Source: Acidobacteriota bacterium (GTDB lineage: Bacteria; Acidobacteriota; Vicinamibacteria; Vicinamibacterales; 2-12-FULL-66-21). Taken from it: a stretch of DNA of 47,584 bases. A model generated the notes under the pieces. That model saw nothing but the letters and a program-made list of their open reading frames with translations, did not search any database and was not told the origin of the DNA. Positions 1 to 47,584 of this stretch are shown one piece after another. The stretch spans positions 1 to 47,584 of the forward strand of contig QHWT01000081.1 in assembly GCA_003222675.1 (NCBI GenBank). The letters are read 5' to 3'. Position 1 is the stretch's first letter, and every line of letters begins with the position of its first letter. A program made the translations under genes and the position numbers.

Positions 1-140
1 CCGCGGCGAGTGAACAAATTTGTCAATCGGTCCCGTCGATTTCCCGCGAGATCTATCGATTCCTTGTGGCGACGCTGTTGCTCAGTCAGGGACCGGATGT
101 CCTTTCCGGCGAATCGCCGCTCATATGTGAGGTGTTATCG

Positions 141-1424
141 ATGAACCAGGCAGATACCGCATGGATGCTCGTGTCTACCGCGCTCGTATTGCTCATGACG
201 CCCGCCTTGGCGCTCTTTTACGGCGGCCTCGTCCGCTCGAAGAACGCGCTCAACACGATGATGATGAGTTTCATCTCGCTGGGATTCGTCGCCGTCGCCT
301 GGGCGCTCATCGGCTATTCGCTCGCGTTCGCCCCCGGGAATGCGTTCATCGGCGATCTGTCGCGCCTGTTCCTGCACGGCGTCGGGCTCGAGCCGAACGG
401 CACGATCCCGCACCTGCTCTTCATGTGCTACCAGGCGACGTTCTGCATCATCACGGCGGCGCTGATTTCCGGTGCGGTCGTCGAGCGCATGCGCTTTCCG
501 GCCTACATCACCTTCATCACGCTGTGGTCCATCATCGTCTACGCGCCGATCGCGCATTGGGTCTGGGGCGGGGGCTGGCTGTCGAAGCTGGGCGCGCTTG
601 ATTTCGCCGGCGGCACCGTCGTGCATGTGAACGCCGGGATCGCGGCGCTCATCGCGGCCATCGTCGTAGGCAAGCGCCGCGATTACCAGTCCGCTTCGCT
701 GCTGCCGCACAACGTGCCGTTCACGCTGCTCGGCGCGGGCGTCCTCTGGTTTGGATGGTTTGGCTTCAACGCGGGCAGCGCGGTTGCGGCGAACGGGATC
801 GCCGCCCTCGCGTTCACGAGCACGCTGCTCGCGCCGGCCGGGACGCTGGTCGTCTGGACGCTACTCGACATGGCGCGCTCGCGCCGGTCGACCGCCGTCG
901 GCGCCGCAACTGCCATCGTCGTCGGTCTGGTCGCCGTGACGCCCGCGGCAGGATTCGTCGGCCCGATGAGCGCGATTGCGCTGGGCGCGATCGCGGCGCT
1001 TCCCAGCTACGCGGGACTTCTCATCCGCGCGCGCACGTCACTCGACGACTCGCTCGACGTCGTTGCCGCGCATGGCGTGGGCGGCACGGTGGGCGCGCTG
1101 CTCACCGGCGTGTTGGCGCAGAAAGCGCTGAACGGCGTCGCCGACGGTGCGCTATTCGGAAATCCGTCGCAGCTCCTGGTGCAGGCCCTGGCGGTCCTCG
1201 CGACGATCGTCTACAGCGGCGCGTTGAGCTTCGTCCTGCTGAAGGCCATCGGTCTCGTCACGCCGCTGCGCGCCGGAGCCAACGAAGAGAGCGCGGGACT
1301 GGATGTTACACAGCACGGCGAGGAAGCTTACGTACACGCGGGCGGATCGACGGAAGTACCCGCTGCTGCGATCGACGTCACAGGGCCGCCTATCGGCGTC
1401 GCCGAGCCTTCTCCGGCGATCTAA
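141..1424 (+). CDS. amt: Ammonium transporter, Amt/MEP/Rh family
   Basis: Inner-membrane channel protein for uptake of ammonium, about 427 residues. The open frame reaches back to a GTG at 66, but I place the start at the ATG at 141: a GAGGTG ribosome-binding site lies just upstream, and the protein then begins MNQADTAWMLVSTALVLLMT, the usual Amt N-terminus at the first membrane segment. Family hallmarks seen are ALALFYGGLVRSKN, the FCIITAALISGAVVERMRF segment, HWVWGGGWL, the FAGGTVVHVNAG signature and LWFGWFGFNAGSA. A second conserved pore histidine is in AAHGVGGTVGALLTGV. About eleven hydrophobic segments fit the family. The last 45 residues are a hydrophilic, Pro/Ala-rich tail without a recognised domain. 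No glnK (PII) gene, a common partner, follows within the window. Family certain; exact start likely. Confidence 0.95.
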   Translation: MNQADTAWMLVSTALVLLMTPALALFYGGLVRSKNALNTMMMSFISLGFVAVAWALIGYSLAFAPGNAFIGDLSRLFLHGVGLEPNGTIPHLLFMCYQATFCIITAALISGAVVERMRFPAYITFITLWSIIVYAPIAHWVWGGGWLSKLGALDFAGGTVVHVNAGIAALIAAIVVGKRRDYQSASLLPHNVPFTLLGAGVLWFGWFGFNAGSAVAANGIAALAFTSTLLAPAGTLVVWTLLDMARSRRSTAVGAATAIVVGLVAVTPAAGFVGPMSAIALGAIAALPSYAGLLIRARTSLDDSLDVVAAHGVGGTVGALLTGVLAQKALNGVADGALFGNPSQLLVQALAVLATIVYSGALSFVLLKAIGLVTPLRAGANEESAGLDVTQHGEEAYVHAGGSTEVPAAAIDVTGPPIGVAEPSPAI

Positions 1425-1493
1425 TCAGGCCGGAACCGCGCGGTCCGGGAGTCGGGGCCTCCTCCTCTCCAGATCTCGGACCGCGCAACAATT

Positions 1494-1800
1494 TTGGATG
1501 GCGGGGCCCCCTGCACCCCGCCAGGCTCGCTTCGCTCCGTGGGGCCCCACGGCCCACTCCGCTCCGCGCGCGCCGGTGAATGGCGCAGACCCCTGCACCC
1601 CGCCAAGCTCGCTTCGCTCCGTGGGGCGCCACGGCCCACTCCGCTCCGCGACGCGCCGGTGAATGGCGCGGACTCCTGCACCCGCCAAGCTCGCTTCGCG
1701 CCGTGGGGCCCCACGGCCCACTCCGCTCCGCGACGCGCCGGTGAATGGCGCAGACCCCAGCACCCGGCCAGGCTCGCTTCGCCACCCGGGACCCAACGCC
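1494..1800. repeat. 82-83-bp GC-rich tandem repeat array, about 3.5 units
   Basis: Four successive copies of the GCTCGCTTCG block start at 1525, 1607, 1689 and 1772, giving periods of 82, 82 and 83 bp. Each full unit carries a palindrome centred on CCGTGGGGCCCCACGG (exact in units 1 and 3, one change in unit 2), followed by the block CGCCGGTGAATGGCGC. Several overlapping open frames cross the array on both strands, but they only reflect the repeat and resemble no protein. The array lies between the 3' ends of the convergent amt and M50 protease genes, so it could act as a terminator or be a neutral repeat. Confidence 0.85.
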
Positions 1801-1830
1801 CGCTCGCGGCGCCCAATGTCGGGCACATGT

Positions 1831-2784
1831 TCAAAGCGAAAAAGGCGCCGGAGTAAAGCAAAGGGTCAGAATGATTAGCGCGAGGACAGCGATCGCCACA
1901 CGCTGACTGCCAACCGGTTCGTATTCGTTCCGGACTGGCGGATGTTCACGGCCCACCATTTTCAGCATTGCCAGCATGATCGCTGCGAGGACGAGCCATA
2001 CGCTCACTGAGACGAATACCGCCAGGCCGATGACTGCGCTGAACGTGATCAGCGAGATCACGGATGACTTCCTGCCAAACACCGCATAAGTAATGTGTCC
2101 GCCATCCAACTGGCCGAATGGCAGCAGATTGATCGCGGTCGCGAGCATACCGAACCAGGCGGCGAAGACCATGGGATGGATGTTCAATGCACTCGCATCG
2201 GGAATCGCACCGAACATCACGCGCACGGCCAGCTTGAACAGGAGAGGCTCGCCCAACCATGCCGTCGGGCCTTGGGGCGCGGCCACGATCGTCGACATCG
2301 TGAGGCCCGCGAAGAGCGCCGGCACGAGGACCGCGAACCCCGCTATCGGCCCCGCGACGCCGATATCGAACAGCACTGCGCGCGTGGGGAACTGCTCGCG
2401 GATCCGAATCACCGCGCCGAGCGTGCCGGTGGGCGGCAACGGCAGCGGCAGAAAGTACGGCAGCGATGCATCCACGTGGTAGATGCGACACGCAACGTAG
2501 TGTCCCATCTCGTGCGCTCCGAGAATCCCGATGATCGTGCCGCTGTACCAGAAGCCGTTCGTCAGCAGGCCGACGACGTCCAGGTGCGGCTCGACGCGCC
2601 AGAAGTTCGAGACGAATGACAGATAATGGAAGCCACCGATCGCGGTCGTAGTCAAGACCGTGGCGATGAAGAGCAACGCGTGCAGCCACCACCGGTTCGC
2701 GAACCGGCGCGGCGGCAGGTAAACGGGCTCGAACGGCTCGGAGGAGTACCCAGCCTGGGGAAATTCGAAATCGACGTCGCCCAT
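1831..2784 (-). CDS. Site-2-type membrane metalloprotease, peptidase family M50
   Basis: Predicted intramembrane zinc protease of 317 residues. The zinc-binding HExxH motif is visible in GILGAHEMGHYVACRIY, and the third-ligand motif in LLPFGQLDGGHITYAVFG; together these define the M50 core. Six or so hydrophobic segments surround them, starting near residue 32. The hydrophilic N-terminus (EFPQAGYSSEPFEPVYLPP) is probably cytosolic. The ATG overlaps the stop of the upstream HU-like gene (ATGA at 2782-2786), so the two are translationally coupled and share its promoter. No anti-sigma factor or other obvious substrate lies next to it, so the target is unknown. Family confident; physiological role not inferable. 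Confidence 0.9.
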   Translation of the reverse strand: MGDVDFEFPQAGYSSEPFEPVYLPPRRFANRWWLHALLFIATVLTTTAIGGFHYLSFVSNFWRVEPHLDVVGLLTNGFWYSGTIIGILGAHEMGHYVACRIYHVDASLPYFLPLPLPPTGTLGAVIRIREQFPTRAVLFDIGVAGPIAGFAVLVPALFAGLTMSTIVAAPQGPTAWLGEPLLFKLAVRVMFGAIPDASALNIHPMVFAAWFGMLATAINLLPFGQLDGGHITYAVFGRKSSVISLITFSAVIGLAVFVSVSVWLVLAAIMLAMLKMVGREHPPVRNEYEPVGSQRVAIAVLALIILTLCFTPAPFSL

Positions 2785-3056
2785 CAGCCCCCGATGTTCT
2801 GGAGGTCCTTGCCGGGTTTGAAGCGGATGGTGCGCCCTGGCGGGATTCGCACTTCTTTGCCGGTGCGTGGGTTTCGGCCGATGCCACGCTTACGGGGCTT
2901 TACCTGGAACACGCCAAAGCCGCGCAGCTCAATCCGCTCGCCACGCTGCATCGACAGCCGCATCGCCTCGAATACGGCATCGACGGCCACCTCGGCCTTG
3001 ACCTTGGTGATATCGGCCACGCGCGACACCTCGTTCACGATGTCGACCTTGATCAT
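2784..3056 (-). CDS. HU/IHF-family DNA-binding protein
   Basis: Small nucleoid-associated protein of 90 residues that bends and compacts DNA as a dimer. It begins MIKVDIVNEVSRVADITKVK, the helical dimerisation body, and contains RGFGVFQVKPRKRGIGRNPRTG, the beta-arm region with the family RNPxTG motif, ending FKPGKDL. An in-frame ATG at 3098 would add 14 residues. I prefer the ATG at 3056 because AGGAG sits 9 nt upstream at 3066-3070, and the longer start would lie in the promoter leader. Whether it belongs to the HU or the IHF-alpha/beta branch cannot be told from the sequence alone. It is the first gene of a two-gene unit with the M50 protease. Confidence 0.93.
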   Translation of the reverse strand: MIKVDIVNEVSRVADITKVKAEVAVDAVFEAMRLSMQRGERIELRGFGVFQVKPRKRGIGRNPRTGKEVRIPPGRTIRFKPGKDLQNIGG

Positions 3057-3084
3057 GCTTAGGTGCTCCTGGGGAAGTGTAACT

Positions 3085-3113
3085 AGCATATCTACCATTA
3101 CTTACACTGTCAA
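3085..3113 (-). promoter_or_regulatory. Sigma70-type promoter of the HU-like gene
   Basis: On the minus strand TTGACA (3108-3113) is separated by exactly 17 nt from TATGCT (3085-3090), a near-consensus housekeeping promoter. Transcription would start near 3078, leaving a leader of about 20 nt with AGGAG before the ATG at 3056. An inverted repeat, AGTGTAA (3076-3082) and TTACACT (3102-3108), brackets the spacer and the -10 box. It could be an operator controlling this gene and perhaps divergent der. Confidence 0.8.
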
Positions 3114-3138
3114 GACCCGAGCTAACTGAGTTTCCGAC

Positions 3139-4491
3139 ATGGCCCAGAAACGCTCCGGAACGGGCCCAACGGTCGTGCTGGTGGGCCGTCCGAACGTTGG
3201 AAAGTCCACGTTGTTCAACCGAATCACCGGTTCTCGCCGTGCGATCGTGACGCCAGTCGCAGGGACCACGCGCGACACGATTGCGCAGCCCGCCGAGTGG
3301 CAGGGGACGCCGTTTTCGCTCGTTGATACCGGCGGGATGTTTGGCGCCAGCGGCGATCCGCTGCATGAACTGGTCATCGAACACGGCCGGCGCGCCATCG
3401 CATCGGCGGACGTCGTCGTGTTCGTCGTGGACGGTCGCGAAGGCCTCGTCTCGGCCGACGAGGAGATCGCGGCGGCGCTCCGCGGCGTGAAGGCGTCGGT
3501 GGTGATGGCGGTCAACAAGACGGATGATCGCCGCGCGCGCGGGCGTGCCCTCGAGTTCTACCGACTCGGATTCGAGCCGGTGATCGAGATGGCAGCCGAA
3601 CACGGCGACGGCGTCGGCGATCTGCTCGATGAAATCGTCCACCGCTTTCCGACAGGCCGCCGCGACGGCCATCAGAGCGCGCCGGAACCGGAAACCGCCA
3701 TCGCGATCGTCGGCCGGCCGAACGTGGGCAAGTCGTCGCTGCTCAATCGCCTGCTGCGCGCCGAGCGATCGATCGTCAGCGATCTCCCCGGCACGACGCG
3801 CGATACCGTCGACGCGATCCTCAAGTGGCACAAGCGCACGTTCCGCATTCTCGACACAGCGGGGATCCGCCGTCCGGGCCGCGTCGCGCGGTCGGGGCAG
3901 GTTGAATCGATCAGCGTCATCGTGGCGCGCCGCGCCATCGAGAAGGCGGACGTCGCGGTGCTCGTGATCGATTCCGTTGAAGGAGCAACCGATCAGGACG
4001 CCGCAATTGCTGGAGAAGCCGACAAGACGGGGTGCGGGGTGATCATCGCCGCGAACAAGTGGGATTTGATGAAGGAGCGAGGCGCAGACTTCGTAAAGGA
4101 GTTCGATGGAAAGCTGCGGCGGCAGCTCAAGTTCCTCGATTACGCGCCCCTGCTGCACTTGTCCGCGCTCACGGGCGAACGCACGCCAAGGCTGCTCGAA
4201 ACGATCGACAAGGTCGCCGAGGCGCGCAATCGCCGGATTCCGACATCAGAGCTGAATCGGTTCGTGCAGGCCGTCACCGCCGTGCACCCGCCCGCGAGCC
4301 CTGGCAGGCGCGAGGTGCGGATCCTCTATGCCGCGCAAACAGCTGTCGCGCCGCCGACCTTCGTGTTCTTCACCAACGTCGCGACCTCATTTCATTTTTC
4401 CTACGAACGCTTCCTGGTCAATCGTCTGCGCGAGTCGTTCGGCCTGGCGGGAACGCCGATCAGGCTGCACGTAAGACGCCGGGAGAAATAG
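3139..4491 (+). CDS. der: Ribosome biogenesis GTPase Der (EngA)
   Basis: Essential double GTPase for 50S ribosomal subunit maturation, 450 residues, the usual length. Two complete G domains are visible. Domain 1 has GRPNVGKSTLFNRI (G1), GTTRDT (G2), DTGG (G3) and NKTD (G4); domain 2 repeats GRPNVGKSSLLNRL, GTTRDT, DTAG and NKWD. A KH-like C-terminal domain follows, ending FGLAGTPIRLHVRRREK, as is typical of Der. The start is the ATG at 3139, about 80 bp from the divergent HU-like gene. It appears monocistronic: the next gene is convergent, and a hairpin repeat lies between them. Confidence 0.97.
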   Translation: MAQKRSGTGPTVVLVGRPNVGKSTLFNRITGSRRAIVTPVAGTTRDTIAQPAEWQGTPFSLVDTGGMFGASGDPLHELVIEHGRRAIASADVVVFVVDGREGLVSADEEIAAALRGVKASVVMAVNKTDDRRARGRALEFYRLGFEPVIEMAAEHGDGVGDLLDEIVHRFPTGRRDGHQSAPEPETAIAIVGRPNVGKSSLLNRLLRAERSIVSDLPGTTRDTVDAILKWHKRTFRILDTAGIRRPGRVARSGQVESISVIVARRAIEKADVAVLVIDSVEGATDQDAAIAGEADKTGCGVIIAANKWDLMKERGADFVKEFDGKLRRQLKFLDYAPLLHLSALTGERTPRLLETIDKVAEARNRRIPTSELNRFVQAVTAVHPPASPGRREVRILYAAQTAVAPPTFVFFTNVATSFHFSYERFLVNRLRESFGLAGTPIRLHVRRREK

Positions 4492-4549
4492 AGGCGCGAG
4501 CTAGGAGGGCGGGGCGTGGGATGCGGGGCGCGGATGGAAGCCAATCACC

Positions 4550-4574
4550 GTAGGCCGGGTCTTGAGACCCGGCG
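4550..4574. repeat. Dispersed palindromic repeat, copy 1 (hairpin)
   Basis: GCCGGGTCTTGAGACCCGGC (4554-4573) forms an 8-bp GC-rich stem with a TTGA loop and directly abuts the stop codon of the kinase gene on the minus strand. The same 25-bp unit, with one base difference, recurs at 10863-10887, and a diverged copy lies at 10894-10919. Position and structure fit a REP-like intergenic element that might stop transcription of the convergent der and kinase genes. No U-tract follows, so a classical intrinsic terminator is not shown. Confidence 0.75.
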
Positions 4575-7313
4575 TCAGTCCAACAATCTCCTTCCGAAAA
4601 TCGCCTCGCCGCCGCGCGAGACGTAGAACCCGTAGCACGCCAGCGCCGCCGGGATCAGCATCACCAGCATCGCGTTCGCAAAAAACCACTTCGACGTGTC
4701 GAACGTGAGAACAGCAGGCGACATGATGAAGTTCACGAGCGTCAGCACCATCGTCGCGAGCAGGCCCAGGCGCTGAATCGTGATCACCACGATCGTGATC
4801 AACAGCACGTTGAAGGCGAGGTTGAGGAGGGGCGGACCCGACTCGAAGATGCTGTTCGCCGACATGAATGTCATCAGCGCAATGGCGACCGCCGCGGCGG
4901 CGCGCTCGCGACGGACGACGATCTTCAGCAGGACCATGCCGAAGACCGCGAAGAGCGCGTTGAGTACGGCATTGAATACGTGGTTGAGCACACGCGCGAT
5001 CACGATGTGCGTGCCCATCAGCTGATTCAGATCCGGAACACGCGGCGGGACCGGATAGCCGAGCCATTCAATCACCATGCCGTTGCTCACATCGATCACA
5101 TGTACGACGATGCCGATCGCGACCCCCAGGATGATGTCGCGTCCCACCAGGGGATCCCGCCATTGCCGTGCCATCAGCCGCGACCACGACACGAGCGTCG
5201 TCGGCCAGAATCGCCGCACGTAAGGCTCGAGCGCGAGATAGAGCAGCCAGAGGAGCCCCGCAGCCCAGAGGGGCTGCCCCGTGAAGAAGCGTTCCATCTC
5301 GATGCCGGGATTGGGGACGTGCTTCGAATCGATCAGCCACACCGCGAACGCCACGATCGAGACGAATGCGGCGAGCTGGAAGGCGCCTCTTCGGTCGCCG
5401 CGCCCCTTGCGCAGGTTGTGGCGCGCGATGAGCGCCGCGGCGACGAATACCGAGAAGACCGCAAGCGTGATCAACGCGGACCACACAGATACCCGCGTGC
5501 GCGCGATGTCGACGTCGGCGGTGCGCGTCCACGGCGGGATCTGCTGGAACGATACGGGACGTCCGCGGTATGCGGCCGCTTCGACGCGGAGCTGCGCCCC
5601 TGGAACGCCGGCGAGCGGTGCCGTCCACGCGGCGCGGGTGTCGGCGTACTGCCGCGGCGTCCACTGCGGCGCGGCCGGCGTGAAGACGGAGATGTCGAGG
5701 CCGGCAGCGGCGAACAACGGTTTCCAGTCGACGGGCGCCGGCCTGGACTCCGGATCGAGCTGCGGCGGCACGACGGCGAGCTCGAGCAGCAGCCCCCGCG
5801 GATCCAGTTTCACAAGTGTCATGCCGGACATCAGCAGCGGCGGATCCGTCAGCGTCACGTGGTCCTGGTCGCCGGTCGGCATGAGGATTGACGGACTCCC
5901 GCGGCGCCAGAATTGAAGAGCGGCGGGCGTGCCTGACGACAGCCGCTCTTTGCTCCCCATTTCGGGGTGTTCACGCAGGTATTCGATAAGTCCGTCGGGC
6001 ACGCCGAATCCGTACGCGGAGTCGACGCTCTCGATCTGATAGCCGATGGAAGCGAGGATCTCCTTCGCTCGCTCGGACAGGAGAAGCGGGGGTTTGGGAA
6101 GCGGGACCACGCTAGTTACCAGGACGCGATCGGCCAGCGTGACGGACAGGACGAGAGCGCCGAGTGCCACTGCGAGAGCCGCGGTTGCGGCGAGCGGTTT
6201 CAACGCGCTCGTCTCTCCGGCAGCGGCGACCATTTCGGGCGACGGTGTTTCCCCGGCCGCGAGAGCGGCGGCAAGCGGATCGCCTCCGGGCAATGCTGCG
6301 GCGACGGCGAGCGCCGACCGTGGACGTCGCGCCGGATCGGACTCCAGGCATTGCATGATCGCCCGCTCGATCGTCGGATCGAGATCGCGCACGAACTCGG
6401 ATGGCGGCGTGATTCCCGCCTGCTCGCGCTTCGCGATGAGCTCAGCGAGATTCCCTCCTTCGAGCGCGCGGCGTCCCGTGAACAGCTCGAACAGGACGAG
6501 TCCGAGCGCATACAGGTCGCTTCTCGGCGTGACGTCGCCGCCCGCGAGTTGTTCGGGCGACATATACCCGGGCGTGCCCGCGCGAATGGATTCTCCCGTC
6601 GCGCCGGCGAGGCCGAAGTCCGTGATGCGGATGCGGCCGTTCCCGTCGAGCATGATGTTCGCCGGCTTCAGATCGCGATGCACCACACCGCGGTCGTGCG
6701 CGGCCGCAAGGCCCGCGCAGATCTGGCGCGCGAGCGCGATCGCGCGATCCTGCGAAAACCGGCCGATGCGGCGGAGCAGCGACGCGAGGTCCTCGCCGTC
6801 GACGTACTCCATCGAGAGGAACGTGTGTCCCTCGAACTCGCCGACGTCGTACACGCGGCAGACGTTCGGGTGCGAGACCTGTCGCGCGACCCGCACCTCC
6901 ATGTGGAGCTGCGTCAGGCGCGCGGGATCCTTGTCGACCGCTTCGGACAGGAATTTCAGCGCGACGGGTTGTCCGAGCTTCAGATCGTCGGCGCGAAACA
7001 CCTCGCCCATGCCACCGCGTCCAACCCGTCCGACGATCCGGTAGCGTCCCTCGAGGAGCGTGCCGGGTGCGAAGCGCCCGTGATCGATCGCGTCCGTGCT
7101 CCTCAGCCAGGCCGTGTTGCTGGTCCGGCCTGTTCGAACGTCGTGACTTCCACCTGCGCCATCAGCAGCCCCGTGGCTTCCGGCTTTAGGCGGAAGAGAG
7201 CCTGCATCGGCCAGTCTGGTCTCATCCGAGGGCCAGGACAGCGGCGTCAAACATCTCGGACAGAGCGACGCTGACGTGGGAAGTTCGATGGCGCAGGCAG
7301 GACAGGCAGGCAT
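4575..7313 (-). CDS. Membrane Ser/Thr protein kinase with N-terminal zinc ribbon (paralogue B)
   Basis: Eukaryotic-type (Hanks) kinase of 912 residues. A zinc-ribbon pair (CPAC near residue 4, CPRC near 18) opens the protein, followed by a Gly/Ala-rich linker. The kinase domain spans about residues 90-345: GRGGMGEVF glycine loop, VALKFL lysine near 120, HRDLKPANIM catalytic loop with Asp near 214, DFGLAG near 232 and GTPGYMSPEQL activation end. A membrane segment near 375-395 leads to an extracytoplasmic region of about 230 residues, then several further membrane segments. I start at the ATG at 7313, not an in-frame ATG at 7397, because the zinc ribbon then sits at the N-terminus as in the neighbour and the gene clears the upstream stop by 7 bp. 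It is a tandem paralogue of the next gene and probably co-transcribed with it. The signal and substrates are unknown. Confidence 0.93.
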   Translation of the reverse strand: MPACPACAIELPTSASLCPRCLTPLSWPSDETRLADAGSLPPKAGSHGAADGAGGSHDVRTGRTSNTAWLRSTDAIDHGRFAPGTLLEGRYRIVGRVGRGGMGEVFRADDLKLGQPVALKFLSEAVDKDPARLTQLHMEVRVARQVSHPNVCRVYDVGEFEGHTFLSMEYVDGEDLASLLRRIGRFSQDRAIALARQICAGLAAAHDRGVVHRDLKPANIMLDGNGRIRITDFGLAGATGESIRAGTPGYMSPEQLAGGDVTPRSDLYALGLVLFELFTGRRALEGGNLAELIAKREQAGITPPSEFVRDLDPTIERAIMQCLESDPARRPRSALAVAAALPGGDPLAAALAAGETPSPEMVAAAGETSALKPLAATAALAVALGALVLSVTLADRVLVTSVVPLPKPPLLLSERAKEILASIGYQIESVDSAYGFGVPDGLIEYLREHPEMGSKERLSSGTPAALQFWRRGSPSILMPTGDQDHVTLTDPPLLMSGMTLVKLDPRGLLLELAVVPPQLDPESRPAPVDWKPLFAAAGLDISVFTPAAPQWTPRQYADTRAAWTAPLAGVPGAQLRVEAAAYRGRPVSFQQIPPWTRTADVDIARTRVSVWSALITLAVFSVFVAAALIARHNLRKGRGDRRGAFQLAAFVSIVAFAVWLIDSKHVPNPGIEMERFFTGQPLWAAGLLWLLYLALEPYVRRFWPTTLVSWSRLMARQWRDPLVGRDIILGVAIGIVVHVIDVSNGMVIEWLGYPVPPRVPDLNQLMGTHIVIARVLNHVFNAVLNALFAVFGMVLLKIVVRRERAAAAVAIALMTFMSANSIFESGPPLLNLAFNVLLITIVVITIQRLGLLATMVLTLVNFIMSPAVLTFDTSKWFFANAMLVMLIPAALACYGFYVSRGGEAIFGRRLLD

Positions 7314-7320
7314 ATGAGAA

Positions 7321-10230
7321 TCAGATTGGGCGCGTTGCGCGTTGCGCCGAACCAGACGCGACATAGCAGCCGACCAGGCCTGCGGCCACGATCGCACCGA
7401 CGAAGACCAGCCCTGTCGGGCCGCGCCACGACGAGAAATCGGTTGTCAACGGCGCGCGCAGGAGAATGAAATGCGCGGTGAGCGCCGCAATCGTCGCAAG
7501 CAGTCCGATCCAGGCCACGACCGCGACAAAGATCGTGACGATCACGATGCCGGACGCGACGTCCAGCATCGGCGTGTCGCCCGGGAACATGCCGTTCAGG
7601 ACGACGGGCGCGTAGCAAGCGATTGCGGCAAGCGCCGCGGCCGATGATTGCTTCAGAAGAATCCGGAACGCGACATAGCCCGCCATCCCGAGCATGCCCG
7701 ACGTGATGGCGACCTGCGTGCGATCGAGAATTCGCGCGAGCGAGTGATGCAGCGCCATGAGTACCGTCGGATCGTATGCCAGCGGAATCGGTTGCGGCCG
7801 GCCGGCGAGGAGCGGCACGACGTTGTGCAGAGCGTACGCGAGCGTCATGGCAAGTCCTGCAGCAATCCCAATCACGACGTCGCGGCCGACGTGAGGATCG
7901 CGCCAGCCGCCGGCGAGCAGGCGCGTCCATCCGATCAAGCTGGAAGGAGAAAACCGTCGGACATAAGGTTCGAGGCCGAGATACGTAACCCAGAGCAGCC
8001 CGGCATTGAAGAGTCCCTGGCCGATCGCGCCGAAGAAGCGATTGACCTCTTCGCTGAAGACGCTGACGTGACGATCGCTCAACAGCCATGCGGCCATGAG
8101 GATGAAGAACACCGCCGTCGCCGCGCGGAACGCGCCGCGCCGGTCGCCGCGTCCGAGGCGCAAGTTCCTCCGTGCGAGCAACGCGCCGCACAACATCAGC
8201 CCTGGCATGATAAGTGACGACAGCAGCCCTGTCGTGCGCTCAAGCCACGAGCGTGGCCCCGGGGACGCCGTGCGAGCTGATCGGGTCCACGGTCCCGTGA
8301 TGCCGAAGAAGACGGGTTTTCCCGAATACCCCGCTGCTTCGACTCGAACTGTGAGGTCGGGACGCTCGGGAAGATGTCCTTCCCACGCGACGCGTTCGTC
8401 CGCGTAGACCGACGGCACCCACCGTGGCGTCACGGGTGTGAACGCGTCCATTGAAAGTCCCGCGGTGTCGAACAGCGTGGACCAGTTCGCATGTACGATC
8501 CGCCGGTCGGATTGAATCGGCTCAGGGACGGCGATCATCTCGCTCAGCCGTCCGTTCGCGTCGACGACGATGAGCGCCATGCCGCTGGTGGTCAGCGGCG
8601 GATTGACGGCTTCGACGCGGTTCTCGTCTCCGTACGGAATCAGCGGCCGCGGGCTCGTCCGATACCACAGCACCTCAGTCGCCGGACGCGGCGTGGCCAG
8701 CGCCTTCCACCGATCGCGCGACGTATTCGTCGCCGCGATGTACTGCACCCAATCGAGCGAGGTCGTCAGCCCCGCGGCCGAGTACATGGATTGATCGCCG
8801 TACCCGAGCTTCTGCGCAATCTCCTGCGCGCGATCGATCAAAGCGGCGGGCGGCTTTGGCAGTGGTACCCGGTTGATGAGCAGCACGCGTTGAGAGATTG
8901 CGAGCAAGGCGATCGACGCGAGGACAATCCACGCAATCGCCGCGGCGGTGGTCGTCCTTGACAGCGCTTCCGTGCTCGACGCGGCGGCCGCGACCATCTC
9001 CGGCGACGGCGTCTCGCCGGCAGCGAGCGCCGCGGCGATCGGATCGCCGCCCGGCAACGCCGCCGTGACCGCGAGCGCTGACCGAGGTCGCCGGGCCGGA
9101 TCGGGTTCCAGGCAGCGAAAGATGATGTTTTCGATTGCAGCATCGAGATCCTGAACGATCGCGGTCGGCGGCGTGATCCCCGCCTGTTCACGCTTGGCGA
9201 TCAACTCCGCGAGGTTCCTGCCTTCGAGCGCCCGCTGGCCCGTGAACAGTTCGTAGAGAACCAGTCCCAGCGAATAGATGTCGCTGCGCGGCGTGACCTC
9301 TGCGCCCGACAACTGCTCTGGCGCCATGTACGCGGGCGTACCCGCGCGCAGGATCTCTCCGGCAGCGCCCGCGAGGCCAAAGTCGGTGATCCGGATTCGG
9401 CCGTTCGCGTCGACCATGATGTTGGCGGGCTTCAAATCGCGATGCACGACGCCGCGGTCGTGCGCGGCGGACAACCCGGCGCAGATCTGCCGAGAGAGCT
9501 CGATCGCGCGGTCCTGCGGAAAGCGGCCGATGCGGCGGAGGAGGATCGCGAGATCCTCCCCGTCGACATACTCCATCGAGAGAAACGTGTGTCCCTCGAA
9601 TTCGCCCACGTCGTACACGCGGCAGACGTTCGGATGCGAGACCTGCCGGGCCATGCGCACTTCCGCATGCAGCTGCGTCAGGCGGGCCGGATCGTGGTCG
9701 ACGTCTTCGGGCAGGAACTTCAAGGCGACGGGTTGTCCGAGCCGCAGATCGTCGGCGCGATACACCTCGCCCATGCCCCCGCGCCCGAGGCGGCCGACGA
9801 TGCGGTAGCGGCCGTCGAGCAGCGCGCCTGGCTGGAAGCGGCCATGATCGATCGCGCCGGTGCTGGTAAGCCAACTCGTGCTGCTGGAGCTGCCAGGCCT
9901 GCTCTGGAGTGCGATGTGTGATGCCGCTGCCGCGCTTGGGGCCCTCTCGCCCGATATCCTCTGGCTTCCTGCTTCTGCGGACCCAGACGCACCGGCGGAC
10001 TCGCCGTAGCCTTGTCCGCCTTCGCGCGGAGCGCTACTGCGAGACCTCGACGAAGCTTGACCGGAGTCGGGGCGGAGGCCGTTAGACGGGGGCGCGGCCA
10101 GCCGCGTCAAATCCGCGTCAACGTCCGCTAAACGGGTTATGTCGGCGTGCCAGGGGAGCGGCGTGTTGCACGAGGGGCACGTGGCGATCGTGTCGTCGAC
10201 GGGCAAGCCGCATGACGGACAGCGAGGCAC
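7321..10230 (-). CDS. Membrane Ser/Thr protein kinase with N-terminal zinc ribbon (paralogue A)
   Basis: Hanks-type kinase of 969 residues, first gene of the tandem pair. Zinc-ribbon cysteines are at residues 4, 7, 18 and 21 (CPSC twice). A Ser/Gly-rich linker of about 100 residues follows, longer than in its neighbour. The kinase domain runs from about residue 140 to 395, with GRGGMGEVY, VALKFL (Lys near 171), HRDLKPANIM, DFGLAG and GTPAYMAPEQL, so all catalytic residues are present. One membrane segment, an extracytoplasmic domain, and a multi-pass C-terminal region with the motif LGLEPYVRRFSPSSLIGW (matched by LALEPYVRRFWPTTLVSW in the neighbour) complete it. The start is the GTG at 10230. 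Kinase cores are nearly identical in the two genes while the extracytoplasmic parts diverge, suggesting duplication followed by change in sensing. Substrates unknown. Confidence 0.93.
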   Translation of the reverse strand: MPRCPSCGLPVDDTIATCPSCNTPLPWHADITRLADVDADLTRLAAPPSNGLRPDSGQASSRSRSSAPREGGQGYGESAGASGSAEAGSQRISGERAPSAAAASHIALQSRPGSSSSTSWLTSTGAIDHGRFQPGALLDGRYRIVGRLGRGGMGEVYRADDLRLGQPVALKFLPEDVDHDPARLTQLHAEVRMARQVSHPNVCRVYDVGEFEGHTFLSMEYVDGEDLAILLRRIGRFPQDRAIELSRQICAGLSAAHDRGVVHRDLKPANIMVDANGRIRITDFGLAGAAGEILRAGTPAYMAPEQLSGAEVTPRSDIYSLGLVLYELFTGQRALEGRNLAELIAKREQAGITPPTAIVQDLDAAIENIIFRCLEPDPARRPRSALAVTAALPGGDPIAAALAAGETPSPEMVAAAASSTEALSRTTTAAAIAWIVLASIALLAISQRVLLINRVPLPKPPAALIDRAQEIAQKLGYGDQSMYSAAGLTTSLDWVQYIAATNTSRDRWKALATPRPATEVLWYRTSPRPLIPYGDENRVEAVNPPLTTSGMALIVVDANGRLSEMIAVPEPIQSDRRIVHANWSTLFDTAGLSMDAFTPVTPRWVPSVYADERVAWEGHLPERPDLTVRVEAAGYSGKPVFFGITGPWTRSARTASPGPRSWLERTTGLLSSLIMPGLMLCGALLARRNLRLGRGDRRGAFRAATAVFFILMAAWLLSDRHVSVFSEEVNRFFGAIGQGLFNAGLLWVTYLGLEPYVRRFSPSSLIGWTRLLAGGWRDPHVGRDVVIGIAAGLAMTLAYALHNVVPLLAGRPQPIPLAYDPTVLMALHHSLARILDRTQVAITSGMLGMAGYVAFRILLKQSSAAALAAIACYAPVVLNGMFPGDTPMLDVASGIVIVTIFVAVVAWIGLLATIAALTAHFILLRAPLTTDFSSWRGPTGLVFVGAIVAAGLVGCYVASGSAQRATRPI

Positions 10231-10345
10231 GTCGGGATTCTAACAGCTGCACCCGAAGCGGCCCGATTCGCACCTCGCGTCGCGCATCCTTTAATGTAGT
10301 CCGTTCCTCGCAAGTCTTTGATATACTGACGCGCCAGCGCCCTGC

Positions 10346-10828
10346 ATGCTCTTGGTGGACACAGTCCAGATCCCCAACCGGTCGTTGTTTCGGCAACCTG
10401 AAATCTGCGAGATCGCGCAGGTGCAGCCGTACGTGCTGCGCTCGTGGGAAGCGGAGTTCCCCGATCTGGGCGTGGCGAAAACCGCAGGCGGCCCACGGGT
10501 CTATCGCCGCGCCGACCTCGAGCGGGTGCTCCGGATCAAGCATCTGTTGTTCGTCGAGGGGTTGACGCTTGCTGGCGCGCGGCGCAAGCTGGCGGACGAG
10601 CAGCTCACGCCGAACGCGGACCCGACGCCGCTCGACGATCTGCTGACGACCGACGCGCGCGAGCGGATCCGGCACGTGCAGCACTCGCTGCGCGAGCTGG
10701 CGTCGATGCTCGCGAAGCAGCCGGGCGCGACGAACGGGCACGGTGAGTTCGAACTGGCCGCGCCGTCGCCAGCGAAGAAGCGATCGCCGGCGCCCAAGAA
10801 GAGCGCGGGCAAGACCAAGAAACGGTAG
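10346..10828 (+). CDS. MerR-family transcriptional regulator
   Basis: Winged-helix DNA-binding protein of 160 residues. The MerR-type N-terminal domain is seen in FRQPEICEIAQVQPYVLRSW, then a recognition and wing region with the family signature GGPRVYRRADLERVLRIKHL. A helical linker and a low-complexity, Lys/Pro-rich basic tail (PAKKRSPAPKKSAGKTKKR) follow; no cysteine-based metal site is visible, so it is not a metal sensor of the MerR/CueR kind. A possible -10 box, TATACT at 10322-10327, lies about 19 nt before the ATG, but the -35 match is weak and no Shine-Dalgarno is evident. It is divergent from the kinase pair and upstream of tRNA-Pro. Effector and targets are unknown. Confidence 0.85.
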   Translation: MLLVDTVQIPNRSLFRQPEICEIAQVQPYVLRSWEAEFPDLGVAKTAGGPRVYRRADLERVLRIKHLLFVEGLTLAGARRKLADEQLTPNADPTPLDDLLTTDARERIRHVQHSLRELASMLAKQPGATNGHGEFELAAPSPAKKRSPAPKKSAGKTKKR

Positions 10829-10862
10829 GCCGGCCCAGACCGGCTGTTTCGCGAGCAATCAT

Positions 10863-10919
10863 GTAGGCTGGGTCTTGAGACCCGGCGATCACATACGGCG
10901 GGTCTGACGACCCGGCGTC
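10863..10919. repeat. Dispersed palindromic repeat, copies 2 and 3
   Basis: Copy 2 (10863-10887) matches the 25-bp element at 4550-4574 except for one base (GGCTGG for GGCCGG). Copy 3 (10894-10919) is a diverged form, CGGGTCTGACGACCCGG, again a hairpin. They lie head to tail between the MerR-like gene and tRNA-Pro, about 10 bp before the tRNA. Confidence 0.75.
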
Positions 10920-10929
10920 GTATCCGATA

Positions 10930-11003
10930 CGGGATGTAGCGCAGCCTGGTAGCGCACCTGACTGGGGGTCAGGGGGTCCCGGGTTCGAATCCCGGCATCC
11001 CGA
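10930..11003 (+). tRNA. tRNA-Pro (anticodon GGG)
   Basis: A complete 74-nt cloverleaf. The acceptor stem CGGGATG pairs with CATCCCG (10996-11002), with discriminator A at 11003. The anticodon arm is CCTGA-CTGGGGG-TCAGG, giving anticodon GGG at loop positions 34-36, which reads CCC. The T arm contains GGTTCGAATCC. The 3' CCA is not encoded (TCA follows), so it must be added by the CCA-adding enzyme. Confidence 0.97.
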
Positions 11004-11254
11004 TCAAAATCTCTAGGGTTTTTGAAATTTCCGACAAGCTACGGGGCGGAGGCGTACCGTCGGCTGACAATTGGCTGACAATCGGTACCGTCGGGAGGCA
11101 GTTTTCCTCGTTCGGCAACGATGCTCCTGCGGCCGAGCAAATCCAGTTCATTCAAGGCGCCCGCAGGCGCGAGGAACTCCGGATTGGCGCTCTCCGCGAG
11201 CCAACCTATCGCACTCATGGAAATCGCGGATCGCTCCAGCTGCCGGTCTGTCGG
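11004..11254. other. Unassigned spacer after tRNA-Pro
   Basis: No convincing gene is seen. A short direct repeat, GGCTGACAATTGGCTGACAATCGG (11061-11084 region), is flanked by two copies of TACCGTCGG. Such sequence beside a tRNA 3' end could be a decayed integration site, but no integrase, no duplicated tRNA end and no element are visible within the window. Confidence 0.4.
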
Positions 11255-11306
11255 TTGACATTGGCGGTGGTGAAGTGTTACAGATCGTCACGTGACAGAT
11301 CGTAAC
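11255..11306 (+). promoter_or_regulatory. Promoter and probable BlaI operator, overlapping the blaI start
   Basis: A consensus -35, TTGACA (11255-11260), is followed after 17 nt by a weak -10 (TTACAG, 11278-11283). Over the -10 and the GTG start lies a 30-bp imperfect dyad (11277-11306), GTTAC at one end and GTAAC at the other, with TCACGTGA at its centre and two direct copies of ACAGATCGT. BlaI/MecI repressors bind dyads with TACA/TGTA-like half-sites, so autorepression is expected. Transcription would begin near 11290, making the message leaderless or nearly so. Confidence 0.6.
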
Positions 11307-11675
11307 AGTCAGCGTCGTCCCTTAACCGAGCTTCAGCAGGCCATCCTCGACCTGATCTGGTCGCGGCGTTCGGCGACCGCTGAGCAGGTGCGCTCGGGAT
11401 TAGCTGTCAGGTTTCCGCTCAGCGACTCAAGCGTCCGGACGCTCTTGCGGCGTCTCGAGGCGCGCGGCTATTTGACCCACCACCTGGACGGAAAGATCTT
11501 CGTCTACGAAGCCGCGCTGCCGCCGCAGAGCGTCGCTGCCGGCGTCATTCGACAGATCATCAAGCGATTCTGGTCCGGATCCGCTGAGCGGTTCCTGCTC
11601 GGGATGGTCGACGAGAAGGTGCTGTCGTTGGAAGAGATTCGAAAGCTTGCGCGGAGTGTCAAGAAGAGGCGGTAA
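11292..11675 (+). CDS. BlaI/MecI/CopY-family repressor
   Basis: Winged-helix repressor of 127 residues. The N-terminal domain shows the family pattern LTELQQAILDLIWSR, a helix-turn-helix around TAEQVRSGLA...DSSVRTLLRRLEARGYLTH, and wing residues GKIFVYEA. The C-terminal dimerisation helices (VIRQIIKRFWSGSAERFLLG) end in KLARSVKKRR. In the family, a membrane M56 peptidase triggers cleavage of the repressor; that partner gene starts 3 bp downstream. The GTG start at 11292 has no Shine-Dalgarno and lies inside the proposed operator at or within a few bases of the predicted transcription start. Acidobacteria carry many such pairs not tied to beta-lactams, so a resistance role should not be assumed. 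Confidence 0.93.
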   Translation: MTDRNSQRRPLTELQQAILDLIWSRRSATAEQVRSGLAVRFPLSDSSVRTLLRRLEARGYLTHHLDGKIFVYEAALPPQSVAAGVIRQIIKRFWSGSAERFLLGMVDEKVLSLEEIRKLARSVKKRR

Positions 11676-11678
11676 GCC

Positions 11679-12014
11679 ATGTGGACCGAAGCTGCTCGGG
11701 CCTTGTGGAGCATCCTCGCGGAAGCGTCGCTGCGCGCCACTATTGCCGCCGCGCTGGCCGCGGTGATCCTGTTCGTGACGCGTACACGCGCCGCGGCGGT
11801 GCGCCACGCGGTGTGGGCGTCTGTCACCGCCGCCATGCTAGCGATGCCGCTTCTGCCGCGCGCCGTGCCGGCGGTTCCCGTGGCGGCATTGCCGCCGATG
11901 GAACTGTGGGCCGCGGCGCTCTCTACCCCTGATCCCCGCGAGAAACTGCCCGGCGCGGCCGTTCGGCCGCGCGCCGGCTGCACGGGCGGTTTCCACTCGA
12001 TCGAGGTGGCCTGT
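11679..12014 (+). CDS. BlaR1-type M56 peptidase, 5' part before a frameshift
   Basis: The first part of the membrane protease partner of the BlaI-like repressor. Translation from the ATG at 11679 gives two hydrophobic segments, around SLRATIAAALAAVILFV and VWASVTAAMLAMPLLP, separated by the short RTRAAAVRHAVWA stretch typical of BlaR1/MecR1 N-termini. After about residue 85 (near 11935) the frame loses resemblance to the family and runs out of frame to a stop at 12221, while the next reading frame continues the protein. A one-base gain (or two-base loss) near 11930-11990 would explain this. It is either a sequencing or assembly error or a real mutation. Confidence 0.7.
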
Positions 12015-12024
12015 CGCGGCTGCG

Positions 12025-14055
12025 TTGGTCTACTTCGCAGGGTTGTTCGCGTCACTGGTCTATGTGTCGGCCGGTTGGCTCGCGATGACGACAATCGTGC
12101 GGCGCTCTCGGCGCGTGATTTTGCCGGACGGCAGCGGGGCGTACGTGTCCCCGCTCATCGCCGCACCGCTGACGGCCGGCGTGTTCAAGCCCTGCGTCAT
12201 CCTGCCTTCCGCGTGGCGTGACTGGCCCGAGGAAACGCTCGTCGCGGTTCTCACGCACGAGCGTACCCATATGCGCAGGCGGGATCCGCTCGTCGCGTTG
12301 TTCGCGCGACTGAATCGCTGCGTCTTCTGGTTCCATCCGTTGGCGTGGTGGCTCTATTCGAGACTCGCGGCGTCGGCAGAGTACGTGTGCGACGAGGCCG
12401 CGGCGCGCGTTTGTCCACCGGTCGTGTATGCACGGGCGCTCGTCGAGATCGCCGACGACGTGCGCCGCAATGGCGGCAGGCTCGCATGGCAGGGGATTGC
12501 CGTCGGCGGCAACGGTCGGCTGAAGGCGCGCATCGATCGCATCCTCAGCGAACCGCCGTGGACTTCTATGTCGCGCGGCAAGAAGGTGCTCGTGGCTGGC
12601 GCGTGCCTCGCCGCCATCGGCGTCGCCGTCGCCTGCCGTCCGGCGACGAAGCCACCCGAACTCCGGCCCAATCCCACCGTTGCCCAGCGGGAGGCGGACC
12701 AGAAAGCGCGCGCCGAGCGCATGCGGGCGGCGCAAAAGATGACGCCTGAACAGGTCGTGCAGCTCGAGGCTGCGGTTGCCCGCAACCCGGAGGATCTGGG
12801 GTCGCGCGAGAAGCTGCTCCTTTATTACGGCTACCGCGAGCGGAAGCTGGATGCGGGCGAGATGGCTGCCCGGCGGGAACACGTGCTCTGGACGATCGAT
12901 CACCACCCCGAGAGTGAGCTCGCGGGTTCCTGGGGCATGCGGCTGTTTACGACGAACAAGGATCCGAATCCGGATCCCGACGGTTATGCACAGGCGAAGC
13001 AGCTCTGGCTCGCACAGATCGGACGAGACCACCCGCCGGTCCACGTCTTTGTGAATGCTGCGCACTTCTTCGAGACGGCCGACAAGCCCCTCGCGGAAGC
13101 GAACTGGCTGAAGGCGGCGGAGCGCGAGCCGGGGAAGTGGTCGCCGGAGCTCGGTCGCCTCTACGCCTTTACGTTGATGGGATCGAATGCCTCGATGCCG
13201 CTGAACGTGCTGCGAAACGTCAGCATGACGGACGCGCACAGCCCCTATGCGCAACAGGTGCGGCAGAAACTCGACTCGTCATCCGATGTCAAGCTTCTCA
13301 CCTCCGCCGGCCAATACCTGCTCTTCGCGAGACAGTTCAACACGATGGGTGAGACAGCAAGCTCGATCGATTTCGACGTCCAGAGGCTCGGGATCAAGTA
13401 CCTGCAACGGGCGCTCGAGCTCGATCCGAATGCGGTCGTCCCCGCAGCCTTGCTCTACGGACAGCGGGTGCTCCAGCAGAATCACCGATTATTGTCGCCG
13501 CTGAACGGGCTTGCTCCAGACGCGCGTGTCCGCGCGATCGCCGCGCTTCCAGAGCAGGATCGACTGAACGTGCTGGCCGGACTGATTGCCGGCGCCTATT
13601 ACGAAGGCGAGAGCCAGGACTACTACAAGAAGGACAAGGCCGCGGCGAAGGCCGCATGGGAACGGTTGAAGATCCACGCGGAAGATGCCCTCACGATCGG
13701 TCCCCGGAATCCGGGTCATCCGGCGGCAGGAGAGGCGATGTTCAACGCGCACATCTTCCTGGGCACGATCGCGCTGTGGGATGGCGACGTCCGCACGGCC
13801 CTTCAGCACCTCCGCGCTGCGCCGGATGTGCCTGCATCCGATGGTGTCAAGTACGCCGGTGGGATTGCGAGCTCGCGGCTGGCCCGGTATTTGTTGAAGG
13901 CCGGCGAGCATCAGGCCGTGGCGGAGTACTACGACCGGATGGCGACGGTGAACCTGCTGGAGAGCGCTTCTTTGAAAGAAGCGGCACAGGCGATTCGGGC
14001 GGGTAGAATGCCCGCCTGGTACCAGTGGGCAACCACACGAGAAGCCGCACGCTGA
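12025..14055 (+). CDS. M56 peptidase domain with TPR-like C-terminal region (3' part after the frameshift)
   Basis: Continues the interrupted M56 gene. The zinc motif HExxH is in VLTHERTHMRRRDPLVA, and the family's second conserved block is RLAASAEYVCDEAAARV. A membrane segment (VLVAGACLAAIGVAVAC) follows the catalytic part. The remaining 450 residues are not a penicillin-binding sensor as in BlaR1; they are helical, with repeats of TPR character such as LGIKYLQRALELDPNAVVPAALL. In BlaR1/MecR1 the outer domain binds the inducer, so here a protein- or peptide-binding sensor is plausible but unproven. The likely full gene is 11679-14055, about 790 residues once the frame is restored. The listed start is only the beginning of the open frame; the coding sequence probably begins further upstream. 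Confidence 0.8.
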   Translation: MVYFAGLFASLVYVSAGWLAMTTIVRRSRRVILPDGSGAYVSPLIAAPLTAGVFKPCVILPSAWRDWPEETLVAVLTHERTHMRRRDPLVALFARLNRCVFWFHPLAWWLYSRLAASAEYVCDEAAARVCPPVVYARALVEIADDVRRNGGRLAWQGIAVGGNGRLKARIDRILSEPPWTSMSRGKKVLVAGACLAAIGVAVACRPATKPPELRPNPTVAQREADQKARAERMRAAQKMTPEQVVQLEAAVARNPEDLGSREKLLLYYGYRERKLDAGEMAARREHVLWTIDHHPESELAGSWGMRLFTTNKDPNPDPDGYAQAKQLWLAQIGRDHPPVHVFVNAAHFFETADKPLAEANWLKAAEREPGKWSPELGRLYAFTLMGSNASMPLNVLRNVSMTDAHSPYAQQVRQKLDSSSDVKLLTSAGQYLLFARQFNTMGETASSIDFDVQRLGIKYLQRALELDPNAVVPAALLYGQRVLQQNHRLLSPLNGLAPDARVRAIAALPEQDRLNVLAGLIAGAYYEGESQDYYKKDKAAAKAAWERLKIHAEDALTIGPRNPGHPAAGEAMFNAHIFLGTIALWDGDVRTALQHLRAAPDVPASDGVKYAGGIASSRLARYLLKAGEHQAVAEYYDRMATVNLLESASLKEAAQAIRAGRMPAWYQWATTREAAR

Positions 14056-14260
14056 TGTTCGTGGCCGCCGATCGCACGAGAACAACAACAGCGCCGCTAT
14101 GCTGGCTGCTCGTTTCGGTTCCTAAACACTGCGGCGTTAATAGGCGAACAACGTGCGCGATCTCGATCGGCCGGGACAAACGACACTCGCAGCGGCGACA
14201 TCCAGTCATCTGGGTCAGCGCGACGTTGAGTATCTTTACTACGCGGTAATAGGATGGGCC

Positions 14261-15889
14261 ATGCCGGACGTACGGCTCGCTGTCCGCGCCCTCCTTTGCA
14301 CGCCTCTCGTTTCTGCTCTCGCGGTGCTCTCGCTTGCACTCGGTATCGGTGCCAATACGGCCGTCTTTTCCCTCGTCAACACTGTGCTGCTGCGCACGCT
14401 TCCGGTGAGGAATCCCGAGCGGCTGGTCACCGTTTCATCCAATTTCGCGCTCGCACATGGCTACCGCAACGGTATTGGTTGGAATTACGACATGTGGCGT
14501 CGCTTCGAACAGGAGCGCTCGGCGTTCGAGGACGCCTTCGCATGGACGTGGGCGACGTTCAACCTCTCACCCGGTGGACCGGTCGAGCCGGTGCGGGGAA
14601 TGATTGCGAGCGGTTCCTTCTTTTCCACTCTTGGTGTTCCCGCCGTCATCGGCCGGACCTTCACGCCCGCCGACGATGTGCGGGGTGGCGGTCCAGACGG
14701 ACCTGTGGCGGTGATCAGCTACGCGCTGTGGCAGCGACGGTTCGGCGGCGATGTCACTGTCATCGGTCGTCGTCTGGAACTCGACCGCGTGCCATTCACG
14801 ATCGTGGGCGTAACGCCCCCGGAATTCTCTGGCATTGAAGTTGGCGAATCGCTCGATCTCGTCGTCCCCTTGGGCACAGATCAACTCCTGAAAGGTACGC
14901 GCACGCTGCTGGATAATCCGCGTGCGCTGCTGCTGACGATCATGCTTCGCCTGCAGGCTGAGCAATCCCTCGAATCGGCAACAGCAGCCATCGGCGCGAT
15001 GCAGCCACGGATTCTCGATCTAGGCCGATCGCAACTGCCGAAGTTCGCTCAAGAGGCTTTCGTCCTTGTGCCGGCGGCGACCGGCTCGACGGACAAATCC
15101 CAGCTCCGGCAACGCTACGAGCAGCCGCTCTTGGTGGTTGCTGCCGTGACGGCGCTCGTTCTGCTGATCGCCTGTGTGAATATCGCCAACCTGGAGCTGG
15201 CGCGTGCAGCGGCCCGGCGACACGAGTTCAGCGTCCGTCTGGCGCTCGGCGCGCCTCGCGCTCGGCTGGCATGGCAACTGTTCCTCGAAAGCCTGATCAT
15301 CGCGGGTGTGGGCGCCGTCCTCGGCTTGCAATTCGCGAAGTGGAGCAGCCGGTTGCTCGTGTCGCAACTATCGACCTCCGGCGATCCGGTGTTCTTGAAT
15401 CTGCCGATCGACTGGCGTGTCCTGGGATTCACGGCAACCGTCGCTACCGCCACCGCCTTGCTCTTCGGCACGGTCCCAGCCTTTCGCGCGTCGCGGGTTT
15501 CCCCGTTCGATGCGATGAAGGCGCAGGGACGAGGTGCACCAGGGCTGCAGCGCGGAACCATGTCGAGCAGCCTTGTCGCCGTGCAGGTGGCGTTTTCGCT
15601 CGTCGTGGTCTGCGCCGCCGCGCTCTTCCTCGAAACGTTTCAGCGCCTCGAGAGCAAACCGATCGGATTTGACGCGGACAGGATCCTCGTGGTGACCGTC
15701 GACACGTCTCGTGCGAGCGTCGCGCCCAAGGATCGGGATTGGTTCTCCCGCCGCCTCGTGAGCGCGGTCGCTGCTGTTCCAGGTGTATCGCAGGCGGCTG
15801 CCTCGATGGCCACACCTGGCCTGGGCGGTGCGCCAATCTTCTCACGGACGCGCGCGGCAGGGCCGTGGACGTCGGACGTCGCATCATGA
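14261..15889 (+). CDS. ADOP-type ABC transporter permease (MacB/FtsX fold), 5' part
   Basis: N-terminal two-thirds of a large permease of the type common in Acidobacteriota. The start MPDVRLAVRALLCTPLVSAL and the following LALGIGANTAVFSLVNTVLLRTLP are the classic opening of the MacB-like periplasmic core plus FtsX membrane domains. After the periplasmic domain, membrane helices appear around ALVLLIACVNIANLELARAA, with the signature EFSVRLALGAPRARLAWQLF. I choose the ATG at 14261; a longer frame reaches 14153 but adds nothing family-like. The frame is lost near 15835 and closes at 15889, while family sequence continues in another frame. No ATP-binding subunit is encoded nearby, as the name orphan permease implies. 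Substrate unknown. Confidence 0.85.
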   Translation: MPDVRLAVRALLCTPLVSALAVLSLALGIGANTAVFSLVNTVLLRTLPVRNPERLVTVSSNFALAHGYRNGIGWNYDMWRRFEQERSAFEDAFAWTWATFNLSPGGPVEPVRGMIASGSFFSTLGVPAVIGRTFTPADDVRGGGPDGPVAVISYALWQRRFGGDVTVIGRRLELDRVPFTIVGVTPPEFSGIEVGESLDLVVPLGTDQLLKGTRTLLDNPRALLLTIMLRLQAEQSLESATAAIGAMQPRILDLGRSQLPKFAQEAFVLVPAATGSTDKSQLRQRYEQPLLVVAAVTALVLLIACVNIANLELARAAARRHEFSVRLALGAPRARLAWQLFLESLIIAGVGAVLGLQFAKWSSRLLVSQLSTSGDPVFLNLPIDWRVLGFTATVATATALLFGTVPAFRASRVSPFDAMKAQGRGAPGLQRGTMSSSLVAVQVAFSLVVVCAAALFLETFQRLESKPIGFDADRILVVTVDTSRASVAPKDRDWFSRRLVSAVAAVPGVSQAAASMATPGLGGAPIFSRTRAAGPWTSDVAS

Positions 15890-16734
15890 TGAATGCGGTG
15901 ACGTCGGCGTGGTTTTCGACGTATGGCGTTTCCCTGCGTGCGGGCCGCGATGTCACCGACGGCGACACGGCGCAGGCGCAGCCCGTTGCCATTGTCAACG
16001 AGACGCTCGCTCGGGAATTCTTCCCGGGCCGTAGCCCCCTTGGCGCCGAGCTCGATGACAGCTCGACCAACACGCGACGCACGATTGTGGGTGTCGTAGG
16101 CGATGTGGTCTATGGATCAAGGCGCGACAGGATCGTTTGCACGGCGTACATGCCACTCGCCCAGTCAGCTGGACTGGGTCAAGGCCTGCCAAGGACAAGC
16201 CTCCAGATTAGTCTCCGCGCGGTCGGTGGAGAGCTGACACCGGTCATACGAGGGGTCGGTGCTGTGCTCGGCCAGGTCGATCCAAAACTCTCGTTCACGT
16301 TTCGGATTGTGGGCGATAGGGTACGGGCGGCGCTGTCGCAGGAACGGCTCGTCGCAGTGCTCTCCAGCTTCTTCGGTGCGCTTGCCGCCATCTTGGCAGG
16401 TCTCGGTCTCTATGGTCTGACGTCGTACGGAATCAGCCGCCGCGAGACGGAGATAGGTGTTCGGTTGGCTCTCGGTAGTTCCACTTCAGGCATCGTGCGC
16501 CTCGTGTGCTCGCAAACGGTGAGCCTCGTCGCGTTGGGAATCTTGATGGGCGTTGGAGCGAGCCTGTGGCTCTCGCAATTCGTCGCGGCTCTTCTCTATG
16601 ATGTTCGACCACGCGATCCGATGACCATGGTGTCCTCCGCCGCGGCCTTGATGATCGTCGCGATCATCGCTGCGTGGCTGCCTGCTCGTCGTGCCATCCT
16701 GATCAATCCCGCTGACTTGTTGCGACGGAATTGA
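15835..16734 (+). CDS. ADOP-type permease, 3' part after a frameshift
   Basis: C-terminal part of the same permease, read from about LLTDARGRAVDVGRRIM onward. It holds the second periplasmic core (FSTYGVSLRAGRDVTDGD, VNETLAREFFPGRSPLGAEL) and the second FtsX-like set of membrane segments (FFGALAAILAGLGLYGLTSY), with the signature RRETEIGVRLALGSSTSGIV and the end LPARRAILINPADLLR, both typical of the family. Joined to the 5' part, the protein would be about 825 residues, the expected size. The shift corresponds to one base lost or two gained around 15830-15840. Because the protein is otherwise conserved to its last residues, a sequence error or very recent mutation is likelier than old decay. 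Confidence 0.82.
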   Translation, partial: NLLTDARGRAVDVGRRIMMNAVTSAWFSTYGVSLRAGRDVTDGDTAQAQPVAIVNETLAREFFPGRSPLGAELDDSSTNTRRTIVGVVGDVVYGSRRDRIVCTAYMPLAQSAGLGQGLPRTSLQISLRAVGGELTPVIRGVGAVLGQVDPKLSFTFRIVGDRVRAALSQERLVAVLSSFFGALAAILAGLGLYGLTSYGISRRETEIGVRLALGSSTSGIVRLVCSQTVSLVALGILMGVGASLWLSQFVAALLYDVRPRDPMTMVSSAAALMIVAIIAAWLPARRAILINPADLLRRN

Positions 16735-16876
16735 CCGAGTCCGCCGCTCACCTTGGACCGTGAGATCCACGCGCGGCTCGGCGGGATTGAATGCATCTTA
16801 GAGCGTGAGTACCGTTCATTGGATAAGCACGCCGACCGCTTTCTGGCATGTCGCGTGTCGCACAGACCGAGAAAAT

Positions 16877-17068
16877 CGGTACGCAAAGGACGTCGACCGG
16901 CTCACGGATGGTACCGACGCATGACCGGCCATTGTGATCGAAGAGATTCGCCGCATCGCCAATCAGCACCTCACCCCGGACAAGATGACGCTCGTCGTCG
17001 TCGGCGACGAGAAAACGGTGAAGAGACAGGTGACCGGCGCAGCGATGATTCAAGCGATTGAAGAATGA
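16877..17068 (+). pseudogene. Remnant of an M16 (insulinase-type) peptidase C-terminus
   Basis: Between the permease and the BACON gene one frame reads RYAKDVDRLTDGTDA, an in-frame TGA at 16922, then VIEEIRRIANQHLTPDKMTLVVVGD and on to a stop at 17066-17068. The pattern of a final helix, Asn-Gln/His-Leu-Thr-Pro-Asp and a Val-Val-Val-Gly-Asp strand is the characteristic end of M16 peptidase domains. The catalytic HxxEH half is absent and no open frame continues upstream, so this is the tail of a lost gene. Family assignment rests on about 45 residues. Confidence 0.6.
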
Positions 17069-17080
17069 GGATCGCAGACT

Positions 17081-17163
17081 GCAGATTCACGGATTGCCAA
17101 CCGAAGAACGGCGAATCTGTTAATAGGCAATCGCCGCTCGTCATTCGTGAATCGGCAATCTGC
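17081..17163. repeat. Imperfect inverted repeat in the spacer before the BACON gene
   Basis: GCAGATT at 17081-17087 and AATCTGC at 17157-17163 are the outer arms of a mosaic of diverged short motifs (ATTCACGGATTGCC against ATTCGTGAATCGGCAATC). The stretch is less GC-rich than its surroundings and separates the M16 remnant from the BACON gene. It may be a non-coding repeat or structured element; no function can be shown. Confidence 0.4.
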
Positions 17164-17269
17164 CGTCGGAAGTCGCGACTGTGAGAATCCAGAGCCCAAC
17201 CGTATCGGTTGGTAGGCAATTTGAAAGCGCTACTCATCTTCGCGACCGGCGACCACAGCCGTTCCGAAG

Positions 17270-20200
17270 ATGCGCCATACACATCCGCGGCACCACATCG
17301 TCATTTCCGCAGCGAACTCGGCGCTACTGGCTTGTTTGGTGGCGATCAGCGGCTGCGGCTCGTCTGGAAAGACCTTTACGTCTCCTACCGCAGTATCCAA
17401 ATGCGGGGTTACTTTTGACACACCAGCTTCCCCGCTGCCGGCCTCAGGCGGTGGTGGCGCGATAAACATCAAGACAGAGCGGGAATGCCAGTGGACAGCC
17501 CAGCCGGATGTTGCCTGGCTCAATATCACGGCGGGCGCGTCAGGCCAAGGTGACGGCACCGTTCAATTCAATGCGGCTGCGAATGCGGACCCCGTCACGC
17601 GCATCGGCGGAATCATGCTGAACGGCCTGCGCGCACAGCTGACGCAGGCTGCGGGGGAATGCCGGTACGAGCTCGCGCAACCCTCCACGTCGCTTCCCCA
17701 GACAGGCGGAACAGGTCGTGTCGACGTGCGCGCGTCGAGCGCACAGTGCACGTGGACGGCAGCGTCCGACGTCGATTGGATCGCGATCACCTCCGGCGCC
17801 ACTGGCAAAGGATCCGCGCCGGTAGTGTTCAATGTGCTGCCGACGACGGGCCCGCCGCGCGGCGGCACGTTGACGATTGCGGGACTGCACTTCAGCGTCA
17901 CGCAGTCGGAAGGGTGCACGTACGCGATCGCACCGACCACGTACGCCGCCGACGCCTCCGGCGGTTCCAACGTGGTGACCGTTACTGCAGGCGCCGGATG
18001 CCCATGGACGGTGGCGAGCGAGGCGAACTGGATCTCGATCACGGCGACGTCCGGTACGGGCAACGGAACGGTCGGCTTCACGGTCGCGTCGACGTCGGGT
18101 CCATCGCGAACGGGCGCGGTGACGATCGCTGGCCAGGTCTTCACCGTGACGCAGTCGCCCGGCTGCAGCTTCGACGTGTCACCCCTCACTCACAACGCCG
18201 ACGCGAGCGGCGGAACCCGCTCGGTGAACGTCAACGCCGCCGCGGGCTGCACGTGGACAGCATCGAGCAACGATCCGTGGATCGTGATGTCGTCGGCGAC
18301 GAGCGGCAGCGGCCCGGCCACGGTTACCTTCACGGTTGCGGCCACGAACGGTCCGGCGCGCACCGGCACCCTCACGATCGCGGGACAAACCGTCACCGTC
18401 ACGCAGTCGCCGGGCTGCGGGACGCGCACCGTGAACGTCACTGCTGCTGCAGGCTGCGCCTGGACCGCATCGAGCAAGGACTCCTGGATCGCGATTTCCT
18501 CAGGGACCAGCGGCAGCGGCGCAGGCACCGTCACGTTCACGATTGCGGCGACGAACGGCCCGTTGCGTACGAGCACGTTGACGGTCGCTGGACACACCGT
18601 CACCGTCACGCAGTCGCCCGGCTGCAGCTTCAACGTCTCACCACTCAATATCAATGTGGATGCAAGCGGCGGGACGCGCACCATCAACGTCACCGTCGCG
18701 GCGGGCTGCACATGGACCGCATCGACCAGAGATTCGTGGATCACGATTACGGCCGGCGCAAACAGCACCGGGCCCGGAACGGTCACGTTCACCGCGGCAG
18801 CGACGAATGGGCCATCGCGATCCGCAACCATCACCGTTGCGGGCCAGACTGTGACCGTCGTCCAGGGGCAGGGTTGCACGTTCTCGATTTCGCCGGACTC
18901 GCAGAACGTCCCGGCGTCCGGCGGGAGCGGCACCGTCTCGGTCACCGCCGGCGGCGGATGCAACTGGGAGGCGAGGAGCAACGCGCCGTGGATCCGGATC
19001 ACATCGAACCCCCCGAGCGGCGGCGGCAACGCCAGCATCAACTTCACCGTTGACGCCACCACCGGTCCGACACGCTCCGGGACAATGACAATCGCCGGGC
19101 GAACCTTCACCGTCAACCAGGGCCAAGGATGCGCGTTCTCGCTTACGGCATCATCCGCGTCAGTGCCTGCAGGCGGCGGGACGGGTACGTTCGACGTGCG
19201 AACGGCGGACGGGTGCGCCTGGAACGCTGCAAGCAGCGACCCCAGCTGGCTGACCGTGACGAGTGGCGGTAGCGGCAACGGAACGGTCGGTTACACCGCT
19301 GCAGCGAACACGGGCGCGCAGCGCAGCGCCACGATCACCGTCAATGGCCAGACATTCACGGTCACCCAAGGGGGCGGGTGCACGTATGCGATCGCACCGA
19401 CCAGCCAGAATGTTCCGAGCAGCGGCGGCAACGTCTCGGTCGCGGTGACGGCTCCGAACGGGTGCGGGTGGAACGCCTCCAGCAACGTCGGCTGGATCAC
19501 ATTCCCATCGGGCAACAGCGGGTCAGGCAACGGCGCGCTGCAACTCGCGATTGCGCCCAACAGTGACGTCGACCGCCAGGGCATCGTGACGATACAGGGC
19601 CAGACGTTCACGGTTACTCAAGCGAGTGGGTGCACGGTTTCGATTGCTCCCACCAGCCAGGCGGTACCGTCTGCGGGCGGTTCGGGATCGTTCAACGTGA
19701 ACGCCACCGGCACGTGTGCCTGGAACGCGAACCCTCCAACCGTGCCGTGGATTCACATCACGTCGGCCGCGAGCGGCACCGGCCCGGGTAGCATTCAATT
19801 TACGGTGGACCCGAACACCGGCGGCGCACGCAGCGGGACGATCACGGTTTCCGGTCAGACCTTCACAGTCAATCAGGATGGCGGCTGCAATCCGGCGGTG
19901 GCGCCGGACACGATTGCCGAACCGGCGGGCGGTGGGTCACAGATCGTGAACGTCACAACGTCGCCCGACTGCTCGTGGCCGGCGAACAGCAACAATCCGG
20001 ATTGGATCGCGATCGGCGCGGTCAGCACTGCAGCCGGCAACGGCACAGTCCGGCTCGACATCCAACCGAACACCGGACCGGTCCGGAGCGGCACGGCGAC
20101 GATCGCCGGCAGGACCGTCACGGTCAATCAGGATAGTGGATGCTCAATTACGTTGACGCCGACATCCCAGTCGTTCTCTGCCACTGGCGGATCGGGTGCC

Positions 20201-20407
20201 GTAGCCGTAGGCACGAGCGGGGGCTGCACGTGGACGGCGGTCAATAACGCGCCATGGATCAAGATCACCAACGGCGCGAACGGCTCCGGCGGCGGCAATG
20301 TGGAATTCACCGTGGACCCGAATACCGACCACGACGCGCGGACGGGCACGATCGCGGTCAACGGCCAGGTGTTTACGGTGAACCAGGATCACCCGGACCG
20401 TCCGTAA
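17270..20407 (+). CDS. Lipoprotein made of twelve BACON-type beta-sandwich repeats
   Basis: Secreted protein of 1045 residues. The N-terminus ends in the lipobox-like AISGC, with Cys29 as the probable lipid anchor, so it should sit on a membrane facing outward. Nearly all the rest is an array of about 83-residue modules. Each follows the BACON pattern: SxxxPASGGxGxVxV, GCxWTAxSxxxWIxITSG, GxGTVxFTVAxNxGPxRxGTxTIAGQTFTVTQ. I count twelve modules; the fifth lacks its first 13-15 residues. Most modules carry two cysteines, at the GCxW position and the closing GC, which could form disulfides. BACON modules were proposed to bind carbohydrate or mucin-like glycoprotein. No catalytic domain is present, so the protein is a surface binding or scaffold candidate. 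The in-frame ATG at 17270 gives a sensible signal peptide. Confidence 0.9.
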   Translation: MRHTHPRHHIVISAANSALLACLVAISGCGSSGKTFTSPTAVSKCGVTFDTPASPLPASGGGGAINIKTERECQWTAQPDVAWLNITAGASGQGDGTVQFNAAANADPVTRIGGIMLNGLRAQLTQAAGECRYELAQPSTSLPQTGGTGRVDVRASSAQCTWTAASDVDWIAITSGATGKGSAPVVFNVLPTTGPPRGGTLTIAGLHFSVTQSEGCTYAIAPTTYAADASGGSNVVTVTAGAGCPWTVASEANWISITATSGTGNGTVGFTVASTSGPSRTGAVTIAGQVFTVTQSPGCSFDVSPLTHNADASGGTRSVNVNAAAGCTWTASSNDPWIVMSSATSGSGPATVTFTVAATNGPARTGTLTIAGQTVTVTQSPGCGTRTVNVTAAAGCAWTASSKDSWIAISSGTSGSGAGTVTFTIAATNGPLRTSTLTVAGHTVTVTQSPGCSFNVSPLNINVDASGGTRTINVTVAAGCTWTASTRDSWITITAGANSTGPGTVTFTAAATNGPSRSATITVAGQTVTVVQGQGCTFSISPDSQNVPASGGSGTVSVTAGGGCNWEARSNAPWIRITSNPPSGGGNASINFTVDATTGPTRSGTMTIAGRTFTVNQGQGCAFSLTASSASVPAGGGTGTFDVRTADGCAWNAASSDPSWLTVTSGGSGNGTVGYTAAANTGAQRSATITVNGQTFTVTQGGGCTYAIAPTSQNVPSSGGNVSVAVTAPNGCGWNASSNVGWITFPSGNSGSGNGALQLAIAPNSDVDRQGIVTIQGQTFTVTQASGCTVSIAPTSQAVPSAGGSGSFNVNATGTCAWNANPPTVPWIHITSAASGTGPGSIQFTVDPNTGGARSGTITVSGQTFTVNQDGGCNPAVAPDTIAEPAGGGSQIVNVTTSPDCSWPANSNNPDWIAIGAVSTAAGNGTVRLDIQPNTGPVRSGTATIAGRTVTVNQDSGCSITLTPTSQSFSATGGSGAVAVGTSGGCTWTAVNNAPWIKITNGANGSGGGNVEFTVDPNTDHDARTGTIAVNGQVFTVNQDHPDRP

Positions 20408-20416
20408 CGCCCGGCG

Positions 20417-21703
20417 TCACACCGTCCAGCCGAAACTGCGCGCGATCTCGCGGACGACAATCCAAGGGTTGGCCTCCGAGCTCGGGCACGGCGTGCCGAA
20501 TGGACCCGGCGGTACGTCATAGCTTGGCGCGGTGCGGTCGCGCCGGCTGAAGTCGAGCACGTCAGCGAGGTTGTTCGCGGTTCGATCCCGTTTGGTCAAC
20601 GGCTGGAGCCCAAAACGCCACTCGATGAACCGGAGTACCGAGGTGTGATCGAACACGTCGTGCGACACCAGTTGGCGCTGCGCAAACGGCGAGATGACGA
20701 GACACGGCACACGGAAGCCGCGCAGTCCATCGCGGTCGCCGGCCGCCCGGGTGGCGGGAGGAATCGGCGCCCGCTGCGGCGGCACGTGATCGAAGAACCC
20801 GCCCCATTCGTCGTAGTTGATCACGAGCAGCATCCGCTTCCACGCCGGACTTCGCGTGACCGCGTCGTAGATCTGGTTCATGAGCGCCTGCCCGTTCCTG
20901 ACGTCCGCGTGCGGATGGTCATCGTTCGTCGTCCCGGTGAGCTCCTCGATGAACCGTGGATCGACATACGAGACGTGGGGCAGTCGGCCGGTTTGACACG
21001 CGAGGAAGAACGAGCGGATGTTCCGGCCGATCGGAATGTACTTCGCGCCCCAGAGCCCGAGGAACGGCGCATCCTGGAAGTAGTAGCGGCCGGTCAGCCC
21101 CGCGTCGGCCAGGCGATCCCAGATGGTTGGAAGCGTGCTCAGGTCGAACGTGTTGCTCAACCGATCCGTTTGCGCCGCGTGCTGATACATGCGGTTCGGA
21201 AACGTCGGTCCCATGATCGCGGCGAAGTACCGATCGCAGGCCGTCCAGTCCGTCGCCGCGCGCGCGAGGAACGGCAGATCGTTCGTGCCGTAGTAGCCGA
21301 TCGCGTAGTCGTCGTTCTGACCTGCGCGCAGCCATCCATCGCAGTTGCCGACATCGTACTCGACGCGCCCGCCTTCGTACGAGTGATCCGGATCCGGATG
21401 TCCACAGCCCTGATAATCCGGTGCGAGCGCATGCGTGTCGTGGGGGACGCCCGCGCTATCGACGTACGTCAGTCCCGCCTGACGTCCGTCCGCGCCGGGC
21501 AGCCACCCGAGCATGTGATCGAAGGAACGATTTTCCATCATCACGAGCACGACGTGATCGATGCCTGATTGCGCGGGATCGGGGAGTACCGGACTGAGGA
21601 ACTGGCCGGCCAGCGTGCGATTGCCACCGAGCGTGAGCGCGCCTGCGCCAAGCGCGGCCGATTCCAGAAACGTTCTGCGCGAGATGCGGCGTCTGTCTGA
21701 CAT
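20417..21703 (-). CDS. Tat-exported phosphoesterase of the phospholipase C / acid phosphatase family
   Basis: Predicted secreted phosphoesterase of 428 residues. It opens with a twin-arginine signal, SDRRRISRRTFLESAALGAGALTLGG. The mature part begins IDHVVLVMMENRSFDHMLGWL, the metal-binding ENRSFDH motif of this family. Further conserved stretches are GPTFPNRMYQHAAQ, DDHPHADVRNGQALMNQIYDAV and VINYDEWGGFFDHVPP. The ending HTSVLRFIEWRFGLQPLTKRD is also typical. These enzymes cleave phospholipid head groups or phosphomonoesters; which one here is not decided by the sequence. The start is taken at 21703 so that the Arg-Arg motif follows within about ten residues; a longer frame starts at 21727. 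It is convergent with the BACON gene, with stops only 9 bp apart. Confidence 0.9.
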   Translation of the reverse strand: MSDRRRISRRTFLESAALGAGALTLGGNRTLAGQFLSPVLPDPAQSGIDHVVLVMMENRSFDHMLGWLPGADGRQAGLTYVDSAGVPHDTHALAPDYQGCGHPDPDHSYEGGRVEYDVGNCDGWLRAGQNDDYAIGYYGTNDLPFLARAATDWTACDRYFAAIMGPTFPNRMYQHAAQTDRLSNTFDLSTLPTIWDRLADAGLTGRYYFQDAPFLGLWGAKYIPIGRNIRSFFLACQTGRLPHVSYVDPRFIEELTGTTNDDHPHADVRNGQALMNQIYDAVTRSPAWKRMLLVINYDEWGGFFDHVPPQRAPIPPATRAAGDRDGLRGFRVPCLVISPFAQRQLVSHDVFDHTSVLRFIEWRFGLQPLTKRDRTANNLADVLDFSRRDRTAPSYDVPPGPFGTPCPSSEANPWIVVREIARSFGWTV

Positions 21704-21826
21704 GGTGCGTGCCCCGGGTGCCGGCATTACAAGTCTGGTACCAGCGGAGGTGTCTCGTTAGCCTTTTGGCTGAGATGAAGCGATGTTGAATCGGGCGCCG
21801 TCGCTGCGCTGCTGGCGGCAGTTACC

Positions 21827-22447
21827 TCAGGGGACCAGCCGATTCGTGATTGCATAGTGCATCAGCTCCGCACTCGTGCGCAGCCTCATCTTCTGCAGGA
21901 TTCGCGAACGGTAGGTGCTGATCGTCTTCACGCTCAGCCCGAGCTCCGCGCTGATCTCCGAGACGGTACGCCCGGTTCCGATCATCCGAAGCACTTGATA
22001 CTCGCGATCGGACAGCGCATCGTGAGGCTGCGTCTCCGTCTCCACGCGCGCATCCTTCCCGGCCTCCGGAGGGATGCTGCGCTTTCCGGCGAGTGCCAGC
22101 CGCACGATGCTGACCAGCTGCTGCGGGTCGCTGTCTTTCGTGACGTAGCCGGCGGCGCCGGCCTGGAACGTGCGCTGCGCAAACTGATCGGCCGGATGCA
22201 TGCTCACGATCACAACGGGTGTGGCCGGATATTGCCGCTTGATTCTGCGCAGGAGCGACACGCCGCTGTCGCCCGGCAGCGTCAGATCGAGCAGGATCAG
22301 ATCGCACGGACCGGCGCTGAGCTGCTCGAGCGCGGTGGCGCTGTCGATAGCCTCATTGACGTGCAGGTCGGGAATCTCGGTCGTCAGAATGCGCGCGATG
22401 CCCTGACGGACGACGGGATGATCGTCGACGAGCAGCACGTTACGCAC
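21827..22447 (-). CDS. NarL/FixJ-type (LuxR-HTH) response regulator
   Basis: Two-domain regulator of 206 residues. The receiver shows the acidic pair DD in VLLVDDHPVVRQG, phosphoacceptor Asp near residue 54 in ILLDLTLPGDSG, and the Lys in GYVTKDS. The C-terminal LuxR helix-turn-helix reads LSDREYQVLRMI and ISAELGLSVKTISTYRSRI, about residues 140-203. A longer open frame reaches 22561, but GTG at 22447 is favoured by AGAGG eight bases upstream and overlaps the stop of the kinase gene by 8 nt, as expected for a coupled pair; GTG at 22465 is an alternative. It is the evident partner of the upstream HisKA_3-type kinase. A candidate target dyad lies in the divergent promoter region at 23323-23341. 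Confidence 0.93.
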   Translation of the reverse strand: MRNVLLVDDHPVVRQGIARILTTEIPDLHVNEAIDSATALEQLSAGPCDLILLDLTLPGDSGVSLLRRIKRQYPATPVVIVSMHPADQFAQRTFQAGAAGYVTKDSDPQQLVSIVRLALAGKRSIPPEAGKDARVETETQPHDALSDREYQVLRMIGTGRTVSEISAELGLSVKTISTYRSRILQKMRLRTSAELMHYAITNRLVP

Positions 22448-23189
22448 GCCGGCTGCCTCTGTCACGCGAGCGGACCGTGACCACGACGCGCGTGCCGCGT
22501 CCGCGTGCCCCGGTGATCCGCACGTGTCCCCCCACCGACAACGCGCGTTCCCGCATCCCAATCAGGCCCATCGTGTGCGGATTATCCACCTGTTGGGCGG
22601 TAATGCCGCGGCCATTGTCGCGGATGTCCATGACGGTGAGGCCGTCGTGCTGCGTCAACGACACGCGGACCGCTCCCGCCTTCGCGTGTCGGGCAACGTT
22701 GGCCATCGCCTCGAGAAAGATCCGGTACAGGGCCGTGGCGACCGCCTCGTCCACTTTCATCGACGCGGGAGTCGCGCGAACGTAGCAGCGGATATTCGTC
22801 CTCTGGCTGAAGAGAGAACTCTCCCATCGAATAGCCGGCACGAGACCGAGGTGGTCGAGGATGGGCGGCCGCAGTTCGCTCGTGAGCTGACGGAGCGATG
22901 CGATACCGATGTCGGTGAGACCCGCGGCGCATTGAAGCCGGTCGACGATATCGATCTTTGCCGATGTGGAGATCTTGCGGAACTCGCTTATTGCGCCAGC
23001 CAACTCGAGACGGATGGTCGTGAACAGTTGTCCGAGCTCGTCGTGCAGCTTCAGCGCGAGTTGTCGCCGTTCCTCCTCGCGCACCGATTCCGCATGCGCG
23101 GACAGCTCGCGCAACCGCTGCTCGGACTCGAGTGCCTTGCGCTCCGTCACACGTTGGTCGCGCGTTTGCGCAATCGCCGATGCCTTCAC
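22440..23189 (-). CDS. NarL-partner histidine kinase (HisKA_3 type) without a sensor domain
   Basis: Kinase of about 249 residues. A coiled coil (RVTERKALESEQRLRELSAH) leads to the HisKA_3 dimerisation domain with phosphoacceptor His49 in LALKLHDELGQLFTTIR. The ATPase domain shows EAMANVARHAKAGAV (N box), DNGRGI (G1) and GLIGMRERA. There is no membrane segment and no PAS or GAF sensor, though the TERKALE stretch is what normally follows a PAS domain, so the gene may be truncated or rely on another protein for sensing. The GTG at 23189 is chosen; an in-frame TTG at 23273 would add 28 residues of low-complexity Arg/Pro-rich sequence. It is followed, with overlap, by its response regulator. Confidence 0.85.
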   Translation of the reverse strand: MKASAIAQTRDQRVTERKALESEQRLRELSAHAESVREEERRQLALKLHDELGQLFTTIRLELAGAISEFRKISTSAKIDIVDRLQCAAGLTDIGIASLRQLTSELRPPILDHLGLVPAIRWESSLFSQRTNIRCYVRATPASMKVDEAVATALYRIFLEAMANVARHAKAGAVRVSLTQHDGLTVMDIRDNGRGITAQQVDNPHTMGLIGMRERALSVGGHVRITGARGRGTRVVVTVRSRDRGSRRA

Positions 23190-23322
23190 GCCGGGTCGCG
23201 CGGGACGATGTCGCGGTGACGCTCGCTCCGGGCGGCAGGACCGACGTTTCGAGGGTGAGTGACGTGAGTTCAAGGGCTGGTGTCAGCGAATGGGTGAAGA
23301 GATATCCCCGCTGAAGTTTTCA

Positions 23323-23341
23323 CGTAGGAGAAACGCCTACG
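23323..23341. promoter_or_regulatory. Inverted repeat CGTAGG-N7-CCTACG, candidate regulator site
   Basis: A perfect 6-bp dyad (CGTAGG 23323-23328, CCTACG 23336-23341) with loosely matching CA/TG flanks lies in the roughly 300-bp gap between the leftward NarL-type pair and the rightward phosphorelay operon. LuxR-type response regulators bind short dyads with CTAC/GTAG-like half-sites, so the adjacent NarL-type regulator is the natural candidate. This is inferred from position and symmetry only. Confidence 0.45.
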
Positions 23342-23494
23342 AGTGGACTGACTTCCATGGTCCTTGTATAGGACAAACACCGATAGTCAGGATCGCACAC
23401 CAGCCGTACCATGGGCCCATCCAGCGCTGCTCCCCCCAGTCGAGTGCCGGGCGCTCCATCCCAGGCGAACGAGATTCGTTTCTATTCTCTATTG

Positions 23495-24511
23495 ATGTCT
23501 GCTGTTCCGGTAGTCCCCCGTTTCGAGGCAGGGACCGATCTGCGCCCCGCGGTCGGTCGTGTGCTCGTTGTCGATGACGCGCCGGCGAATGTCGCGTTGC
23601 TGCAGCAGCTGCTGAGCCGCGAAGGCCACGTCGTGCTCACGGCGGCCGATGGTGTGGAGGCGCTCGCCATCGTGGAACGGGAGCGGCCGGATCTCGTGCT
23701 CACCGACGTGCAGATGCCCGGGCGCGACGGCCACGAGTTGTGTCGGGCCATCAAAGCGCACCCGGCCACCCGCCTCACGCCGGTCGTCCTTATCACTTCT
23801 CTACAGGGACGCGAGGAGCGACTGAAAGGAATCAACGCGGGCGCGGATGACTTCGTATTGAAGCCGTTCGACGGTCACGAGCTGCGCGCGCGCGTGCGAT
23901 CGCTGCTGCGGCTGAAGCGCTACACGGACGAGCTCGACTCGGCCGAAGCCGTCATCATGAGCCTCGCGTTGACCGTGGAAGCACGCGACCCGAACACGGA
24001 GGGTCACTGCCAGCGGTTGTCGCGGCTCGCGGCGGCCATCGGCACGCGCGTCGGCGTCTCCGCTGACGATCTCGCGGCACTCGCGCGCGGCGGCATCCTC
24101 CACGACATCGGCAAGATCGGCGTCCCCGACGCGGTGCTTCTGAAGCGCGGGCCGCTGACTGTGGACGAATTCGCGCAGATGAAGCTCCACACACTGATCG
24201 GCGATCGCATCTGCAGCGAGCTTCGGCTGCTGCAGCGGGTCCGCCCGATCGTCCGTCACCATCACGAGCGTCTCGATGGCTCCGGATATCCCGATGGATT
24301 ACGGGGAGGGGCGGTGCCGCTGCTGGCGCAAATCACGGGCATCGTCGACGTCTACGACGCGTTGACGACGGAGAGGCCGTACAAAGGGGCGCTCTCGGCC
24401 GAGCGGGCGTTCGAGGAACTCTCGGCGGAAGTCAGGAACGGCTGGCGAGACGCGGCGCTGGTCGACGAGCTGATCCAGTTCTGCACGGAGGACGCGCGTG
24501 ACGTGGGCTGA
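23495..24511 (+). CDS. Response regulator with HD-GYP phosphodiesterase output
   Basis: Predicted c-di-GMP phosphodiesterase of 338 residues controlled by phosphorylation. The receiver (about 22-140) has DD in VLVVDDAPANVALL, phosphoacceptor Asp near 71 in LVLTDVQMPGRDGH and Lys in FVLKPFDGHEL. After a linker helix, the HD-GYP domain shows GHCQRLSRL, the metal-binding HDIGKIGVPD, HHHERLDGSGYPDGL with the GYP-type motif, and YDALTTERPYKGA. All catalytic residues expected for the family are present. The ATG at 23495 starts just before the receiver; a longer frame to 23411 looks non-coding. It is the first gene of the long signalling operon. Its stop overlaps the next gene's GTG by 14 nt. Confidence 0.95.
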   Translation: MSAVPVVPRFEAGTDLRPAVGRVLVVDDAPANVALLQQLLSREGHVVLTAADGVEALAIVERERPDLVLTDVQMPGRDGHELCRAIKAHPATRLTPVVLITSLQGREERLKGINAGADDFVLKPFDGHELRARVRSLLRLKRYTDELDSAEAVIMSLALTVEARDPNTEGHCQRLSRLAAAIGTRVGVSADDLAALARGGILHDIGKIGVPDAVLLKRGPLTVDEFAQMKLHTLIGDRICSELRLLQRVRPIVRHHHERLDGSGYPDGLRGGAVPLLAQITGIVDVYDALTTERPYKGALSAERAFEELSAEVRNGWRDAALVDELIQFCTEDARDVG

Positions 24512-26039
24512 ACGCGTCCGGCTGCAATGGCGCGATCTTGCGATTCGCGGCAAGGGGCTCACTGTCGTCGCGATCCCGCTGCTGCCGCTGCTTCTCACCT
24601 CCGGATTGTTCTACGCGAATCAGCGCGAAGCCGACAAGGCGGAGCAATGGGTCGCGCACAGCCTTCAGGTGAAGACGGAGCTCGCGCAGACCCTCACGCT
24701 ACTGGTGGATGCGGAACTCGGCGCGCGCGAGTATCTCATGACGCACAGTCCTGACGCGCTCGCCGTATATCGGGGGGCGAGCGCGGCGTTGCCGCAAACA
24801 TTGCGACGGATCGCGGGACTCGTCGCTGACAACCCCGAGCAAATCGCACGACTGCGGAAGCTTCCGGCGATCGCCCAGGGACGGCCACTCAGGTCGCTCA
24901 TCGAATACGCAGACAAGACGCCGCTTGACACGCCGGCGCCCCAGGATTTGCTCGCGCGCAGCCGCGCAACGATGACGGCGCTGCGCGCGGCCATCGCCGA
25001 GATACAGGCGGCGGAGGACACACTGCTCGTACGGCACACCGCGGAGGCGCGTACGGCGCGACGCAAGGGAACCGCGCTCGCGATCGGTGGCGTCTGCGTG
25101 GGGCTTTTCGGCGGCCTCATGGCCGCGCTCCTCTTCACCTCCGGCATCGCCCGGCGCGTGCGCGATCTGACGGCAAATGCGGGGCGCCTCGCCAGCAGTG
25201 TGGCCCTCGTGGCGCTCCCCGCCGCCACCGACGAACTGGGAACGCTCGACGCGGCGCTCCAGCACTCGGCGACCCTGCTGCAGCAGCATGAGGCGGAACT
25301 GCTGCACAGGCTCGTCGCCAAGAAGGCCGCCATCGCGGAGCTGGAATCCTTCAGCTATTCCGTGTCGCACGATCTGCGCGCGCCTCTCCGGCACGTCGTC
25401 GGATTCGCGTCCCTGCTCGAGAAGAGCGACGGGGATCGCCTGAGCGAGATTGGACGTCGATATCTCGCCACGATAACGGACGCGGCGGCGCGCATGGGAC
25501 GGCTGGTCGACGACCTGCTCGCGTTTTCACGCATGGGCCGCGCGGAAATGCTGAATGGCGACGTCGATCTGAACGAGCTGATCAGCGATGTCGTGAGCGA
25601 GATGAAGCGCGAAGGCGGAGAGCGCGACGTGACCTGGACGGTCCACGCACTGCCGCGCATCCATGGCGATCGCGCGATGCTGCGGATCGCCGTGTTGAAT
25701 CTCGTGTCGAACGCGCTCAAGTACACGAGCACCCGGGCGCGCGCGGAAATCGAGATCGGCTGCGCCACGCCCATCAATGGACAGCGTGTCCTCTACGTCC
25801 GCGACAACGGCGTTGGCTTCGATATGGCTTATGCGGACAAATTGTTCGGCGTGTTTCAACGGCTGCACAGCAGCGACGATTTCGAGGGCACCGGGATCGG
25901 ACTCGCCAACGTGCTTCGCGTCGTCCAGCGACACGGCGGCCAGGCGTGGGCGGAAGGGGCACCCGATCGCGGCGCAACCTTCTACGTGTCGCTGCCCGCC
26001 GGGTCGGATGGCGTGCAGGCGCGGGCGGTCGCATCATGA
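24498..26039 (+). CDS. Membrane sensor histidine kinase with CHASE3-like sensor
   Basis: Sensor kinase of 513 residues. Membrane segment 1 ([20 protein letters not shown], about 20-40) and segment 2 ([21 protein letters not shown], about 195-217) enclose an all-helical outer domain with [15 protein letters not shown], the pattern of CHASE3 domains. A HAMP-like linker and coiled coil lead to the DHp domain, [21 protein letters not shown], of the phytochrome-kinase type. The ATPase domain has [10 protein letters not shown] (N box), DNGVGFDM (G1) and GTGIGLANV (G2). The GTG start at 24498 overlaps the HD-GYP gene's stop. In other bacteria this kinase type is usually followed by a small Rcp1-like receiver, here at 26367. 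All kinase motifs appear intact; the ligand is unknown. Confidence 0.94.
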
Positions 26040-26370
26040 CGATGTCCCGCAGCGTCAGGACTGGTCCGCCACTCGTGCTCGGCAGTCTCGGTCTGCTCGG
26101 CGCTGCCGGCTGGACATCGGTCTGGCTGGTGCTGTCGTGTTCGTGCGCGACAACGCTGTCGGCTTCGACATGGCGCACGCCGATAAATTGTTCGGTGGCT
26201 TTCAGCGACTGCACCGCGCCGATGAATTCGAAGGCACCGGTATCGGTCTCGCCAACGTGCGCCGGATCGTCCAGCGCCACGGCGGACGGACGCGGGCGGA
26301 AGGGGCAGTCGGCAACGGCGCCACGTTCTTCGTGACGGTGCCGGCATGCCTGGAGGATCTGGACAAATGA
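26036..26370 (+). pseudogene. Remnant of a second phytochrome-type histidine kinase (ATPase end only)
   Basis: An ATG at 26036 overlaps the preceding stop as if a gene began here, and that frame reads [19 protein letters not shown] with a hydrophobic run. From about 26138 a different frame carries the end of a histidine kinase ATPase domain: [20 protein letters not shown], then [21 protein letters not shown], to the stop at 26368-26370. It closely resembles the last 75 residues of the preceding kinase. The DHp domain and N box are missing. I read this as a former kinase gene that kept its start and its tail after an internal deletion. Its tail still provides the overlapping stop for the next gene, so coupling of the operon is preserved. 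Confidence 0.7.
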
Positions 26371-26819
26371 TGACGGAACTGATGCGGATACTTCTGGCGG
26401 AAGACAGCGCGAACGACATCGAGCTGACGCTCGCGGCGCTCGCCGAGCATAAGCTCGCCAACCAGGTTGACGTGGTACGCGACGGCGCCGAAGCGCTGGA
26501 TTATCTCTATCGACGCGGGTCTTTCAAGGCGAGGTCCAACGGCAATCCTGCCGTGCTCCTGCTCGATTTGAAGATGCCCAGGGTGAACGGGCTGGAGGTG
26601 CTCCGGACGATCAAAGGCGACCCCGCGCTCCAGACGATTCCTGTGGTCATGCTGACCTCGTCGCGCGAGGAAGGGGACCTGATCCAGAGCTATCAGCTGG
26701 GCGTGAATGCCTATGTCGTGAAGCCGGTCGCGTTCGCAGATTTCATGACCGCCGTGCGGCAGCTCGGGGGATTCTGGGCGCTCGTCAACGAAGCACCGCC
26801 CGCGGCCGTGTCGCGATAA
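26367..26819 (+). CDS. Single-domain response regulator, Rcp1-like
   Basis: Receiver-only protein of about 150 residues. It has the acidic pair in [19 protein letters not shown], phosphoacceptor Asp near 67 in [17 protein letters not shown], Thr/Ser in [12 protein letters not shown] and Lys in AYVVKPVAF. The loop between strand 2 and strand 3 ([17 protein letters not shown]) is longer than in ordinary receivers, a mark of the Rcp1 group that partners phytochrome-type kinases. No output domain is present, so it likely passes phosphate on or acts by protein contact. Start codon ATG 26367 overlaps the stop of the kinase remnant; ATG at 26370 or 26382 are alternatives. Confidence 0.93.
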
Positions 26820-26827
26820 CGACCTGC

Positions 26828-29272
26828 ATGGACCAGATCCTTCGCATTCTTCACCTCGAGGACGATGCGGTCGACGCCGAGCTGGTGGCGGCGACGCTCG
26901 CGCAGGAAGGCGTTGTCTGCGAATGCGTGCGCGCGGCGTCGCGCGAGCAGTTCCTGTCGGCGATCGACGGTGCATTCGACTTGATTCTCTCCGACTACGC
27001 GATCCCCGGCTTCGACGGCGTGTCGGCGCAGACGATCGCGCGGGAACGCCGTCCGGATCTGCCGTTCGTATTCGTATCCGGCACGATGGGTGAAGAGGTC
27101 GCGATCGATCGGATGAAGGCGGGCGCGACCGATTACGTGCTGAAGCATCGTCTGATGCGCCTGGCGCCCGCGGTGCGGCGCGCGCTGGAGGAGTCGCACA
27201 ACCGGCGGCAGCGCGAGCGCGCTGAAGCGGAAGTGCACCGGCTGAACGCTGAACTCGAGGAGCGGGTCGTCGAACGGACAGCGCAGCTCGCCGAGGCGAA
27301 TCGCCTGCTTGCGCGGCGCGAGGCGGAGCTCGCGCAGGCCAATGCTTTTCTCGAGCACGTGGTCGCGGCTAGTCCGTCGATGATCTTCCGTTTTGAACCC
27401 GACGATCTTCGCGTGACGTACGTCAGCCCCAACATCGGTTGGCTGCTTGGCTTCACTCCCGCCGAAGTGATCGGCGTGCCCGGGTTCTGGGAATCGATCA
27501 TCCATCCGGACGATCGCGCGGAAGCGCTCACGCGTCTGCGCCAGGCGATGGATGCGATGGTCGTGCAGATCGAGCAGGAATACCGGTGCCGCAGCAAGGA
27601 CGGGCGCTACCGGTGGTTCTTCAATCTGCTGCGGATCGAGTACGGCGAAGACGGACGCCCGGCTGCGGTGCTCGGCTACGCGCTCGATATCGCCGACCGG
27701 AAGGCGGCGGAGGAAGAGGTGCAGCGGGCGAATGCCTTCCTCGACTCGATTATCGAGAACCTTCCGGTCATGCTGTTCGTCAAGGACGCGCGCGACCTCC
27801 GGTTCGTGCGGTTCAATCGCGCGGGCGAGCGCATGCTGAGCATTGCGCGGACGACGATCCTCGGAAAGACCGACAAGGATCTGTTCCCCCCGCACGTAGC
27901 CGACGCCTACGGCGCCACGGATCGGGCGACGCTCACCGGGCGATCGATTGTCGACATCCCCGAGGACATCGTGCCCACGCGGGATCGCGGCCCGAGAATT
28001 CTCCATACTCGCAAAATTCCGATCTGCGATTCGAGGGGAGAGCCCGCGTACCTGCTCGGCATCTCGGAGGACATCACCGAACGGCGCACCGCCGAGGAGG
28101 AGGCGCGCCTCGCGAAGCTCGAGGCCGAGCGCGCCAACCGCGCGAAGAGCGAGTTCCTGTCGCGCATGAGTCATGACCTGCGCACGCCGCTCAATGCGGT
28201 CCTCGGATTCGCGCAGCTCCTCGAGCTCGAAGCGCTGCCGCCGGACCAAACCGATTGCGTGACACAGATTCTGAAGGGAGGCCGACACCTCCTCGAACTG
28301 ATCAATGAGGTTCTCGATATCGCAAGGATCGAGGCCGGGCACCTCTCTCTGTCAGCCGAGCCTGTCGAGGCTGCCGAAATCGTGCAGCAGAGCGCTGACC
28401 TGATTCGGCCGCTCGCCGAAGCCCGCGGCCTCTCCGTGCGCGTCGATACCGCAGGAGCCGCCGGCGGCTACATTCGCGCGGATCGGCAGCGGTTGAAACA
28501 GATCCTGCTGAACCTTCTTGGTAACGCGGTGAAGTACAACCGCGATCACGGAACCGTCTCCGTCGCGTGCGCGCGTGGAGAAGGCGATCGGGTTCGAATC
28601 AGCGTGACTGACAGCGGCGCAGGCATTCCGGCGGACAAGCTGGCGCTCCTCTTTCAACCGTTCGAGCGGCTGGGCGCTGAACAGAGCGCCATCGAAGGCA
28701 CCGGCCTCGGCCTTGCCGTCTCGAAGGGCCTCGCGCAAGCCATGGGCGGGACGATCGGCGTCGCGTCGGAAGTCGATCGCGGCACGACCTTCTGGGTGGA
28801 ACTGCCGCAGTCACAGGCTCCGCAGACGGCCGCCGCAACGCCGGTGGACGTTCCTCGAGCGGAAGTGCCAGCCACATCGAGCGGGGTTCTCCTCTATATC
28901 GAAGACAATCGCTCGAACGTGCGCCTGCTCGAACGTCTCCTCGGGCGCCGGCGGAACATCCGCCTGCTGACCGCGATGTGCGGCGAGGACGGCATCGCGT
29001 GCGCGCGGCAGGAACGGCCCGATCTGATTCTCCTCGATCTCCATCTGCCCGACATGCCCGGGGAGGAGGTCCTGCGGCGCCTCTGGTCGGATCGAGATAC
29101 GCGCCCGCTGCCGGTCGCCGTGCTGAGCGCGGACGCGACATCCACACAGCGGCAACGGCTCCTTGCGTCCGGCGCAGTGGCATATCTCACCAAGCCAATC
29201 GAGGTTACACAGTTGCTCCGACTGATAGACGAGCGGATGGATACCCGTGCCTCGAGCGAGCGGCCCTCATGA
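26828..29272 (+). CDS. Hybrid histidine kinase: receiver-PAS-PAS-HisKA-HATPase-receiver
   Basis: Soluble hybrid kinase of 814 residues with receivers at both ends. Receiver 1 (about 1-125) has HLEDDAVDAEL and Asp in LILSDYAIPGFDG. A coiled coil (about 135-175) joins it to two PAS domains (about 175-425), the first closing with YRWFFNLLRIEYGEDGRPA and ALDIADRKAAEEE, the second with GISEDITERRTAEEEA. HisKA carries the phosphoacceptor in FLSRMSHDLRTPLNAVLGF. The ATPase domain has NLLGNAVKYN, DSGAGI and GTGLGLAVSKGLA. Receiver 2 (about 690-808) has YIEDNRSNVRLLE, Asp in LILLDLHLPDMPGEE and Lys in YLTKPIEV. No membrane segment is seen. With two receivers it can both take in and pass on phosphate. 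A short 8-bp gap separates it from the Rcp1-like gene. Confidence 0.95.
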   Translation: MDQILRILHLEDDAVDAELVAATLAQEGVVCECVRAASREQFLSAIDGAFDLILSDYAIPGFDGVSAQTIARERRPDLPFVFVSGTMGEEVAIDRMKAGATDYVLKHRLMRLAPAVRRALEESHNRRQRERAEAEVHRLNAELEERVVERTAQLAEANRLLARREAELAQANAFLEHVVAASPSMIFRFEPDDLRVTYVSPNIGWLLGFTPAEVIGVPGFWESIIHPDDRAEALTRLRQAMDAMVVQIEQEYRCRSKDGRYRWFFNLLRIEYGEDGRPAAVLGYALDIADRKAAEEEVQRANAFLDSIIENLPVMLFVKDARDLRFVRFNRAGERMLSIARTTILGKTDKDLFPPHVADAYGATDRATLTGRSIVDIPEDIVPTRDRGPRILHTRKIPICDSRGEPAYLLGISEDITERRTAEEEARLAKLEAERANRAKSEFLSRMSHDLRTPLNAVLGFAQLLELEALPPDQTDCVTQILKGGRHLLELINEVLDIARIEAGHLSLSAEPVEAAEIVQQSADLIRPLAEARGLSVRVDTAGAAGGYIRADRQRLKQILLNLLGNAVKYNRDHGTVSVACARGEGDRVRISVTDSGAGIPADKLALLFQPFERLGAEQSAIEGTGLGLAVSKGLAQAMGGTIGVASEVDRGTTFWVELPQSQAPQTAAATPVDVPRAEVPATSSGVLLYIEDNRSNVRLLERLLGRRRNIRLLTAMCGEDGIACARQERPDLILLDLHLPDMPGEEVLRRLWSDRDTRPLPVAVLSADATSTQRQRLLASGAVAYLTKPIEVTQLLRLIDERMDTRASSERPS

Positions 29273-31080
29273 CGCACAACGGACAACGGGTCTACTACCT
29301 GATCGCTCTCTTCAACATCGCTGCCGTCAGCGTTGGTCTGTACCTCACGCATCGTGTGACCACGATGTTCGAGAGGTCGATCGCCGGCAACACAGCGGCG
29401 ACCAGACGTGCGGACATGTACCTGCGGCTGGATCGTCTCGCCTCCGACATCGACGCACCGGGCAATGACGTGTTCGACGACGCCGATGTTGGGCGTCAGG
29501 AGCGACGACTCGACGCGGCCGCGGGCGCATTCAATCAGGCGCTGGCGGCCACGCGCGCGACGGTTGCGGCCGGCAACGATCCCATACGAGAGACGATGCT
29601 CGCCGATCTGGCGGCGGCTCAGGCTGCCAGTGTTCGCATGGTGGCGGATGGACGTGTCGTCTTCCAGCAGATGCGCCGCCGCCAATCGACGCTTGCGAGC
29701 CAGAGCATGGCGGCGATGGACCGTAATTACGCCAGGCTGACGGACGTCTTGGCGAAGCTGCGCCGGGACGCGATCGCTTCGGAGCTGACGCTGCTCGATG
29801 ACGACCGCTGGGCCGCCCACACACTGCGTTGGTATCAAGCGATTCTCGGCGCCGCGATTCTCCTCGTGACTGGAGCGTCGGGCGTCTACGGCCAGAAATC
29901 CTCGAGGCGGGCGCAGGCCCATCTCGCCGAGCTGGAGAGCTACATCACGCGGCTGCGTCAAAGCGAAGCCACGCTCGAGCAGCGCGTGCTCGAGCGCACC
30001 GAGGCGTTGCGCGCCGCTGAAGAGCGGTTGCGGCTGGCGGCGCGTGCCACCAATGACGCGCTGTGGGATTGGGAAATCCCGACGGACCGCATCTGGTGCA
30101 ACACGGCGTTTGCCGACCTCTTCGGCCATATCTATGCTGATTCCGCAATCGAACTGCGCACTCGGCTGGTTCACCCTGATGACTTCGACCGCGTCTCGAA
30201 GAGCATGCAGCAGTTTCTGGAGGGCTCCACCGACGTATGGATCGCCGAATACCGGTTCCGACGCAGCAATGGGGCGACCTACGCGTGGGTCCTGGATCGC
30301 GGCTACGTGCTGCGCGACGCCGAAGGTAAGCCGCGCCGGATGATCGGTTCGATGATGGACATCACCGACCGCAAAGAGGCGGAGCGGATGAAATCCGACT
30401 TCGTGTCTTTCGTGAGCCACCAGCTTCGGACGCCGCTGGCGGGCATGAACTGGATGCTGGAGCTCGCCGGCGACAGCGAGGGTCTGCCCGACACCGCACG
30501 CGGCTACGTCCAGGAGGCGCGCGAATCGGCGGCGCGTCTGGTCACGCTCGTCAACGATCTGCTCGACATCGCGCGGCTCGAAAGCGGACGCACGATGGCG
30601 ACGCCGGAAGCCGTATGCCTCCGGGACGTCACGCGCAGCGTCCTGCATGAAATGCACACGCTGATTGCGGAGCGCGGGCACGCGGTCGACATCGAGGAAC
30701 AGCCGACGGCCGCCGCATGGGCTGACGCCCAGCTCGTGCGGCAGGTGATCGCGAACCTGTTGTCGAATGCCGTGAAGTACACGCCGCACCGCGGACGGAT
30801 CGCGGTCTCGCTGCAGCAACACAACGGCACCCTGCAGTGGAGTGTCGCGGACAGCGGCGTGGGTATTCCCCGGGCGGCGCAGGCCCGCCTCTTCGAGCGC
30901 TTCTATCGCGCTGAGAACGTGGTCGCAATGGAGGTCGAAGGCACGGGACTTGGCCTTCACCTCGTGCGCCTGATCGTCGAGCAGGCGGGCGGCCGCGTCT
31001 GGTGTGAATCCGAAGAAGGTCAGGGCGCTGTGTTCTCGTTTACGCTGCCCATTGCGCCACAAGCAGAGGTCGCCATATGA
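29269..31080 (+). CDS. Membrane sensor histidine kinase with PAS domain
   Basis: Sensor kinase of 603 residues. The start ATG at 29269 overlaps the hybrid kinase stop. Membrane segment 1 (VYYLIALFNIAAVSVGLYL, about 8-27) and segment 2 (AILGAAILLVTGASGVYG, about 190-207) enclose a helical outer domain of about 160 residues resembling four-helix-bundle sensors. A coiled coil with ERTEALRAAEERLRLA leads to a PAS domain of the PAS_3 type (ALWDWEIPTDRIWCN through GSMMDITDRKEAE). HisKA has SFVSHQLRTPLAGMNWML with the phosphoacceptor His. The ATPase domain has NLLSNAVKYT, DSGVGI and GTGLGLHLVRLI. All motifs are intact. The paired response regulator is probably the receiver encoded directly after it, which starts with another ATGA overlap. 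Confidence 0.95.
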   Translation: MTHNGQRVYYLIALFNIAAVSVGLYLTHRVTTMFERSIAGNTAATRRADMYLRLDRLASDIDAPGNDVFDDADVGRQERRLDAAAGAFNQALAATRATVAAGNDPIRETMLADLAAAQAASVRMVADGRVVFQQMRRRQSTLASQSMAAMDRNYARLTDVLAKLRRDAIASELTLLDDDRWAAHTLRWYQAILGAAILLVTGASGVYGQKSSRRAQAHLAELESYITRLRQSEATLEQRVLERTEALRAAEERLRLAARATNDALWDWEIPTDRIWCNTAFADLFGHIYADSAIELRTRLVHPDDFDRVSKSMQQFLEGSTDVWIAEYRFRRSNGATYAWVLDRGYVLRDAEGKPRRMIGSMMDITDRKEAERMKSDFVSFVSHQLRTPLAGMNWMLELAGDSEGLPDTARGYVQEARESAARLVTLVNDLLDIARLESGRTMATPEAVCLRDVTRSVLHEMHTLIAERGHAVDIEEQPTAAAWADAQLVRQVIANLLSNAVKYTPHRGRIAVSLQQHNGTLQWSVADSGVGIPRAAQARLFERFYRAENVVAMEVEGTGLGLHLVRLIVEQAGGRVWCESEEGQGAVFSFTLPIAPQAEVAI

Positions 31081-31463
31081 CGCGCACACCCAGGATCCTG
31101 GTCGTAGAGGATGACAAATTCCTGAGGCGCGCCTGTGAAGCCAGCCTGCGACAGCGGGGTTTCGAGGTGACCTCGGCAACGGAAGGCGACGAAGGGCTGC
31201 GTATGGCCCGTACGGAGCCGTATCCAGACATCGTCCTGCTCGATCTGCTGATGCCGAAGCTGCCGGGGATCGAGGTGCTCCGCGCGCTGCGCGCCGACCC
31301 CGCGACGGCCGCGATTCCCGTCCTGATTCTGTCGAACTCTTCGCGGGAAGAGGACAAGCGACAGGCGGTCCAGCTCGGTGCGTCTGGTTATTACGTCAAG
31401 GCCAACCTGTCGCTGAAGGACCTCGCGACGGAGATCGACAAGCTGGTCAACGCGCTTGGCTGA
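31077..31463 (+). CDS. Single-domain response regulator (receiver only)
   Basis: Receiver of 128 residues. It shows ILVVEDDKFLRRACE, phosphoacceptor Asp near 56 in IVLLDLLMPKLPGIEVL and the Ser-containing strand end LILSNSSREED. The conserved Lys is in YYVKANLSLKDL, where KA replaces the usual KP. This LSNSSREED/KANLS type recurs in a second receiver of the operon, suggesting they form a subfamily. It has no output domain. The start ATG overlaps the upstream kinase stop (ATGA), and its end overlaps the Hpt gene. It is the expected first acceptor from the preceding kinase. Confidence 0.94.
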   Translation: MTRTPRILVVEDDKFLRRACEASLRQRGFEVTSATEGDEGLRMARTEPYPDIVLLDLLMPKLPGIEVLRALRADPATAAIPVLILSNSSREEDKRQAVQLGASGYYVKANLSLKDLATEIDKLVNALG

Positions 31464-31806
31464 CGCCGTGGATCTGGCGCGACTCGAGGGGTTCTCCGAT
31501 GGCACATATGAGGGTATGCGGCAGGTCGTCGAGTTGTTTCTCGAAGAAAGCCGCGACACGGTTACGGCGATGACCGTTGCCGTCGGCGAACCCGATCGCC
31601 CCGCCCTCATCAGCCTGGCACACCGGCTCGGAGGCAGCTGCGCCGCCGTCGGCGCGGCGGCGCTTGCCGCGCGGTTGTTCGAACTCGAGATGCGCGGCCG
31701 GATTGTCTCGCGCGAGGAACTCGCGAATCTGATGGCTGGCCTCGAGCGCGAGTTCGAAGAGACAATGCGGTTTCTCACGGCGTATCTCGAGGGGCACGCC
31801 CGATGA
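31456..31806 (+). CDS. Hpt-domain histidine phosphotransfer protein
   Basis: Stand-alone histidine phosphotransfer protein of 116 residues or slightly less. The Hpt signature is LISLAHRLGGSCAAVGAAAL, with phosphoacceptor His near residue 56 followed by the usual Gly-Gly-Ser. Flanking helices (VVELFLEESRDTVTAM, ELANLMAGLEREFEETMRFL) complete the four-helix bundle. The start is uncertain: TTG at 31456 overlaps the receiver's stop by 8 nt, and GTG at 31468 gives VDLARLEGF, a normal-looking beginning. Lying between two receiver genes, it is suited to carry phosphate between receivers of the hybrid kinase and downstream regulators. Confidence 0.88.
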   Translation: MADAVDLARLEGFSDGTYEGMRQVVELFLEESRDTVTAMTVAVGEPDRPALISLAHRLGGSCAAVGAAALAARLFELEMRGRIVSREELANLMAGLEREFEETMRFLTAYLEGHAR

Positions 31807-32198
31807 TGAAAGTGCTGATCATAGAAGACAACGTCACGGTCACGACTCTCTACCGCAACATGCTGCGAGCGGCAGGATTCGTGGTCGAAGCGGCGGCCGA
31901 CGGGGCGAAGGGCCTGGCCGCCGTTTCATCCTTTCGGCCGGACGTTGTGCTGCTCGATCTGATGCTGCCCGCGGTCGATGGCCTGTCGGTACTGCGCACA
32001 CTCCGGGCCGATCCGGAATGGACCGCGCTGCCGATCGTCGTCTTTTCGAACTCGTATTCGGGACAACGGTTGACCGAAGTGTGGGAAGCGGGCGCGACCC
32101 AGGTGCTCGCGAAGGCGAGCAGCACCCCGAAGCAGGTTGTGGAAGCGGTCCGCGCGACAGTGGCGGCGCGGACATCGGGCGACATGCACCAATCATGA
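31803..32198 (+). CDS. Single-domain response regulator (receiver only)
   Basis: Receiver of 131 residues with VLIIEDNVTVTTLYRNML, phosphoacceptor Asp near 52 in VVLLDLMLPAVDGLSVL, VVFSNSYSGQR and LAKASSTPKQVV. As in the receiver at 31077, a Lys-Ala replaces the common Lys-Pro and an Asn-Ser follows the switch Ser, so the two are probably related duplicates. No output domain. Coupled at both ends by ATGA overlaps, with the Hpt gene before it and the small DHp-like gene after it. Confidence 0.94.
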   Translation: MMKVLIIEDNVTVTTLYRNMLRAAGFVVEAAADGAKGLAAVSSFRPDVVLLDLMLPAVDGLSVLRTLRADPEWTALPIVVFSNSYSGQRLTEVWEAGATQVLAKASSTPKQVVEAVRATVAARTSGDMHQS

Positions 32199-32377
32199 CC
32201 AATCCGCACGATATCGATCACGCGCTCAAGAACCACATCGCGATCATCCTCGGATACATCGAGGTGCTCCTGCAGGAGTGCGGGCCCGACGACCCGCGGC
32301 GCGCGGACTTCGACGAGATTCACAGGGCCGCGCTCGCGGCGGTGGCGTTGCTGCACCCGGACCGAGAGAAAGTGTGA
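32195..32377 (+). CDS. Stand-alone DHp-like (histidine kinase dimerisation) microprotein
   Basis: A 60-residue protein whose ATG overlaps the previous stop and whose TGA overlaps the next start, so it is very probably translated. The sequence DHALKNHIAIILGYIEVLLQ followed by DDPRRADFDEIHRAALAAVALL closely matches the two-helix dimerisation domain of hybrid kinases, where one finds H-D/E-x-x-N-x-x-x-x-I-x-G-Y and then D-D-P-R-x-x-x-x-E-I. No ATPase domain follows. His9 would be the phosphoacceptor, but the next residue is Ala instead of the acidic residue usual for autokinase activity; Asn13 is kept. A role in phosphotransfer, phosphatase action or decoy dimerisation can be proposed; the sequence does not decide. 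Confidence 0.75.
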   Translation: MTNPHDIDHALKNHIAIILGYIEVLLQECGPDDPRRADFDEIHRAALAAVALLHPDREKV

Positions 32378-33798
32378 TGGGGGCACGACCCGTTCTGCTC
32401 GTGATCGATGACGAGCCGGGCATGCTGGCCCTGGTCGAGCGGATCGTCCGTCCGACGGGATTCGAGCTGGTTCTGCACACGAGCGCACGCGACGCGCTCG
32501 CGGGCCTGGCTGCGTCGCCGGCGGATGTCGCACTCATCGATCTCCAGATGCCCGAACTCGGCGGCCTCGACGTCCTCAAGGCGATTCGCGAGATCCAGCC
32601 GCAGTGCGGCGTGATTCTGATGACTGCACACGCAGCGGTCGACAGCGCGATCAACGCGGTCAAACTCGGCGCGCTCGACTACCTTTCGAAGCCGCTCGAT
32701 ATCGATCGACTTCGACAGCTGCTCTCCCAGGCGCGCGAAGACGCCGAGCGGCGCGCTGCGCTGCTCGCCGCCGAAAACCAGACCGCACATCGGCTCGAGC
32801 TGTGCGGGATGATCGGCCGGAGCGCCGTCATGCAGGAGCTGTTCGGATTGGTCCGGCGCATTGCGCCCCACGCCCGCACCGCGCTCGTCACCGGAGAGAC
32901 CGGCGCGGGCAAGGAAGGCATCGCGCGCGCGATTCACGAGCTCGGGCCGCGCCGGCAGCGCAAGTTCGTCACGATCAATTGCTCCGCGATCGTCGAAACC
33001 TTATTCGAGAGCGAGCTGTTCGGACACATGCGCGGCGCGTTTACAGGCGCAACCGACCACAAGGCCGGTCTGTTCGAGGCCGCTGATGGCGGCACTCTGT
33101 TCCTCGACGAGATCGGTGAACTGCCGGGTGCCGTGCAGGCAAAGCTGCTGCGCGTCATCGAGAACGGGGAAGTGCAGCGCGTCGGATCGATGCAACCAAA
33201 GAAGGTCGATGTTCGCATCGTCGCGGCCACCAACCGGCAGTTGAAGACGGAGGCGGATGCCGGCAGGTTCCGGAGCGATTTGTATTACCGGCTGAACGTC
33301 ATTGAACTCGCCGTGCCGCCGCTGCGCGAGCGTCTCCAGGATATCCCGTACCTCACCGCGGCGTTCGTCGAGGAATTCTCCGTCAAGTTCCACAAGCAGA
33401 TCGATGGCGTGAGCCCCGCCGCGGAGCGCACGTTGATGGAGGGGCGGTGGTCGGGAAATGTCCGCGAGCTGCGGAACGTGCTGGAGCGCGCCTGCATGCT
33501 GGCCGAAGGCCGAAGCCTGACCGAACGCGAGATCCAGTCCTCGATGCCGTCGACAACGGCCGCACCGCCACGCTCAACAGACAGCCTGGATAGGCGTCCC
33601 ACGCCGCCGCGATCGGACGACCTGGACGCGATCGAACGCGATCACATCATCCGCGTGCTTGCTGAGGAGAGAGGGAACAAGCGGGCCGCCGCCGAGCGGC
33701 TGGGCCTCAGTCGCCGCACGCTCTATCGACGGCTGGAGCGTCATCAGCTTGTACCGTCGCGCGACACCCTGGGAAGCGTCGGAAGTCCGGAGACCTGA
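32377..33798 (+). CDS. NtrC-family sigma54-dependent response regulator
   Basis: Transcription activator of 473 residues, last gene of the operon. The receiver (1-120) has LLVIDDEPGMLALVE, phosphoacceptor Asp55 in VALIDLQMPELGG and Lys in YLSKPLDID. The AAA+ domain (about 145-380) has Walker A GETGAGKE (173-180; Ala where Thr is common), the sigma54-contact loop GAFTGA (about 220-225), Walker B GGTLFLDEIGEL and sensor residues in RIVAATNRQL. The C-terminal Fis-type helix-turn-helix reads RAAAERLGLSRRTLYRRLERH. It should activate sigma54 promoters when phosphorylated, giving the operon a transcriptional output. The start ATG at 32377 shares its A with the upstream TGA. No clear -24/-12 promoter was found upstream of its own operon. 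Confidence 0.96.
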   Translation: MGARPVLLVIDDEPGMLALVERIVRPTGFELVLHTSARDALAGLAASPADVALIDLQMPELGGLDVLKAIREIQPQCGVILMTAHAAVDSAINAVKLGALDYLSKPLDIDRLRQLLSQAREDAERRAALLAAENQTAHRLELCGMIGRSAVMQELFGLVRRIAPHARTALVTGETGAGKEGIARAIHELGPRRQRKFVTINCSAIVETLFESELFGHMRGAFTGATDHKAGLFEAADGGTLFLDEIGELPGAVQAKLLRVIENGEVQRVGSMQPKKVDVRIVAATNRQLKTEADAGRFRSDLYYRLNVIELAVPPLRERLQDIPYLTAAFVEEFSVKFHKQIDGVSPAAERTLMEGRWSGNVRELRNVLERACMLAEGRSLTEREIQSSMPSTTAAPPRSTDSLDRRPTPPRSDDLDAIERDHIIRVLAEERGNKRAAAERLGLSRRTLYRRLERHQLVPSRDTLGSVGSPET

Positions 33799-33845
33799 AA
33801 CGCCGGCCGCATCGACCGCGTGGATTTCTGGTCACGGGCCGACCA

Positions 33846-34229
33846 CTAGATCTCGCCGGGAGCGATGCCGTCGAGCGCCTCGGGCAGAGGAATCGCACGG
33901 AATCGAATTCGCGTGCGCTCGCCGTTCGCGGCTTCGATCTCGAGCGCGCGCGCAGTTCCGCCACCACTCTGATCCACCCGAAGGCGCGTCGGCGTGTTGA
34001 CGTGGACCGTCCTGCTGTGCGAATCGGCCTGGAACTGGATCGCGATGCCGACCACTCGTCGCGCCTCCATTTCGGGCGTGACGGCACTGAGGGGCCGCTC
34101 CACGGCTTCGACGTGCCGTTCCCCGACGACATCGATGCGCTCCACCGTGGCCAGCCAGGCGCGATGGTCGTTGCTGAACTCCTGGAGCGCGGTTGGCCAC
34201 TCGCTCCGAGGAATATCGCGCACGCTCAT
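33846..34229 (-). CDS. DUF5335-like protein
   Basis: Protein of 127 residues, soluble, without signal peptide or membrane segment. The opening VRDIPRSEWPTALQEFSNDHRAWLATVERIDV and the pattern of beta-strands afterwards (VVGIAIQFQADSHSRTVHV, TRLRVDQSGGG, ALEIEAANGERTRIRFRAI) resemble the DUF5335 family as I recall it; no function is established. It is the last gene of the minus-strand cluster and its ATG overlaps the stop of the alpha/beta hydrolase. Being coupled to hydrolase, esterase-family and phosphoribosyltransferase genes suggests a shared stress-related role, but this is only association. Confidence 0.7.
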   Translation of the reverse strand: MSVRDIPRSEWPTALQEFSNDHRAWLATVERIDVVGERHVEAVERPLSAVTPEMEARRVVGIAIQFQADSHSRTVHVNTPTRLRVDQSGGGTARALEIEAANGERTRIRFRAIPLPEALDGIAPGEI

Positions 34230-34894
34230 GAGGGTGTCTCAGTGAGATAGCGCCGGCACCATTCCGTCGCAAGCCGCGAGACCTCCTCGAGCGCGCCGCG
34301 CTCCTCGAAGAGATGCGTGGCGCGCGGCACGATCGTCAATTCCACGTGCGCGCGCATCCGGCGCATCGCGTCACGGTTCATCTCGATCACCGGCTCGTCG
34401 TGCCCGCCGACGATCAGGAGCGTCGGCGCCTGCACGTGTGACAACGCGTCATCCGCCAGGTCGGGGCGTCCGCCGCGCGAGATCACCGCGCGCGTCAGCT
34501 CAGGACGCGCCGCCGCCGCAATGAGCGCAGCAGCGGCCCCGGTGCTTGCGCCAAACAGCGCGAGTGGCAGATGACTGGTCTCGCTTCGCGACCGCGCCCA
34601 GTCGCACGCGCCGACCACGCGGCTGCCCAGCCGCTCGATGTCGAATCGATACTGCCGTGTGCGTTCGTCGACCGCCTCCTCTTCGGGTGTGAGGAGATCG
34701 AGCAGCAGCGTCGCAAACCGGCTCGTCTCGAGGACGCCCGCGACCGAACGGTTTCGGGAGCTGAACCGGCTGCTGCCACTGCCGTGCGCAAAGATCACAA
34801 GACCAGCAGCGCGGTCCGGCACGCGGAGGTCCCCGTCGAGCGCGACGGAACAGGTCTCGATGCGAACCGATTCATGCACGGCAGCCTGTTTCAT
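34226..34894 (-). CDS. Alpha/beta hydrolase, dienelactone-hydrolase-like
   Basis: Cytosolic hydrolase of 222 residues. After an N-terminal strand (RIETCSVALDGDLRVPD), LVIFAHGSGSSRFSSRN provides the oxyanion-hole region. The nucleophile elbow is LALFGASTGAAAALIAAA, with Ser in G-A-S-T-G. The acid is likely Asp in LLIVGGHDEPVIEMN, and the catalytic His lies in IVPRATHLFEERGALEEV. The segment DLLTPEEEAVDERTRQYRFDI is characteristic of the group found beside phosphoribosyltransferases. Start ATG at 34894, preceded by GAGGG; an in-frame ATG at 34942 would run into the esterase-family gene. The stop overlaps the DUF5335-like start. Substrate unknown. Confidence 0.88.
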   Translation of the reverse strand: MKQAAVHESVRIETCSVALDGDLRVPDRAAGLVIFAHGSGSSRFSSRNRSVAGVLETSRFATLLLDLLTPEEEAVDERTRQYRFDIERLGSRVVGACDWARSRSETSHLPLALFGASTGAAAALIAAAARPELTRAVISRGGRPDLADDALSHVQAPTLLIVGGHDEPVIEMNRDAMRRMRAHVELTIVPRATHLFEERGALEEVSRLATEWCRRYLTETPS

Positions 34895-34901
34895 GGCACC
34901 C

Positions 34902-36474
34902 TCACATGCCCGACGGATACGTTTCGGGCAAATCGATCTCATCGTGCGCCCACTGTTCCAGCGGCTCGAGGGCGGAGGTCTCGTCGATGTGCAGGACCGC
35001 GTCGAACTGGTCCGGCAGCCTCGCGCGGAAGTAATGACTGAGACGCTCCGTCTCCGGGCGATAGATCACGCCGATCGCGCGTTCCAGGCGCGGCTCGCGC
35101 AACGCCTCCCGCATCGACGGCGCGCGCAGGAGCAGCAGGAAGCGTTCAAGGCCGACCTCGTGAAACAGGCGTTCGTGGCTTCCGGCGATGGACGGGCGAA
35201 CGCGTTTGCGCCGGGCGGGCTCGTCCCAGTTGGAGGCAGCGGTGACGGCGCCCGCATGCGTGGTGAACCCCACGAGAAATGCGTCCGGTCCGTACTTCTC
35301 GCGAACCAGCTGTCCGAGATTCAGCTCGCCGCCATCACCCATTTGTGTCGCGCGCGCATCGCCGAGATGCGAGTTGTGCGCCCAGACCACCGCCCGCGCC
35401 GTTCCCGACACCTGCCGGAGGTGCGCGAGCAGGGCCTCGAGCGTCTCCATCATGTGCGTATCGCGGAGGTTCCACGATTCGACGCGGCCGCCGAACATCG
35501 CGCGGTAGTACTCTTCGGCGTTGCGGACCAGTCGCGCGTTCTGCTCGGAACCTCCGCGATACGCACATGATGGAGACGCTCGAGGCCCTGCTCGCGCACC
35601 TCCGGCAGGTGTCGGGAACGGCGCGGGCGGTGGTCTGGGCGCACAACTCGCATCTCGGCGATGCGCGCGCGACACAAATGGGTGATGGCGGCGAGCTGAA
35701 TCTCGGACAGCTGGTTCGCGAGAAGTACGGACCGGACGCATTTCTCGTGGGGTTCACCACGCATGCGGGCGCCGTCACCGCTGCCTCCAACTGGGACGAG
35801 CCCGCCCGGCGCAAACGCGTTCGCCCGTCCCGCGCCGCGTATTCGGCCGCGCGTCGACGAAGATCCATCAGCTCCGCGACGACGTCGTTCTCGCACGACC
35901 TGGTGAGTCCGATGGTAGCGGCGTAGCCGTAGCCCTGCGTGTCCTCCCCGAAGTGTTCAAAGCACGAATAGCGATACCGCGCGCGCTCCGCCGCGATCGG
36001 ATCGACCTTGCGGAGATATGCCAGCACCGCCTCCATTGACGCGTGCATGCTGTACAGGTCCAGGCCGTAGAACCCCGCCTGTGACGGCGCCGCCTGGCTC
36101 GCATTGTGCGCGCGCAGCCATTCGACGAAGCTGACAACGTCGCGATTGCGCCACATCCATCGTGGAAAACGCGTGAAGTCGCCGAGCGCGCTCTCTGCGT
36201 CCCGTTCAGCCGCCGCGCGACGCACCCACCGGTTCACACGGTAGGCGTCCGGCCAGTCCGCTTCCACGGCGACCAGATTGAAACCTTTGCGGAGGACCAG
36301 CGCTTTGGTCAGCTCCGCGCGAATGTTATAGAAGTCGTGCGTGCCGTGCGTTGCTTCACCGATCAGCACGAGCCGCGAATCGCCGATGGCGTCCATGAGC
36401 GGCCCGAGACCATCAGGAGTGGGCTCGAACCAGAGCGCGTCGCGTCGAATGGCGTCAACAGCGCGATCGGCCAT
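34902..36474 (-). pseudogene. Erythromycin-esterase-family protein, broken by an inverted duplication
   Basis: The N-terminal part reads from the ATG at 36474: DSRLVLIGEATHGTHDFYNI carries the conserved GEATHGT motif, followed by NLVAVEADWPDAYRVNRWV and GFYGLDLYSMHASMEAVL. Family sequence stops at RRRAAEYAARDG near 35835. The C-terminal part resumes in another frame with EQNARLVRNAEEYYRAMFGG, then ARAVVWAHNSHLGDARATQM and LERFLLLLRAP, to a stop at 34902. Between them is a 284-bp inverted copy (35547-35830) of downstream coding sequence 35190-35473. About ten residues appear lost as well. Without this insert the protein would be about 430-440 residues, normal for the family. It is coupled (TGATG) to the phosphoribosyltransferase, a frequent partner. 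As written it cannot encode a full protein; an assembly chimera is possible. Confidence 0.85.
35190..35830. repeat. 284-bp inverted repeat with 73-bp spacer inside the esterase gene
   Basis: Left arm 35190-35473 and right arm 35547-35830 are reverse complements of each other and appear identical wherever I compared them; the same peptide (NLRDTHMMETLEALLAHL and on) is encoded by the left arm on the minus strand and by the right arm on the plus strand. The spacer 35474-35546 is normal esterase coding sequence. The outer junction has the short shared block GGACGGGCGA, compatible with template switching. Confidence 0.92.
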
Positions 36475-37163
36475 CAGTGGGATCTCCCGACGGTTTCACG
36501 GTCATGAAGCAGTTCGCGGACTTCCTGATCGGTTGTCTGGGAGAAATCGCGGTACCACTGGCCTACGGCGCTGAAGCGCTCCGGAACACGGGCGCAGACC
36601 ACCTCGTCGGCGATCGTTCGGAACTCCTCACACGTGTCAGGCGCGCCGACGGGGACCGCTACGACGATCCGGCTGGGCGCGCGAGCGCGCACAGCCTGCA
36701 CCGCCGCCTTCATTGTCGACCCCGTCGCCAGGCCATCGTCGATCAGCAACACGACTCGGCCGGAGAGTTCCGCCGCCTGTCGACCCTCACGGTAGACGCG
36801 CTCTCGTCGTTCGAGCTCCGCCTGTTCCTCACGCGCGGCCTCATCGATAATCGCATCCGGAATCCTGTACCACCTGACTACATCGTTGTTCAGGACGCGG
36901 ACACCGCCCGACGCGATCGCGCCCATCGCGAGCTCGCGATGACCTGGCAGGCCGAGCTTGCGTACGAGAAACACGTCAAGTGGGGCCGCGAGCGCGCGGG
37001 CGACTTCGTAGGCCACCGGAACGCCGCCTCGCGGTAACGCGAGCACGACAAGGTCAGTTCTGCCGGCGAAACGTTCGAGTCGCCGAGCGAGCTCCGCGCC
37101 TGCGTCGCGGCGGTTGGTGAATGGCTGTTGCTGCTCGAGGTGGTTAGAAGGCCTGGTACTCAT
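36474..37163 (-). CDS. Phosphoribosyltransferase-family protein
   Basis: Type I phosphoribosyltransferase-fold protein of 229 residues. The PRPP-binding motif is VVLLIDDGLATGSTMKAAV, with the two acidic residues followed by the loop. Upstream are FTNRRDAGAELARRLERF and VVLALPRGGVPVAYEVARAL, then VFLVRKLGLPGHRELAMGAI, all typical of the stand-alone group (often annotated as predicted phosphoribosyltransferase) that occurs beside or fused to erythromycin-esterase proteins. Start ATG at 37163 with GGTGAGGT upstream; a much longer open frame reaching 37778 is not coding. It is the first gene of the minus-strand cluster of four coupled genes. The base or substrate is unknown, and some members may not act on nucleobases. 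Confidence 0.9.
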   Translation of the reverse strand: MSTRPSNHLEQQQPFTNRRDAGAELARRLERFAGRTDLVVLALPRGGVPVAYEVARALAAPLDVFLVRKLGLPGHRELAMGAIASGGVRVLNNDVVRWYRIPDAIIDEAAREEQAELERRERVYREGRQAAELSGRVVLLIDDGLATGSTMKAAVQAVRARAPSRIVVAVPVGAPDTCEEFRTIADEVVCARVPERFSAVGQWYRDFSQTTDQEVRELLHDRETVGRSH

Positions 37164-37261
37164 GAGCCGTACCTCACCCTGATTGCCGATGGGGTGAATC
37201 CTATTGCAGTATTCACGCCGACGGCACCTGATGAGAGGAGACGAAGGTAACGGATCCACAC

Positions 37262-37360
37262 ACGAAGCAACGAAGAGAACGAACAAAACGAAGCCACTTC
37301 GTTTACTCTGTTTTGTTCGTTGCTTCGTTTTGACATCGGTTCTCTTCGTGCTGCTTCGTT
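37262..37360. repeat. Low-GC inverted repeat in a divergent promoter region
   Basis: The 337-bp gap between the leftward phosphoribosyltransferase and the rightward HEAT-repeat gene holds an AT-richer stretch built from CGAAGCAACGAA and its complement: ACGAAGCAACGAA (37262-37274) and ACAAAACGAAG on the left, CTGTTTTGTTCGTTGCTTCG on the right, and a third partial copy near 37345. The left arm has an 8-base insertion relative to the right. Composition differs clearly from both neighbours. It may be a small non-coding repeat that arrived from elsewhere; the remainder of the gap shows nothing recognisable. Confidence 0.55.
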
Positions 37361-37500
37361 TTGTGTCTGGGCACCAGATTGGTGAGCGGGCCGCCGAATT
37401 CGTAAGTTCAGAAACGGCCGTTTCGTGGCGACGGGCACCGCATTCGTGATTGGAAGCCCCGGCCTGGCGGCATTTGCCTTGCGTTGCACCGGATACCGTT

Positions 37501-38427
37501 GTGACTGCAGAGCCGCCCGATCCATTCGCCGGGCCCACGCAACCAGAAAAGCCAAGCGCGCGCGGCGCCGCTCTCGGCGCTGCCGGGATTCTGGTCGGAG
37601 CGCTCCTGCTGTTTCCCGCGACAGGTCGCGCGGCATGGGAGCAGATAGCGGAGTTCCTGAGTCTCAAAGGAAAGCCGGAACCGGCGTCTGCGAACGTCCT
37701 CTCCGAGCACGAGATCGAGGTGCTCGATTCCATGGCGCCACAGGAACAGGCGACGCTCCTGCTCGAGCGATCGATCAATCATTACCACGGCGCGAACGAT
37801 CAGATTGTCGCGCGCGTCGATCGATGGCGCGGCCGCATTACGCTGGACGCGCGCTTGAACAACCTGTTCGTCACCGGGATCAATTCTGACGACCTGCGCG
37901 TGCGCGCTGCCGCGATCGAGGTCGACATCGCCGCACGCAATCTCGAGAAATCGGACGCGACGGTCGACCGCCTCGAGACCATTGCCCGGACGGGGGAGCA
38001 GGGACCGCGCGCGAATGCCCTGTGGGATCTCGGACTGCTCGGCAGTCGCGGTGTGCAGCCAGGACGCATCAGCGACATCCTCCTCGGATCGATTCACGAT
38101 TCGAACGTCAACATCCGGTACTGGGCCGTCGAAGGGCTTGCGTACCTCGGGAGTGACGAGGCGGTCGAACCCCTGCTCCAGATCTTTCACGACGATCCGT
38201 CGCCAATGATTCGTGAACGCGCGGCCTGCGGCCTGGCCCAGTCAGGAATGCTGAGCGCTGTGCAGCGGCGTACGGCCGTGCCGCGCCTCCTGGATTTCGC
38301 CGAAGACTTTTCACTCGACGACCAGACCCGCAAGTGGGTGTTCCAGGCGCTCCGCGATATCACGGGCCAAAGCCTTCCACACGATCCCTCCGCCTGGCGG
38401 AGCTGGTACAACAGCACCGAACGGTAG
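37501..38427 (+). CDS. HEAT-repeat protein upstream of the formate dehydrogenase genes
   Basis: Protein of 308 residues starting at the GTG at 37501 (a TTG at 37450 would extend it). A proline-rich start is followed by a hydrophobic segment, GAALGAAGILVGALLLFPAT (about 22-42), probably a signal or membrane anchor. Helical repeats then dominate, with HEAT-like units such as DLRVRAAAIEVDIAARNLEK, VNIRYWAVEGLAYLGSDEAVEPLL and PMIRERAACGLAQSGML. Such repeats are protein-binding surfaces; PBS-lyase HEAT proteins often accompany redox complexes. It lies 39 bp before fdhE in the same direction, so it may help assemble or regulate the dehydrogenase, but no direct evidence exists. Confidence 0.8.
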   Translation: MTAEPPDPFAGPTQPEKPSARGAALGAAGILVGALLLFPATGRAAWEQIAEFLSLKGKPEPASANVLSEHEIEVLDSMAPQEQATLLLERSINHYHGANDQIVARVDRWRGRITLDARLNNLFVTGINSDDLRVRAAAIEVDIAARNLEKSDATVDRLETIARTGEQGPRANALWDLGLLGSRGVQPGRISDILLGSIHDSNVNIRYWAVEGLAYLGSDEAVEPLLQIFHDDPSPMIRERAACGLAQSGMLSAVQRRTAVPRLLDFAEDFSLDDQTRKWVFQALRDITGQSLPHDPSAWRSWYNSTER

Positions 38428-38466
38428 CACGCCAGTTACTTCAGCATCCTGCTAGACTCGGCAGCC

Positions 38467-39249
38467 ATGCGCGATTCGTGGCAGAAGCGAATCGACCGCG
38501 CGTCGGAGCTGGCCGCACGAGACGAGGCGGTGAGACCGCTGCTCGACGCCTACGGGCGTCTGCTCGTCCTCCAGCGGGACTGCTACGCATCGTTGCACGC
38601 ACATTCAGCGCGGCTGTCTGGTGCCCTCGAACGCGATCTGGCGACGGTGAGGGCGTGCGTTCCCCGAATCCTCAACGAGATCGCCAGGACCGGCCCGCCG
38701 CGCCTCGCGGAACAAGCGCGGCAGATGATCGACGGCGGCGAGTCGGCCATCGATTCAATGCTTCTCATGGGATGGCGGACGCCGTCGGACGAGCATTTCT
38801 TCGCCAAAGCCGTCTTGCAATCCTACGCGAACTGCCTTGCGACCGATGGTCTACACCCGATCGATCGCGATCTGCCGCGCGCCGACAACGTGTGCCCCTT
38901 CTGCGGCGGCGCGCCGCAGGTGTCGATTCTCCATCACGCGGCGGACACCGATGGCGGCGGCCGCGAACTGCTCTGTGCCACGTGCTTGACCACGTGGCCA
39001 TTCCGTCGCCTGCTGTGCGCGCGATGCGGCGAAGAGGACGAGCGGCAGCTCGGATATTTCCACTCGCCCGCGTACGATCACCTGCGCGTCGACGCGTGCG
39101 ACACGTGCAAGCACTATTTGAAATCCGTCGATCTCACCCGGCTCGGCCGTGCCGTCCCCATCGTCGACGAGGTCGCGGGGGCGCCGCTCGATCTCTGGGC
39201 GCGCGAGCGCGGGTACGAGAAGATTGAACTGAACCTTCTCGGGCTTTGA
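38467..39249 (+). CDS. fdhE: Formate dehydrogenase accessory protein FdhE
   Basis: Cytosolic maturation factor of 260 residues, needed in other bacteria to assemble membrane-bound formate dehydrogenases. The C-terminal half has four CxxC pairs, CPFC, CATC, CARC and CDTC, in the order expected for the rubredoxin-like metal-binding domains of FdhE. They lie in DNVCPFCGGAPQVSILHH, LLCATCLTTWPFRRLLCARC and VDACDTCKHYLKSVDLTR; the LKSVDLT and APLDLWARERGY endings are also family-typical. The N-terminal half is helical. It stands directly before the catalytic subunit gene, with a 58-bp gap that contains a strong Shine-Dalgarno for the latter. Confidence 0.95.
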   Translation: MRDSWQKRIDRASELAARDEAVRPLLDAYGRLLVLQRDCYASLHAHSARLSGALERDLATVRACVPRILNEIARTGPPRLAEQARQMIDGGESAIDSMLLMGWRTPSDEHFFAKAVLQSYANCLATDGLHPIDRDLPRADNVCPFCGGAPQVSILHHAADTDGGGRELLCATCLTTWPFRRLLCARCGEEDERQLGYFHSPAYDHLRVDACDTCKHYLKSVDLTRLGRAVPIVDEVAGAPLDLWARERGYEKIELNLLGL

Positions 39250-39307
39250 CGAGACGCTTTGTGGTATGTTGATCGAAGCCCTTGGTCGTCGTGTCTCGGA
39301 GGAGCAG

Positions 39308-42300
39308 ATGGCGATCTCCCGGCGCACGTTCCTGCAGCGTTCTCTCGCGGGTGGCGCGGCGATCACAGCGTTCGGATTCGACGTCACACCCATTTACGCT
39401 CAGGCCAAGTCCCTCAAGATTTCGCGCACGACGGAAACCCGCAGCACCTGCCCCTACTGTTCAGTCAGTTGCGGCATCATCATCCACACGCTTGGCGACA
39501 AGGCCAAGAACGCGATCCCGCAGGTCGTGCACGTTGAAGGCGATCCCGATCATCCCATCAACCGCGGCACGTTGTGTCCCAAGGGCGCCTCGCTCGAACA
39601 GGACATCCTGAACGAGCGCCGCCTGCTGAACCCGCAGGTGCGCCGTCCGGGCGCGGATCGCTGGGAAGACATCGGCTGGGACCAGGCGATCGACGAGATC
39701 GGCCGCTGGGTGAAGAAGACGCGCGACGCGACGTTCGTGGAGAAGGATCCGCGCGGACGCACCGTCAATCGCTGTGAAGGCCTCGCCTGGAACGGCGGCT
39801 GCACCGATACGAACGAATTCAATTATCTCGTCGTCAAGACGATGCGCAGCCTGGGGGTCTGCTACCTGGAAAACCAGGCCCGGGTTTGACACGGGCCAAC
39901 GGTCTCCAGTTTGGGGCCCACATTCGGACGCGGCGCGATGACGAACGGGTGGATCGACATCAAGAACACCGACATGATGTTGATCATGGGTGGCAATCCG
40001 GCCGAGAACCACCCGTGCGGCTTCAAGTGGCCGATTGAAGCCAAGCTCCATCGCAATGCGAAGATGATCGTCGTCGACCCGCGCTTCACGCGGACGGCGG
40101 CGAATGCCGACCTGTTCCTGCAGATTCGCGCCGGCAGCGACATCGCGTTCCTTGGCGGCCTGATCAACTACGCGATCGCGCAGAATCGGATCGCGCACGA
40201 CTATCTCGTCAACTACACGAACGCGTCCTTCATCGTTCAGGAAGGATTCAAGCTGCCCGAGGACGGTTTGTACTCCGGCTTCGATCCGTCCACGCAGATT
40301 TACAACAAGTCGACGTGGAACTACGAGGCGGGCGGCCGCGTCAGCGCCGCCCCGGTTGCGGCGGCAGGCGATACCGCGAAAGGCGGTGGAGGTACTTCCC
40401 AGGCCGACGCGCCAGCACCGTCAGGCGGCGCACCACCTTCGGCGAAATCATCGCAGCCCCGGACGGGTCTTGGATACGCGGCGCAGGGACCGGGCGGCGC
40501 GAAAGCGGGTGCCGGCGGATCGCACCCCGGCGGTCAGGCAGCCGCAGCCGGCGCGCCACCGTCGTTGCCTCCCAACGTCGCGTACGATCCATCACTCCAA
40601 CATCCACGGTGCGTCTTTCAACTCTTGAAGCAGCAGTACTCGCGCTACACGCCGGAGATGGTGGAGCGGATCACCGGGATTCCGAAAGACCAGTTCCTGA
40701 AAGCCGCCGATCTGTTCACGTCGGTCCGCATCAACGGCGACATGAAGAAGGTGTCGACGATCATCTACGCCGTGGGCTGGACGCAGCACACCTTCGGCAC
40801 GCAGATCATCCGCACGGCGGCGATGCTGCAGCTCCTGCTGGGCAACGTCGGGCGTGCGGGCGGCGGGGTCAACGCCCTGCGTGGACATTCGAACATCCAG
40901 GGGGCGACGGATCTGGCGGGCGTCTTCGACATCCTGCCCGGATACCTGAAGATGCCGAATCCCGATGACGGCGATTTCGCGACGTACGTGAAACGAATCA
41001 CGCCAACGGCATCGAACCCCGCCGAGTGGCAGTCGTACAACTACTGGTCGAACACGTCCAAGTTCGCCGTCTCGTTCCTCAAGGCGATGTACGGCGACGC
41101 CGCGAAAAAGGAAAACGACTGGGCCTTCAGCTACTTGCCGAAGATCGATCGCAACTACGCGTGGGCGCAGATCTGGGACGACATGTATGCGGGCAGAATC
41201 AAGGGGCTGCTCGCCTTCGGGATGAACGGCGTCCAGATCGGGCCCAACTCGCGGAAGAACATCGACGCGCTGAAGAAGGCGGACTGGCTCGTCGTCGGCG
41301 AGATCTATCCGGACGAGACGAGCGAGTTCTGGCGCGCACCGGGCACCAGCGCGGACGAGATGAAGAAGATCCAGACGACGGTCTACCGTCTCCCGTGCGC
41401 GGGCTTCGCCGAGAAGGACGGGACGTTCGTCAATTCCGCGCGCTGGCTGCAGTGGAAGAACGTCGCGGTACCGCCGCCAGGAGACGCTCGGCTGGACCAG
41501 GACATACTGGCCCAGATCTTCTTGAAGGTGCGCGAGCTCTATCAGAAGGAAGGCGGCAAATTCCCCGATCCGATCCTCAACGTGCGCTGGCCGTACACGC
41601 AGCCGGATCACCCGGCACTCGCGGAAGTGGCTCGAGAGATCAATGGTCAGGCGCTCGCAGAAATTACGGATCCAACCGGACAGGGCGCGCCGTCCATCAA
41701 GGCGGGGCAGCAAATCCCCGGGTTTGCGTGGCTCAAAGACGACGGCACGACACTCTGCGGCAACTGGTTGTACAGCGGATCCTGGACCGAAGCGGGCAAT
41801 CAGATGGCGAGGCGCGGCACCGACGATCCGTCGGGCCTCGGCATCTACCCGAACTGGGCATGGTCGTGGCCCGCGAACCGGCGCGTTATGTACAACCGGG
41901 CCTCGTGCGATCCATCCGGGAAGCCCTGGGACGCGACGCGGCGGCAGATCTGGTGGAACGAAGGCTCCGGTAAATGGGTCGGCAACGACGTGCCCGACTT
42001 CAAGGTGGACTCGAAGCCCTCGGATCACATGGGGCCGTTCATCATGAATCCGGAAGGGGTCGGCCGGCTGTTCGCGCCGCTCTCCGCGTTCGCAGAAGGA
42101 CCGTTCCCCGAACATTACGAGCCAATCGAGAGTCCGATTACGAACCCGCTCCATCCCGCGCAATCGAACAACCCGGTCGTGAGGAAAATGAAATCGCCGC
42201 TCGACAAATATGGTGAACCGGCCGGCGGGTTCAACATCGTCTGCACGACCTACCGGCTGACCGAGCACTATCACTACTGGACGAAGAACAATCCGATGAA

Positions 42301-42631
42301 CGTGCAGCTCGTGCCGGAGCCATTCGTCGAGATCCCGGTGGAGCTCGCCGACGACATGGGTCTCAAGGGAGGCGAGCGCATCAAGGTGACGAGCGCGCGC
42401 GCGTCCTATGTGGCAAAGGCAATGGTGACGCGACGCATCAAGCCGATGATGATCGACGGCAAGAAGACGTATCAGATCGGCATCCCGATTCACTGGGGCT
42501 ATCGCGGGATCGCCGAAGACGCCGGCCGCACGTCGCTCGATTCGGCGAACCTGCTGTCGCCGACGGTGATCGACCCGAACGCATACACGCCGGAGTTCAA
42601 GGGGTTCCTGGTCAAGTTAGAGAAGGCCTAA
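39308..42631 (+). CDS. fdnG: Selenocysteine-containing formate dehydrogenase catalytic subunit (FdnG/FdoG type)
   Basis: Periplasm-facing molybdenum or tungsten bis-MGD enzyme that oxidises formate, 1107 residues. The start ATG at 39308 follows GGAGGAG. The Tat signal is SRRTFLQRSLAGGAAITAFG. A [4Fe-4S] site is seen as CPYCSVSC with CPKGA further on. An in-frame TGA at 39887-39889 (residue 194) sits in ENQARV-Sec-HGPTVSSLGPTFGRGAMTN, the family's conserved selenocysteine context, and the same frame continues for 2.7 kb, so it is read as Sec. The rest shows typical FdnG stretches (GGNPAENHPCGFKWPIEAKL, NVGRAGGGVNALRGHSNIQG). A Pro/Ala/Gly-rich insertion of about 85 residues (around 342-428) is not usual. 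Selenium-insertion genes are not in the window. Confidence 0.95.
39887..39925 (+). promoter_or_regulatory. UGA selenocysteine codon and candidate bacterial SECIS hairpin
   Basis: The TGA at 39887-39889 is followed directly by sequence able to fold. One pairing joins GGTCTC (39901-39906) with GGGGCC through G-U pairs, giving a hexaloop about 18 nt after the UGA, the normal bacterial SECIS distance. Another pairs CACGGGCCAAC with GTTTGGGGCCC and exposes GGTCT in the loop. E. coli fdn/fdh SECIS elements also present GGUCU-like loops. The exact fold needs calculation. Confidence 0.7.
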
Positions 42632-42634
42632 CCA

Positions 42635-43498
42635 ATGCCCAGCGGGACATTGCAGATCAAAGCGATATCCGCGCACTCGGGTCCGATCCCCGGGCAGGGC
42701 GTGCAGCGCGAAGAGGACGTCTGCAAGTACATCGACGTCACCACGTGCATCGGATGTAAGGCGTGCGAAGTCGCATGTGTCGAGTGGAACGACATGCCGT
42801 TCCAGCAGACCACGTTCGACAACACCTACCAGACGATGCCGGCGACGGCGTGGAACTACTGGAACCTGATCAAGTTCAACGAGCACCAGCGCGATGACGG
42901 GTCCTTGATGTGGCTGATGCGCAAGGACCAGTGTATGCACTGCGAGGATCCCGGCTGCCTGCGCGCGTGTCCCGCGGACGGCGCGATCGTGCAGTACACG
43001 AACGGCATCGTTGATTTTCAGCAGGAAAACTGCATCGGCTGTCAGTACTGCGTGTCAGGGTGCCCGTTCGACATTCCAAAGTTCAATAGTTCGACGAAGA
43101 AGGTTTATAAGTGCACGTTGTGCTCCGACCGCGTCGGTCAGGGGCTCGAGCCCGCGTGCATCAAGGCGTGCCCCACGGGCTGTTTGAAGTTCGGGACCAA
43201 GACAGACATGCGCGCGCTCGCGGATGCGCGGGCGCAGCAGTTACGCGAGCATTCGGGATTTGCCAATGCCGGCGTCTACGATCCGCCGTCAGTTGGCGGC
43301 ACGCACGTCATCTATGTGCTGCACGACGCCACGAAACCGGAGCAGTACGGCGGATTGCCTGCCAATCCAGTCATTCCGCCGACTTACACGATCTGGAAGC
43401 GCGCGGCGAAGCCCATCGGATTGCTGCTGGCGTTGTTGGCCGCGCCCGTCGCATTCTTCCATTACGTCATGGAAGGGCCGAAGGAACCGGCACCATGA
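42635..43498 (+). CDS. fdnH: Formate dehydrogenase iron-sulfur subunit (FdnH/FdoH type)
   Basis: Electron-transfer subunit of 287 residues that carries four [4Fe-4S] clusters from the catalytic subunit to the cytochrome. Cysteine groups are visible in order: CIGCKACEVAC, CMHCEDPGCLRAC, CIGCQYCVSGCPFDIPKF, and CTLCSDRVGQGLEPACIKAC. The C-terminus has one membrane helix (PIGLLLALLAAPVAFFHYVM) with a short tail, as in E. coli FdnH, which anchors it to the membrane. It starts 4 bp after the fdnG stop and its own stop overlaps the next ATG, so the three subunits are co-translated. No separate signal peptide is seen, in keeping with export together with the Tat-targeted partner. Confidence 0.96.
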   Translation: MPSGTLQIKAISAHSGPIPGQGVQREEDVCKYIDVTTCIGCKACEVACVEWNDMPFQQTTFDNTYQTMPATAWNYWNLIKFNEHQRDDGSLMWLMRKDQCMHCEDPGCLRACPADGAIVQYTNGIVDFQQENCIGCQYCVSGCPFDIPKFNSSTKKVYKCTLCSDRVGQGLEPACIKACPTGCLKFGTKTDMRALADARAQQLREHSGFANAGVYDPPSVGGTHVIYVLHDATKPEQYGGLPANPVIPPTYTIWKRAAKPIGLLLALLAAPVAFFHYVMEGPKEPAP

Positions 43499-44262
43499 AT
43501 GGCGCGATCGAACGGTTCGACGATCGCGCGCGACGGCGCGTCGGGGCCTACGGGCGCACGATGGTGCGCGAGAACGAGCTGGTGCGGCATCCCGTCTATA
43601 CGCGCGTGCTCCACTGGAGCGTCGCGATCTTTTTCATTCTGGCCCTCCTCTCCGGGTTCGCGATTTACAGTCCGTGGCTCTATCGCGCGCTGACGCCGCT
43701 CTTCGGCGGCGGGCCGACGACACGCCTGCTGCATCCGTGGTTCAGCCTCGGTTTCGTCATCTTCTTCGCGTTCCAGATCCTGAACTGGCTGGAGCCGATG
43801 ACGTGGACGTCCGACGACCGTCGATGGATGAAGCAGGTGAAAAGCTATGTGACCAACAAAGAGCCCGTCGAGCCCGAGTACGTGGACTTCTTCAACGGGG
43901 GACAGAAGCTTTACTTCTGGGCGATCGTGGCGAGCGCGGTCGTGTTCCTGCTCTCTGGCTTTCCGATGTGGTTCCCGAAGACCTTCGGCCGGATCACAGT
44001 AGACATCGGCTACGTGCTGCACGACATCGCCGCGCTGGTGATGCTGGTCGGCTTCATCGTTCACCTCTACGAAGGAACGGGCGCGCAGCCCGGCACGTTC
44101 CAGGCGATGACGCGCGGCACGGTCGAGCGCCGCTGGGCATGGACCCACCATCCGGCGTGGTACCGGCGCGCGACGGGGCGCGATCCGCGCACCGATTACG
44201 AGCAGGCGCGGCAGCGCAGTAGTCGCCCTCCGGACCCAACCGCGCGGACAGATCTGAAATGA
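43495..44262 (+). CDS. fdnI: Formate dehydrogenase cytochrome b subunit (FdnI/FdoI type)
   Basis: Membrane di-heme cytochrome b556 subunit of 255 residues that passes electrons from formate to quinone. Four hydrophobic segments are visible: VLHWSVAIFFILALLSGFAI, HPWFSLGFVIFFAFQILNWL, LYFWAIVASAVVFLLSGFPM and VLHDIAALVMLVGFIVHLYEG. Candidate heme histidines lie in the first, second and fourth (HPVYTRVLHW, LLHPWF, LHDIAALV, VHLYEG). The motif VTNKEPVEPEYVDFFNGGQKLYFW between segments 2 and 3 is characteristic. The hydrophilic tail is longer and Arg/Pro-rich. The start overlaps the fdnH stop (ATGA) and the stop overlaps the porin-like gene. Confidence 0.95.
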   Translation: MNGAIERFDDRARRRVGAYGRTMVRENELVRHPVYTRVLHWSVAIFFILALLSGFAIYSPWLYRALTPLFGGGPTTRLLHPWFSLGFVIFFAFQILNWLEPMTWTSDDRRWMKQVKSYVTNKEPVEPEYVDFFNGGQKLYFWAIVASAVVFLLSGFPMWFPKTFGRITVDIGYVLHDIAALVMLVGFIVHLYEGTGAQPGTFQAMTRGTVERRWAWTHHPAWYRRATGRDPRTDYEQARQRSSRPPDPTARTDLK

Positions 44263-45344
44263 AAAAAGCCTATAGCGTATGCGGCATCGCCGCGCTGGCG
44301 ATGGGAGTCCTGGTCGTGTCTGCGTCCATCGCGCGTGCGCAGGTGCTGATCAAGGTGAACGACGATGTGAATTTCAAGCTGGGGGTGCTCGGGCAGTTCC
44401 AGGTCGACACGATCAAGGACAACGGCACCGACGTTACCGCCAGCAACCTCTTCGTGCGGCGACTGCGACTGCTTTTCGGCGGGCAGGTCGCGAAGAGCGT
44501 GACCTTCTTCGTCGAGACCGACACACCAAACCTCGGGAAGACGCTCGCTACCGGCAAGAACATCACCCCTGCCACGATCATCCAGGACGCGTACGGCGAG
44601 TTCAAGCCCTCGAACGGCTTTTCTGTCGACGCCGGCCTGATGTTCGTGCCGTTCTCACGCAACAGCATCCAGAGCGCGGCGACGCTTCTGCCGATCGACT
44701 ACGGTGCGTACACGTTCAGCCAGAGCGCGCCGACCCAATCCTCCACGGGCCGCGACACGGGCTTCCAGGCCAAGGGGAACTTCGTCAAGAACCGGCTCGA
44801 GTACCGGATTGGCGCATTCCAGGGACTCCGCAATGCGCGCTCGAACAACGCGCTGCGCTACGCCGGCCGCCTGCAATACAACGTGCTGGATCCGGAGACA
44901 GGCTTCTTCTACGCCGGCACCTATGTCGGCGCGAAGAAGATCCTTGCGATCGGCGCAGCGTTCGACACGCAGAGTCACTATCACGCGTATGACGCCGACG
45001 TTTTCACCGAATATCCGTTTGGACCGGGTGCCTTTAACGGTCAGCTCGATCTCACGCACTTCGACGGCGACGTGACGCTCGCGACGCTGCCGAAGCAGAA
45101 CGATGTGCTCCTGGAGATCGGGTATCTGGTGCGCGCAATCAAGGTCACGCCCGTGCTGCAGTTCGTGCACCGCGATGTGGTCAATCTCACGGCAACACCG
45201 GACGAGACGCGGACGTCCATCGGCGCAAACTACTGGTGGGCGGCGCACAACGCCAGCATCAAGGCGGCCTACGTCCACATCGACCCCAAGGGCGGTGCGG
45301 CGCAGCACGAGTTCACCATCCAGCTCCAGCTCTTTTACTACTGA
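44259..45344 (+). CDS. Porin-like outer-membrane beta-barrel protein
   Basis: Exported protein of 361 residues. The signal peptide MKKAYSVCGIAALAMGVLVVSASIARAQ is clear, with cleavage expected after ARA. The mature protein consists of alternating polar/hydrophobic strands (ASNLFVRRLRLLFGGQVAKS, ITPATIIQDAYGEFKPSNGF, FVKNRLEYRIGAFQGL) and ends in an aromatic residue, QLQLFYY, as needed for outer-membrane assembly. The pattern resembles phosphate-selective porins O and P, but the substrate cannot be inferred. Its ATG overlaps the stop of the cytochrome b gene (ATGA), an unusual linkage that suggests it serves the formate dehydrogenase, perhaps by admitting formate or another small anion. Confidence 0.85.
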   Translation: MKKAYSVCGIAALAMGVLVVSASIARAQVLIKVNDDVNFKLGVLGQFQVDTIKDNGTDVTASNLFVRRLRLLFGGQVAKSVTFFVETDTPNLGKTLATGKNITPATIIQDAYGEFKPSNGFSVDAGLMFVPFSRNSIQSAATLLPIDYGAYTFSQSAPTQSSTGRDTGFQAKGNFVKNRLEYRIGAFQGLRNARSNNALRYAGRLQYNVLDPETGFFYAGTYVGAKKILAIGAAFDTQSHYHAYDADVFTEYPFGPGAFNGQLDLTHFDGDVTLATLPKQNDVLLEIGYLVRAIKVTPVLQFVHRDVVNLTATPDETRTSIGANYWWAAHNASIKAAYVHIDPKGGAAQHEFTIQLQLFYY

Positions 45345-45462
45345 CGCTCTCTTGCAATTGGGACGGCCGTCACGTGTCCACGCACGACCTCACGCGAAGG
45401 GTCGCGGAGAACGCAAAGAACTCTTGGGTTGCACGCATGTGATACGTTCGTACACTTCCCAG

Positions 45463-46668
45463 CTACCAATTCCACATTGTCCCATCCAGCCTGCGATTGA
45501 CGGGCAGGTACGCGCGCTCGTACGGAAACTTCTTCGCGAGCGCTTCGTCGAGATCGACGCCGTGGCCCGGGGTCTCGGCGGGATGGAGGTAGCCATTCAC
45601 GTAGCGGTAGCCGTGTGGAAACACCTCGAGCGTGGCGCGCGAGTGCGGCATGTATTCCTGGATGCCGAAATTCGTGACGGAGATGTCGAAGTGAAGCGCC
45701 GCCCCCATCGTGACTGGCGAAAGATCTGTCGCGCCATGACATCCCATCTGCACGTGATACATGTCCGCGAACGCGGCGATCTTCTGCAGCGCCGTGATGC
45801 CGCCGCCGTGCAGCGACATGCGGAGATAGTCGATCAACTGCTCGGTGATCAGCAGCTTCGAATCCCAGACCGTGTTGAAGATCTCGCCGACCGCGAGCGG
45901 CGTCGTGGTGTGCTGGCGGATGATGCGAAAGCCTTCCTGCAGTTCGGCGGGCACGGCGTCTTCCATCCAGAACAGGTGAAAAGGCTCGAGCGCCTTTCCA
46001 AGACGCGCCGCCTGGATCGGGGTCAGCCGGTGATGGACGTCGTGAAGCAGGTGAACGTCCTCACCGAATGCCTTGCGCAGCTCTTCGAAGAGCGTCGGGA
46101 CGAACTGCAGGTACTTTTCGGATGACCAGGCGCTCTCCGATGGCAGCCCCTTCTGTGCCGGCTCGTACGGTTGACTGTCGGTCGAGACGCCGTAAAGGCC
46201 CGCCAGTCCTGGAACGCCACACTGCGCGCGCACCGCGAGGTATTTCTGATCGATGTGCCGGCCGACCTCGTCGATCGTCTCGGCGATTGTCCCGCCATTC
46301 GCATGGCCGTAGACCATCACGCCACTGCGCGCTTTGCCGCCGAGCAGGTTGTACAACGGCGTGTTCAGGGCCTTGGCCTTGATATCCCACAGCGCCACGT
46401 CGACCGCGGCAATCGCCATCATCGTCACGGGTCCCTTGCGCCAGTAGCCGCCGCGGTAAAGGTATTGCCAGATGTCCTCGGTCTGGAACGGATTGCGGCC
46501 GATCAAGCAGGGGACGACGTGATCGGCGAGGTAGGTGGCGACGGCGAGCTCACGTCCGTTCAGCGTCGCGTCGCCGAGACCGTATACGCCTGAATCGGTA
46601 TAGATTTTCAGGGTGACGAAGTTGCGTCCCGGGCTGCAGACCACCACCTTCGCGTCGCTGATCTTCAT
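45463..46668 (-). CDS. D-mannonate dehydratase-like protein (ManD group, enolase superfamily)
   Basis: Predicted sugar-acid dehydratase of 401 residues, the usual ManD length. The N-terminal capping domain begins [22 protein letters not shown]. The barrel shows [22 protein letters not shown], metal ligands in [11 protein letters not shown] (Asp), [10 protein letters not shown] (Glu) and [11 protein letters not shown] (Glu), and the family motif [20 protein letters not shown] with the catalytic His. ManD-group enzymes act on D-mannonate and, in some cases, D-gluconate at low rate, so the exact substrate is uncertain. Start ATG at 46668; the open frame extends further without family sequence. 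It is divergent from the DoxX gene, with 39 bp between them. No other uronate-pathway gene is in the window. Confidence 0.9.
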
Positions 46669-46707
46669 CGCCGTCAATCCTATGATGTTCGCGGGGAGGG
46701 CCGCAGA

Positions 46708-47085
46708 ATGAATGCATTGAAGCGTTTCGAGTCGATTGCCTACTCGCTGCTCCGCATCGTGGCCGGATTCCTGTTCGTCTTTCACGGACTCCAGAAGATT
46801 CTGGGCATGTTTGGCGGGCCGCGCTTCGCGCTGGCCTCGATGCCAGGCGCCGCCGGCATTATCGAAATCGTAGGTGGCGTGCTGGTCATGATCGGGCTGT
46901 TCGCCACGCCTGCGGCGTTCATCTGCAGCGGCGAGATGGCGTTCGCCTATTTCATGGTTCATCAGCCGAAGGCCAGATGGCCGATTCAGAATCAGGGTGA
47001 GCTGGCCGTCTTGTACGCGTTTCTGTTCCTGTTCATCGCGACTCGTGGGAACGGCGTCATCAGCGTCGGCAGGGGCAGAGGCTGA
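46708..47085 (+). CDS. DoxX-family membrane protein
   Basis: Small integral membrane protein of 125 residues with four hydrophobic segments: [59 protein letters not shown] and [20 protein letters not shown]. The motif [12 protein letters not shown] and the [22 protein letters not shown] block are typical of DoxX/YphA-type proteins. Start ATG at 46708, 39 bp from the divergent ManD-like gene. The family is widespread; some members pair with redox or thiol metabolism, but no function can be assigned here. Confidence 0.9.
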
Positions 47086-47350
47086 GGGCATGCCGGAAAA
47101 CTGATTGAAATTTCAGCATTCCTGCACTCCTGAGCCTCCCGTTTGAGCGGCGTCACGACAGGGGCCGCAATCGAGGTACCGACTCTACGTATCGAACCTG
47201 CTGATTGGATGCATCGGGGAGGGCGCACGTGCCCGGGAACTGGCGTACGTTCCCGCCTCCGGACGCGGGACCGAACTCAATGGGATTTTTCGAGCGACGC
47301 CTGCACCTGCCTGGCGTGGTCGAGGTGCACTGCGAACGCCGGCGATACTT
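47086..47350. other. Intergenic stretch without recognisable gene
   Basis: Nothing convincing is seen on either strand. A minus-strand frame (47276-47353) reading VKVSPAFAVHLDHARQVQASLEK has plausible amino-acid composition and might belong with the short signal-peptide frame at 47351-47458 through a frameshift. No promoter, repeat or RNA gene is evident. Confidence 0.3.
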
Positions 47351-47458
47351 TCACGCGGAGGCCTTGAGCTCGGCGTTCTTCGGGCCCGGGATCAGCGTCT
47401 TATCGACCGCCGCCGACACGAACAGCGAACCTGCTACGATAATGAACGCACGTTTCAT
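47351..47458 (-). CDS. Possible short exported peptide or truncated gene
   Basis: From the ATG at 47458 the frame reads MKRAFIIVAGSLFVSAAVDK and continues 15 residues to a stop, giving only 35 residues. The first 18 look like a signal peptide, and GAGGGAAG lies before the ATG. Either it is a very small secreted peptide or the 5' end of a longer gene that has lost its frame near 47350. Not recognised. Confidence 0.3.
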   Translation of the reverse strand: MKRAFIIVAGSLFVSAAVDKTLIPGPKNAELKASA

Positions 47459-47584
47459 TTGGATTGGCTTCCCTCGTGTACTGAATTCGCGCAGCATTTT
47501 ATCGCATGCCTGCGGGGGTACCGCGACTCTGGGCCGCATCGGGCAGCTGTAACCCTTTCTCGCGTCGTGACTCTGTACAAATGA

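Follow-up and report, generated by a model that had tools for sequence, protein, structure and literature searches.

In-frame UGA and its SECIS hairpin in an acidobacterial formate dehydrogenase-N gene: predicted selenocysteine decoding and two possible pairing registers

In the window, by which we mean the whole stretch of DNA that was analysed (47,584 nucleotides of contig QHWT01000081.1, assembly GCA_003222675.1), one long gene carries a TGA within its reading frame, and the locus raises the question of whether this codon ends the gene, is read as an ordinary amino acid or is decoded as selenocysteine (Sec), and which RNA structure would direct the latter. The gene runs in a single frame from ATG 39308, with GGAGGAG upstream, to TAA 42629-42631, and its sole in-frame TGA is located at 39887-39889 (codon 194) in the context ENQARV-U-HGPTVSS. 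An earlier note had predicted that a gene-finder would split the gene at this codon and that the frame continues unchanged across it; indeed, Table-11 ORF calling cut the gene in two (39266-39889 and 39911-42631), and 39308-42631 was open apart from the one TGA. The 913 codons 3' of the TGA were open and conserved. The features of the gene are as follows.

39308-42631, plus strand: fdnG-type gene for the alpha subunit of formate dehydrogenase-N (FDH-N), 1107 aa including one predicted Sec (TIGR01553; 1kqf; read-through translation)
39887-39889, plus strand: TGA, predicted Sec, residue 194 (aligned with X of 1kqf in ARVXHGPTV; TGA in 104/104 covered loci)
39308-39403, plus strand: likely twin-arginine signal segment (MAISRRTFLQ...YAQA; read from the translation)

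The SRRxFL of the last segment we take to be the twin-arginine motif. When scored with Sec entered as Cys, the alpha subunit reached 1339 bits against TIGR01553 (FDH-N alpha; cut-off 814.2), and its best PDB match was E. coli FdnG (1kqf). The context ARV-Sec-HGPTV, previously described as that of FdnG/FdoG, aligned with the modified residue of 1kqf. UHGP at residue 194 fits the motif UHxP, tabulated in PMC13188914, and its Sec falls on the position of the metal ligand. Genes for the beta and gamma subunits, both above their model cut-offs, follow downstream in the order GHI, and an FdhE-like gene, whose product stays under the curated cut-offs of both FdhE models, lies directly upstream.

42635-43498, plus strand: FdnH, beta (iron-sulfur) subunit with a C-terminal transmembrane anchor (TIGR01582, 351.2 bits, cut-off 334.7; Pfam Form-deh_trans)
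43489-44262, plus strand: FdnI, cytochrome b subunit, start codon approximate (TIGR01583, 149.7 bits, cut-off 115.85)
38467-39249, plus strand: FdhE-like accessory protein (TIGR01562, 64.9 bits against 187.65; Pfam FdhE_C and FdhE_central above cut-off)

From these comparisons and the evidence below we conclude that 39308-42631 almost certainly encodes FDH-N alpha, in the gene order GHI, with UGA codon 194 decoded as Sec. The consequence for annotation is that standard ORF calling cuts a key respiratory enzyme in two.

TGA was present in all 104 loci that covered codon 194, and none of them had a Cys codon at the Sec position, so that the Cys alternative which the earlier note gave for FdnG-type enzymes had no example among them; six of the 110 loci collected (30 + 80, including the window, L023, and the duplicate pair L024/L053) did not cover it, and the many matches of about 30% identity to other molybdopterin enzymes were kept outside the 110-locus count. 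We take the 80-locus set to consist of Acidobacteria or groups belonging to that phylum; L053 (Acidobacteria bacterium isolate gp6 AA54) was identical in the fdnG-type gene to G091, a genome of the same order as that of the window, and a search of plasmid proteins returned relatives solely under 60% identity. Were the TGA a true stop, created by a nonsense mutation or left in a pseudogene, a 193-residue fragment would result. The Table-11 split, and an isolated RNA fold that does not favour the SECIS (below), would agree with such a stop, but TGA in 104/104 loci, 913 open and conserved codons downstream, a complete Sec machinery in the genome and synonymous constraint on the hairpin all speak against it, and we regard it as extremely improbable.

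The decoding machinery was searched in the genome's own assembly (7.16 Mb, 152 contigs, 99.9% complete, 3.9% contamination), as the earlier note had proposed in predicting selA, selB, selC and selD elsewhere in the genome, and all four were found, including the tRNA-Sec and SelB whose absence would have made the codon a real stop. We detected one tRNA-Sec with anticodon UCA (RF01852, 61.4 bits, gathering 47), one SelB match above cut-off with winged-helix domains (335 bits, cut-off 242), one SelA (539 bits, cut-off 268) and one SelD (344 bits, cut-off 125). These genes were spread over four contigs of the draft assembly, none of them the window's, which together with the 3.9% contamination counts against the reading as Sec. 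A second tRNA-Sec match above cut-off (50 bits) was discarded, being a tRNA-Ser by ARAGORN. SelD appears to be a Sec protein itself, with an in-frame TGA in ACAGUASKLAAG (residue 21 of P0002, L020 minus strand, contig C36) and a stable calculated hairpin 3' of that TGA (RNAfold). The genome also holds a second Sec-type FDH on contig C98 (L133 5860), about 42% identical and with its own in-frame TGA (NF041513, 1569 bits, cut-off 1400). This second FDH gene is followed by an FdnH-like gene and has, close to the site of the insert described below, a His/Gly-rich insert that is shorter; with a limit of E 0.5, Rfam gave no SECIS for selD or for this paralogue. If TGA were instead read as another residue, such as Trp under an altered code, a lone in-frame TGA would look identical, but the genome has a tRNA-Sec with UCA, the one tRNA-Trp among eight scanned loci has CCA, the TGA falls on the Sec position of 1kqf and a SECIS match lies behind it, so that we give hardly any credence to an altered code.

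Under decoding as Sec, we propose that SelA and SelD would make Sec-tRNA-Sec(UCA), which SelB would carry while binding the hairpin that starts 11 nt after UGA, and, judging from the family, the ribosome would insert Sec at UGA rather than terminate. By the same family analogy, Sec would ligate the Mo or W of the bis-MGD cofactor, formate would be oxidised in the periplasm, and electrons would pass from FdnH to the FdnI cytochrome b and on to the quinone pool.

The neighbouring genes were compared in 81 related loci (the 80 plus L139, some of them cut short, with L053 and L139 representing one genome). Relatives of FdnH were present in 79/81, of FdnI in 71/81 and of FdhE in 69/81, the upstream HEAT protein in 0/81 and the downstream porin in 2/81. 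The porin-like gene (44259-45344) sits directly after fdnI and matched ExtI at 105.9 bits (cut-off 150), with Pfam Porin_O_P above cut-off; it was rejected as a component of the system, as its two loci (L053 and L139) are both from one genome. Elsewhere in the window, 35183-35473 and 35547-35837 form a 291-nt inverted repeat (99% complementary, 73-nt spacer) within a minus-strand gene of the erythromycin-esterase family, the halves of which lie in different ORFs, and this repeat may either have arisen in assembly or be a genuine inverted duplication. The alpha subunit itself carries an insert.

40325-40585, plus strand: Gly/Ala/Pro-rich insert of 87 aa, flanked by residues 339 and 427 (alignment with E. 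coli FdnG and the clade)

Between the same flanking residues, the insert length ranged from 21 to 147 (median 46.5, 78 rows), with a composition pooled over the 78 rows of A 20%, G 17% and P 15%. The structure prediction of the alpha subunit (mean pLDDT 47, 20 sequences) was too poor to place it.

We then turn to the RNA that would direct Sec insertion, for which the following features apply, with the U of UGA counted as position 1.

39884-39942, plus strand: predicted SECIS element, Rfam SECIS_3 (RF01989), 64.6 bits (gathering 63), with a synonymous conservation peak at codons 193-203
39901-39918, plus strand: apical hairpin GGUCUCCAGUUUGGGGCC, C/G class, with every standard pair formed when U17 is bulged
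39903, 39909 and 39910, plus strand: U17, G23 and U24

The earlier note had placed a hairpin after the codon and suggested folding it and comparing it with bacterial SECIS models; the model comparison bore this out, while folding of 39884-39942 alone was unconvincing. SECIS_3 matched over its full length (59/59 positions, E 6.5e-13 for the window), with a margin of only 1.6 bits above gathering, and protein conservation may contribute part of the score. The isolated 59-nt RNA folded no better than shuffles (z +1.0). In a 44-nt fold, the SECIS register had -7.4 kcal/mol versus -11.1 for a GGGCC/GGCCC hairpin (MFE), in which GGGCC at positions 7-11 pairs with a downstream GGCCC and wins the isolated folding; during UGA decoding, the ribosome would cover this stretch. 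When nt 1-9 were omitted, pair 20-28 reached a probability of 0.79 and pair 18-30 (U17 bulged) 0.51 versus 0.47 for 18-29, with an unbulged six-pair stem as the MFE. Thermodynamic folding was rejected as proof of a SECIS, since it did not separate the element from shuffles. According to PMC13188914, the bSECIS model has a loop of 3-9 nt, an upper stem of 4-16 bp, G in the first two loop positions, a distance of 16-37 nt from UGA and an MFE of at most -7.5 kcal/mol. The window element has the loop GUU with G first, 5 + 2 bp and 19 nt between UGA and loop; as to the energy limit of -7.5, its SECIS register has -7.4, and the MFE of -11.1 belongs to a different structure.

Because the SECIS_3 margin is 1.6 bits and the isolated fold is no better than shuffles, we gave comparative evidence more weight than folding. 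The conservation set required at least 69% identity, a covered SECIS and at least 900 aligned residues, which left 79 rows (78 distinct) and dropped 31 of the 110 loci; codon identity was scored against the expectation from each gene's own codon usage in 472 conserved-residue columns. Codons 201, 202, 199 and 198 took ranks 1-4 of the 472 for excess synonymous conservation (AGT in 76/76 Ser, TTG in 76/78, GTC in 78/78 and ACG in 78/78, respectively), and the best run of ten scored columns was codons 193-203; elsewhere in the gene, AGT makes up 6% of Ser codons and TTG 16% of Leu codons. The constraint was not at every codon, codon 192 ranking 468th and codon 206 407th. U17, G23 and U24 were present in 78/78 rows; U24 is a third base, yet it was U throughout (AGT 76, GGT 2). 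These codon comparisons show that a constraint at the RNA level acts on the hairpin. We also observed that the codon before UGA (39884-39886), which the Rfam model leaves unpaired, was GTT in 75/78 rows, whereas GTT accounts for 12.5% of the Val codons in the remainder of the gene.

Within the hairpin, Ser200 and Gly203 had third bases (positions 21 and 30) that fell into two coupled classes, A/A in 45 and C/G in 33 of the 78 rows with no mixed row (A/A 46, C/G 35, mixed 0 in a wider set of 81 rows that includes the duplicate pair). We compared two registers, a bulged one as in SECIS_3 and E. coli (18-30, 19-29, 20-28, 21-27, 22-26) and an unbulged one (17-30, 18-29, 19-28, 20-27, 21-26). The C/G rows had 165/165 standard pairs in the U17-bulged register and 132/165 in the unbulged, and the A/A rows had 225/225 unbulged and 135/225 bulged, U17 pairing with A30 in the 45 A/A homologues. 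The calculated energies were -8.5 kcal/mol unbulged and +2.4 bulged for the A/A 18-mer, -6.0 bulged versus -6.3 for an unbulged six-pair stem for the C/G 18-mer, which do not decide its register, and -7.9 and -6.9 kcal/mol for the two mixed versions, both unbulged folds. Since energies leave C/G undecided and the mixed versions fold too, the evidence is the coupling rather than the energy. GC content was rejected as the cause of the classes (mean GC3 0.73 vs 0.75).

When 88,410 pairings of bimorphic third-base columns were compared, Ser200-Gly203 ranked first (phi 1.0); second and third came pairs that involve codon 204 (0.66), and the best pair elsewhere reached 0.60. With the SECIS and the insert left out, the gene tree showed at least 7 switches of class, 6 of these forced by well-supported branches and always at both sites, and independent pairs were coupled in 6/6 cases (p 0.031). 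In the order of G198, the element was present in 77 of 397 genomes, with 79 matches (51 A/A, 28 C/G, 0 mixed); this sample is only partly independent, because 12/30 fetched loci repeat the 80-locus set. When 396 genomes of the phylum were searched by pattern, four matches came up: the window and three others, those three all A/A.

We suggest tentatively, at somewhat under an even chance, that this acidobacterial FDH-N clade has two SECIS registers, exchanged by repeated coupled synonymous switches and both read by one SelB, and that bacterial Sec insertion does not everywhere require a bulged U17. The main rival to this reading is that a very short tract was recombined, or that a mutational quirk rather than selection between registers coupled Ser200 with Gly203. 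The two sites are merely 9 nt apart, the classes cluster on the tree, class is associated with the third base of Pro204 too (V 0.75) and with Leu187 (0.54, the maximum for any other column in codons 170-231), and the mixed versions are energetically allowed beside the -8.5 of A/A and the -6.3 of C/G, all of which a short tract would accommodate. It would accommodate less readily that at codons 205 and 197 the association is down to 0.39 and 0.37, respectively (0.45 at codon 196; codons 198 and 199 invariant), that the coupling is the highest of all pairs and recurs on at least six supported branches, that the standard pairs of each class are complete in exactly one register, and that TCA occurs in 45/78 rows against 7% of Ser codons elsewhere. 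As judged from these columns, there is a background of shared ancestry around the class sites, yet no other column comes near 1. We consider recombination or a quirk less likely than the two-register reading, which is itself tempered by two observations: the mixed combinations are calculated to fold as well, and the window element divides its pairing probability between the registers.

According to PMC8659212, the pairing of prokaryotic SECIS elements must hold U17 in a bulge, and mutation of U17 or G23 abolishes UGA readthrough. In the C98 paralogue of the window's own genome, U17 can join A31 in an uninterrupted stem that is also the MFE fold of its 44 nt, although shorter stretches fold differently. 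Moreover, genome G540 (99% complete, 1% contamination) appears to carry one FDH gene of each class (L174 and L175; 185/228 aligned residues identical) and one SelB above cut-off, although a copy may be a contaminant, since the C/G copy is truncated by the end of a 3.1-kb contig. Given elements with a paired U17 beside one SelB above cut-off, the bulge called essential may be dispensable here, and we infer that acidobacterial SelB would either tolerate a paired U17 or open the U17 pair upon binding. We know of no test of SECIS recognition in Acidobacteriota. If the two-register reading is true, the clade offers a natural, replicated test of SelB recognition, with closely related elements differing at two silent positions.

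Two registers, or SECIS registers in Acidobacteriota, were not found in the literature searched, which is a weak negative. In previous studies, FdhA, the FDH alpha subunit with Sec, is described as having the widest distribution of any bacterial selenoprotein (PMC13188914; PMC1794560), PMC1794560 naming FdhA and SelD, and three known selenoprotein genes are reported for Occallatibacter riparius (PMC12013277), so that the phylum of the window gene already has published selenoproteins. With Sec-FDH widespread and acidobacterial selenoproteins in print, the window gene is therefore an ordinary bacterial selenoprotein, as far as its predicted decoding goes. It shares with E. coli FdnGHI and FdoGHI (1kqf) the Sec position, the alpha-beta-gamma order and the families, and differs in the FdhE-like gene directly upstream and in the 87-aa insert after residue 339, which E. 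coli FdnG lacks almost entirely. In L144, the E. coli gene annotated fdnG (beside fdoH) likewise carries TGA with a hairpin behind it, and the calculated fold of that hairpin leaves U17 bulged. Compared with SECIS_3 and the bSECIS model as given in PMC13188914, the window element matches over the full length and its G-first 3-nt loop and 19-nt spacing fit, whereas the stability of its SECIS register is borderline and 45/78 homologues pair fully only without a bulged U17.
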